From Arenicola marina (lineage: Eukaryota; Annelida; Polychaeta; Arenicolidae): 64,000 bases of DNA. Shown here one piece after another: positions 1-64,000 of the stretch. The notes under the pieces were generated by a model, which saw only the letters and a program-made list of their open reading frames with translations, searched no databases and was not told the DNA's origin. The stretch's first letter is position 1. Each line of letters opens with the position of its first letter. The stretch covers positions 35,064,035 through 35,128,034 of the forward strand of contig OZ025256.1 of NCBI GenBank assembly GCA_964019135.1. The letters are read 5' to 3'. A program made the translations under genes and the position numbers.

Positions 1-500
1 CCAGATCCCGATCCATATTTAACATCGTGGGAATGAAGACGAACATTGTTCCTCGGATTCAACAGCTTGAGCGCTGAGCCACATGTAACATAGTCATAGT
101 CAAATCCTGCAATAAAAGTTAAGTCATTTAATTATAACATGTCTACTGTATGCCGTCTTCCGTATATGATGAAAATTAAGCACAAAGTTACATTACCAGT
201 GCATTACAAAAAAGGACTGACAGAGAGAAGTATAGGGGGTCTGGGCGATAACATAAAGTCTCTTATATGGCATATATTTGTAACTGGGAGTAATGGAAGC
301 CTAGCTGGCCTACCCTTGCCTGGGGACACTTGCGCCACAACCTAACAAACCAGACACATAGCCAATGTGTATACTGTTAAATCTCTTCCAGTGCCACTGG
401 CCTGAATCAGCATCATTTACTTCGACCCGAAAGACAATACAATACAACATATAATAATAAAGAAAAAGATTATAATCCCTGGTCGAGGAGACCACCATTA
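1..500. other. Intergenic, no gene recognised
   Basis: I see no convincing exon, RNA gene or repeat boundary. The short open frames here lack any family resemblance. Confidence 0.4.
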
Positions 501-529
501 TGACAGTTAGCTGGCATGGTGGCCACCTG

Positions 530-705
530 AACGAAAAGATGCAAAGACAATATTGTGCACAAGACACCTAGGAAACAATGTTGCTGATTATACCGCACAA
601 CAACAGTACCAGTCAGCATGAGAGGAAGAAGATTGTCTCCAGCATCTTCAGGACGGACAGGCTAGTGGCGGCGAACCACACCCTCCTTTGAAATCTTAGA
701 GGATG
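530..705 (+). pseudogene. Decayed MULE transposase fragment
   Basis: The bases from about 536 to 700 align with the transposase at 9290-9465 of the intact MULE element further right. Both share the C-x2-H region, read here as AKTILCTRHL followed by NVADY, then the stretch corresponding to SQRDRRD and ASIFGS, and finally the LLAADDTLSFE region. The reading frame is interrupted. No TIRs or flanking coding sequence are visible, so this is a fragment of an older relative and not a second functional copy. Confidence 0.6.
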
Positions 706-3700
706 GGACACTATATAATACCTCTAAATCACTATAAATATCTAAATTGACCGCAGTCGCTGTAATTAAACATACACTGAAGAATCATTTGCTGCATTCT
801 ATAGTGAAATATCAACTTTACATGACAATTTGAATATCCTTTCATAATTTGTTTTTGTGTCCAAGTCCAAGTCCAAGGTTCATTTATTTTCCTAAATGTG
901 CAAGTATTAAAACAGTAAATGGTGGATGTAAACTAACAAAATGTCGACATTTAGGATTGTTGACCCGGGCTAAGACCATTGGGTTGCTGTCACCCGGGCT
1001 ACCTGACCAACAGCAATGTTTTTTATAACATAACATTTGTCACAAAAGTGACAATAACATATACCACCATCTGTCATTACAGGAAGTTGATCAGGAATAC
1101 TTCTAGTTGGAGGACTTCCAGTTAGACAACATTATATACAAGAACTTCTGATATTGCTAAATAAGTTAAACATATACTGTATATGCAGCTTGATTAATAG
1201 GACTGTTTAAGAGTTTTATGGACAACAATTGCGACGTTTGACGAATATTATAGGTATTTGTCAGCATGCCATATAAGACGTAGCTCAACAGTGTTGTGGC
1301 CAACTGCCATTTGGATAGACTGTTCTTTGTTTTGTTGACATGCAAGGTGTGGAAGTTATTATACATTTCACACCTCTAGCTTGGAACATATTTTATTAAT
1401 TGTACTCTCATATTCAAATGCAAACACATTTATGTGTCCCGGTCAATGTTTCAAAATGCCTTTTCTGATTTTTGCTCTTAATTTTCAAGATGACCACATG
1501 CAATCTTGGTTGACTGTTTTTTATTGCACAAAAATAACTAAAGCCTTAAAATTTAGAAATTAAACGCTTAACAATTAAACATGTTATTGTTATACATGAG
1601 ACTACTGGAGGAACATACATGGTGATTTTGGCGCCAACATGAGTATGATGCATAACAAAAATGACCAGTAATAAAGTGGTGTCCCGCAATGAGTGGAACA
1701 TGTTTACACTAGTTGTATCTCGGTACGACCAATATTGACCTCATAAGTTTGTTTTGATCGGAGACTAACTGAAACATACTATAGGCATGGTCAATGTTTC
1801 TGCAAAGGTGGTCAAAGAAAACTGCACAGCTGCAGGAGTCAACGTGCAACTGAAGTGGTTGATGAGGAAAATTGCAGATTAAATTAACAAACCAAGAAGC
1901 CGAATATAAAACTCCAAGTCAGGTAAGGAGAATGCCCATGTAACAGTACATTCTTGAAAAAGAATGTACGAGGCGCAAGCCGAGTAAGCTTACATATCTT
2001 TTCAAGAATGAACTGTTACATGGGTATTCTACGGTAGGTGAATGTAGCGCGGATACGAGTTCTTTGAAGATATACATTGCATCTCTCGCTTCCGAAACCA
2101 ATAAAATAGCTCACTGAATCGCTCGATATTTTATCTGAGAACCCACAAAATGTATTGTTGTAGCAATGGTAAACTTGAGTCATACGTGAGCTAAGCTAAA
2201 ACAGTGGTTCGCCCTGACATGGAAGAACGTCGGACGCTGCAGCCACAAGTCAGTTTAGTTCATTTTCAGATTGCAGGAATGAAGTCGTGTTTTGCATCAA
2301 GGCGCGTAGGCTACTTCGCATGGATTATGTGTCATTATACATACGATAATGGTCATTTGAATGTGGAATATGATACAATCGTTCAAATTATTGGATACTA
2401 AAAGGATATGATACGCAGCGATGTTGCGATGGTGTTTGAAACAAGTAACACCCAGTGGGGAGTTGATGGATAGGATATGCTTTGCAAACTGAGTTTCGTG
2501 GGATTCACGAGAAAGAAAATGATGTCCTGTGTCATTATAGGATATAAGGACATGTCGTTATGTATTTTGCATATGAATTACATATGATCTCAAATTCAGT
2601 TTCTAAAAGTGGATTTTGTGATCTGCGCTTGTTTTGATGAGAAATTTGTATCTTTTTTTGCTGGGACTTTCCATCGGGCGTCAAGCTTCCACTTCATCAT
2701 CCATTGTGGTTGTGACCTGTTTCAGACAAGTTCACTTATTGCTCATGATTGGCATTGCCTGCGATTGTCGATTTCGTAACAGAAGGACGATTGTTCAACA
2801 GAAAAATTGTTTGGTCCCCTTGAGTCAATCGAAATTTATCAGCTTGCTAAAACAGTACATTCGTGAAAATTTATGTACAGTTTAGACAATAGAATGACGT
2901 CATAGCGGTACTTTAAATGGTGTGAAGTCTATAATTCACCTTACATGTCAATAACACGAAACCCAGTCTATACTAATGACGGTCAGCCACAATACAGTGG
3001 AGCTGACATGATGAAAACAGACTTGCAATATTCCTCAGGTGTCCCTGTTTTTGTTAAAAGCCTCTTAAACAGTTACACTGATCAAGACGCATTTTTTTTT
3101 ATATAAACTTTATTTATTTTACGAGGTTCACAACAGCGAATTCACATATTAATGTTCACCTCATATCAAGACCTCATATCAAGACGCATTTGATATATTG
3201 CTTAATTTGATTTAGCCATATCTAAAATAGGTATGCATAATGTTGTCTAATTGAAAGTTGTCCAACTAAAATTAATAAAATAGTGTGTCGCCCAAGTGTA
3301 AGACATCCAACTTAAAGCACACTGTTGATCAATGTACATGTGCAAGGTCATCACACTAGCCATGCATACCAGGGTATACAAACAGTATGGTACCAGCCGA
3401 TAATGTTATCACATTTTGATCTCGCAATTTAAAGCAGCAGTTCTCGTTGTCATATAAAACTGTCAACACTAGGATTTGCTTCAAGACATTGTGACTAAAC
3501 AGCCTTTTCTTGGGTGGATAAAGAGCAGCTGGAGGGGATGATGGTATTGCTGTATTGTCATCGAAATTGTATCGAAATAAATAGACCTGTAGTCCTATTT
3601 ATAAATGAAATCCATATGATGTCTGTGATGTGTTATATATATAATATCGATTCTTTTTAATGCTCAATATGTAAGTAGAAGAACAATATAATGAACTGTA

Positions 3701-4329
3701 TGTATGTTTATATCTCGGAAACATTCATTTGACCTGCATTCATCAAGTGGCAGATCAAAGTATTACCCACAGACCTGCTTATCTGCTGCATAGGCTGGCA
3801 GTTTTTATTTTCTGCTGGCAGTTTTTCAGGCAGGTACTCGCAGTTTATCCACCCAAAAAAGGCTTTGAACATGCTGTCTAGAAGAAAATCATGTGCTTGT
3901 AATAGATCTATTACATAATAACAAGAATTTAATGCTAAATTGCTAGCTCAAAAACTACGACCTGATGGCTGGTGCCATTTAAAGCGATTATTCATATTTG
4001 GTGCATACATCGTAAGTTACTAGGAAATGCCAGGCAAACAGGCAGCACTGAAAAGTTTGGTTGGTAAAAATCTAATTCTGGCCAGGGGGAGATCGCCTGC
4101 CTCAGTATTTAACAATAGATCCACAGTTGTCTTGACACACGAGATGTGAACTGCCAAATATCAAGTGATTTATATAGATCTGGCAATGCAATATTTCCTA
4201 TAACGTCAAAAAATGAGGCGGCAGATATTTCTGTGTCAACAAGCTGACTGTTAGGTCTGTTTCTATTAAAAGCTGTAAATATAATAAATTAGGACTTATT
4301 TCAAAGCTAATTAACCACTAAGTATAACT
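706..4329. other. Intergenic DNA with a small foldback repeat
   Basis: No exons recognised. It contains an imperfect inverted repeat at 1928-1960/1999-2032 and a tail-like A/T-rich stretch near 3090-3170 in which a short segment ending ATCAAGACGCATTT is partly duplicated (about 3079 and 3178). Confidence 0.4.
1928..2032. repeat. Foldback (hairpin) repeat
   Basis: The left arm at 1928-1960 and the right arm at 1999-2032 are inverted copies of about 33 bases with few mismatches, sharing CCCATGTAACAGT and TTCTTGAAAA. The loop is about 38 bases. A shorter related sequence (ACAGTACATTC) lies near 2854. It could be a MITE remnant; no target duplication is evident. Confidence 0.6.
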
Positions 4330-4551
4330 AGTAATTTTGCACACGATGAACTCCATTGACCACAAACATCAGCCATTAAACAAACTAAAAGAAGGAGCCT
4401 GCATCAAACGTTGTCTGGCAATGGTTGCCATTAGATGCAATTGACACAATTGAGACTGTAGGCGTTGTAACAGGCATGTGCTCCTTCTTTTAGCTCATTT
4501 ATAGAGGTGGATGATTGAGGTCAATGGAGCTTCATCCCGTGCAAGATTACT
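4330..4551. mobile_element. MITE-like foldback element, about 222 bp
   Basis: The two ends are inverted copies: roughly 4330-4402 pairs with 4473-4551. Shared blocks are TTGCAC at the tips, CTCCATTGACC, and CTAAAAGAAGGAGC. The centre is about 70 bases and contains the small palindrome TGGCAATGGTTGCCA. There is no coding capacity. The flanks do not show a clear target-site duplication, so the superfamily is unassigned. Confidence 0.6.
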
Positions 4552-4929
4552 TTAGATATTACAGGAAGAATAGATTGCTATTGAAAAGAAGTATGACCGA
4601 ATTGATTGGGTCTGTGGGTCCTGCAGCCTGTGTGGAAATTTCTGAGCACTCATTCAAATTTTAATGAAGATATTGATCAAACCAAGTGTGAATGGCATTA
4701 ATGAATTTGACTTAGGGTTCTGGCTAAAGGTAATTTACTGATGTATCTGCTGATATGCTGATCTCATTTTAATCTATGGTTTATGGTGGGGCGATGTTAA
4801 AAACAGTGGTATATATAGATAGAGTACATATTCATTGCTTTTATACTGTCACAGTGGCAGAATCGGAAAAAAAACCTGTCTGGATGGTTGGAAAAAGGTT
4901 TTAAATATTCACTTTGGATACACCATAGC

Positions 4930-5420
4930 ATCCTGAAAATGGAGCATAATAGCGAGCATAGCGAGGTCTCTAGATAACACACACGTAAAAAAAATGACAA
5001 AATCCCATACTGTTATGATGTGGTGAAATCCACCGGAAGTCGACCTCTACTGGGGAAAGCTGAAGAGATGGCATGTTATGTACGCATGCATGGGGTTATT
5101 TTTCGTCAAAGATTGATGACTTTAAGACAATTCTCATTGTACATATCAATAAAACTTGCAGATTTGAAGAAAAATTATCTCTCGTGTTATGTTCTATAAT
5201 TTATTAACAAGAAGAATTTACCATTTTAAAACAGAGTTCAAGACTTTGTCATGGCTATAATAATTAGTAGTTGTGACGTCAAAATGTTATAAAAATGACG
5301 TCACAATGTGCATGGTATACGCCAGCCCACCAAAGATATGCCTTATGGCAAGTTCAAGTGGGATTTATTTTCAATATTAAAGTCCATCTCTTGGGGGGGT
5401 ATTTGTTACTAAACCACATC
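4930..5420 (+). repeat. Dispersed repeat, copy 1 (carries paired CRE sites)
   Basis: Collinear with 24960-25400. Shared blocks include GATAACACA, CCCATACTGTTATGA, AAATCCACCGGAAGT, CATTTTAAAACA and GGATTTATTTT. This copy holds an 11-base inverted repeat, 5271-5281 and 5296-5306, each arm containing a full TGACGTCA cyclic-AMP response element. No coding sequence is visible. Confidence 0.6.
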
Positions 5421-6371
5421 CAAATATACACTTCCCTGTGGCTACTGAAGCCATTTATCAGATGCAATTATTTGACAATGTCTCTTATGCCATAAATATT
5501 AATATCTGAAGTCACCAAAATAAACTCAAGCAGCGAACGATCCATTTCCAAACCTCCTTCCAGAGTAAAGATTTGTGCCGCCACAAGATGAACCAGTTTG
5601 AGTGTGCCTCGCTCGCTTTGACTGCCCACGCTGCTTGAATGAATTGTACGTATGGCAGGGAAGCTCTAACTCAGATGTTTATTTTGGTTAACAGTAACTC
5701 ATGATGAATATTTGCCACATGTAGATCTAGACAGACCTAGATCTATGGCATAAGAGGTGTGTTCTTGTTGGTTAGAGCAACATTCGTTGCACTGACAGAC
5801 TGTTACTGACAACAAACAGCTGCTTGGCCAGTGCCACTGTGTTGCCAGCCTAGATGCTATGTTTCTTCCCAAAAATGGGAAGGGTGGGCTAGGCTACAGT
5901 AGTAGACAGACCATCTAGGAGATGTCCGTCGAGTTGTAGACATAGAATCTAGATCCATGGTTAAATGTATGTACTAAAAGTTGTTTATGCACATAAGAAG
6001 GGAGGAAAGGTGGCATTTATCGGCCTAGCTTAAAAACCATGCAGCACACTAATCTTGTCATATGTTTCATCACATATTTTTATAGTAATACTTGTGGAAA
6101 CCGAACATTATGTTGTCTGTTGAGGACAAACAAACTAAGTAGCTTTCACCAATTTGTCTGCTGGTTTTAATATCTTATTGATTACAAGGCATATTTGCAG
6201 GTTTTTGATCTAGATCCCATGATACAGTAAGCATCGCCGATAAAATGGCTAATCTTGCTAATATTAAGGGGGAATCAATTCAGTGCGTATAGAATTTTAT
6301 TAATATAATGCAAATGGATCAAATATATGCAAAGTAACATAGGACATAAGAGATGGACTTCAATCTAGATG
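5421..6371. other. Intergenic, nothing recognised
   Basis: I see no exon or repeat with support in this stretch. Confidence 0.35.
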
Positions 6372-6373
6372 TA

Positions 6374-7004
6374 TAGTAAAACCTCCCGGCCCAACCACCT
6401 CCCTAACCCGATTGATTTTGTCCAGTCCCAGCAGTTGGCCTATGTCTTAGCATTGCAACAGTATTCTATAACCCAACCACCTCCCTACTCTTTAAGCCAA
6501 TCGATCATTTTGGTCCCAAAGCCCTATATCATATTCCCTAAGTCATCAGTTGTTGGCTGGCGGAAGGATTAACGTCACCGGCTGATTGCAAATAGTAGAA
6601 AACACATTCAGGCTATAACACCTGTGAACTGGATAGCACTCTTATAGCTTTGATAATCAGGCGATTCCACCTGTGAACGGCATGAGCTTTGATAAACTGG
6701 ATCACAAAACTCCCTCCTGTTATAACGCACATGTGAGATACAAGTAGCAGCTATATATGGTATGGATATTGTCTTATGTGAAGGAGCTTCCACTTTCACA
6801 GAAGGTAGACCCTATCAGCATGAAGGAATGCAAGAGCAAAATCAATCGAAACAGTTGCTGATATCTTTGGCATTAGAAAATCAACAGTTTTTGCAATGAG
6901 TAAAGTATCAGAAGGATATATTGATATTCTGTAACCCGACCACCTCCCTAAATTGATCGATGAGTGGCAGTCATGTCGTCAGTCAACTCAGAAAGGTTTT
7001 ACTG
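6374..7004 (+). mobile_element. Decayed Tigger/pogo-type DNA transposon
   Basis: The ends match the Tigger-like element at 36487-37364: AGTAAAACCTCCC on the left and GGTTTTACTGTA on the right, each beside a TA. Subterminal AACCACCTCCCTAA motifs repeat inside, as in the other copy. Around 6780-6900 the + strand reads as a broken form of the pogo N-terminal domain (ELPLSQKV, then stops), in the opposite orientation to the copy near 36.7 kb. It is non-autonomous and old. Confidence 0.7.
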
Positions 7005-7504
7005 TATTCCCACTGAATAGCCGAATTAAAAAATATGGGCTCACCTTTTTTTTAGGTACCACCTAACCATATTAGCAATGAATATGTACTCTATCCGTAT
7101 GTACCACAGGGTGCTCCACACTTTACAGAGTAGACAGAACAAGCATTTGGAGTAGCCAGCACATAGTGACTGAATGTGGAGCCATGAGCGCAGCGAGTAG
7201 CTCTAACTGGGGGTTCAAGAACATTTTGTAGTTTAAGCAATATTTGAACCCCTTTGGCTACATTTGAAAGAGGAAAATTAATCAAATTCAAGTATATTTA
7301 TCAAAAGCATTTTTATCTTTTAATTATTTACAAATATTTGTGTAAGATCTTACCCATGAAAGATTAAATAATGCACCGAAGACGTAAAAATAACAAATAT
7401 TCGTCACGGAAAGTAAGCTTATTTAGTTATTATCAACCATTTTTTTTTACCTTTTAATATATTTAATATGAAAAAAATGGATAGCGCAAGTTATACGAGT
7501 AGTC
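7005..7504. other. Intergenic, A/T-rich, nothing recognised
   Basis: No supported feature is visible. Confidence 0.35.
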
Positions 7505-7732
7505 GGCCGCTGGGGCTTATGGAGTACTCTGATACCACTGTTTCTAACGTCGCCCCACCGTAAACCATAGATCGGAAGCAGATCACCAGATCGGCCTGCT
7601 TCGGCCTAATCATCGGCTTCTGGCCGCTGGGGCTTGTGGAGTACTCTGATACCACTGTTTCTAACGTCGCCCCACCGTAAACCATAGATCGGAAGCAGAT
7701 CACCAGATCGGCCTGCTTCGGCCTAATCATCA
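7505..7732. repeat. 117-bp direct tandem duplication (2 copies)
   Basis: Copy 1 starts at 7505 and copy 2 at 7622, with almost no differences (TTATGG against TTGTGG). The period is 39 codons, so the open frame on the minus strand stays open through both copies. Near identity indicates a recent duplication. No protein family is recognised. Confidence 0.85.
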
Positions 7733-8232
7733 AATCATGGACTAAACTTTAAAAAAAAAAAAAAAATCATGAAATAAAAAGTTTTATTGTTCTTTTGAAT
7801 GGATCTACCTATATGACTTAAAATTAGACCTAATGCTTACAATCGATTTTTGGCCTGTCCACCCTAGGCTAACTAAAGTAATCGTAGAACCGGGCGATAA
7901 TATCAGCACGCTGTAGATTCGTAGTAAGAACCAAATAAAGACTTCCGTAATTCACCTATACGATATATCTGCCACATCTATGTCTTTTACCCGTTAATTA
8001 CTTACTAGTTGATGACACTTTGTGTATAAATAAACATATACAGATAGTGGAAAACCACTGAGACAATCCACATTTCTCTTGGGAAACCATGTTGACACCT
8101 CAGCTTTAACTCGGACTCTGATTGGTTGAATCCACCAAACGCCAGTGGTCGCGCCGTCATACAACAGGGGGCGCTGAGTTGCGGTCGGGGTTGCGGATGT
8201 AAACAAACCTAGCGTTGGCAGAGGTGCGTCTC

Positions 8233-8338
8233 GGGTGTGCCTATTTACCGCACCTGACCGCAACTGACCGCAACTGACCGCAACTGACCGCACCTGACCG
8301 CAACTGACCACAGCTGAGGACAATTTAGATGTTTAGAA
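8233..8338 (+). repeat. Left TIR of MULE element
   Basis: Inverted copy of 10312-10426. Six short ACTGACCGCA-type units lie in tandem from about 8249 to 8310, followed by the shared inner block CAATTTAGATGTTTAGAA. Confidence 0.9.
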
Positions 8339-8867
8339 TGCTTTTAATAGTCTGAACACACTATAGACATCGATCTTGTTTGAACATTAATACTCATCAA
8401 TGTTTTACTCAACTTTAAGGTAGCACACACCAGTCACACACCAGTCTTACCTGCATCATAACGTCTCCATTCCATAAGACCAGGGTTGCGTTGCGTATGG
8501 CCGTCGACCGCCGCATACAATTGTACACTTTTTTTTCAGAAGAATTGTCGTCCTGAGTTTAATATTATCATGCTGGACTGCTCTCGCTCGCGGCGAATTA
8601 TACCACACTTCCGTTTCAAAACTGTACGCGTCCTTGTCCAATCATATGGCGTGCGCCCGCGGTCGATGGCCATATGCCATATGGTGATGAAAACGCTAAG
8701 ATTGTGACACCACACCGCCCCCCACCCCCCCATCCCCTTATACCTCCACTGCGGTGAAGAAGCTGACGCAAGGAAGCCATACATATGCCATACCACATAT
8801 ATCTAAGAGACGTGACCTGTTAATTTCACTTGGCATTGGTAAAGGTACCCCCCCCCCGCCCCCCCAG

Positions 8868-10000
8868 GCTATCGGGTGAACTTTGCTGACCATATTCAGC
8901 AAGTACAGAATATGCTGCCCTCTCACCCATTTATCCAACAAGTTTTGACGACGAAAGACAAGGTCCCATGCATAATATTGTACACCAATGAACAGATCCA
9001 GGACCTTCAGCGATTCTGCTGTGCAGGTCGCACAGTGTTGGGAACGGATAAAACCTACAACCTCGGCGAGGTGTTTGTCACGACAACGGTCTTTAAACAT
9101 CTAGCTGTGCATCGCACAGACACAAAGGATCACCCGATATTCCTCCGACCGATGTTCATCCATGGCAACTCTACATTTCATACGTACTTCGGCTTCTTTT
9201 CCCATCTTGCTGGACTTCTGTCACATTCATCGACCAGCAAACTGACAATCGGCAGTGACGACGAGAAAGCGTTGCGGACTGCCATTAAGCAGGCTTTTCC
9301 ACATGCCAAGACCATCCTGTGTACGCGCCACCTAAAGAAAAATGTTGCTGACTATCTTCAGCACAAGGTCGGCGCCAGTCAGCGTGACAGAAGAGACATT
9401 GTCGCAAGCATCTTCGGGTCAGGTGGCCTACTGGCGGCCGATGACACACTCTCCTTCGAGATTATGGAAGAGGAGGTGACAGCCATGTGCCAGGATAGAG
9501 TGCCAAAATGTGGTCCCTACTTGGCAAGCAGAATCATTCCACTCTTGAAGGAGCAGGTCGCCAACACTCGTCTGAGCGAGTGTGCTTATCGTACCTGGAC
9601 TAATAACAACGCAGAATCTGCAAACAATCAACTTAAGATCGCCGTTGACTGGAAGCCGCGCAGCCTAACAGACTTGGTCGAGCGCCTGTATTCTGTGGTT
9701 GCCGCCACGTACAAGGATCTTCGTCGAGCCATGGCTGATCGGGGCCTCTATGCCTTGGCTCCTGGTTATGAGGAGTTTAAGCACACGCCACAGCAGTGGT
9801 GCACTCTTAGTGAAGAACATAAGACACGAATCTTCTCGAAATTCATGAAGAAGGTCACAAAGAAACCGAACGAGGTGCTATCCACTGATGGCCGTCTCAC
9901 ATGCACTGTGGCGCCATTGGCCGGAAAAAAATTAAACCAACGGAAACGAGCTGTAAACGACAGGACGACAACGAACAAACGAGAAAAGCGTCAGTTGTAA
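8868..10000 (+). CDS. MULE transposase, main exon (5' part missing)
   Basis: The frame is open from 8843 and ends at TAA 9998-10000. No ATG begins it, and a C-tract followed by CAG at 8865-8867 looks like a 3' splice site, so an upstream exon in 8340-8860 is likely but not identified. Counting from the GTG codon at 8876, the catalytic DDE triad would be Asp58 in LGTDKT, Asp128 in IGSDDE and Glu247 in NNNAESANNQLK. The C-x2-H motif typical of MULE transposases is CTRH (149-152) between the second D and the E. The C-terminus is basic (KKLNQRKR, KREKR), as in a nuclear protein. It would catalyse cut-and-paste transposition of the element whose TIRs flank it. The usual N-terminal zinc-binding domain is not visible. 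Confidence 0.8.
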
Positions 10001-10311
10001 ATATGGACATGGACTGCTGTGGCTTATCAACTGTTCAACTGTTTGATGTGGATTTTCAACTGTTTGATGTGGATGTTCTACTGTTTAACTGTTTGAGGTG
10101 GAGTTTTTAATAAAAGGTGTTTTCATTATTCATATGATCTTCGTTTATCCCTTCGCAGACAAACTGAGTGAGGACGTTATGATAAAGCAAGGCGTTTGCT
10201 ACTGGTGTGCTACCTTTACAGATACGCAAATGCCAAAGGGCAAGAATTTCCACAATTTAATAGAAAACTTAATATGCACTAGCTGCACTAGCAAGATCCA
10301 TCTTTTGAGTG

Positions 10312-10426
10312 TTCTAAACATCTAAATTGGCCTCAGCTGTGGTCAGTTGCGGTCAGGTGCGGTCAGTTGCGGTCAGTTGCGGTCAGGTGCCGTCAGTTGC
10401 GGTCAGGTGCGGTAAGTAGGCACACC
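10312..10426 (-). repeat. Right TIR of MULE element
   Basis: Inverted copy of 8233-8338, with seven or eight tandem GGTCAGTTGC/GGTCAGGTGC units. Just inside the stop codon (10025-10110) there is a short tandem repeat based on CAACTGTTTGATGTGGA. Confidence 0.9.
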
Positions 10427-10436
10427 GGTGCGTCTC

Positions 10437-12730
10437 CATCCATCGAACTTCTGTGACTGCGCTTCTTTGGGCATGTTGTACACGACCTATGTTACAGCGT
10501 CTGATCTTGTGGGCTCTTACCGCATTGAAGTCTAGCATCGTGAGGTTATTAGAACTTTCAATTATTATCTACAGAATTCAGTGCTCAGCCTCAGTGAGCC
10601 CATTTCTTTGGTAACCCGTGTGTATCCCTACGGCTACGGTGGACCGAATACGCACATTACGCATCGGTTCACCGCCCGACACTTCTTTCACCCGGGTATG
10701 GGTGCGCGCGCATCCATTCGGGATGCCGATGTGCCCCGTTCAAAACAGCACGGGACATATTCGGGAAATGATGGCGGCTGATTGAAAGGTGATGAGAAGG
10801 TTGGTTCCAGTGCCCTAATGTGAATGGTGGGTGTGTGCATTTCATTGGAATAGGCATATCCCTATCGGCAAACTCGGAAGTTCCCTATCACGTGTTCCGG
10901 GGTCATGGCGGGATACCGAACCTGGCCCAAAGAAATGCCCCAGTATCTGGCCGGGCCTGGGAATTAAACTGTAGTCGCTGAACACCACCGGGTTTGTAAT
11001 AATGGCTTTATTGCTGTAAAATACAGATGACAATAACAGCTTCGGTCTGGAGGCTGGCTGTGAAGGGTAGCTCTATTGCCATCCGCTTCATCACATAGTC
11101 ACAATAACGGCTGTATGACAATATTGGAATGTTATTCACAATTCATATACATTAGGACGATGTCAATGACCCCACATAAATATATTAGTGGGAGTAGAGA
11201 ATTCCTAAACTATATTCAGACATTAAACGCTAAATCTAACATCATATAAATGATGTCAGTAAATTAAACACATCAATCTAGCACTGATATCAATCCATTA
11301 TATCAATCCATCATATCAATCAAATACATCAATCAAACACATCAATCAAACACATCTTACATATTACTTCAGTACAAGTATCGTGAAATGTTATTCATTC
11401 ATACACATTATCTGACCGAGCGATAAAATACCGACGAGATCCATCAAGTTAAATTCCCCTTAAATCTCACTTCCTACTTCCACTTACCTGTAAAATACAG
11501 ATGACAATAACAGCTCCGGTCTGGAGGCTGGCTGTGAAGGGTAGGTTTTGACCACCCAAGAGCAGCACTTTATATTACCCATGAAGAAATGGGATGGACA
11601 TACTCGGCACAGGAGCGGCACAGGAGTGGAACATTGGACCAATGAGAAATAAGTACAGCGGAATAAAGGGGGGTGGGGATAGAAAGAGATATCGACGACA
11701 GATACGAGAATGATCAAGAAAGGGATGGGGTCCGCTATAGTGAAATCGCTCACCACGTGTCGGAACTGACCGCAGCAAGAAATATACACGAAACTCACAA
11801 AATCTGGACCGGTGAAAAGCGGCCCGCAAAGAACTCGACCGTAAAGTTCACACATCACCCACACAGGCATTTTCACGCCTTCTACAAAACTATTTTTCAT
11901 AGATCTAGCGGCTGGCTAGAAGGGTGTAAGATATCAGTGTACGGACAGGACGATGTACCGGGTTAGGGTGGGTGGGGTGGTGGTCGATGGGAGTGGGGAT
12001 GAGGGGAGCGAGAAGCTAACAGCCGCGTCAATTAGCTGGCCATATATGAATACTGGACAGTCAGGGGTGGAGGCAGGGGAGGCTGACACTGAAGTCTGGG
12101 ATGAAAATGGACTAATTGGCATTCTTTGATAGATCTAATTACTCAACCACGAAAAAAGATGATCCAAGGATTTTTATATGCAATATTTTTTAGACATTTA
12201 TAAGTCATGACTTTCTGGGATCTGATGATTTCGATTCAAAGCTCTCCCCCCCCCCCCTGTGTTAGCTGCCACCTCCTCCCCCCACCCTAGTCTTGCAAGC
12301 AAGCTGCTGTAGCTCCCGCAACTGGACCAATATCAGAGCAGATTACGTTACATGTGTGGAATTACCCCCACTAATACTAAAGGGTGGGGAGATCATATAC
12401 AGCCGTTCTGGTAGTATGGCCATCCTGTCTATATATATAGACCCTGGGTAATACAGTAATCATCTCTTCAAGAACATCATATTCTGGCGATCATAATTGA
12501 GGAACTGCGCTGGACTGTGAAATGGAATGCTGAAGGCACAGTTATTGGGCTGTAAATCAGCTGGGGGTGGGGGGGTTCTTAGGGCTGAAGGCATATATAT
12601 ACTTCCCAATAAATATTGTTTCCAAGCTTGTATATGTGTATATGTTTAATGCTGAAGGTTGCACTATATGTAAAGCCCCAACCCCGACCAAAATAAGCTC
12701 AGAAAGTATGTTTTTTTGCTCAGTGTATAT
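10437..12730. other. Intergenic, with one 57-bp direct repeat
   Basis: No exon is recognised. A 57-base segment containing TACAGATGACAATAACAGC occurs at 11017 and again at 11488, in direct orientation. A short ATCAATCCAT/ATCAATCAAACAC simple repeat lies at 11280-11355, and a homopolymer C tract at 12246-12258. Confidence 0.5.
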
Positions 12731-13345
12731 ATTTCTTACACTGGTATGAGATCATTTACCCTGAGATGAAAGATCTCTTAATTATACTGGAATGTCAAGA
12801 TCCCTTACAATAAGACAAGAAATCCTTTACACTGAGACGATAGATCCCCTATACTGGAATGAGAGATCCCTTACAACAGGATAAGAGATCCCTTACACTG
12901 GGATGAGAGATCCTTTACGCTGGGAGAAGAGATTCCTTATGCTGAGATGAGAGATTCCTTATACTGGGATGAGAGATTCCTTACATTGAGAGGAGAGATT
13001 CCTTATACTGAGATGAGAGATTCCTTATACTGGGATGAGCGATTCCTTACACTGGGATGAGAGATTCCTTACAATAGGATCAGATCCATTAGACTGGGAT
13101 GAAAGATCCCTTACAATGGAATGAGAGATCTCTTACACTGGGATGAGAGATCCCTTATAATGAGATGACATCCCTTACACTGGTATGAAAGATCCTGTAC
13201 GATGGGTTGAAAGATCTGTTACACTGGGAGAAGAGATTCCTTATACTGAGATGAGATGTTCCTTATACTGGGATGAGAGATTCCTTACATTGAGAGGAGA
13301 GATTCCTTACATTGAGAGGAGAGATTCCTTACAATGGGATGAAAG
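12731..13345. repeat. 22-bp minisatellite, about 28 copies
   Basis: The unit is close to GAGATTCCTTACACTGGGAT plus GA. Copies vary in a few positions (TATACTGAGATG, TACAATGGGATG). Any reading frame across it is incidental. Confidence 0.85.
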
Positions 13346-13475
13346 TGGGCCTAGGCCGGGGTCGAATCCGGCCAGTTCGGGTAGTGAACTTTTCAGCGTC
13401 CATTCGGGCCTTGGCCGAAATATCCCACAACACCCTTTCCCAAATCGACTGCGACCTGGGATCTAGAAATACTAC
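13341..13475. repeat. SINE-related fragment
   Basis: It shares GGCGTCCATTCGGGCC-like sequence and a block ending CAATCGACTGCGACC with the repeat pair at 50811-51315, partly in inverted order. It contains GGTCGAATCC, a degenerate pol III B box. Confidence 0.5.
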
Positions 13476-13690
13476 GCAGCATCACGACTGGTTGTTACAC
13501 GTTAAAATCAAACTGCGATGCAGATCTCTATAGGTGAAACATGATGAGAGATTTCTACGGTGGGGGTAAAACGTCTTTCTGTTAATAATGGCCGCCTTTT
13601 TTGCCGACCGGCTGACCACTTTCTGATGGTCCGGGACATGGCACATACATTAGCGTTCATTCTTATCTGGTTATCACTATTTGTGTCAAG

Positions 13691-13945
13691 GGCCGACCGA
13701 TAATAGCTCAGTAGGGGTATAGAGCGCTCGCATTGAGCGCTCCGGCCACCTGGGAGCCTAACGGCACGTGGATCGGTGGTTCGCGCCCCGATGTGGCCAT
13801 GTCTTGTGTGGTCGCAGGATAAAGATCCAATGTCCTTCTTCGCAAAGAGTAGGGGGTTACCCCGGGGTCATGGCTCCGCTCTTCAGTTCCTTCTCCGAAT
13901 GACGCGATATGACCAGAATTGGTTAAAGGATCCTGAATATACAAC
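13691..13945 (+). mobile_element. tRNA-headed SINE, copy A1
   Basis: The head has an A-box-like TAGCTCAGTAGGGG and a B-box-like GGTTCGCGCC at 13778-13787. The body shares CCGAACGGCACGTGGATCG-like and TGGTCGCAGGATAAAGATCC sequence with the copy at 52402-52600. The 3' part ends in the ATCCTGAATATACAACC motif that also recurs near 52852. It lies directly before the KLHDC9-like gene. Confidence 0.7.
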
Positions 13946-13987
13946 CTATTTGTGTCTTTTTGCAGCCGACCACGGCAGTGGCCAGTC

Positions 13988-14995
13988 ATGGCGCGGGCAG
14001 GTGCTCAGCGCGCACCTGTCACGTGGCAGCTGATGACGACGGATGGTCCATGCCTGGCCCACCATGTGGCTTGTGTAATCCTCGACAAGATGTACGTTCA
14101 CGGTGGGATAAACAAGACTGGGAGTGCAACGCCAAACAGAGAACTCTTCGTCCTGGACTTGAAGAAAAGCGATAGATCGTGGCGCAACCTAGGAACCGTG
14201 GGTGCGCCCGCGTTAAGCCACCACGCATGCGCTGTAGTTGGCGATCGCTACATGTTGGTCATCGGTGGTTGGGATGGAATGGCGAGAACCAGTGACGTTA
14301 CAGCCTACGACACGGTAGACGACAAGTGGATGAGGATGGAGACGTCTGGGTTCGCCACTGGTGGGGGGTTGAGCTCACACACGGCGACCCCGCTGGAAGA
14401 CTGCTCCATCCTCGTTCTCGGGAGGGAGGGCAGTCTGCGTGTGCAGAAAAGGTACGGCAACGCATATATACTCCGCGGGGATGTGACGAACGGGGTGTTT
14501 AAATACACCGAACACGCGATGTCGCTGGGGTCGAGATCCGGCCACACCACGTGCCCTCTAAGTTCACGGCTGTACATCATTGGGGGTAGGGCTGACGATC
14601 TGGTTGAGGTACACCGCAACCATCCACAGCATACACAGCAGTGTGCCCTGCTATCCGAACTGACTTCTGCGGTCCGTGATATGCCGAGGCTGAAGAAGCT
14701 GCCAAGCGGACGGAAACAGCACGTGACAGCCAGCGGTCACGGGGTAATCCTTATGCACGGTGGAGAGACATTTGATGGTCCCAGTAGGGGCCCGGTCAGC
14801 GAGATCTTCCTCTTCTTGACACAGCCGCATTTGCAATACTTTAAAATAAACATTGAGAGCGACGTGGCCAGGGCCGGTCACGTGTGCTGTGTGACGTCGT
14901 CTGACGTTATTATTCATGGGGGCATTGGGCCAGGCGGAGTCATACATCGAGAAACGTATAAACTTATGGTTAATTGTGAATGTGAACACAAGTAA
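13988..14995 (+). CDS. KLHDC9: Kelch domain-containing protein 9-like (KLHDC9), uninterrupted
   Basis: This is a 335-residue kelch beta-propeller protein. Glycine pairs of successive kelch blades are at residues 39-40 (VHGG), 93-94 (VIGGWDG), 199-200 (YIIGG), 258-259 (MHGGETF) and 311-312 (IHGG). The best family signature is GLSSHT (127-132), GREG (145-148) and KRYGNAY (154-160), then SRSGH (182-186), which match KLHDC9 in order and spacing; human KLHDC9 is of similar length. Its molecular role is poorly known. I chose ATG 13988 because the upstream codons of the frame include a likely 3' splice site, TTTTTGCAG at 13956-13964, so only a 5'UTR intron is likely. The coding region has no introns, unlike its neighbours. 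AATAAA at 15223-15228 could be its poly(A) signal. A retrocopy or intron loss would explain the structure. Confidence 0.8.
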   Translation: MARAGAQRAPVTWQLMTTDGPCLAHHVACVILDKMYVHGGINKTGSATPNRELFVLDLKKSDRSWRNLGTVGAPALSHHACAVVGDRYMLVIGGWDGMARTSDVTAYDTVDDKWMRMETSGFATGGGLSSHTATPLEDCSILVLGREGSLRVQKRYGNAYILRGDVTNGVFKYTEHAMSLGSRSGHTTCPLSSRLYIIGGRADDLVEVHRNHPQHTQQCALLSELTSAVRDMPRLKKLPSGRKQHVTASGHGVILMHGGETFDGPSRGPVSEIFLFLTQPHLQYFKINIESDVARAGHVCCVTSSDVIIHGGIGPGGVIHRETYKLMVNCECEHK

Positions 14996-16933
14996 TTGAG
15001 ATGCCCACGCGGAGGAATTTAAACAAACGCAGAGAAAAAAAGTATGTGCGACCATTGGAGAAGCGATTGTTTTATCAACCTCACGTCATAAGAAGAGGAC
15101 ACAACACATTGTCGCTGCGGATTAACATTTATTTGTAATATATGTCTCTCGAAAAAACATTTCCAATTCATACAAATATGTTTTTTATTATAAGCGCCAG
15201 CGATACAGAACAAGCACATGGTAATAAACGATACTTGCTGTGCCAATATTCCATGTTCATGTTAGCCTCATTTCATGTTGTATCGAGAAAATGGGGCTGG
15301 CAACATATACGAAATGGAAGCATTAAATGAACAGGAAATATTATACGAACTTAAAATAATAAAGCAAATAGCAATGTTCTGCATTAACGGTAAACAGCAG
15401 ACATATCTGAAACATACCGATTCTAATACATGCGATATGCAATATGCATATCGTATTTTGATATATGAAAGTAAGAATAATTTTTAACAAGATGCTTCTG
15501 AATTGTGCAGAAAAATTTCAATAACAATAAAGTCTCGTCAATATTGTCCGCTTCATTTTGATGACCAGAATCTAACTGCCCCTGTATTTCACTCAGTGTG
15601 TATTAAAACATTATTGCACAATTATTCCGATAAATTACAATGTAACTGGAAGAGCCCTCCGCCATTCCTGATTAGGATTCGTTCCTCGTCAGCCGCTAGG
15701 TGTACGACAAGATAAGCGCCAACTATAGGATCTCCCATTGTTTGCCAAACACACTTGCCAAAAAAGGAATCTGCCGAAATAAGACAAACATTTGGCAGCC
15801 AGGAGTCTAGTTCATAGTCTTTTAAACAAAACAGTGAATTTCTTATCTGAGTATGCAAGGTGGTCTTGAAGTATTAAGTCGAAAGGATATAGTTCACAAC
15901 TGCAAACAGGAGTGTTTGGCATGGACTTGTTCACAAGGAACACATGTTTGTCCGTATGTGGACATGTATTAAACCCACAACCCAGTCCTTCGGTCTCCAA
16001 CGAACTTCGACGTTATTTGGTGGTTGTTTCGACGGATCAAATAAGCCACCTCTCGCACCCCGCATGTCATGTGAGAACAAAGATATTCCCTCTGGCTTGA
16101 AAAATCTGTACATGTATATTTCTGGCACTCTGGCCAAAACCAGAGATGTGCAACACCAAAGAATTCATTTGGTGGGTGAATGTCTGGTGCACGCTGTTTA
16201 TTAAGCACAAGCCGCAAACATCATTATACTATGAATATGAAACCTAAATATAGTACACCGTAGTAATAGTCCGATATAAAGTATAGGAACTAGCTATAGT
16301 GGAAAAATATTACTTTGTTTGACCATAACATTCTATGATTGACACCGTCTGAACACTGGCCTTCACAACAACACACGACTCACCTCGGAGATACATTCAT
16401 TTGTCATTCAAGCTTTTCTTTGGAACACATGGAACAAAAATATCATCGCTTCTATTCAAAAGTAGAAGTAGATGAGCAAATTTTGCCTGTTGGACGGTCG
16501 GTGGGCTGTCCCCTATGATTCGACAGTTAGGTGGGCAGGGCGTGGGTGGCTGGTGAGCAGTTCCTACGGATAACGAACGACTCTTGTGACCGTGCGTGAG
16601 GGAAACCCTATTTAGATACCAGCTGAGGCCAGCCAAACTAGACGACGTCCTTAAAATAGAACTCCTCGCCATATATATACTCCTGATAGATTACTCCATA
16701 TATGTACTACAGCTCTTTAAAACTTCATACTAGCTTTTCAATTCGAAGTAAGGGGTTTGACACAGCATTACCCCATGCCTCTTCTAACCTGCAGTGTGCT
16801 CTACATACAACAGTTCAATTGGCTGTAGCATTGATCGATTGATTTATCAACCTAAACCGTCTTGCCATAAACACCCAAACCGCTCTTGCCCTGCGACGTT
16901 GGCGGGTGAATGGAAGCCTCGAGCTTCATGAAA
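14996..16933. other. Intergenic, no gene recognised
   Basis: It contains the KLHDC9-like 3' flank. Several short frames on both strands (for example the minus-strand frame 16397-16672, with an Arg/Ser-rich start) have no recognisable family. Confidence 0.4.
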
Positions 16934-17074
16934 AGGTCAACACCACTTACGGCGTGGCAACACGCTCGTCCATAGCTCCAAGGTCAACACCACTTACGGC
17001 GTGGCAACACGCTCGCCCATAGCTCCAAGGTCAACACCACTTACGGCGTGGCAACACGCTCGCCCATAGCTCCA
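16934..17074. repeat. Tandem repeat, 3 copies of 47 bp
   Basis: Copies start at 16934, 16981 and 17028 and differ at one base (CTCGTCC against CTCGCCC). They lie just past the SNX17 stop codon in its likely 3'UTR. Each copy contains the small inverted repeat CACTTACGGCGTGGC. Confidence 0.9.
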
Positions 17075-17171
17075 ATCCAGTCTATATGTGACGTCTCAAA
17101 TGCTTACGTGGCTCGTGGCGACCAGTTGGTCCATTGATCCCTTCCGGTGTAAGCATGGTGAACGCGGCGCA

Positions 17172-20100
17172 TCACAGATCGTCGTCTCCGATGCCCTCAA
17201 ATGCATAGTTCTCAGACATGCCGCCAGAATGATTCTGTGTAGACCGCCCTGATATCCTCACTCCGTGAGTTTCCTATGTGCAAAAGGAAAAGCGTTAGTA
17301 TGGAGTAGGATAGGCGGAATTTGCCCTCCACGCTCTGCTCACCACTCAAAGTATTAGAAGGCAAGTTTATCTAATATAAATACTTGAGAAGGTTTAGTTG
17401 GATATACAACTGTGGTCATTATGTGAAAGTATCATCATAAATGTCACAATAAGGAAATGCGTAACAAATGTTAATGCGACAGATGCTTTACACTACTTGC
17501 AATTGTAATACATATGTACTTGCATGAAAACAAGTATTTATTATGCAGGACATTACAGCTCTCCAGGTTTATTTCATTAACCAGTTAGTACGATATGAAC
17601 TTACAAGTACAAAAAAAGACTTGGAGTAAAAGGTAAACATGTCGATATATCTACAAAATTTCAGTTCCGGCTAACAATAAAAGCTTGTCTTACGGCTACA
17701 TTTCCGTCTGCAGGAAGTTCAGAATAATAAACATTGATATCTGGCTCGAAACGTCTTTGGACTAGAGTTACCCAAGTAGTCCGCAGACATACTGAGACTC
17801 AATCACTATTACCCCGAAAACAGACAACCACTTAGTAAGAAAAGTTGTATCAAGCCAAGCAAAATCTCAATAAAAATTAAACAATAATTAAAATGTAAAG
17901 CTCTGAGCCTTTCCATTCGTCTTGGTAACATGCAAGAAGCAACAAGACTCTAAAAATTCACCAGCAGCGTGTTACCAGAGCGACTAGTAGTCCTAGTATA
18001 CCTCTTAATAACTCCATCATGCAATACTTCATGTAAAAATAACAAAAAATAATAAAGTTTTATCACTCCACAACAACTACACAAATACTTTACCGTCACT
18101 TACAGATTCAAACTTGGACACCTTGCCCATTGGCGTTCGTTTTTGAACGTTTCCATTTGTTGTCTACACAAGTGAGGAAAGTTGTTAAAGTTACAACCGT
18201 CTGAAATCTATATAGTTTTCAAAAGTACAGGCAGATGAAAGCAACATAGTAAAATATGATGCTATATAATAATATTTGCACATGTTTCTTCCACATAATA
18301 GTGGATTATATTTAATGTACGTATTTGTTGGCAACAGAGGTATATTTTGCCACTTAAAATCCAGGTGTTTTAAAATAAGTTATAAAATCACATAAACATT
18401 ACAGTACGAATGCAATGGAGTTACCTCAGGTGGAGGACTGGGAAGACTGAATTGCCCCGGGGGTGTGTGCTCTCTGCGAGTCTCCCGGCTCGCACCCCCA
18501 ACAGGCCCGTCCCGTCGTCTGTCTTGTGGCTGCAACAAAACATAACTAACCATGTTTAGTCACTTCCATCAAACTCGACTGTCATCTACGCGGCTAACGT
18601 CTCAACATCACTGCATCACAGCTCCCCAATTATCATTTCAATACCATAGCACCGAAGATACAGAAATACTGTACCACACAAGCAAAACAATCATTTCTCT
18701 CTCTCTCTCTCCTATTCTGAGGGCTATTACTTTAACATTAGCATCAGCATCATATTGTTGCAGAAACGATTTCGTTTCATGGCGAAACTACAAATATAAT
18801 CAGCACTGAACGCATATATTGAATCGACAAATCAAGTAAGAGAGTCAAATTATTCTTGTAACAAGAACCAAACTTACTCGTTTAATCTTGCGACCTTCTT
18901 TCTTCATTATTAGTTCATCAACCATCCCTTGAAGACACATGCTCATCAAAATGGCCTGAAATGATAATAAAGAAAAATGTATTCTAATGTAGTTGGAGAT
19001 ACTTCGGATCACTAGCTGTTGATGCAGGGATTTTCATGAGCAACGTTTTCCCTTTTGTCTGATTTCGGCCAATATAATAACCAGAGTTATTTTACATATA
19101 ATAATTTTTTTCAATAGAGTGTATACCATATGGGCAAGATGGTATGATAAATTCCCTTAATTGATACGCCGCTGCCGTGGCCCATCCATTTTACTCTCAG
19201 CTGGCCAACCAGCTGGCTAACCATCTGGAAAGGCCATGTGCACAGATTTGAGGGTTTTTTTTACTGGAGGGCTGGATTGAAGGCACGATTTACTTGGTCG
19301 CTGTATATTGTGATCCACTGAAGCGTGTCTTTCGCCACCAGGTACTCGAATGCTAATTCCAATTGAGTGGGACCAGCACTTCCATCGTCGTCGTAATCCT
19401 CAATGTCCGGAATCTATCGACAATGTAAACTAGTATAATAACGTAATGGTAAATTACCACTAACGATGATGCACTTAGCGTGTAATAATTAATACGCTTT
19501 CATTAACGTTGTCGGCTCAATTAAGATCGCAAGAAGAATTAGCGACGACAGAGTTTCGTTTCTAGCAGATCGTATTCTGGTCTTACCGTTGTCGTGATTC
19601 TCCAACAGCGCATCCGCGTCACTCTGAACAACGCTTCTTTCGGCTCGTCCTATAAAATATGAAGATATGAGCGTTACTTCGATATAATTCTGATGATATG
19701 ACTATTTGCGAATTTGAAGAAACCGCATATGCATTAACTAAAATAACCATGGTGCTGTCACAGAAGAGAACCTTATATAATTTATGAGGAGCAAACTGCA
19801 TTTGAAATGACAGTCAACTTCCAACATAAATTTATAAAGTCTCACAGCGTGATGATCTTTTCAATAAGGGGAAGAAGATAGATACGCATGTCAGTACTTC
19901 GTATTTCCTCTCTATGATCATAACATAACTAGGAAAATAGCAAAGGTACGGCGAACAGTGTTGGAGTGGCACAGGGAAGGTCTAAAGAGGTTCATGCAGG
20001 CAACATGTTCAATGTAGACACGCCGCTGAATAGTTTAACGCGGTTGTGGATCACGATGTAACACATTGGACAGATCAACGTGACGGGCCATGACGCCTAT

Positions 20101-23100
20101 ACCGGCAGGGGCAGCGGGTCAAGCAACCTACTCATCCGAACATGTATTCATGCCACACACGTACAGGGTTTGTCTGCAGTCTGAGACTGAGTTCTTTGGA
20201 GCCCGCCGACACAACCACCCTACAGTCAGGCTGCGGGTAGTCGCCTATGCAGGGGTTAAATTGCAGGTAACCGTAATACTTCAAAGTCCGGGCGAAACGA
20301 AGATACTGCAATAGAAGCAAAACAAAGATCATTCATAATAAACTTACCATTACAGTATCCCATACAATATAACTATAAAATGAGGGGTCACGAGGTAGAC
20401 CATTTTGTATGGCACACCAAGACGACATGGGAAAGGGGAATATGTTTTAAGTAATGTTGACCAGACCATCAGTTATTCGACAAATATGGCAAGTTCGTGC
20501 TTGACATCGTCATAATAAATAAATTTGTGAGAGCTTCGCCTGGAAACAGGTGTAACAAGATCAGACAAAGTCCAGTAAATTGTTAAACTCCAGATATCTT
20601 CTTAAAGTCGTCACACCGGTTAGAAATTGTTTATTTCCTACTTTTGTAATTTGCAACTTTACCTAAGAGAAAAAAAGCGCATTGATTATGCTTATGGCTA
20701 CTGTCGAGAGCTTACCTCCTTTTTAGACCCCTTCTGTTGCAATGAGGCCAGTTGACGGTGCTCGTCTTTTGAGGCCAGGACCCAGCCTCGCTCAATATCA
20801 TTGACGGCCTGGCCATAAACATAGCAAACAAGACAGGTTTGACGTCTTGCCATGTACAGATACATGCGTCCCCTAGTTTACATCAGGTCCGGCTCCTCAA
20901 GACAATCTATAGTAGAAGTTAGTAAAAGCTGCCTCGGTGATCCCTAAGACAATGACTAGTCACCCTATCAGAAACATAGAATGAACCGCTTGATCTTCTA
21001 CTGTTCTGTCCCATCGGCACAAACCAATGCTGGAACAATCAAACGACGCACGTATGAATCTCCAGACACAGGTATCGAGAAATCTCAGACAGGCAGCGTT
21101 ATCAATCCACCACGTACAGTAGAGGTACGTTATGAAAGCATACATCAACGGCACTACATACTCACTTGCGTATACAGTAGATTCGTTGCAACTCTGTCTG
21201 AGAGTAAATCGTCATCAAATGTATGATCCCAATAGCTAAAGAACGAGAATATAGAGTTCTTAATTTTTTTAATTCGGAAACAAATAATAAATGCAGGGAC
21301 ATCAAGCACAAACGCAACAGCAGTTTATTGCTTAGACTGATGTATTTTCAGTGAATGTACCGGTATTACAAACTTATATCTGTTGCTGTTCAGGATTAAG
21401 GTACATAGTTGTGTTCTTTCTAACCTTTTTCTCAGCATAATTCGATGGGGTCCACTTCTGTTGGCAGATTTCAAGGATATGTAAGGCGATTCAAATTCTT
21501 GCAATTTTCGTACAACTTCAAATGTAATAAAAAAGAAGATACATGAATCGGATAGGAAACCACGATAGAATAGAGATAAACAACATCATCTCATACCAAC
21601 CTCCAACGACACCTAAGATTCACCAAAACGGCCAAAAATATTCACACACAGAAGAAAGGTTAAAAAAAATAGATGTTAAATGCATGTTTCTTACATGTAC
21701 ACAACAGATAACGGTCAATAATACACAAATTCATTTCAATGGATCACAGTATTTCGACTAGGTATAGTACAGCAACAGAGGTCCTGAAGATGCTAAGAGC
21801 AAGAACCATGAACATACATCTAACACCAACATGTATGGCAAAATATCCATTAGATAGGTTACAGTCGGGGTGTCGTATGTAGTAGAACAGTCGTTTCACT
21901 GCGATCTATTGAAACTAAGCCTTTAGACTCGGAGATTTGTCCGCTTCAGACGGACATATCTCTGGGGCTAGTTTCACCTCCTATTACTAAGAGCTTATTC
22001 GTCTCTGTTAAAACACCACACTTAATGCTAAATTACATTGGAGTAAAACAACACAACTTCCATTTTAGAGCTTATCGAAATGTTATTTTAATCTAACATT
22101 TTAATAAACGTTACTCTACAATGTCTGGAGGACGCCTACTTGTGTGATCTTGTCCTTCTTCCTTCATCACCAAGAACAGAGCGAAGTAATATACAAAGTC
22201 TTCCTGAAGCTGTATTTGTGACGCCACAGCCTACAAGCGAAGCACAGAAGTTACGTGTACGTAAAGATTGAATCGTGCACGGATCTTACATACCTACCGC
22301 AAAAGGACAGGGGAGCTGCCTTTTCACTTATCGTAATTTCCGGTGTATAAGTCGCGCTTTTTTCGTCGTGTGCGAGGGGTGCGACTTAGATATGACCCAA
22401 GTTTTTTCTCTCGGGACCCCCCCCCCCCCCACCGGAAGATCGAGGGTCGTTATTTTATCGTCCCCGTTTATCATAGTCCCATCCGGGCCGGCGAATAAAA
22501 CCAATTACTCCGGGGCCAACTGTAGAACCACTGTCGCATCGCGCCGACCCGGTATCAACTTTCTTTATGGCTCACAGTCTAAAACAACAGATGTATCAAG
22601 TTATACCATCCATTGCCATTTCCCGAACGATGACCCGCCACTCTACGAGTCTAGTCAAAATTGGGCACCCTGCTAACGATGACGATGGCCACCTCACTCC
22701 ACTCCCTACCTACAAGTGCAACATGGCTTAACTGACCATGCGGCGCGTCAACCACCTGTATAAACAATGCCTAATTGACACGCTCGCTCTATTGGTCGAC
22801 TGTAAGCCACGGAGAGTTAAACCGGTGCCGCTGAAACTGTGCTCCGAGTACCCATCAAAGAAACATAGATCCGTCAGTTCTTACGGCCTTTGACAACAAA
22901 CAGCGTGGGAGCGCCGAGTGAAACGCAATTACGGGAAGTAGTTGACAATGGTGGGCACATGTCAGTCCGTTTCAAGTCCGGCTTCGGCAAGGCAGAACTG
23001 TGGAAGTGCATGTATACCGATGCCCGCCGAAACTCAGACGAATCTCAAACCGAAGGTGCGAGTTATACACCAAAAATTTTTCAGTCAACATCGTTCCACA

Positions 23101-26100
23101 GATGGCTTACCCTTAGTCTGAGAGATAACAACTATGGAAACAAAGGTTCTTTGCTATTACTATAAGCATCCCGGCAAATTGTAAATTATCTAACCTCATT
23201 TAGTTTAAAGATATTGTTAATTATTTCGATGGGTCTAATACAGTTATGCCCCTTATATACCTGAGCATGTATATATAAGAGCATGTTTATTTCATCTGAT
23301 TGAAACAATAACTGGAATCAGTAACCAACATTATTTCCCCTTGGTCTGAATTGTGATACAAGTAGGTATCTGTTACCAACCTCTAAGACATCATCAGTTT
23401 GATCTGTGGATGACACCGTCAGTGACATACTATGTCCATTGAGAAGACAAATGTCCAAGGCGACATCTTCTGGTTCTTCTTGTTGGCTTTCCTACAGTAC
23501 AATGGTACTATGGGTTTCACAAACTTAGCTTTTTTGAACCTTGTGAGAGCAGCAATCGGGTTCACGTAAGAGAGCACCTGCCGCATCACAGTAACCTCAG
23601 TAGAACATAACGTTACAATTGTTACATTTGAAATCCTAAAATGCACTTGAATGAAATCATTACTGGTACTATAGGCATTGCATATTATCTTATTTCGTTA
23701 GCAAATTCTACATCCTAAATCATATATTATTATAGAAATACAGAAGCTTACCTGCTGTGCACTGAGCAGGAATCCATTGAAAGTGCTGCTCGTGGATATT
23801 TGAGGATTCTGACTAACTGCAAGTCCAAGTTATATGCATGTCAAGCTCTTCATAACGATATAATAGACTGTTAACCAACCAGACAAGTTAGTGAATACAC
23901 AACATTGAGACTCTATTCCAGGAATTTGATTACTGCTATCCCCAACGAGAATAACAGGATAGGATGCACATCATTGATAAAGTATATCATTAAAATGCAA
24001 ATCTTTTGATGACACTTCTTATTGGTTTCCACACTGAACTGAAAATCAGTCAAGCTCTCTAAGTTAAGTTAACCTACTGAGGAGGAGACTTACCTAACTG
24101 GATGTATCTTTCTAAGGCACACCTCCTTTCTTCCAGTTGGGAGGGTGACAGTGAGAGGAGCCTCTTTGGTGGGAAGTTTGGCACATTATTACTCCCGAAC
24201 TCTTTCTTCAGCTGCCAATAAATCATTGACATCCTAAAGCTTTATAGCTGACAGCTTGCATGTTCACGCACAACACTACCCACAGGCCTAGGTATTATGT
24301 GCAATTGTAAACAGTTGTCTCCTAGAAGGCATGGCTATTTGTTTAATTACATTGAAGAAGTTACAGCTATGGCTATATGCATTTATCAATCCATGCTGCC
24401 AGTGTCTTATCATACCAGTAATGCCTTTCTTCACCATCTTTAACATAAAAAATCATCAACAAATTCTGATAGTTATATTCTTTATCATGCATACCAACCT
24501 GTTCATGGAAGCCATGAAGCTGTCTGTATCGTACAGAGCAATGGTATGCTCCATTAATATGTATATTGAATACCTGTAGCAAAAGAGGTACAATTAAAAT
24601 TGCAAATCAAGCTCTTTCCCAACTAAAACTAAAAAGGTCATAATACAAATAAGAATCAGTCCTTGAATCATTCAAGATTTCTTTTGTCTATACTCCATGC
24701 ATGCCAGACTGCCAAATAGCCTTGACCATGATATCAATTTACCACAAGTTTTCATTTTGTGGTAAATGTCATCAGTTTGTGTACTTCGCGATGCTTTGAT
24801 ATAAGTAGCAGGACTGAGACAGAATTCTGTGGCATCCCGGGATAGACATATTTGCCACATCATAGCCTTAACAGCGATGGTTATCAGGTTTCTGAATTTA
24901 TAGAATGAAACAATCAAGTTTTGGGCAAATTTTGATGTAAATTTTGATATAAATTTTGCCTGGGCTTAGTTTTGGCGGGAAAGAGCTTGATATGCAACTT
25001 TGATGATTAAACCGATAAATATATTGAAAGGAAACAATATGTAAAAAGTGTCAGCATAATTCAGGCACATATTAGCGAGCGTAGCGAGCTCTTTAGATAA
25101 CACATATGTAAACAAATGACAAAATCTATATCGGAATCCCATACTGTTATGAGCTGGTAAAATCCACCGGAAGTTGACATCCAATAAGAACTTGACATTT
25201 TAAAACAAAATTCGAGACTTTGTTGCCACTATAAAGTTGTGACGTCGACATATTATAAAAATGATGTGACAATGGGAGTTACTAAGCAACCGAATATGCC
25301 ACAAGCACGTGCATGGTATATGTCATCCTGCCAAAGATATATTTTGTGGCATGCCGATGTAGGATTTATTTTGAATATTAATCAAGATGTATCTCCACAG
25401 AATAGTGGGTATGGGTAAACCACGAAATGGACTCTGTTTCGCGAAACAGAGCTAGAATAGGTGAAACAGAGTGGTTGGTGGCCGTATAGGTGGTATTGGT
25501 TGTGCGATGTTATAAACTATGTAGTATTACCTGTTACCCAATAAGGTATATCCATTAAGGAGCGGGAAACCTAAACATCTCAGAATCGTAATATCTTCTA
25601 CCCACTGAAGCCATCTGCTCTCTTGTTGATAATATCTGCAGTGGCGGCATCTGGCATTGCTAAATCCAAGTATGTAATGTAATACTTCGTAGTTTACAAC
25701 ATCGCACTACCAACAGGAAAAGATATAACCAACTGCCTGGGACAGTTTAATTACATGGTCGGGCAGGTCAGAATACTGGTTGTATGCCAGACAGGGCAGG
25801 TGAAGATTTAGAACTCTTGCTGTTTAGCAATGTTCAGTAGTTACACTTAGCACAATGAGCAAACAACCTGCAGGCACTGATCAATACGCACCATAACTGC
25901 ATTGTAACTTTCGTATTTGGTCCCCCACAGTATTGCATTGGAAAACTGTGCGCTCAGTAATAAGTGCTCACGTTTCAGAACATGACATTGCAGAATCGTC
26001 AAAATCCTGGTGAATATAGCACGGTAAATAAATTGATTCTTAGTTGTATCAACATTGTTATTTCTCAATTTGATAGGACAGGTACATTTTCAGGAGGGCA

Positions 26101-28353
26101 GGTCAATCAAAACACTGCGTGCCTGACAGGACAGGCGACATCCAAAGTTAATGTCTGTCCCTGACCAATACCACTAAAATGGCCACCAATCGCTCCTTTT
26201 TGTGGTTTACCCATACCGTAGCCTCAGGAGACCCACTCTGTTCCGCGGTTGGGTCTCGGTTCCAGCCTGGGTTTTGCACGGGGACTTTTAAACAGAATAG
26301 GCGCATTTGGAAATTCTGAATCATCTGGAGGCACACTGGGGCTAAATATCATATTTTTGTACAGATTAATGTTTTACCTATCAAATTCTTCCAAACAATC
26401 AAAAAGATTGATCATCTCTATCTGTGTTTGCAAGATGATTTACGAAGCACTAGCCATACATGACCATTACAAGCAGAGAGCTGTGTAAGGTCATACCAAC
26501 AAGCGCACGTTTGCTGTGCAAAACGGCACATGACATCGCCACAAGCATAACAAGCATCCCTTCCGCTAACTCGAAATAACTTAATATCTTCTTCATTCTT
26601 ATTTCTAATGTGGGGTAGGCTAAAGGCTAAACTCACGCACAGACTGTACAATTCCGATTCCTTTCCAAGCTTTTCATTTCACATTACTCTGTCTGCGATG
26701 ACAGTTCTCGCGAGGTTCTCATTATGCCTGCGAGATGACGTAGAGGTGCTACCGTGCGATCTGAAATTGGTCGTTGAATTTTTTCGCTTTGTCATGGCCT
26801 CTTTGTCGGCGCAAGATTTGATATCGAATGTTAGCCGTTCTTACAAAAATTAAAACATATATAACATCCATCAAAATAGGATATCAATATTTATGCTACA
26901 CATTATCACAGCTATGCATATGACATATTATTACGATAATAATTAATTAGTTCATCAACATTATACAATTGTTTGTAGATGAAGTGTCTTAGAAAAATAT
27001 TTTTCTCCAGAAATGTGAGTATAAAAAAATTAGACCCATATCAATATGTTATTTCCTTTTCTTCTCATATTAGACATCTTTAAACGACCACAGCATGTAT
27101 ACATAAACCAACAAATTGTACATAATTTGGGATGGGCCAGCAATAAGTTTCCTTATTTACACCATTGTAGCAGTTTTCTCACAAATTAGCTTGTATATAT
27201 ATATCTAACCTGTTGTAGCCGTGTCCTCTTTTGGAAAATTCATTGTCACAAATTGAGCAAGTTCTATTAGTGACCGTATTAGAGGACATTTTAGATGCAA
27301 ACAGTCTTACTGGCACATCATTGAGAAGCATGTGACATCTCGCGTACACCTCCATATTTTTATGTGTCATGTGACCTAAACGAGAACTGTCATGGTAGAC
27401 AAAGTGATGTGAAATAAAAAGCTTGGATATTAAGTATTTCGAGTTAGCGGACGGGATGCTTGTTATGCTTGTGGCGATGTCATGTGCAGTTTTGCACAGC
27501 AAACATGCGCTTGTTGGTATGACCTTACACAGCTCTCTGCTTGTAACGGTCATGTATGGCTAACGAAGCACCAATGTCCGAACCGGGCGCCATACTTGTT
27601 TTTGGCGCATGCTGGTGCCTGTGAATGCAGCCTGGTTCCAAACTTTGAATTCTCTGTGAGAGAGGGCGCTGCTATTGTCCTTAACTGCAAAGTGCCCGTC
27701 TGACAGCGCCATCTAGCGAAGAGTCGAAGGCTGGGAACCAAGTTGCATTCACCAGGTACCAGCATGCGCCAAAACAGATATAGCGCCCTGTTCTGATGTT
27801 GGTGGTCCGTAAAACGTCTTGCAAACACACATACAGGTGATCAATCTTTTTGATTGTTTGGAAGAATTCGATAGCTAAAAGATTGATCTATAAAAAAATG
27901 TTATATTTAACCCCAGTGTGCCTCCAGATGATTCAGAATTACCAAATGCGCCTATTCTGTTTAAAAGTCCCTGTGCGGAACCCAGGCTGGAACCGAGACC
28001 CAACGGCGGAACAGAGTGTGTCTCCCGAGGCTAGCTACCCTGCTGAATTAATAAAGATGCGCTTGTATTTTTTGGGTAAACTTGGCACCTATCCATATTA
28101 TCTAAGCATGAAAAGGATAAACTGACTTTAGGCTTATCAATGAAATATTTCAAGACAAGGAGGAAGCAGATACGGTTTTCGTGCAGGGTAGTAGCCTACT
28201 GTTGTACGTTGCCCAGTTGGAGCAGTTCAGACAGACTTCAGAAGTTCGAACTTCAGTCGCAGAAAATAAACAAGTTTATGAAGTTGCACTAAGTACCGTA
28301 AATGAGCTCCCCTTGTCAGCAATTTCACTGGTATCTGGAATAGAAAAATGCAT
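17172..28353 (-). CDS. SNX17: Sorting nexin-17 (complete, 16 exons)
   Basis: Exons 5' to 3' on the minus strand: 28353-28297, 24573-24499, 24211-24094, 23816-23752, 23491-23381, 22230-22140, 21515-21425, 21235-21166, 20808-20716, 20305-20165, 19649-19587, 19413-19294, 18955-18878, 18529-18425, 18163-18104, 17273-17172. Each has AG/GT borders and the phases join to 1,440 coding bases, 479 residues (human: 470). Residues 1-105 form the PX domain, with RYRQL (34-38), PPK (58-60) and ERR (72-74) for PI3P binding. A FERM-like module follows (about 110-390), with SYWD (203-206), DIERGW (230-235), YYGYLQF, VVVSAG and MRCWR. Exon 12 ends LQWITIYSDQ and exon 13 reads AILMSMCLQGMVDEL, both closely matching the family. 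The C-terminus ends FEGIGDDDL, the acidic-Leu tail by which SNX17 recruits Retriever. It sorts NPxY cargo (integrins, LRP1) from endosomes back to the plasma membrane. Intron 1 (24574-28296) is filled with foldback elements. The start ATG begins the family-typical MHFSIP. Confidence 0.95.
18691..18711. repeat. CT microsatellite
   Basis: A short run of TCTCTC dinucleotides inside an SNX17 intron. Confidence 0.7.
22315..22640 (+). mobile_element. Decayed DNA-transposon fragment in SNX17 intron
   Basis: It shares stretches, in opposite orientation, with the TIR element at 58066-58646. Both encode a similar peptide stub (NYSGANC here, NYSGVNC on the minus strand there) and share a TTTCCGG plus GCGRCTTA block. 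No ends are visible here. The C-tract at 22421-22430 interrupts it. Confidence 0.45.
24960..25405 (+). repeat. Dispersed repeat, copy 2, in SNX17 intron 1
   Basis: Collinear with 4930-5420. The paired CRE sites of copy 1 are changed here (TGACGTCG and TGATGTGA). The upstream part begins with GGCGGGAAAGAGCTT, which also occurs near 54998-55013 inside the RPS8 intron 1 element, so at least three copies of part of this family are in the window. Confidence 0.6.
25408..26218. mobile_element. Foldback element with inverted ends in SNX17 intron 1
   Basis: GGTATGGGTAAACCAC at 25408 and its inverted copy near 26205-26220 begin arms that continue with GGTTGGTGGCC...TGGTATTGGT on the left and the matching inverted sequence on the right (26158-26200). 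The left arm carries an extra piece with the perfect 20-bp palindrome at 25432-25451. Ends and target duplication are uncertain. Confidence 0.5.
26219..28033. mobile_element. Long-inverted-repeat element in SNX17 intron 1
   Basis: The left arm (about 26219-26600) and right arm (about 27425-28033) are inverted copies. Shared blocks are CCTCRGGAGAC, TTCCAGCCTGGGTT, GCGCATTTGG, TTTTGATTGTTTGGAAGAA (as seen on the right arm) and GCTTGTTATGCTTGTGGCGA. About 820 bp of unrelated A/T-rich DNA separates the arms. The right arm is interrupted by a second, smaller inverted-repeat element (27560-27812). A partial copy of the outer arm lies at 57130-57255. TA dinucleotides abut both ends. No transposase is visible. 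Confidence 0.65.
27560..27812. mobile_element. Nested MITE inside the right arm
   Basis: Inverted ends of about 80 bases (27560-27640 against 27730-27812) share CACCAA, GGGCGC, TTTTGGCGCATGCTGGT and GGTTCC. The segment is absent from the otherwise matching left arm at about 26450, which shows it inserted after the outer element formed. Confidence 0.65.
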
Positions 28354-28453
28354 CTTCCACACAATCTGGGATAAAACCACATGAACAGATGAAAGCGTCA
28401 CTAAATATTCTTTAGAAAGATATCAGATACCGCGGAAACAACACCCCTTGGGT

Positions 28454-28489
28454 GCCATCTTTGGATTTTACGGAAGTGGCCTGACGTCA
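28454..28489 (-). promoter_or_regulatory. Probable SNX17 promoter elements
   Basis: Upstream of the SNX17 start are a YY1-like AAGATGGC on the minus strand (28455-28462), an ETS-type CGGAAG (28471-28476) and a full CRE, TGACGTCA (28482-28489). These cluster 100-140 bp before the ATG. The transcription start itself cannot be read from sequence. Confidence 0.45.
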
Positions 28490-31400
28490 CTATTTCAGGG
28501 TACTCACCAAAAAACGTCCGGTGTCCACTTTACGTCTGGTGCAAGACTTCCACCATGCAGTATAGCTTTTTTGGCGAGAACTCCGGTATAACAGAACATG
28601 CGACTATGAACCAAGATCGGTTATTTTTCTCAGTTTCAATCTAATTTCCCAGCTCCCCTTGATCTTATATGTTGAACCGTTGAAGGTCCTTGACAGGGGC
28701 GTGTGCAGGAATTGTTGAAAGCTGGGGGCTTGCACCATAAATTGTTCAACCATGACAAAATGCGTGTACGTTGCCTGAGAGGTATACGGTGACCGTGGTG
28801 CAAGTTAGGTACTTTGCACTCTTTATCTTCATTGGTAAGATAAAGAAAACGGAAACCATGAAGCTTGATATTCATTGTAAAATAAGGAGAGGCCAGGGGG
28901 CACACATTTTAAAAGTGTGTGTGTGTGTGGGGGCGGGGGGGGGGGGGGTACAGATATACCTTACGTCGTTTTACCCAATTTTAGAGAGTTTGGTGTATAG
29001 GTCTGTACGTGTGTCCGTGAGTCTGTTGGTAACGACGTGCGATAAGTGTCGAACGCCTTCAGATATCCCAGTTCCGAAGGAGGGGGCGGGCGAGGGGTGG
29101 GGGGTATCATTTCCGATCTCAGCTACTGGCATCCAGGAATTGGGAATCGCGATTGGGAAATGCCTTGACAGGGCGCCTTCTGCATTCATAAGAATGAAAA
29201 TGTCATCATTTCGTTTCCTTCCGCCGCCTCCCCTCCCCCACCCACCATATCCCATCTCTTTTTTATCCCCAACCGCGGCCACCCCCCCTCCCCTCCCCCC
29301 GCCCCACACTCACTTTGTTGCATCCGCCTCCGCCTATGCGTCCGCCTTCGCGTCTATAATCCGTCGTCCGTCTTTTGCGAACACATATGTTCGTCTTCTT
29401 GTCCGTCGCCAAGCCCACTTTTCTATGTCAGGAAGCGTTGTTCTAGGTCAGTTCAGGCTAGTAAGCACATAGAGCCGAATCAAACTACAGAACTTGATGT
29501 CTTGATGTACAGTAACGGAATATACTGACCCTGGTTCAATTTTGAACAAACAATTACAATCACAGCAAAAACGAGACGTAATTATTACCTAATTAATTAT
29601 TTTAAATATTCCTGAAATCTTATCAATTTCCATACCCAGTTTATAAAGTGGTTAAAGCGTCCTGAATAACCAACCAACCAACCATACTCAGTTTATATGT
29701 TCTACGTGTAACTTCGGTCGTTGTTATGCGACATTCAGAAAGAGTCGGGAGCGTCGCATTATCAGACCAAAGTTTTCATATGTACCTCAGATCGATTAAA
29801 ACTAATGATATTTGATAATTTGAGGATGTCAAACGTTCAGCTTCGGGCACTTTCTATATGGAGATTAGCCGCACTTTCCGTAAACCACTACAGCGCCAAT
29901 TTGTGTTATGGTCATATTCTACTTCACGTGCACGCGCTTGGCGTTACTCGCCCGACATCAACCCAGTTGGCGGATCTAGGAATTTACCAAGGGGGGTGGG
30001 GGTTGCTCTCTGAAAACTTGCAACCGGGGAGGGGGCGGGGGGTGCTCGGAGAGAACCCGACTTTAACAGTGAATGTTCAGGTTCCCAGCGGGGGGGGTGC
30101 AACCCCCATAAACCCCCCCTAGATCCGCCCCTGGATTGGTCAGATACAGAGACGCTGGCCCGACGTCGGCAGCGCCGGTGTCCCATCCCCCCATGCGTAG
30201 ATGCCCCCTCTGTATCTACCATAATGGCACCGTACGAACAAATGAAGCGGAGAGGGTCTGTTATGTATTTTATATAGGGGGGACATCTCCGCATGGGGGG
30301 GGGGCATTTCTGCATGTGACACCGTCTCACACTATAATCATGTTTTTAAAAACTCGCATCTGATAACGCTTCTTTGTGAGGAAAATGTTTTGCACGGAAC
30401 TTGAGTTGCTGAAATTATAAGCAACCCGGTCCGTGTTCAATCGTTTTTCGTTTTCAAAATGATCATAATAAAACCGAAAACAAACCAACAATCGTTTTTC
30501 GTTTACCGAAACATCTTTCAAAAAACAAAAAACGATCACTGATACTGTGTTCCGTTTTCCCCAGTCAAGACAAGCAAAAGCAAATGAAAACGTACTACCA
30601 TTACCATATACCGTTTCAAGTGTCGCCAAACGTAATACAAACAAGGCATATCACCCTGGCGGCTGAGAGCTTATGGCTTAAATGAACGTATGATGACGCA
30701 TGACGCATGACTGATGCATGCGGGTCGTCTCGCTGCACATTATAAATCAAACCGGGACCATCTGGGCCGATTGTTAAGGGAAATACAGCGTTTCGTAGCT
30801 TCACATGCTGATGCAATCGCTGTCACCTCGACCTCAGTTGGGGCCCGCGCGGGTGGGGGGGAGGCTCTCGGTTGACGGTAAGTTCACCATGCAGCACGCA
30901 GCAGAACGGCAGCGGACCGGCCAGCAATACACAGGGCAAGGGTGTAAGGTAGGGGGTGGGTGTGGATAAGGGCAGGAGTGTGCGCCAGTGAAGCGCATCA
31001 AAGCCAGAATGCGTGTGTGTATTGGCGGGCATGGAAAAGGCCGGGGTGGGGGCCGCGAGAGGGGGGTCTCGTTAGGCGAACGGAAACGCCGTATAGTTTA
31101 CCATTGCAATGGTTGATTTACGCAAAAGTGTTAACACGGCGAATTTTAACCATATTTTTCCCTGACGGACAATACAATTCCTCAGTGTCCTATACCAGTT
31201 TCAAGTTTGTACGGTCAATATTGAGGGCACCGTGAATTTCGTTAAGTTGAAATTGAAATGACCCGTTACGTCATAACTGCTAGCCCGGTTGCTCTGATTT
31301 TTGACATACGGGTACCTCAGCGGTACCCTTAACGTCACTGCAAATATTCGTAACGATCGGAACACCGTACCTGTACCTGAATTTTGTGACGTCAATGTTG

Positions 31401-31790
31401 TCATTTTGACATGACGTAGCTCGCAAACTATTGGTCCCACGTCAAATTTGATGGCAGTAACGAGAAAGACATTCAGGAGCTGAGTATGGTGGCACTAACT
31501 CCGCGTGTCTATAATGTTAAGCGACGTATGCCTAAAACTGTGTTTTGGACGTATGACGTCACTGTGACGTCGACGTCCGACCGATTTCATTCGGCAACGA
31601 ACTTGACCTGAGATTAGGGTTGTGTAGCATGACGGACGTGTGAACACGCAATCTCAGTGTGATTAAGCATAATCCTAGGAAATACAGAATATAGCCGCTC
31701 ATCACTGCTTCTAACGTGAGAAGCTAATGGGGAAGTCTCAGCGGAAAAGAAATAGAACCCGTGTGGAAATACACAGTCCAAAAGAAATGT
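28490..31790. other. Intergenic DNA, G/C-rich tracts and hAT-like ends
   Basis: No exon recognised. It includes G-tracts at 28930-28948 and C-rich DNA at 29220-29300. At 29967-30132 are short inverted ends, GGCGGATCTAGG and CTAGATCCGCC, that resemble hAT-type non-autonomous elements, without a clear 8-bp duplication. Recurrent CGTTTTTCGTTT motifs lie at 30440-30530, and CRE-like TGACGT clusters at 31385-31420 and 31553-31578. Confidence 0.4.
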
Positions 31791-31795
31791 AACAA

Positions 31796-34183
31796 TTATC
31801 GGCTGCCGGGACAACTAACGAAGGGCGCTTTCATCGGCGTCGGCAGACCTATCGACTGCCGGGCCAACTAACGAAGGGCGCTTTCATCGGGCTGGGCGCT
31901 TCCATCTTGCTGGGTGTCGAAAGACCTATCGGCTGCCGGGTCAACTAACGAAAGGCGCTTTCATCGGCGTTGGCAGACCTATCGGCTGCAGGGTCAACTA
32001 ACGAAAGGCGCTTCCATCTTGCTGGGTGTCGAAAGACCTATCGGCTGCCGGGTCAACTAACGAAAGGCGCTTTCATCGGCGTTGGCAGACCTATCGGCTG
32101 CCGGGCCAACTAACGAAGGGCGCTTCCATCGGGCTGGGCGTCGACAGAAACTATCGGCTGCCGGGACATCTAACGAAGGGCGCTTTCATCGGCGTCGACA
32201 GATCTATCGGCCGCCGGGACAACTAACGAAGGGCGCTTCCATCGGGCTGGGCGTCGACAGACCTATCGGCCGCCGGGACAACTAACGAAGGGCGCTTTCA
32301 TCGGCGTCGGCAGACCTATCGGCTGCCGGGCCAACTAACGAAGGGCGCTTCCATCTTGCTGGGCGTCGACAGATCTATCGGCTGCAGGGTCAACTAACGA
32401 AAGGCGCTTCTATCGGCATCGACAGACCTATCAGCTGCCGGGCCAACTAACGAAGGGCGCTTCCATCGGGCTGGGCGTCGACAGACCTATCGACTGCCGG
32501 GACAACTAACGAAGGGCGCTTCTATCCTGCGGGGCGTCGACAGACCTATCGGCGCTTTCATCGGCGTCGGCAGACCTATCGACTGCCGGGCCAACTAACG
32601 AAGGGCGCTTCCATCGGGCTGGGCGTCGACAGACCTATCGACTTCCGGGCAAACTAACGAAGGGCGCTTCTATCGGCGTCGACAGACCCATCGGCTGCCG
32701 GGCCAACTGACGAAGGGCGCTTCCATCGGGCTGGGCGTCGACAGACCTATCGACTGCCGGGACCACTAACGAAGGGCGCTTTCATCGGCGTCCGCAGACC
32801 TATCGGCTGCCGGGCCAACTGACGAAGAGCGCTTCCATCGGGCTCGGCGTCGAAAAACCTATCGGCTGCCGGGACCACTAACGAAGGGCGATTTCATCGG
32901 CGTCCGCAGGCCTATCGGCTGCCGGGCCAACTAACGAAGAGCGCTTCCATCGGGCTCGGCGTCGACAGACATATCGGCTGCCGGGAAAACTAACGAAGGG
33001 CGCTTCCATCGGCGTCGACAGACCTATCGGCTGCCGGGCCAACTAACGAAGGGCGCTTCTATCGGCGTCGACACACCTATCGGCTGCCGGGCCAACTAAC
33101 GAAGAGCGCTTCCATCGGGCTCGTCGTCGACAGACCTATCAGCTGCCGGGCCAACTAACGAAAGGCGCTTCCATCTTGCTGAGCGTCGACAGACCTATCG
33201 GCTGCCGGGACATCTAACGAAGGGCGCTTTCATCGGCGCCGGCAGACCTATCGCCTTCCGGGCCAACTAACGAAGGGCGCTTTCATCGGCGTCGACAGAC
33301 CTATCGGCTGCCGGGCCAACTAACGAAGAGCGCTTCCATCGGGCTCGGCGTCGACAGACCTATCGGCTGCCGGGCCAACTAACGAAAGGCGCTTCCATCT
33401 TGCTGGGCGTCGACAGACCCATCAGCTACCGGGTCAACTAACGAAAGGCGCTTTCATCGGCGTCGGCAGACCTATCGGCTGCCGGGACCACTAACGAAGG
33501 GCGCTTCCATCTTGCTGGGCGTCGACAGACCTATCGGCTGCCGGGACAACTAACGAAGGGCGCTTTCATCGGCGTCGACAGACCTATCGGCTGCCGGGCC
33601 AACTAACGAAGAGCGCTTCCATCGGGCTCGGCGTCGACAGACCTATCGGCTGCCGGGACAACTAACGAAGGGCGCTTCTATCGGCGTCGACACACCTATC
33701 GGCTGCCTGGCCAACTAACGAAGGGCGCTTCTATCGGCGTCGACAGACCTATCGGATGCCCGGGACAACTAACGAAGGGCGCTTCTATTGGCGTCGACAG
33801 ACCTATCAGCTGCCGGGCCAACTAACGAAAGGCGCTTCCATCTTGCTGGGCGTCGACAGACCTATCGGCTGCCGGGACGTCTAACGAAGGGCGCTTTCAT
33901 CGGCGTCGACAGACCTATCGCCTTCCGGGCCAACTAACGAAGGGCGCTTCTATCGGCGTCGATAGACCTATCGGCTGCCGGGCCAACTAACGAAGCGCGC
34001 TTCCATCGGGCTCTTCGTCGACAGACCTATCGGCTGCCGGGCCAACTAACGAAGGGCGCTTTCATCTTGCTGGGCGTCGACAGACCTATCGGCTGCCGGG
34101 ACATCTAACGAAGGGCGCTTTCATCGGCGTCGACAGACCTATCGCATTCCGGGCCAACTAACGAAGGGCGCTTACATCGGCGG
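31796..34183. repeat. 2.4 kb minisatellite, 53/59-bp units
   Basis: More than 40 units share CTATCGGCTGCCGGG, then CTAACGAAGGGCGCTT and a variable spacer ending GGCGTCGACAGA. Two main unit types differ by six bases in the spacer (ATCGGCGTCG against ATCTTGCTGGGCGTCG or ATCGGGCTGGGCGTCG). The two types are mixed, not in blocks. Open frames across it are by-products of the repeat. Confidence 0.95.
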
Positions 34184-34454
34184 CCAAAAACAAGCAGCGT
34201 AGAATGGTAATATACAACGATTCTCAATTATTTAAATTGAATTAAGATTTACTTGATTGATACTTTCACACCACACATCTCCTCTTTATAAACGGTTTAC
34301 GAGGACCAGTTTTGACATTATAGTGAAATTATACCCCCGTTTTAGTACTTCCACCTCCGGAAGCCCGCAGCTCATGGCCTACTACGACCGCAAGCACCTG
34401 CAATACAAAATAATCAATACAAAGATTAGAACGTATTCTACTAGTCTTTACCGA

Positions 34455-34893
34455 GACAGTCTCTCCGGCCGTCTGGATATAAAAACGGCTATTAAATACT
34501 GTGCTGGTCTCTCCGGATACCTGGATATTAAAACAGCTATTAAATACTGTGCTGGTCTCTCCAGACACCTTGATATTAAAACGGCTATTAAATACTGTCG
34601 GGTCTCTCCGTCCATCTGGATATTAAAACGGCTATTAAATACTGTGCCGGTCTCTCCGGCCATCTGGATATTAAAACGGCTATTAAATACTGTGCTGGTC
34701 TCTCCGTCCATGTAGGTAATAAAACGGCCATTGAATATTGTGCCGGTTTCTCCGGACACCTGGATAATAAAACGGCTATTAAATACTGTGCTGGTCTCTT
34801 CGTCCATCTGGATAATAAAATTGCTATTAAATACTGTGCTGATTTCTCCGGACACCTGGTTAATAAAACGGCTATTAAATACTGTGCTGGGCT
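34455..34893. repeat. 48-bp minisatellite, about 9 copies
   Basis: The unit contains GGATATTAAAACGGCTATTA and AATACTGTGCTGGTCTCTCC. The 48-bp period equals 16 codons, so frames stay open on both strands (for example LDIKTAIKYCAGLS). I see no evidence of a real gene. Confidence 0.9.
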
Positions 34894-35275
34894 CTAGAGG
34901 GGCGGGGGGGGGGTGAAGGGGAGGGGTGATTATCCTAGGATTGCGTGAAGGTAGGGCGTGCTGGCTGTATGTAAGGGGGGGCGGGGGCCGTCTCAGGTGA
35001 GTTTGACGAGGAGAGGGTGGGGATTGCGTCCTGAGTGCATGTGAGGGAAAGGGGGTTCATCAAGGGTGTGTGTGAACGGGGGGGGGGGGGAGGCGTGGGG
35101 GTTGTCCCTGGGGTGCGTGAGGGGAGGGCGTGCCGGTTGTATGCAATGGGAGGGGGATCCGTCCGGACTGTAAAAGTGTAGGGGTGTTTGTCCTGGGTGT
35201 GGGTGAGGGGGGGGGGGCGGGAGAGCCTTCTGGAGTTTGTTTGTGAAGGGAAGAGGGTGGTTGCCCTGGGTTGTG
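34894..35275 (+). repeat. G-rich degenerate tandem region
   Basis: Loose repeats of TGCGTGAGGGGAGGGCGTG-type sequence are broken by G runs of up to 12. Several G-runs are close enough to form G-quadruplexes on this strand. It directly follows the 48-bp minisatellite. Confidence 0.6.
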
Positions 35276-36484
35276 CGTTAGGAGAATCGTTTTTTTGACA
35301 TATGACCAATAATCCACTGATTTATACCGTTTGTAACTTCGCTTCAGTTATTGCAATCCAGGCTTCCATGTATCACATAATGTGACCATATTACAATGCG
35401 GTTGTCAGTTGCCGATTTTGCATGGCGCGTCTACGAGATCTGTCGGTTCTTGCAATCAATGTACAATATGTGATGACTAGCCAACAATCATTTCTATTGC
35501 AGTGTTGGCGCAAAGTTTTAACAGTTCGATTGCCAGCGTTACAGACGCTGCGCTCAGACAGCAAGTGTTCCTTCAGATGTACGTTGCAGCGTTGTAATAG
35601 CGAGCGCAAGCGAGCTATATGCATGCATAATCAAAGTCTATTTCAAGCATAGGCTTAGGACTTTCATTTCGCGTAACAGCCCCCATGAGACGTCTCTGAG
35701 TAAGGAGCAAATTTTCGCAGCAGCACAAAATTATCCCCAAAACACTGGTCGAAATGTGTTATTTCAAGTCTTTAATAATTAAATTATCTACCTTAACAAG
35801 GTAACTGATAAATTATTGAAACACTGACACTTTACTTACGCTTTAAATTACAATACATTTATGAGTTCAACGATCCGCGCCGCGCTAAATATTCCTTGCC
35901 ACACTCGCGGCAGGGGACGCTCGGGTTGTGTTCTACTAGTCAGACTGGTGCCCAAGCTGCAACTGACTGTTTTCGCTTCCACTGACTGGCTCGCGTTCAC
36001 ATGCACAGTCGCCCCCGTAAACGGAACGCCACCTACCGGCATTGTAAACTATGAGCGTCTGTGTTTAACAAAATGGCTGGTCGTCTAGCTGCTAGCTTTG
36101 CTCACCTGCTCACTTAAACTGCTTGATATCACCATAGCTAGGATGTCAAAAATTCCACAAATACTGAATGAAATCCCTTTTCCCTAAACTCATCAATCTG
36201 TCTTAAAATGTCTGGCTTTGAAGATATTTACAAACAAAAATGGTGGGACTTTGTATTGTCAACATCTCCTTGCTGACCAAACATTACAACCTAATAAAAA
36301 AGGCAACCTTATAGAAAACAGTTTCATTAGCTCATATCGATAAGCAACACAAATATGACACTATTTTGAGGACCTGCATACTCTCTGGACCACTACATGT
36401 ACTACTTTCAAATATAGGTATACTGGGTATACATAATAAACAGGGGTTTAACATGTAAAAATGGTTAAATAGGCAACTAACATA
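35276..36484. other. Intergenic, nothing recognised
   Basis: No supported exon or element is visible. Confidence 0.35.
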
Positions 36485-36486
36485 TA

Positions 36487-37364
36487 CAGTAAAACCTCCC
36501 TAAGTCGACCGACGACCGGACTGCCGCTCATCGATCGACTTAGGGAGGTGGTCGGGTTACAGAATATCAGCGAGCCTTGGTTCGAAACCAGGTCCATATG
36601 GCAGAGTCTAAATTCTCGCTATCAACACAGATCCGAAAGCGCTTGCGACTCGGTTCTTCATTAGCCCCGTATTCCATAATGTAAATAGCTTTACGTTTCA
36701 CTATGTTTTGAACTGTTGATTTTCCGATGCCAAAGATATCAGCAAGCTGTTGATTGCTCTTTCCCTCGCGTTCCTTCGTGCCGATGAGTTCCACCTTCCG
36801 TGAAAGTGGAAGCTCCTTTGCATTTTTCCGTGTTGCTGCCATGACGTTCAGTGAGATAATGATTTATAAGACCAATATCCATACCTTATATAGCCGCTGC
36901 TTCTATCTTTCGTGTGTGTCGTAACAAGAGGGAGTTCGTGATCAAGATCATCAAAGCTCACGCCGTTCACAGGCGTATTGCTCAACTGTATGTGTTCTGA
37001 AGGCATCGAGTTTTGTGATCAAGATTATCAAAGCTTCAATGCATACTTTAACAACCTATAACAACACGCATTTTAAGAGTGCTATCCAGTCCACAGGTGT
37101 TAGCGCCTGAGTGTGTGTGTTCTGCTAATTGCAACCAGCCAGTGACACTAATCCTTCCGCTAGCCGACAACCGATCGACTTAGGGAATATAAAATGGGGC
37201 GTTGGGTCCAAAATGATCGATCGACTTACAGAGTAGAGAGGTGATCGGGTTAGAGAATACCGTTACAATGCTAAAGTATAGTCGGACAGTCTGGACTGGA
37301 GAAAATCGATCGAGTTAGGGAGGCGATCGGGTTAGGAAGGTGGTCAGGCAGGGAGGTTTTACTG
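36487..37364 (-). mobile_element. Tigger/pogo-derived element with TIRs and TA duplication
   Basis: Starts CAGTAAAACCTCCCT beside TA (36485-36486) and ends AGGGAGGTTTTACTG beside TA (37365-37366), total 878 bp. Several internal copies of the motif GATCGACTTAGGGAGG and GGTCGGGTTA lie near both ends. It keeps only the start of a pogo transposase and is therefore non-autonomous. A more decayed relative is at 6374-7004. Confidence 0.85.
36567..36842 (-). pseudogene. Pogo/Tigger transposase N-terminal fragment
   Basis: A 91-residue frame starts MAATRKNAKELPLSRKVELI. It continues QQLADIFGIGKSTVQNIVKR, the CENP-B/psq-type helix-turn-helix that binds transposon ends, and then runs into unrelated sequence after about residue 75. 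The DDD catalytic domain is absent. It matches the N-terminus of pogo-family transposases such as TIGD proteins. Confidence 0.8.
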
Positions 37365-37366
37365 TA

Positions 37367-37960
37367 TAGGCAGTTACTCCATATTTTTTATGTTTACTTT
37401 CTAACTGCATTTCTTGTAAGTCATACCAGTGCTTACATTGGTAGCGAATTGCATAGCAGAAAGAACCTAATCTTTAACTGATAAAACGCTAATACTTCCG
37501 ACATGGTGTAATTGTTCAAGAAACTTACTCATGGTATATATAGCAACAGGACTGGTCACAACAGGCCCTGAAAATATGTTCTTCATGAACAAGGATTTAG
37601 CTCAGAATAATTTCAATGGAATTAAATGATACAAGTATAGTCCTTCTAATAGAACTAGAAATATTGATGGGCATGTTCTGATGAACAAAATCATTAACAT
37701 TGAGCATTATTATAGATTGACGAGTGGCTCCGGCCTGACCACATATCGCTTATAGCTATCTGGAGGTTGCATGAATTTCCACCAAATAATTATCACCAAA
37801 TAGGCCTAACGTATATTCATCAGACATTGCAGACAGAGAGTGAGTTGGCTGTATCCAACCTCTGTCTCAGGTGGACGGGGAAGCAGCCCGGGGCGGAAAA
37901 CGTTTTCGGCGCCACTCTCTGCCGAGGGCTAGGGCTCCATAATTTACGTAGCGCCACCGT
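37367..37960. other. Intergenic upstream of AK2
   Basis: Nothing recognised before the AK2 promoter. Confidence 0.35.
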
Positions 37961-37977
37961 GCGGGGAGCTTGTTTCA

Positions 37978-38005
37978 GCGCATGCGCATGTGGAGGTCAA
38001 GGTCG
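37978..38005 (+). promoter_or_regulatory. NRF-1 site and ERR-like site in AK2 promoter
   Basis: GCGCATGCGC at 37978-37987 is a consensus NRF-1 site, and TCAAGGTCG at 37997-38005 resembles an ERR half-site. Both factors drive nuclear genes for mitochondrial proteins, which suits AK2, whose ATG is 144-153 bp downstream. A TGACGT motif also lies at 38107-38112. Confidence 0.6.
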
Positions 38006-38130
38006 TCTTACCACGTTACCGGATGTTGGTCGTGGGTGACCCCAGTCGGCAAAAAGCATAACACTCCACATTTGGTTCATCGCGATCCATCCACCAGTTC
38101 ACGTCGTGACGTTTCAGCCGTGGACACAAC

Positions 38131-42232
<4,102 letters not shown>

Positions 42233-43330
42233 ACACTGGGGATTTGTCCGCTTGCAACGGGCGATGAACTTCCCCCAGTCGTGGGCGCGCCACGAGCGGG
42301 AAGGCCTGTTTATGTTGCCTTATCGATTATGAAGGGATATCATGATATTATTATGGCTTGGAATGTTGGCGAATTACAAGGCAGCCATATTGATTAAGAT
42401 GTAAAATACGCAACGGGAAGAAAGTAGTTCTTGGAAAAAGCAGGATGTATTTTCAGTTGTATGCGTCGGCTCACGGATGACATAATGAAATTAACACGTC
42501 TGAAAAAACATGTTCAAAATACTTAGTTGATGCAATTCACTATAAAGCACTAGCCGGAAAAATGGTATTATCAACTGTAGGTAAACTCCGATCGTAATGG
42601 TTTCTGGCATCGTATCTACTAATTTCAGTTAAGATTCATTTTCTTTTGATTCTGGGATACATTTGTTTCGTGTGGTTCTGATGGATACACTTTATACAGC
42701 TGAACTGCTTGTTCTATTGATCATTATTAAAAGTCTAGATCGAGTAGTCCAGTGGAATTACTGTCTGACGTTACTGAGGTGCTGTTCGTCCGCGTACTCT
42801 GGCACGCGTACTCTGTACTCTTTCCATGAGAAAATTTTGATTAAACTGATGTTATTCATCACGATGAGAACTATATACGTCATGTGGTGCGTTTGGTTCG
42901 ATGGAAGATCTCATACTTTTAGTCCTTGTTATAAGGGAACATCTATGTATGATCGGTTTATCGTTAAAGATTCATAGCAATATGTCAGTGTTGACGTTTC
43001 GCTGTAGCATAGCCAGGACACCTTAGCCGTGTACATTATTGATATAAAAGCGGCGAAACCAAAGTACGAACATAATATTGGTTCTCTAACCTATTATTTG
43101 TCTGAGCGAGTTGTCGCGCAAAGGCTTTGTTATGTCTTCTTTCATAAAAGTATGTCTACGGTGGAGTGACTGCTGTCGATGTGTGCACTTAATTTGTCTG
43201 AGAGAAGTTTTAAGAGGTATCGGTGTGGTTAGTAGTCCATCGTTGCTCAACGTACGATTAACACTTCCTGTATATATAAGAACTGTCGTTTGAGTGACAC
43301 TGTGTCTCAAATAAACGTGCGTGTCGTGGG
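42233..43330 (+). other. AK2 3'UTR and flank
   Basis: About 1.1 kb without another gene. AATAAA at 43310-43315 is a plausible AK2 poly(A) signal. The following minisatellite starts about 150 bp later. Confidence 0.5.
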
Positions 43331-43464
43331 AAAGCACCAGCATTGAATTAAGAAAACAGATTTAGCAAAACGTGAATTTTGTTTATTATTTTGATTATTA
43401 CGATATCGTGAAACAGTCCTGCATATCACAGACACACCGGAATTCGAGTACGTTATCATTCTTA

Positions 43465-46400
43465 GGCCCTTCAGATATGTCTAACCCACCTCGCGCCCCT
43501 CAGTCTGTGAAACCAACCTCCGCGCCCCTCAGTCTGTAAAACCAACTTCCGCGCCCCTCAGTATGTAAAACCAACCTCCGCGCCCCTCAGTCTGTGAAAC
43601 CAACTTCCGCGCCCCTCAGTATGTAAAACCAACCTCCGCGCCCCTCAGTCTGTGAAACCAACCTCCGCGCCCCTCATTCTGTGAAACCAACCTCCGCGCC
43701 CCTCAGTCTATAAAACCAACCTTCGTGCCCCTCAGTCTGTAAAACCAACCTCCGCGCCCCTCACTCTGTGAAACCAACCTCCGCGCCTCTCAGTCTGTAA
43801 AACCAACCTCCGCGCCCCTCAGTATGTAAAACCAACCTCCGCGCCCCTCAGTCTGTGAAACCAACCTCCGCGCCCCTCACTCTGTGAAACCAACCTCCGC
43901 GCCTCTCAGTCTGTAAAACCAACCTCCGCGCCCCTCAGTATGTAAAACCAACCTCCGCGCCCCTCAGTCTGTGAAACCAACCTCCGCGCCCCTCAGTCTG
44001 TGAAACCAACCTCCGCGCCCCTCAGTCTGTGAAACCAACCTCCGCGCCCCTCAGTCTATGAAACCAACCTCCGCGCCCCTCAGTCTGTAAAACCAACCTC
44101 CGCGCCCCTCACTCTGTAAAAACAACCTCCGCACCCCTCAGTTTGTGAAACCAACATCCGCGCCCCTCAGTCTGTGAAACCAACTTCCGCGCCCCTCAGT
44201 ATGTAAAACCAACCTCCGCGCCCCTCAGTCTGTGAAACCAACCTCCGCGCCCCTCACTCTGTGAAACCAACCTCCGCGCCCCTCAGTCTGTGAAACCAAC
44301 CTCCGCGCCCCTCAGTCTGTAAAACCAACCTCCGCGCCCCTCACTCTGTAAAAACAACCTCCGCGCCTCTCAGTTTGAAACCAACCTCCGCGCCCCTCAG
44401 TCTGTAAAAACAACCTCCGCGCCCCTCACTCTGTAAAAACAACCTCCGCGCCCCTCAGTTTGTGAAACCAACATCCGCGCCCCTCAGTCTGTGAAAACAA
44501 CCTCCGCGCCCCTCAGTATGTAAAACCAACCTCCGCGCCCCTCACTCTGTGAAACCAACCTCCGCGCCCCTCAGTCTGTAAAACCAACCTCCGCGCCCCT
44601 CAGTCTGTGAAACCAACCTCCGCGCCCCTCAGTCTGTAAAACCAACCTCCGCGCCCCTCACTCTGTAAAAACAACCTCCGCGCCTCTCAGTTTGAAACCA
44701 ACCTCCGCGCCCCTCAGTCTGTAAAAACAACCTCCGCGCCCCTCACTCTGTAAAAACAACCTCCGCGCCCCTCAGTTTGTGAAACCAACATCCGCGCCCC
44801 TCAGTCTGTGAAAACAACCTCCGCGCCCCTCAGTATGTAAAACCAACCTCCGCGCCCCTCACTCTGTGAAACCAACCTCCGCGCCCCTCACTCTGTGAAA
44901 CCAACCTCCGCGCCCCTCACTCTGTAAAACCAACCTCCGCGCCCCTTACTCTGTAAAAACAACCTCCGCGCCCCTCACTCTGTGAAACCAACCTCCGCGC
45001 CCCTCACTCTTTAAAACCAACCTCCGCGCCTCTCAGTCTGTAAAACCAACCTCCGCGCCCCTCAGTTTGTGAAACCAACATCCGCGGCCCTCAGTCTGTG
45101 AAACCAACCTCCGCGCCCCTCAGTCTATAAAACCAACCTTCGTGCCCCTCAGTCTGTAAAACCAACCTCCGCGCCCCTCACTCTGTGAAACCAACCTCCG
45201 CGCCTCTCAGTCTGTAAAACCAACCTCCGCGCCCCTCAGTATGTAAAACCAACCTCCGCGCCCCTCAGTCTGTGAAACCAACCTCCGCGCCCCTCACTCT
45301 GTGAAACCAACCTCCGCGCCTCTCAGTCTGTAAAACCAACCTCCGCGCCCCTCAGTATGTAAAACCAACCTCCGCGCCCCTCAGTCTGTGAAACCAACCT
45401 CCGCGCCCCTCAGTCTGTGAAACCAACCTCCGCGCCCCTCAGTCTGTGAAATCAACCTCCGCGCCCCTCAGTCTATGAAACCAACCTCCGCGCCCCTCAG
45501 TCTGTAAAACCAACCTCCGCGCCCCTCACTCTGTAAAAACAACCTCCGCGCCTCTCAGTTTGAAACCAGCCTCCGCGCCCCTCAGTCTGTAAAAACAACC
45601 TCCGCGCCCCTCACTCTGTAAAAACAACCTCCGCGCCCCTCAGTTTGTGAAACCAACATCCGCGCCCCTCAGTCTGTGAAAACAACCTCCGCGCCCCTCA
45701 GTCTGTGAAACCAACCTCCGCGCCCCTCAGTCTGTAAAACCAACTTCCGCGCCCCTCAGTATGTAAAACCAACCTCCGCGCTCCTCAGTCTGTGAAACCA
45801 ACCTCCGCGCCCCTCAGTCTGTGAAACCAACCTCCGCGCCCCTCAGTCTGTGAAACCAACCTCCGCGCCCCTCAGTCTGTGAAACCAACCTCCGCGCCCC
45901 TCAGTCTATGAAACCAACCTCCGCGCCCCTCAGTCTGTAAAACCAACCTCCGCGCCCCTCACTCTGTAAAAACAACCTCCGCACCCCTCAGTTTGTGAAA
46001 CCAACATCCGCGCCCCTCAGTCTGTGAAACCAACTTCCGCGCCCCTCAGTATGTAAAACCAACCTCCGCGCCCCTCACTCTGTGAAACCAACCTCCGCGC
46101 CCCTCACTCTGTGAAACCAACCTTCGCGCCCCTCAGTCTGTGAAACCAACCTCCGCGCCCCTCAGTCTGTAAAAACAACCTCCGCGCCCCTCACTCTGTA
46201 AAAACAACTTCCGCACCCCTCAGTTTGTGAAACCAACATCCGCGCCCCTCAGTCTGTAAAACCAACCTCCGCGCCCCTCAGTCTGTGAAACCAACCTCCG
46301 CGCCCCTCAGTCTGTGAAACCAACCTCCGCGCCCCTCAGTCTGTGAAACCAACCTCCGCGCCCCTCACTCTGTGAAACCAACCTCCGCGCCCCTCAGTCT

Positions 46401-49230
46401 GTGAAACCAACCTCCGCGCCCCTCAGTCTGTGAAACCAACCTCCGCGCCCCTCACTCTGTGAAACCAACCTCCGCGCCCCTCACTCTGTGAAACCAACCT
46501 CCGCGCCCCTCAGTCTGTGAAACCAACCTCCGCGCCCCTCACTCTGTGAAACCAACCTCCGCGCCCCTCACTCTGTGAAACCAACCTCCGCGCCCCTCAG
46601 TCTGTGAAACCAACCTCCGCGCCCCTCAGTCTGTAAAAACAACCTCCGCGCCCCTCACTCTGTAAAAACAACTTCCGCGCCCCTCAGTCTGTGAAACCAA
46701 CCTCCGCGCCCCTCAGTCTGTGAAACCAACCTCCGCGCCCCTCACTCTGTGAAACCAACCTCCGCGCCCCTCACTCTGTAAAACCAACCTCCGCGCCCCT
46801 CAGTCTGTGAAACCAACCTCCGCGCCCCTCAGTATGTAAAACCAACCTCCGCGCCCCTCACTCTGTGAAACCAACCTCCGCGCCCCTCACTTTGTGAAAC
46901 CAACCTCCGCGCCCCTCACTCTGTAAAACCAACCTCCGCGCCCCTTACTCTGTAAAAACAACCTCCGCGCCCCTCACTCTGTGAAACCAACCTCCGCGCC
47001 CCTCACTCTTTAAAACCAACCTCCGCGCCTCTCAGTCTGTAAAACCAACCTCCGCGCCCCTCAGTTTGTGAAACCAACATCCGCGGCCCTCAGTCTGTGA
47101 AACCAACCTCCGCGCCCCTCAGTCTATAAAACCAACCTTCGTGCCCCTCAGTCTGTAAAACCAACCTCCGCGCCCCTCACTCTGTGAAACCAACCTCCGC
47201 GCCTCTCAGTCTGTAAAACCAACCTCCGCGCCCCTCAGTATGTAAAACCAACCTCCGCGCCCCTCAGTCTGTGAAACCAACCTCCGCGCCCCTCAGTCTG
47301 TGAAACCAACCTCCGCGCCCCTCAGTCTGTGAAATCAACCTCCGCGCCCCTCAGTCTATGAAACCAACCTCCGCGCCCCTCAGTCTGTAAAACCAACCTC
47401 CGCGCCCCTCACTCTGTAAAAACAACCTCCGCGCCTCTCAGTTTGAAACCAACCTCCGCGCCCCTCAGTCTGTAAAAACAACCTCCGCGCCCCTCACTCT
47501 GTAAAAACAACCTCCGCGCCCCTCAGTTTGTGAAACCAACATCCGCGCCCCTCAGTCTGTGAAAACAACCTCCGCGCCCCTCAGTCTGTGAAACCAACCT
47601 CCGCGCCCCTCAGTATGTAAAACCAACCTCCGCGCCCCTCACTCTGTGAAACCAACCTCCGCGCCCCTCACTCTGTGAAACCAACCTCCGCGCCCCTCAG
47701 TTTGAAACCAACCTCTGCGCCCCTCAGTCTGTGAAACCAACCTCCGCGCCCCTCACTCTGTAAAACCAACCTTCGCGCCCCTCGCTCTGTAAAAACAACC
47801 TCCGCGCCCCGTCAGTTTGTGAAAGCAACCTCCGCGCCCTTCGGTCTGTGAAACCCACCTCCGCGCCCCTCAGTCTGTGAAACCCACCTCCGCGCCCCTC
47901 AGTCTGTAAAACCAACCTCCGCGCCCCTCACTCTGTGAAACCAACCTCCGTGCCCCTCAGTTTGAAACCAACCTCCGCGCCCCTCAGTCTGTGAAACCAA
48001 CCTCCGCGCCCCTCAGTCTGTCAAACCAACCTCCTTGCCCCTCAGTTTGAAACCAGCCTCCGCGCCCCTCAGTCTGTGAAACCAACCTTCGCGCCCCTCG
48101 CTCTGTAAAAACAACCTCCGCGCCCCTCAGTTTGTGAAACGAACCTCCGCGCCCTTCGGTCTGTGAAACCCACCTCCGCGCCCCTCAGTCTGTGAAACCA
48201 ACCTCCGCGCCCCTCAGTCTGTTAAACTAACCTCCGCGCCCCTCAGTCTGTGAAACCGACCTCCGCGCCCCTCAGTCTGTAAAACCGACCTCCGCGCCCC
48301 TCAGTCTGTGAAACCAACATCCGCGCCCCTCAGTCTGTAAAAACAACCTCCGCACCCCTCAGTTTGTGAAACCAACATCCGCGCCCCTCAGTCTGTGAAA
48401 CCAACTTCCGCGCCCCTCAGTATGTAAAACCAACCTCCGCGCCCCTCACTCTGTGAAACCAACCTCCGCGCCCCTCAGTCTGTGAAACCAACCTCCGCGC
48501 CCCTCAGTATGTAAAACCAACCTCCGCGCCCCTCACTCTGTGAAACCAACCTCCGCGCCCCTCACTCTGTGAAACCAACCTCCGCGCCCCTCAGTCTGTG
48601 AAACCAACCTCCTTGCCCCTCAGTTTGAAACCAGCCTCCGCGCCCCTCAGTCTGTGAAACCAACCTTCGCGCCCCTCGCTCTGTAAAAACAACCTCCGCG
48701 CCCCTCAGTTTGTGAAACCAACCTCCGCGCCCTTCGGTCTGTGAAACCAACCTCCGCGGCCCTCAGTCTGTGAAACCGACCTCCGCGCCCCTCAGTCTGT
48801 AAAACCGACCTCCGCGCCCCTCAGTCTGTGAAACCAACCTCCGCGCCCCTCAGTCTGTGAAACCAACCTCCGCGCCCCTCAGTATGTAAAACCAACCTCC
48901 GCGCCCTTCGGTCTGTGAAACCAACCTCCGCGTCCCTCAGTCTGTGTAACCCACCTCCGCGCCCCTCAGTCTGTGAAACCCACCTCCGCGCCCCTCAGTC
49001 TGTGAAACCAACCTCCGCGCCCCTCAGTTTGTGAAACCGACCTCCGCGCCCCTCAGTCTGTGAAACCAACCTCCGCGCCCCTCAGTCTGTGAAACCGACC
49101 TCCGCGCCCCTCAGTCTGTGAAACCAACCTCCGCGCCCCTCAGTCTGTGAAACCAACCTCTGCGCCCCACAGTCTGTGAAACCAACCTCTGCGCCCCTCA
49201 GTCTGTGAAACTAACCTCCGCGCCGCGCCC
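43465..49230. repeat. 5.8 kb minisatellite, 29-bp unit, about 198 copies
   Basis: The unit is close to CTCCGCGCCCCTCAGTCTGT plus GAAACCAAC. Variants mix throughout: CAGTATGTAAAACC, CACTCTGTAAAAAC, and a shortened CAGTTTGAAACC unit. Larger blocks have been copied: a marked pair, CATCCGCGGCCCTCAG then CAGTCTATAAAACCAACCTT, recurs near 45060-45140 and 47060-47140, about 2.0 kb apart, and the second motif also near 43704. CpG-rich GCGCC lies in nearly every unit. There is no coding function. Confidence 0.95.
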
Positions 49231-50149
49231 ATCGATTTGTGCATCCAAGACATAGTTCGAGGCGATCATCTCATGTTTTGTGACATTATATGAAGGTTCC
49301 CGTGTGAAACGCTGTCACGCTCTATACCTGAATGCTTGACTAGAAACTAAACTGAAATCTGCATCTATATGTCACTTGGTGCAAACATTACAGTTTGATC
49401 TTTCAGATTTGATGCCCAAGTTCAGATTTCGTAATTAAAATTTGTCACTCTAGTTAGACTCTTTAATGCTCATGATCAGATCACATAATTGGCAAACATC
49501 CTCAAAGATACACAGAAACACCTAACCTGCCAAGCGGCCTATTTTTTTGCGTGACATGACATATACCATGAAATTAAAAAGTTAAAAGTTGTGTCTGCTG
49601 CTGAAAGATTATTTTTCGGTCTCAGATGAGCAAATCTCCTTGTAACTTGAGCAGTAATTGGAATGGAATCAAATATATATTTTTGTACTGACAACCCCCA
49701 CACCCCGCTGGATCCGTCCATACGTCTGTGCGCTCCAGATTTGACATATGCTAGATGGAAGCAGAATTTCCCCCCTCCCGGACCCCTCCCCCCGGACAAC
49801 CCCCCCCCCACCTCACCCCGACAAATCCCCCGGGTCAAATTTCCCACAGAACAAGTCCCCCAGGACAACCCCCTCCCCCCCCCGGACTGCCTTTTCCCCA
49901 GACAACCCCCTACCCCCACCGAGAGAATTTTCTGGACACTGCCACCCGCATCATCCCAAACGGAGACCCCCCGCCCCCTCTCTCCCCCAGACAGTCTCCA
50001 CCGGTCCAACCCGGACCACCTACAGTAAGTGAAGGAGCGTGGCGCTGTCTGTTCCGTTACACCTGTCAGGTTGCATTGCAGGTTTCATATTATATTTTCA
50101 AAAACACGGAGACGTTCTGTCTCAACAAGCCCACACTGAGCCCTGGGCC
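49231..50149. other. Intergenic, C-rich stretch
   Basis: At 49760-50010 lies C-rich DNA built from loose CCCCCGGACAACCCCC units. The same motif in inverse appears at 51530-51610 as GGGGGAATTGTC. No gene recognised. Confidence 0.4.
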
Positions 50150-50302
50150 TACGGGGGGGGGGGGGGGGGCGGGGGGGCGGTGCACGCCTTTGATATCGCG
50201 GTAACACAAAGCCTTAAGTACTTAAGTACGACGTTTTGTACGACGCTTTGTGTTACCGCGATATCAAAGGCGTGCACACCCCCCCCCCCCTCCCCCCCTA
50301 AC
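50150..50302. mobile_element. Perfect-arm hairpin element with G/C-tract ends
   Basis: Arms 50180-50212 and 50245-50277 are perfect 33-base inverted copies (GTGCACGCCTTTGATATCGC and onward), around a 32-base loop that contains CTTAAGTACTTAAG. Outside the arms are a G-tract on the left and a matching C-tract on the right, so pairing extends to about 55-60 bases. The lack of mismatches suggests a recent or actively homogenised element. Confidence 0.8.
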
Positions 50303-50810
50303 ATAGGTTAGATTCACAGGCGAAGTTTCGTTTGATTTCGAGTATCAATACCGAGAAAGTTGTGCCTGTTCAACCCCCCCCCCCCCCCCCCCGGACATTC
50401 GAACTCAACATCCAGACCGGTACAGGAGTATTTTTTATTGATATATTGTTGGCCACGAAATGGACTGCTTTGACTTGCGCTAACTCGCATGTCGGGTTTG
50501 AGTGGTTATCGCTGGGTATCGATACTTGAGACATCCGAACGCCTGCAAAAACAGACAAAATTAAATTCGCGCGCGAAGCTATCCTCGCTAAGTTAGAAGT
50601 AAGACGGGCTGGGTTTGGCGCGATCGCGCTTCAAAGAGAGGCATGCCCCCCACCTCCCCCCTACCCGACCCCACTGATTATTAAGATGGCTAAAATAGCT
50701 TCACGAAGCACGCCTATGTGTAACAACATTTTACTCGTTCATAAATCGAGTTGCATCGCCATCGATAGAATTATCAAACTTGATTATATGGTGATATGCC
50801 CTTAATACTG
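50303..50810. other. Intergenic with a C homopolymer
   Basis: C-tract at about 50374-50392. Nothing else recognised. Confidence 0.35.
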
Positions 50811-50993
50811 TGATATCTCGGCCCAGGCCCGGTGGATGAAAAGACACCAAGCGCCTCGGGGCAAATGGGAAGTTCCTTTTTGCCTAATGTGTAAGGTGAT
50901 CGCTCTGGATGCGAAGGTTGATGGTTCGAATCCCGCCAGGGGCGGGTAGACAACTTTCGGCGTCCATTCGGGCCTGGGACCAGAAATACTACA
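50811..50993 (+). mobile_element. tRNA-headed SINE, copy B1
   Basis: It contains an A-box-like TGCCTAATGTGTAAGG and a perfect B box, GGTTCGAATCC, at 50923-50933. A nearly identical unit follows at 51130-51315. The tail shares GGCGTCCATTCGGGCCTGGG with the other copies. Confidence 0.7.
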
Positions 50994-51129
50994 TTTGGTG
51001 CCGATGGAGACGAGCCTGGGCTGTCGGAACCACCCGGAGCCACAGGATATGGCCAGCGTCCGGTTTGACGGCTGGTGCATGGTGGCGGTCACTGCGAGGT
51101 CGCAGTCGATTGGGGAAAGGGTGGAGTGT

Positions 51130-51315
51130 GATATCTCGGCCCAGACCCGGTGGATGAAAAGACACCAATTAAGCGCCTCGGGCCAAATGGGAAGTTCCCT
51201 TTGGCCTAATGTGTAAGGTGTTCGCTCTGGATGCGAAGGTTGATGGTTCGAATCCCGCCACGGGCGGGTAGACAACTATCGGCGTCCATTCGGGCCTGGG
51301 ACCAGAAATACTACA
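51130..51315 (+). mobile_element. tRNA-headed SINE, copy B2
   Basis: Direct repeat of 50811-50993, with TTGGCCTAATGTGTAAGG and the B box at 51245-51255. The 136 bases between the copies hold a block that is inverted in the fragment at 13385-13475, so the two copies may be one composite dimer. Confidence 0.7.
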
Positions 51316-52400
51316 ATACCACCTTATTTCATTTTGAATATTAAAAAAGCATTGTCCCTACTCGGGATCGAACCATCAATGCCAAACGGTAATCTCTAAC
51401 AAATGAACCATAAGAAAGACTAACACGCAACCAGGTATAAAACACAAGGCTGCCTGGGTAGGCAATTTCGGGAGAGGATAGGGGGAGGGGCTTGTCCGCT
51501 TAATTTATGAGTGTGTGCTTCCAATCCGGGGGGAATTGTCCTTGGTGGGGTGGGGTGGGGGAATTGGCCGGGGTAAAATGTCCGGGGGGGAATTGTCGGG
51601 GGGGGGGGGCAGTGGTCCTAAAACCAAATATGAGATCACATGCTGAAATTAAACTTTAATGCAGTGGAAGCACGCTTTAAGACCACCCCGGTAATATGAC
51701 CGCCCCGCCATTAAGACCATTTTTTCCTAGTCCTGAATTTTTGCGTATAGTTCCCTTAACAGTAGCCTGAACCCCGCAAATGCGACGCCACCTCAATCAA
51801 TTGAATTTCAATGGAATTCAACCCCGCTAATGCGACCACCGAAGTTTCGGCGATTTGTTTCGAACTAGTGGACACCAATGAGCATCAACCAAACGCGCCC
51901 TGAAGCAAAGATAATAACTGCTATATTATCACTTTTTTGCAACCTTACATTCGTGTTTTCTATCAGGTCGATGCCTATTATAAGCCTAAACTATTACCAA
52001 ATTTACAATTAATTTTCTAATCAAGTTGCGTCATGTGACTCACTGTGTGTCACCCAATTTATGATACGAACTGCCGCACAGTGCGTCGATCCATTCTGAC
52101 CCATTCAGGCTAAAAATGAAGCTATTTCAGAGCGGATCAACTATTTGAAAAGCGTAGTTATAGGGATCGAGACGTCCACTATAAGGTTGCATTTTCTGTG
52201 CCCATCTGAGAAAATTTAAATCTATCGTCATCAAAAGAATTACAAATTCTTGATTTGTTTTGTCGCGTATTCTCGTGACTCGATCTCGTGCCCGGAGATA
52301 ACCAGCTGACGCCATCATTAGCCAAGTGTTTGCAAAGCGCCGCATACATCCAATCACCACAATGTGAGGCATTGTTCCCCAACTCTCCATTTGCCCTGTA
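51316..52400. other. Intergenic, possible Tigger-like end at 51660
   Basis: CAGTGGAAGCACGCTTTAAG at 51661 resembles a Tigger/pogo-type terminus, but no matching opposite end is visible. G-rich DNA lies at 51530-51610. No exon recognised. Confidence 0.4.
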
Positions 52401-52401
52401 G

Positions 52402-52605
52402 GGGCCGGCCCGGTAACTCAGTGGGATAGAGCCCTCGCATTCAGTGCTCTGGTCACCTGAGAGCCGAACGGCACGTGGATCGATGGTTCGAGCCCCGCTG
52501 TGGCCATGTCTATGTGGTCGCAGGATAAAGATCCCATGTCCTTCGATATATGACCAAAAGTGGTTAAGTAATAGATAAGGACCTATATACAACTCATTCC
52601 TTAAT
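52402..52605 (+). mobile_element. tRNA-headed SINE, copy A2
   Basis: Head with TAACTCAGTGGG and B box GGTTCGAGCC at 52485-52494. The body TGGTCGCAGGATAAAGATCC and the tail TATATACAACTCATTCCTTA match copy A1 at 13691-13945. Confidence 0.75.
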
Positions 52606-52715
52606 TTTCTGGCTTAATGTTTATTTTTATTGTTTCCTCCGAGGAGGCGGCGATGGCATGGAATATATATGTGAGCGAGGGGTCATTATTGTAACGGAAC
52701 TATAATGACCCCCCT

Positions 52716-52761
52716 AACAGGTCATTAGTTTCTAAGCTTAATTAGAAACTAATGACCTGTT
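52716..52761. repeat. Perfect 19-bp-arm hairpin
   Basis: AACAGGTCATTAGTTTCTA at 52716-52734 pairs with its exact inverse at 52743-52761 across an 8-base loop. A partial outer repeat, TAATGACC, lies just upstream. There is no U-run after it, so it is not a bacterial-type terminator. Confidence 0.85.
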
Positions 52762-53545
52762 GGCTCATAGTCGGCACGTCCTTACCGGCAAAACACGACT
52801 CCGAGGAAATAATACAAGTACGTATGTATATATAGCCTATGCATTAAAGCGTCCTGAATATACAATCAACCATGCATTTGCCCTGTATGACATGGACGTC
52901 GTTTTCTTTCCATCTGAACCGCGAATCCCCAAGAATTAGGGAGAGCAATATCGAATCTCTAAGATTAGGGCATTCTAAAGCTGGGAGCGACAAAAATGCC
53001 ATACCCTTTATGGTCATATCGCGAATATCGAGGAATATTCGCAGACTGCTATAATCCATCGCGGTAAAAAGGCAAAGCTAGGGTCTTCGCGTTGAACCAT
53101 GCAAGAATATTGTACGGATAACGATCGCGAAAAAATGCCAACAGCTGATCCCGAATCTCCAAGAATTTTTGGATGCCAATCGCGGAGATCGGAAAAGGTC
53201 CCCCCCTTCCCCCCCCGCCCCTATAATCTTAGATGTATAAAGTGGGCATCATGACTACAGCAGTTTGCTTTCAGCGACGGTCTTGATAGACATGCATCAC
53301 TTATGTGAGAGCTCTCACTAGAGAGGGGTGGGGGGGGCTGAGGCGGCTGTTGACGACTTATTTGCGGGAACAGGATTTGGTAGGGCAGTATATTGTCCCT
53401 GAGTCCCCCTCTCCCCCCTCCCCCCCCCCCCCCCATCTTCCCACGGGCCTGCATGTTATTCGTACTGGCATGGAAGTTAATTGACGGCAGTGATATTTTC
53501 ACAAAGCTGATGGAGAGGCTGGTGCCCGCGTCAGGTTTCGTTAGG

Positions 53546-53622
53546 GCGCCCCCTGCTGGGAGAGAGCGAGAGCGGAAGTCTCGTTTATGTCTCGCGAGAA
53601 ACTTCTGCAACTTCCTTTCTCT
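53546..53622 (+). promoter_or_regulatory. RPS8 promoter: CTCF-like, ETS, TCTCGCGAGA, 5'TOP
   Basis: In order: GCGCCCCCTGCTGG at 53546-53559, the reverse form of the CTCF core; CGGAAG (ETS/GABP) at 53573-53578; the palindrome TCTCGCGAGA at 53590-53599, known from many ribosomal-protein promoters; and the pyrimidine tract CTTCCTTTCTCT starting at 53611, a probable 5'TOP start. The ATG follows 29 bases later. A TOP start implies growth-dependent (mTOR/LARP1) translation control. Confidence 0.7.
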
Positions 53623-53639
53623 AACTGTCTGAAGCCGAC

Positions 53640-56600
53640 ATGGGTACGAATTGAAATTGTGTCTAAGAATCCTCAATAATCGTAACGATCTCAGCGTAAG
53701 AAGAGGTTGTAGGAATATTTGTGCATACCATAGTGATCTTAGCTTATAAATATCATTCGTTTTCCCTGTTATTTGTTCCAAATACTGCACAAAAGTAATA
53801 TTTCGCGAGGTGAAATTTACCATTGGCTGGCATGGTTGACTATAAAAAGAATTCAGATATGAGACCCTATACTGGGGAGAGGCTGCTCAGTACTAACCCG
53901 TTTTACGCCCGGGGATTTGTGAATGCCCTGTTCACAGATCAATCCATGTGAATTGATACTTGTAGACTAGCCTGAATGTTCAGACGTTACAGTCTTGACA
54001 CTTGTTCTTGTGACTGTAACGTCTGAACTCATCGCGTAGAATTGCTGTTCAGCCGCAAATTTTCGCCTTCAGCACAAATACTCACATCAGTCCAAAAAAA
54101 TTGATATCCTAAACTTGTTCTATGGTAACTTCTTTAGTTCCGTGAGATATGGATTCGTGCCAACTCGTCGCCAATTTTGTATAAACGACAAGTTTTTATT
54201 TTGTCACAAAACTGTTTTGCCGCTTGCCGCCATGTTGATGTGTCGTTCATACCCTCAGCGCCGCTTGTGAGCGACAGCGGAGTTATAATTCTAGAGGTCA
54301 TCGTACTCTAATCTCTCTACTCGGTCGTTCAAAAATTGTGATTTACAGTGTCTTTCACGATCATTTCTCGGACACATTTAACCACGATTTCCATTTAGGG
54401 GTACCAAAGTCTTTCACAACACGTTCTTTTGGCGGCACGATTTTGTTCAAAAACTGCTTCAATAATGTATTATTTGTTTAGCTATGGTTTCTTTTATATA
54501 TTTATTTTTGTAAAATCACAGCGATTCTTTTTATTCCCCAGTACCGTAAATTTAAGAGACATAACCGAAATGTCTATTTATGAGACACTGATCGGAAGCT
54601 AATGTTTATTCCTGATTTTGCTTCCACATGCCAATGATCGTATCTGATGAAATGTTTTCTATATCCAATACACCCCGGCCGCCCTGCGCGCAATGCCAAA
54701 ACTTTATTCTAAAATCGTATACTATGTATATCTACGGCTATAACTATGTTTTATTTACAAATTTGTGTGTGCCACTGTGTAGTGAGTGAAAGTTGCTTGT
54801 CAAGCTTTATCCGCCAAATCTAAGCCCAGGCAACATACAATAAGCAGAAACTCTATCAATTAAGAGTCGTAATACTCATCGCCGTTTCGACTGTGATATG
54901 GCAAACGTGTTTATCCGGTGACACCATGGAACTCTATCGCGGCACTGTTACTTATCAAAAATTGATGACCTTCACTATAAACTTTAATACTTTTTTTGGC
55001 GGGAAAGAGCTCTATATTTACCTTAAACAAATTAGAATGCCGTACCTTGTGTCCTATGCGCAGAGCCGTCACCCCCCTCCCCCCCCCCCCCCCCCACCAC
55101 ACACATACAAGTGATGACACCCTTCGCCAAGGCTCCCATCTCTTGCGATCAGTCGCAGTTTCTACACAGCTTGACATTGGTTCATTAGCGTTTTAATCAA
55201 TTTATTTGTTTTGCCCCTTGCGCGACTGAAACCTCTCATGTGACTTTTGTCTCATTTTATAATTCGGATGCACAAGAAGACTGTTACTTGTGTCAGCTAG
55301 TGCCCGCCCATCCACCTCGCTCGCTATCCGCCCCGGGTACGTTAGATAACACCAATACACTTAATTCACCCTCCGCTCCTACCCCTGTTGTTTTTACATG
55401 TGAAATCAGCGGGGAGTTTCCATAGCTCAGTTGATAGCGCGCTGGGCTTTAGATCAATAGGTCCCAGGTTTGACAATGCGCTCCGGGCACCTGCTCTACT
55501 GGCTTCCTCAATCTCTCATCTGTGTCAATCGTCTCGCGAGGCTCCTTGGCCGTCGTATTCCTGAAAATGGGCCCAGCAACAACAATCATTCTATCTCCCA
55601 TGTCTTTCTTCGCAAAGAGTACAGGGTTACCCCCGCTCCGCATTGTGCACATACGGCAGCCGCAATGCTTCTGAAACTATTTTTACGATGTGCATCTTAC
55701 ACGTGGTGTATTCAGGTCTGCAACGTATTGCTTACTGATGTCAATGCTGAACGTACAAAACTATACTACAAAGTTACCTCTAACATCGCTTTGGGCCGTG
55801 GCGCCACCTTCAGGGCATCAACATGGCGGCAAGCGGCAAAACAGTTTTGTGACAAAATAAAAACTTGTCATTTATACAAAATTGGCGACGAGTTGGCACG
55901 AATCCATATCTCACAGAACTAAAGAAGTTACCATAGAACAAGTTTAGGATATCAATTTTTTCGGACTGATGTGAGTATTTGTGCTGAAGCCGAAAATTTG
56001 CGGCTGAACAGCAATTCTACGCGATGAGTTCAGACATTACAGTCACAAGAACAAGTGTCAAGACTAACGTCTGAACATTCAGGCTACTTGTAGACTTGCC
56101 TTGGCAATATTGACCCTTAATAAATACCTTTAAAATAAAATAATAAATACCTTTATTTAGGCCTTCAAATGAATGCATTAAATATATATTCCGGTAGAAT
56201 GGTATCTAAGCCTTTGTTTCAGCATAAATTGAAAGCAAAATTCAATATCAGTAAAGTTCTGCGATATTGTTATCATGCAGCCCATCAAATTTATGCGGCA
56301 GCAGCTTACTCAGTCGTAACAATGGCGCTATATAAATATATAAACAAGGCCGCATGGATAAACTTCTAAAATACGAATTGACAAGTGTACCGTCTGACAC
56401 ATATGCTTTGGGTTCAGCCTTCTAACTTGTTATTGTATATGCCCCAAAGTACATTTATTAGGATATAAGGCAGTAAATACCTTCACACAAGCCATGACAT
56501 TGTGATTTCAGACATGTTGCTCGCGATCATTCCTGATACAACATCGCATTCATGTGATGTCATACTTTTTGTATGCAAATTAAATTACCGGCTGTTTTCA

Positions 56601-59600
56601 TTTATTGCACTCCAGCCTCCTGCACTCGCATTGGCCAATATGTAATGAACGTATTTGCAGGGGGAGATACGGCATCAGAATAAGTAGCGCTGATACAGCT
56701 GTAGTTCCTTCATCGTGGTCGCATTTATTCAGGTTGGGGGTATCAAATATCAGAACCGATTTTATGGCAGCACCCATGGATTGGTACGGGTTGGACTGAC
56801 TGACCAATGACGAATCCCACACTGCCCACCAACTCTCTGGATCTGTGAGGTAACCATGTAAAATTAGACTGAGCGGGTAGTTCGTATTTTAGTGCTCGTC
56901 GCACTGGCGCGTGTTTCACCCATTGCCACACCGCTGCAGATCTAAATCGTGTTGGGATAACCTTCTTCAATCCCAGTCTCACAGTGGCATTTCTCAATGC
57001 CCAATTAATCTTCTAGAACTGGGTGAAGTCAGCTGGGGGTCACACGAAAGCTGTTGCTAATGGTGTGAATAACGTCGGCAGCTAGACTCCGTGGCTACAC
57101 TAGAGTCTTAGTGTGGCTGGACTACCTGTTTAAGAGCCCTACTCCGTGGCGTTAGGTCTCCAGCAAAGGTTCCAGCCTGTGTTTCCCAGGGGTGTTTTAA
57201 AAAGGAATAGGCCCATTTGGAAATTCCAAATTCATGGATGCACACAGGGCGACACATTATGATAAAAGCTACAGTCGATTCCTGACTGGCGTCTATAGAA
57301 CTTTGCATGTACACCGTTGTGCCCCTAGACAGCGGGATTGCCTGGGGGCACTTGCGCCAAAGGATATACCAACGTGTGGTTGATTATCACATATTTTTGT
57401 CCTCAACATTTGTTTTGAAGCAGCCAGGCAGGTCAAAGGTGTTTTGGTGGCAAGAATATAGGATAGATAATGGACTAAACCGGTACATAAGTAAGGGAAA
57501 ATTAGATGAGTGTTAATTAAAGATAATTAAATCCAAGATGTGATGTTGAAAAGGTGCAACATTGCCAAACAAATGAGCGCTTCCCCCACCCACCCCCCAA
57601 CTGTGGGAACTTGGCATTTTGTAATTATGCATAGAGGGTTGCATCTACGATCTAGAGGGGAGTCAGCAGCTACTTTCCATTTAGATTATTCTTGAAGCTA
57701 TCAAATTTGTAAACTATAAAAAATATTCTTAGTTGTATCTGTGTTTGCAAGACATCTTATTCAGGCATTAATTTGGATACTATGATTATTTTGTATTTAA
57801 GGTATTTCCCGTGACAAGTGGCATAAGCGCAGGAAGACTGGTGGTCGCCAGAGTCCGCTTCGAAAGAAGAGGAAGTTTGAGTTGGGACGTCCAGCTGCTA
57901 ACACCAAGCTTGCTCCTAAGAGAATCCACACTGTCAGGACTCGTGGTGGCAATAAGAAGTACAGGGCACTGCGTCTTGACACTGGAAACTTCTCATGGGG
58001 CTCTGAAGGTAGGTTTTACATTCTGGTGTTATTTGAAGTTAAAGTATAAATAAGTAAATTATATACTGTAAACTGCCTTTTTGAAGCTGTGGCTACTATT
58101 AGGAAGTTGCATGCTGTGCAGCTTTAAATATGGCATTTTGCCGATTTGAAGTGAGCATGGCAAGGAGGGGTGGTAAAATACAGAAATTGGCGGTGAATAC
58201 TAATTGATTGCATCATGACATCATCAGTGTAACATGATACGGCTGCCATCCTCACACGAACTGTAATAGGTTACTCGGCCTAGACAGAAACTTGGTACTG
58301 GGTAGGCGCAACAGTGATTCATAAATATGCAGTACTTGCCAGGAGAGCCAGTCACTGTTGTAACACTTGATAAGAGGTGTGATGGCAGAGGGATAGGCGA
58401 CTGCTTGTATAGACAATTGACACCAGAGTAATTGGCTTGGTTCGCCGGATTGGGATTATGATAGGCAGTGACACAGGAAAGGGCACTGGATATCAAGAAG
58501 GGGAGGGGTAGCAGGGACGAGAGGGGGGGGGGGGGCGAAGTCCAGGTGCGGCTTATAATATGTAGATTTCCGGAAATGGTTCCAGGGCATGCCGAACCGG
58601 TTTGGAGGCCAATTTTGGGGTGCATCTTCAAAAAGGCAGTTTACAGTACCTAATATCATGTATAATAAATATGTTGAATTTTCTCACTGTCATAAAAGTT
58701 ACTTATCGAATCAGAATTAAAATTAAAGAATGATTTCGTTTTCTGATGTCTATTTCATGTACATAGTTCAGCCGCCTGTGAGGGTGATTGGCTAGAATCT
58801 GACACTGTTTAAATGGCAACTTTTGCTGATTAAGCTGCATAGTCAGCTAAACTGTATTCATGACATCCATCAGTTGCTGCCATGGGCACCATGTTTTGAT
58901 CGAGGGTCAGGTGCACCCAAAAAAATAATAAAAAAATGGGGAAAGAGGGTGCATTTTCTGATTCCACAATATTCCTGCTGGAATTCTGAAATTCTTGATA
59001 ATCTGTTGACAATTATTATCGATCGTTATTGTTTGTGCAATTCTGAACAGTTTGTACAACTAGAAGACCTTTGTCAGCTTTTGCCAACTGATACTGAAGG
59101 TGACTGTATTTCCCTCCTTCGGAAAGGGATGAAGAGTTAGTGGTTTACACACTCATTCACGTTTCAAAACCACTGGAATTTAGTTTAGGAATGTGCATAG
59201 GCTGCGTGTCAGGCCACACACAGCCTAGGTGAACAGCTTTGTCAGCCATGTCTCTCCTGTCAATGAGAATGTCTGTTTATTCGAGACAAAGCTCCTATGA
59301 TCTTTTTCAAAAGAGACATTGGTCCCCTCTACCCATGATCCTTCCCATTGACACAAGATGGCCTTCATGGGCTTCAGTCCTTCTCAAATCAACCATTGGA
59401 GAATAAAATGGAGGGACAGGATTTAAGAGCAATATTTGTCACATTCATAAAGCATACATAGCCAAAAGTTTAGTATTTAGTCCTGCATTTGTATATTTAT
59501 CATAGAAATGTTGCTCTATTGGTAGATATCTTCTAATCTCTAACCATCTATTTTCTGCATCTTGTTACAGCTACCACCAGAAAGACCCGTGTCATTGATG

Positions 59601-62600
59601 TTGTCTACAATGCCAGCAACAATGAACTGGTGAGGACAAAGACCTTGGTGAAGAATGCCATTGTCCAGATCGATGCCACCCCCTTCCGTCAGTGGTATGA
59701 AGCCCATTACGCTCTGCCTTTGGGCCGCAAGAAGGGTGCCAAGCTGGTAAGTAGTATGCATAGTGAATGGGGATCAGCTGTTCTGTTCAGGCCTGCATTT
59801 TATGTATTTATGACTATGTGTTGAGTGTTGATGATGCTAACTCTTTACCATCTTTCGTCTGAAAAGTATTGAAGACAAAATAGATACTGAGACACTCTAA
59901 TTTAAACATGAACTGGTGTGAAGGAAAATCATTTTGATTCCTGATCCTGGTGCTTTTGGACACACGTAGATTGCGAAGGTAATCAATTGCATTATACCTT
60001 TAAATCCGGATAATCATGTTGATACACATTTAAAACTCCCAAAATAGGTGCCATTTTCTTTTCTAAATGTACCGGAGTGCAATAAATGGACCATCCTGCA
60101 GTGTAATTTGCTTTCACAAAGTATGATGTCGCATGAAAACGAATTCACTCCTTGATTCGGGGCCTGCCTGACCCCTGGCACCACGTAGCTAGTACTATTT
60201 ATATGTAACTGTTTCTCGGCATATCGATCATTTTTTCTGTTAGATATCTCCGTATAGATGTAATGTACATAACAGCAGATAATATAAAATGAAATTATCA
60301 GGACCTTTGGGCAATTTTTTTTTGGCATTTTTTCCTGGAATTTCGTGAGTGACAATGTCGTGTTTCTACAGGGGGTTTGGGTGGGACGGTTCTTGCTGGC
60401 TGTGAAGGGGTGTTTGAAAACTTAGTGCCGGCCAATATACGTGAAATAAGGTATCTTGACTGAGGTAAATGGCGTCCTTGTGATGAGACTAGTGACGGGC
60501 GGACTGAATCACTGTTGAAGGTCACTGCTCTGATGGAAACAACAAAGCAATTATATATATCTGGTTAGCGTGGTTGCAGGATTTGTTTGGTTTAAATTGA
60601 AGGGATATTATTGCATTCTTCAACATCATTATTACAACAAACAAACACTAAGCTGAGTGTTGATGATGTTAACTCTTTACCATCTTTCGTCTGAATACAT
60701 TCTTGAAGACAAACCATGTACTGAAACACTCATCTGAGGTTCCAAGTAACAACAGTATATATTCTCTTGTTTTACTGGCTCGCTGATGTTTTGCCTATGC
60801 TTCAGTCGACTGAAAAAAAGGCTTAAGTATACTTTTCCAAAAAGCATACTGCAGAGATGGGTCACCAAAGGCCAATCTTTAATTGGTGGAATCATGATCC
60901 CTGTGAATCAAAATCCTGGTAACTAAACTCAACTTGTAGATGAATTCGCATGATTGATGGCCTTCGGCTCAACATTTTTTTTGTTAGTTCTGAGCTCCTA
61001 TTATAAATTTCTAAAAGCAGATATTGTAGATCCTTTGAAAATTACAGATGGCTGTTCCTTGGGACATGGCGCCACTTTATCTTCTAGCTTTTGCTATTGA
61101 GGCAATGAGTCTGCAGGTTAAATATCTTGCAATAAAGTCTTCATGAGAACTAGGAGTGACTGCTTTTGTATCTAATTATGGAGCTTGACAATCGGTAGGT
61201 TCTGTCTGAGCAATTGGATAAGTTGAGAAAAAGACGATGGAGTGTTCATGATGTTAAGCAATACCATCTTTCGTCTGAAAATATTTTTGAAGACAAAAAT
61301 GCACTGAAACGCTCTACAATTTTAGTCTTCATTCTTCTATATAAAAAAACCCTGATATTACATGTTGTCTACTTTGTGAATTTCAAAGGCAAGTTACAAA
61401 TAAATTGCACTGTTGAAGGTTTATTTTAGTGATCAATTTATGTTACATAGAACACTAAACCTGCTTAAGCACATATTATTAATCTGTATATCATGGGAAA
61501 AGTTTCCTGCAACAGCCATGTTATTGTTCCAGGAAGGTTTGTCCCTATTTAGCCTTTGCTTTGGCTTTGCACAGATCTCCGCAAGCTGCCCGATATTCTA
61601 ATTAGGAAACTGATGATTGCTAATCTACTATAGGCGTGAAGTTTTGCTGGGTGGTTTAGTTTGAGAACTGAAGGCATTCTTAACCTTTAATTTCAATATT
61701 GCTATGGGGTGTAATTGTTGACTTTCAAAGGATGAAACTGACGGGTGGACTAAAGTGTAGTGTTGAAAGTCACTGCTTTGATGATAAACCTTTTTTTTAC
61801 CTCGTTAACCTATGCGGAATAGCCATGAAGTACAAGACACAAACCACCAGATGGGGGCTGGGGGTGTTCTACAGATTTTTGCAGGCTAGAACTGACCAGA
61901 TGTGTTAGTGATAACAGTACAATAATAACCTATTTGGAACTTACGGATTTCCTTTCACAGCTTGTAATGATATATCCTAGATTGATAAGATCTGAAAGCG
62001 ATTTCCAACATGGGACCATCCGGTTAAGGCGTTTCGGTGATGAGACTAGTGACGGGCGGACTGAACCATCTTGTTGAAAGTCACTTCTCTGATGGAAGCA
62101 GATGCTAGCACATATATATATGTACCTTAGCCTTTAATCAGTCGTTTTAATAGTTTTAAATTGCACCTTAAGGCGTTTCGGTGATGAGACTAGTGACGGG
62201 CGGACTGAACCATCTTGTTGAAAGTCACTTCTCTGATGGAAGCAGATGCTAGCACATATATATATGTACTTTAGCCTTTAATCAGTCGTTTTAATAGTTG
62301 TAAATTACAGGTAGAATCGTTACTGTAAGCAGTTTAGTGCAACAGGGCTAATCTCCTAAACCTGAAATCACCGACAACACTATCGGTGATACACGTGATG
62401 CTCTGATCTATGCTGCTGCATAAGGCAATAAATCAGACTAAACTGCGTTTTTGCATGTATGTATGTAGATGAACTTATTCTCTCTTCCTCCCACAGACTG
62501 AGGCTGAAGAGGAGGCCATCAACATGTATGTATGCAGATGAACTTATTCTCTCTTCCTCCCACAGACTGAGGCTAAAGAGGAGGCCATCAACATGTATGT

Positions 62601-63523
62601 ATGTAGATGAACTTATTCTCTCTTCCTCCCACAGACTGAGGCTGAAGAGGAGGCCATCAACATGTATGTATGTAGAGGAACTTATTCTCTCTTCCTCCCA
62701 CAGACTGAGGCTAAAGAGGAGGCCATCAACATGTATGTATGTAGAGGAACTTATTCTCTCTTCCTCCCACAGACTGAGGCTGAAGAGGAGGCCATCAACA
62801 TGTATGTATGTAGAGGAACTTATTCTCTCTTCCTCCCACAGACTGAGGCTAAAGAGGAGGCCATCAACATGTATGTATGTAGAGGAACTTATTCTCTCTT
62901 CCTCCCACAGACTGAGGCTGAAGAGGAGGCCATCAACATGTATGTATGTAGAGGAACTTATTCTCTCTTCCTCCCACAGACTGAGGCTGAAGAGGAGGCC
63001 ATCAACATGTATGTATGTAGAGGAACTTATTCTCTCTTCCTCCCACAGACTGAGGCTAAAGAGGAGGCCATCAACATGTATGTATGTAGAGGAACTTATT
63101 CTCTCTTCCTCCCACAGACTGAGGCTGAAGAGGAGGCCATCAACATGTATGTATGTAGAGGAACTTATTCTCTCTTCCTCCCACAGACTGAGGCTGAAGA
63201 GGAGGCCATCAACATGTATGTATGTAGAGGAACTTATTCTCTCTTCCTCCCACAGACTGAGGCTAAAGAGGAGGCCATCAACATGTATGTATGTAGAGGA
63301 ACTTATTCTCTCTTCCTCCCACAGACTGAGGCTGAAGAGGAGGCCATCAACATGTATGTATGTAGAGGAACTTATTCTCTCTTCCTCCCACAGACTGAGG
63401 CTGAAGAGGAGGCCATCAACAAGAAGCGCTCTAAGAAGACGCAGAAGAAGTACGATGAGCGCAGGAAGAAGGCCAAGGTTGAAAACGCTCTCGAGGACCA
63501 GTTCATGTCCGGCCGCCTCATGG
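53640..63523 (+). CDS. RPS8: Small-subunit ribosomal protein eS8, exons 1-4 (3' end outside window)
   Basis: Exons: 53640-53643 (ATGG only, after a 5'UTR from about 53611), 57802-58008, 59571-59746, 63394-63523. Phases join to [20 protein letters not shown] and on. Exon 2 contains [12 protein letters not shown] and [19 protein letters not shown]. Exon 3 has [20 protein letters not shown] and ends [13 protein letters not shown]. Exon 4 reads [20 protein letters not shown] and ends GRLM plus one base of the next codon. These follow eS8 closely (human: 208 aa); 172 residues are present, and about 36 should lie past the right edge. It binds 18S rRNA in the 40S body. Intron 1 (4.2 kb) holds a TIR element, intron 2 a small TIR element, and intron 3 seven snoRNA-like units. 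Exon 4 is preceded by a 14-copy array of its own acceptor. Confidence 0.95.
53968..54240 (+). repeat. Left TIR of the intron 1 element
   Basis: Inverted copy of 55816-56086. Distinct inner landmarks are CAACTCGTCGCCAATTTTGT and GCCGCTTGCCGCCATGTTGA. Confidence 0.9.
55417..55640 (+). mobile_element. tRNA-like SINE inside the TIR element
   Basis: A head reading CCATAGCTCAGTTGATAGCG resembles a tRNA A box. The B-box region, GGTTTGACAATGC, is degraded. The end CTTCGCAAAGAGTACAGGGT is shared with SINE copy A1 at 13833, indicating a common body. Confidence 0.55.
55816..56086 (-). repeat. Right TIR of the intron 1 element
   Basis: Inverted copy of 53968-54240, lacking three bases (CAG) in the TTACAGTC tract near the tip. 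Confidence 0.9.
57130..57255 (-). repeat. Partial copy of the SNX17-intron long-inverted-repeat element
   Basis: It shares GGTTCCAGCCTG, AGGAATAGG, CCATTTGGAAATTC and GATGCACAC with the arms at 26219-26345 and 27945-28033. A further similar piece, TATCTGTGTTTGCAAGA, is at 57736. Only one arm is visible. Confidence 0.55.
58066..58646. mobile_element. TIR element with TA duplication in RPS8 intron 2
   Basis: Starts CTGTAAACTGCCTTTTTGAA after TA (58064-58065) and ends with its inverse before TA (58647-58648); total 581 bp. The minus strand encodes only fragments (NYSGVNC), similar to the piece near 22510. TA duplications suit the mariner/pogo superfamily. A G-tract lies at 58525-58538. Confidence 0.8.
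58649..59570 (+). other. Rest of RPS8 intron 2
   Basis: I searched for box C/D pairs here and found none that form a terminal stem. Nothing else recognised. Confidence 0.4.
59823..59897 (+). ncRNA. Box C/D snoRNA, SNORD32/51-like, copy 1
   Basis: Terminal stem GAGTGT/ACACTC, box C TGATGA at 59829-59834, D' CTGA at 59859-59862, C'-like TGAAGA, and box D CTGA just before the stem. The guide before D' is TTACCATCTTTCGT, which pairs with the 28S segment CGAAAGATGGT. The same guide sits in vertebrate SNORD32A/SNORD51 (human 28S A1511, recalled numbering). It lies in RPS8 intron 3. The second guide is not conserved between the three copies. Confidence 0.85.
60474..60540 (+). ncRNA. Box C/D snoRNA, SNORD43-like, copy 1
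   Basis: Box C TGATGA at 60481-60486, D' CTGA at 60504-60507, a C'-like TGTTGAAG and box D CTGA at 60530-60533. The guide CTAGTGACGGGCGGA before D' pairs with the 18S segment CCGCCCGUCGCUA, with one G-U pair. By the D+5 rule the target is the C of ACCGC, recalled as human 18S C1703, the SNORD43 site. The terminal stem is weak. Confidence 0.8.
60655..60731 (+). ncRNA. Box C/D snoRNA, SNORD32/51-like, copy 2
   Basis: Stem GAGTGT/ACACTC, box C at 60661-60666, D' at 60691-60694, box D at 60721-60724. It has the same CTCTTTACCATCTTTCGT guide as copy 1, 832 bases upstream. The guide before D differs. Confidence 0.85.
61240..61314 (+). ncRNA. Box C/D snoRNA, SNORD32/51-like, copy 3
   Basis: Stem GAGTGT/ACGCTC, D' at 61275-61278, box D at 61304-61307, guide ATACCATCTTTCGT intact. 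Box C is ATGATGT, one base from consensus, so this copy may be less efficient. Confidence 0.75.
61722..61790 (+). pseudogene. Decayed SNORD43-like copy
   Basis: It aligns with the other SNORD43-like units (CTGACGGGTGGACT, GTTGAAAGTCACTGCT) but box C reads GGATGAAA, D' reads CTAA and D reads TTGA. All three boxes are damaged. Confidence 0.7.
62030..62099 (+). ncRNA. Box C/D snoRNA, SNORD43-like, copy 3
   Basis: Box C TGATGA at 62038-62043, D' at 62061-62064, D at 62089-62092, guide CTAGTGACGGGCGGA. It is the first half of a 144-bp tandem duplication. Confidence 0.8.
62174..62243 (+). ncRNA. Box C/D snoRNA, SNORD43-like, copy 4
   Basis: Nearly identical to copy 3, 144 bases downstream: box C at 62182-62187, D' at 62204-62207, D at 62233-62236. 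Confidence 0.8.
62455..63420 (+). repeat. 69-bp x 14 array duplicating RPS8 3' splice site and exon start
   Basis: Each unit has ATGTATGTATGTAG, a pyrimidine tract, CCTCCCACAG, then ACTGAGGCTGAAGAGG and GGCCATCAAC, the first 27 bases of RPS8 exon 4. Acceptors recur every 69 bases from 62496 to 63393. Units alternate GCTGAA and GCTAAA in the order E K E K E K E E K E E K E E, so the last eight follow a three-unit (207-bp) pattern. Units 1-3 read GATGAAC in place of GAGGAAC; this puts TGA stops in frame at 62539-62541 and 62608-62610. From acceptor 3 onwards the frame is open into the true exon. Confidence 0.95.
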
Positions 63524-64000
63524 GTACGATATGTTATAGTCACGCTGCCGTCTATTAGTCGTTCTCAGGGTTCCCACAGGTCAGGCCAAACTGGCAAAAT
63601 GATAGACAAAAATTCCCTGGAGTGAAAAGTCATCGAATTTCATTTTCGAGAAGAAATCGGGGAATTTCAGAGGCCTAGATCACATTTTGGTAACTGTTAA
63701 ATCCCAGTTATTACTAATATCTAGAAGGGGGGGGTATGAATTCCCAGTCTTATATGGTTATTAATGTCATTATATAATTACTTCTTGATGATTCACAAGA
63801 AATAAACTTATGCCAGAAGTTCTGAACCTGGAGATCGTTTCACTAAGACTTACTTTTACATGCTAATTTAACGACAGATAATAAGTTTTCCGAGCAACAG
63901 AAGTAAGCGTTATACGGCGATAATTGGGGTCCAGCCGTCTTCGTCCTATTATGTTCCAACAAGATTATTTAATAACCTGTATGCCATAGATTTATGATAA
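63524..64000 (+). other. Start of RPS8 intron 4, to window edge
   Basis: The donor GTACGA follows 63523. No exon matching the remaining eS8 C-terminus is visible before the edge, and no snoRNA was found here. A G-tract lies at 63726-63733. Confidence 0.5.

Follow-up and report, generated by a model that had tools for sequence, protein, structure and literature searches.

Tandem repeats that extend across exon-intron boundaries have been described in amphioxus under the name of "mirages" (PMC3087553). Mirages occur in Adh3, TnC and the globin genes BflGb6 and BflGb9, a similar case with imperfect repeats being PGBD5, and their units measure 10-72 bp in Adh3 and 150-160 bp in the globins (PMC3087553, PMC3902484). 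In BflGb6 the repeat joins the end of an intron to the start of exon 2, one haplotype having 6 units and another 3; the Adh3 data and the globin RT-PCR suggested normal splicing despite the mirages (PMC3087553). A study of earthworm metallothionein reports exon duplications absent from transcripts, plus intronic minisatellites (PMC12783039). Among the papers listed by full-text searches of open-access PMC on mirages and on minisatellites at splice junctions, annelids included, we recognised no description of a splice-spanning array in an annelid. Here we describe such an array in the ribosomal protein gene eS8 of Arenicola marina. It belongs to the known, mirage-type class; what is new is its occurrence in this lineage and in a gene for a ribosomal protein, the number of copies, and the fact that such arrays recur in the genome.

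The window, i.e. the whole stretch of 64,000 nucleotides that was analysed (C9:35064035-35128034 within an 867-Mb assembly), contains no N bases and carries the eS8 gene at its right end. The mitochondrial contig of the assembly encodes a cytochrome oxidase I with 91% identity to that of Pilargis wolfi, followed among the listed matches by other annelids, including many Phyllodocida; this marks the animal as a polychaete close to Pilargidae. The array and the eS8 features given below in window coordinates all lie on the forward strand. Pfam S8e matches and translation locate coding exon 2 at 57802-58008 (GISRDKW...WGSE, phase 1 end, donor AAG/GTAGGT) and coding exon 3 at 59571-59746 (...GAKL, phase 0 end, donor CTG/GTAAGT). 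With the start inferred for exon 2, exon 1 would supply one base of the Gly-2 codon. Intron 3 (59747-63393) measures 3647 nt up to the last acceptor of the array and 2750 nt up to the first. Exon 4 (63394-63523) is 130 nt long from the last acceptor and ends at the donor TGG/GTACGA; exon 5 lies outside the window, at L004:3462 (equivalent to window position 67362), and the introns flanking exon 4 are 3.6 kb and 3.8 kb long. Judged from the sequence, the identity of the gene as eS8 is firm, because exon 4 matches solved eS8 chains (E-value about 3 × 10-11) and the joined exons 2-5 translate into a single uninterrupted frame (residues 2-208). The three matches listed for the S8e profile in the genome are eS8 exon 2, eS8 exon 3 and one locus on the reverse strand of contig C8, which we take to be NSA2 from the way it reads. 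The gene looks single-copy in this genome, and all eS8 mRNA should therefore have to pass the array.

Intron 3 also harbors box C/D snoRNA-like copies (59823-62240), all of them Rfam matches below the gathering score: three resemble snoMe28S-Am982 (59823, 60655 and 61243) and three SNORD43 (60475, 62033 and 62177), with a diverged SNORD43-like relative at 61739-61789. A 144-bp tandem duplication (97%) at 62024-62311, with one snoRNA-like copy per repeat, is a second tandem event within this intron. Intron 4 (within L004:387-3254) contains two SNORD46-like and six snoR77Y-like box C/D copies, again below the Rfam gathering scores, and a dispersed repeat from about window position 63561 onward. 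Human RPS8 also houses SNORD46. Elsewhere, the window holds a MULE transposase fragment and a kelch-repeat frame (8843-9997 and 13937-14992).

The array occupies positions 62455-63420, each 69-bp unit being composed of 42 nt of the intron end and 27 nt of exon 4. TRF reports 62454-63421 with a period of 69, 14.0 copies, 98% matches and 0% indels. An earlier note on this DNA had described fourteen tandem 69-bp copies ahead of a ribosomal-protein exon, with which both TRF and the sequence agree. As in mirages, the unit spans an exon-intron boundary and the splice signal is copied, here in 14 of 14 units; as in BflGb6, an intron 3' end is joined to the 5' part of an exon. The sites CCCACAG/ACTGAGGCT are kept in all fourteen units at an exact spacing of 69 nt. 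Their first exonic bases fall at 62497+69k (62497, 62566 ... 63394); the series 62496+69k proposed before has the correct spacing but designates the final base of the intron, one position earlier.

The units differ at three positions only (12, 16 and 52). Position 12 is C in unit 2 and T in all others. Position 16 is T in units 1-3, creating an in-frame TGA, and G in units 4-14. Position 52 is G or A, resulting in Glu or Lys in the order EKEKEKEEKEEKEE along the array. Units 1-3 share the T at position 16 whereas the unit at the 3' edge is of the core type; the direction of this T/G change can be read only against an outgroup. Every unit contains one CTTAT branch-point-like motif (14/14), a pyrimidine tract and the CAG, with no AG between. 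Since each copy possesses these signals of its own, the acceptors along the array should hardly differ in intrinsic strength. Each unit also starts with a GTATGT-type donor-like run (for example 62940-62949). Under a human donor matrix, the one unit scored (CAT/GTATGT at 62940) reaches 6.1, versus 3.9 for the authentic exon 4 donor, so that a unit is formally a possible pseudo-exon of 29 nt. When the 867-Mb genome was searched at the DNA level (40 of 822 candidates scored), the self-match was the only one of the 41 matches listed to cover the array and exon 4, and no second haplotype copy of the array was among them; the other matches listed begin at query position 1262 (window 63561) or later.

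Translation from each acceptor gives a simple picture. Acceptors 1 and 2, with first exonic bases at 62497 and 62566, run into TGA after 14 residues. Acceptors 3-14 are open through the end of exon 4; use of acceptor n from 3 to 13 (62635-63325, at 62635+69k) would add (14-n) × 23 in-frame residues, from 253 down to 23. In-frame stops are absent from 11 of the 14 units. The earlier note had predicted each of these points (twelve acceptors in frame, the first two leading into TGA, units 4-14 free of stops, and the same increments of 23 residues), and the translations bear it out.

The significance attached there to frame preservation is another matter, and the analysis does not support it. Shuffling the intron part of the unit with an unchanged exon part leaves frame 0 open in 51% of trials; multiplied by 1/3 for a length divisible by three, this amounts to about 17%. 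In a stop-free unit, three of the six frames are open. Unit length is divisible by three in two of the seven clear splice-spanning arrays identified in this genome (the eS8 array included, a degenerate array left out), about the chance expectation, and the decoy sites scored in the CCT gene arrays described below all shift the frame or meet stops. The open frame of the eS8 array is attributable to chance and is no evidence of use or function, because openness has a chance of about 0.17 and three of six frames are open anyway. A search of the array translation against 5.77 billion predicted proteins (best 7997 candidates scored) returned 17 proteins; their best alignments extend over 14-15% of the query, which is what exon 4 by itself accounts for. 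The species seems absent from this set, where the best identity among 120 listed eS8 matches is 88%. A coding function for the inserted 23-mer was also considered and rejected, no protein containing the 23-mer having been seen in that search and openness being near chance.

The order of the Glu and Lys units bears on how the array grew. Expansion by three-unit steps, as suggested before, receives modest support from the last nine units, which read KEE three times, but not from the first six, which read EK three times. A period-3 run of at least 10 units arises in 44 of the 2002 arrangements of five K among fourteen units. We infer that the array began as a tandem duplication of a 69-bp segment across the junction of intron 3 with exon 4 and went on to expand as a minisatellite, growing to 14 near-identical copies in two-unit and, later, three-unit steps. 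Such arrays would grow by ordinary minisatellite turnover. With a unit straddling the junction, the process would deposit decoy splice sites on the intron side and keep the intact exon at the array edge.

Similar arrays exist elsewhere in the same genome. We sampled two essential multi-exon gene families, CCT/cpn60 and the proteasome. The CCT/cpn60 sample comprises 49 exon matches, 30 with 1.5-kb flanks (L045-L074), 14 with 500-nt flanks and five inside those stretches. TRF analysis of their 98 edges, some of which are profile-match ends and not splice sites, so that the rate is rough, places 7 edges in junction-copying arrays, at the CCT7, CCT6 and CCT3 loci (subunits named by search for L049, L058 and L067, and by position in the same cluster for the others). 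One of these seven (L048) is touched by a degenerate array only, and a two-copy 44-bp repeat at the left edge of L049 was not counted. The CCT7 (eta) locus (L064, L049, L063, L081; C17:26.06-26.07 Mb) has four splice-spanning arrays: two on the acceptor side (68 bp × 7 and 34 bp × 5) and two on the donor side (82 bp × 6.6 and 66 bp × 8.1, the latter running off the stretch). The CCT6 (zeta) locus has a donor array of 55 bp × 10.9. The CCT3 (gamma) locus has a donor array of 29 bp × 40, with the strict donor pattern in 34 copies, and, on the donor side, a degenerate one of 41 bp × 38. Arrays at L050 and L055 end about 14-20 nt short of the edge and span nothing. Among the proteasome matches, 21 of 25 were examined with 250-nt flanks (42 edges), and none of these edges carries a splice-spanning array (0/42); two nearby arrays (L090, L097) start within the intron, about 15 and 20 nt from the edge. 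Over both families, arrays take in 7 of 140 exon edges (95% interval 2-10%), and these seven come from three of the eleven CCT-family loci. Recurrence is thus shown at these three loci plus eS8 only. In the six clear CCT arrays 66 decoys were scored, and every one of them shifts the frame or hits a stop; the sampled CCT exons themselves are open. The CCT decoys should be little used, since they would break essential genes whose sampled exons are intact as read, the intactness of the whole genes being assumed.

These arrays are neither clearly targeted to splice junctions nor clearly excluded from them. For the 30 CCT loci with long flanks, we counted windows with at least two extra tandem copies at match edges, in flanking DNA 200-1250 nt away (mostly intron) and at exon centres. 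Arrays were found in 5/60 match edges, 67/480 flanking windows and 0/30 exon centres (Fisher p = 0.31 for edge against flank, p = 0.16 for edge against exon centre), where edge and flank windows are non-independent, as neighbouring loci of one gene overlap. TRF coverage is 5/60 at match edges and 4-12/60 at flanking points 180-1380 nt away. The idea that minisatellites are targeted to splice sites is thus unsupported, edges being no richer than flanks.

The sampled DNA is rich in minisatellites: 21 regions with at least 3 copies were counted in 171 kb (window included), and a single tandem gene array accounts for five. This density sample consists of kinase loci (PF00069), mostly intronless-looking or on contaminant contigs, after exclusion of ten contaminant loci and of L001-L003, L005, L006 and L014 (window duplicates, the NSA2-like locus or mitochondrial). 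Two long minisatellites may be mentioned: one of 29 bp in the window (43483-49224, about 198 copies) with a strong C-over-G strand skew, and one of 57 bp with at least 55 copies that runs off L004:6856-10000. The kinase loci show other features of the assembly. In nine contigs (C443, C465, C504, C330, C652, C609, C497, C684, C232) the kinase frames are broken by TAG or TAA and never by TGA among the rows listed; these look like ciliate-code DNA from a contaminant or symbiont. About 70 of the 122 kinase matches listed (120 of 1191 candidates scored) lie on C3 (about 14-57 Mb), mostly as single open frames of about 280-320 aa, which looks like a large lineage-specific expansion. Five matches at C5:5402476-5437356, with the same E-value of 2.5 × 10-39 and about 8.5 kb apart, look like a fresh tandem gene array.

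Which acceptor of the eS8 array is then used? The alternatives had been correctly posed in the earlier note: either the last acceptor only, or a ladder of isoforms and targets of nonsense-mediated decay (NMD). The 66 frame-breaking CCT decoys favour the first. Acceptor 14 (63394) is the sole one that opens a short complete exon (130 nt) up to a real donor; acceptor 1 would give an exon of 1027 nt. Lying between two long introns, exon 4 would be defined across itself. A study of human splicing indicates that exons with long flanking introns are spliced preferentially at the sites nearest across the exon (PMC9225289). Under our preferred reading, to which we assign a probability of roughly three in four, the array is a near-neutral minisatellite whose decoys lose to 63394, whose open frame is due to chance, and which is one case of a growth that is common across this genome and takes little account of splice sites. 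The acceptor at 63394 would take nearly all eS8 splicing and the 13 upstream acceptors would be mostly silent. Leaky use would at most produce NMD substrates from acceptors 1-2 and eS8 with 23-253 extra residues from acceptors 3-13. The human data describe the preference for the upstream one of two equal 3' splice sites as significantly reduced in exons with long introns, not as reversed (PMC9225289). Upstream acceptor use in eS8 could therefore be substantial, and by this analogy leakage has to be reckoned with. The array might also give rise to pseudo-exons, given the weak exon 4 donor relative to the GTATGT of the unit under the human matrix. We also considered whether RNA structure hides the upstream acceptors and rejected it, since pieces of the array are no more structured than their shuffled versions (z = +0.79, +1.01, -1.27 and +1.47).

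If leakage were appreciable, acceptors 3-13 would yield a series of eS8 proteins extended in steps of 23 residues, which might differ between individuals with array length. The twelve in-frame acceptors, their near-equal signals and the residual upstream preference in the human data on long-intron exons (PMC9225289) are what such a ladder would need. Against these stand the one-in-six chance of an open frame, the scored CCT decoys, not one of which is translatable through, and the protein search, whose 17 proteins align with the share of exon 4 alone in a set where the species seems absent. We consider the ladder unlikely.

More doubtful still is a device for tuning eS8 output, in which acceptors 1-2, or pseudo-exons running from a unit acceptor to a unit GTATGT donor, divert pre-mRNA to NMD. 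The TGA met from acceptors 1-2 does lie far upstream of the exon 4-5 junction, and use of the unit donor, which outscores the authentic one, would create a frame-shifting 29-nt exon. However, eleven of the fourteen units have no in-frame stop, the intron between adjacent units would be just 40 nt long, array-piece folding is not above that of shuffles, and we see no sign of conservation or selection. The least credible proposal is an assembly artefact, with just one unit or a few in the real genome, for although tandem arrays are assembly-prone and the matches listed (40 of 822 candidates scored) offer no second haplotype copy for comparison, the variants are ordered along the array (the T/G boundary after unit 3 and the Glu/Lys pattern), the contig is 43 Mb long, the window is free of N, and comparable arrays whose units have diverged occur elsewhere in the genome.

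The recurrence of splice-spanning arrays in one annelid genome is a wider point than the eS8 array alone. Extrapolating from the 7 of 140 edges, all in CCT loci, we tentatively propose, at slightly less than even odds, that minisatellites occupy a few per cent of splice sites (thousands of loci) in this annelid lineage and that their decoy donors or acceptors are rejected by the spliceosome via exon definition, the eS8 train being the case in which the decoys are translatable. Were this so, leakage at eS8 would appear as a ladder of eS8 proteins. The counts at edges and flanks suggest that minisatellite growth strikes splice junctions about as freely as introns. A splice-junction array is a natural competition assay: near-identical sites, differing mainly in their distance to the remainder of the exon, compete in genes that need correct splicing. 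Acceptor counts at eS8 and donor counts at CCT3, CCT6 and CCT7 could test the proximity rule of exon definition, with array length as the natural variable.

The eS8 array shares features with several known systems. In coding VNTRs such as MUC1, the minisatellite unit is an open multiple of three. The eS8 unit is likewise open and divisible by three, but unlike those it is partly intron and has an acceptor in every unit. As with tandem acceptors of the NAGNAG type, neighbouring 3' splice sites compete and their use would change the protein stepwise. In contrast to these, the eS8 acceptors are 69 nt apart and each unit has its own branch-point-like motif and pyrimidine tract; the choice would therefore be made at first-step recognition and not at AG selection, a distinction drawn in the human study (PMC9225289). 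The mirages are the closest relatives, described only from amphioxus in the papers found, and the present array extends them to an annelid. It differs from them in lying outside the cephalochordates and in a ribosomal-protein gene, and in having 14 units in place of the 3 and 6 of BflGb6. Its unit is moreover in frame and varies at three positions only, most copies being free of in-frame stops.
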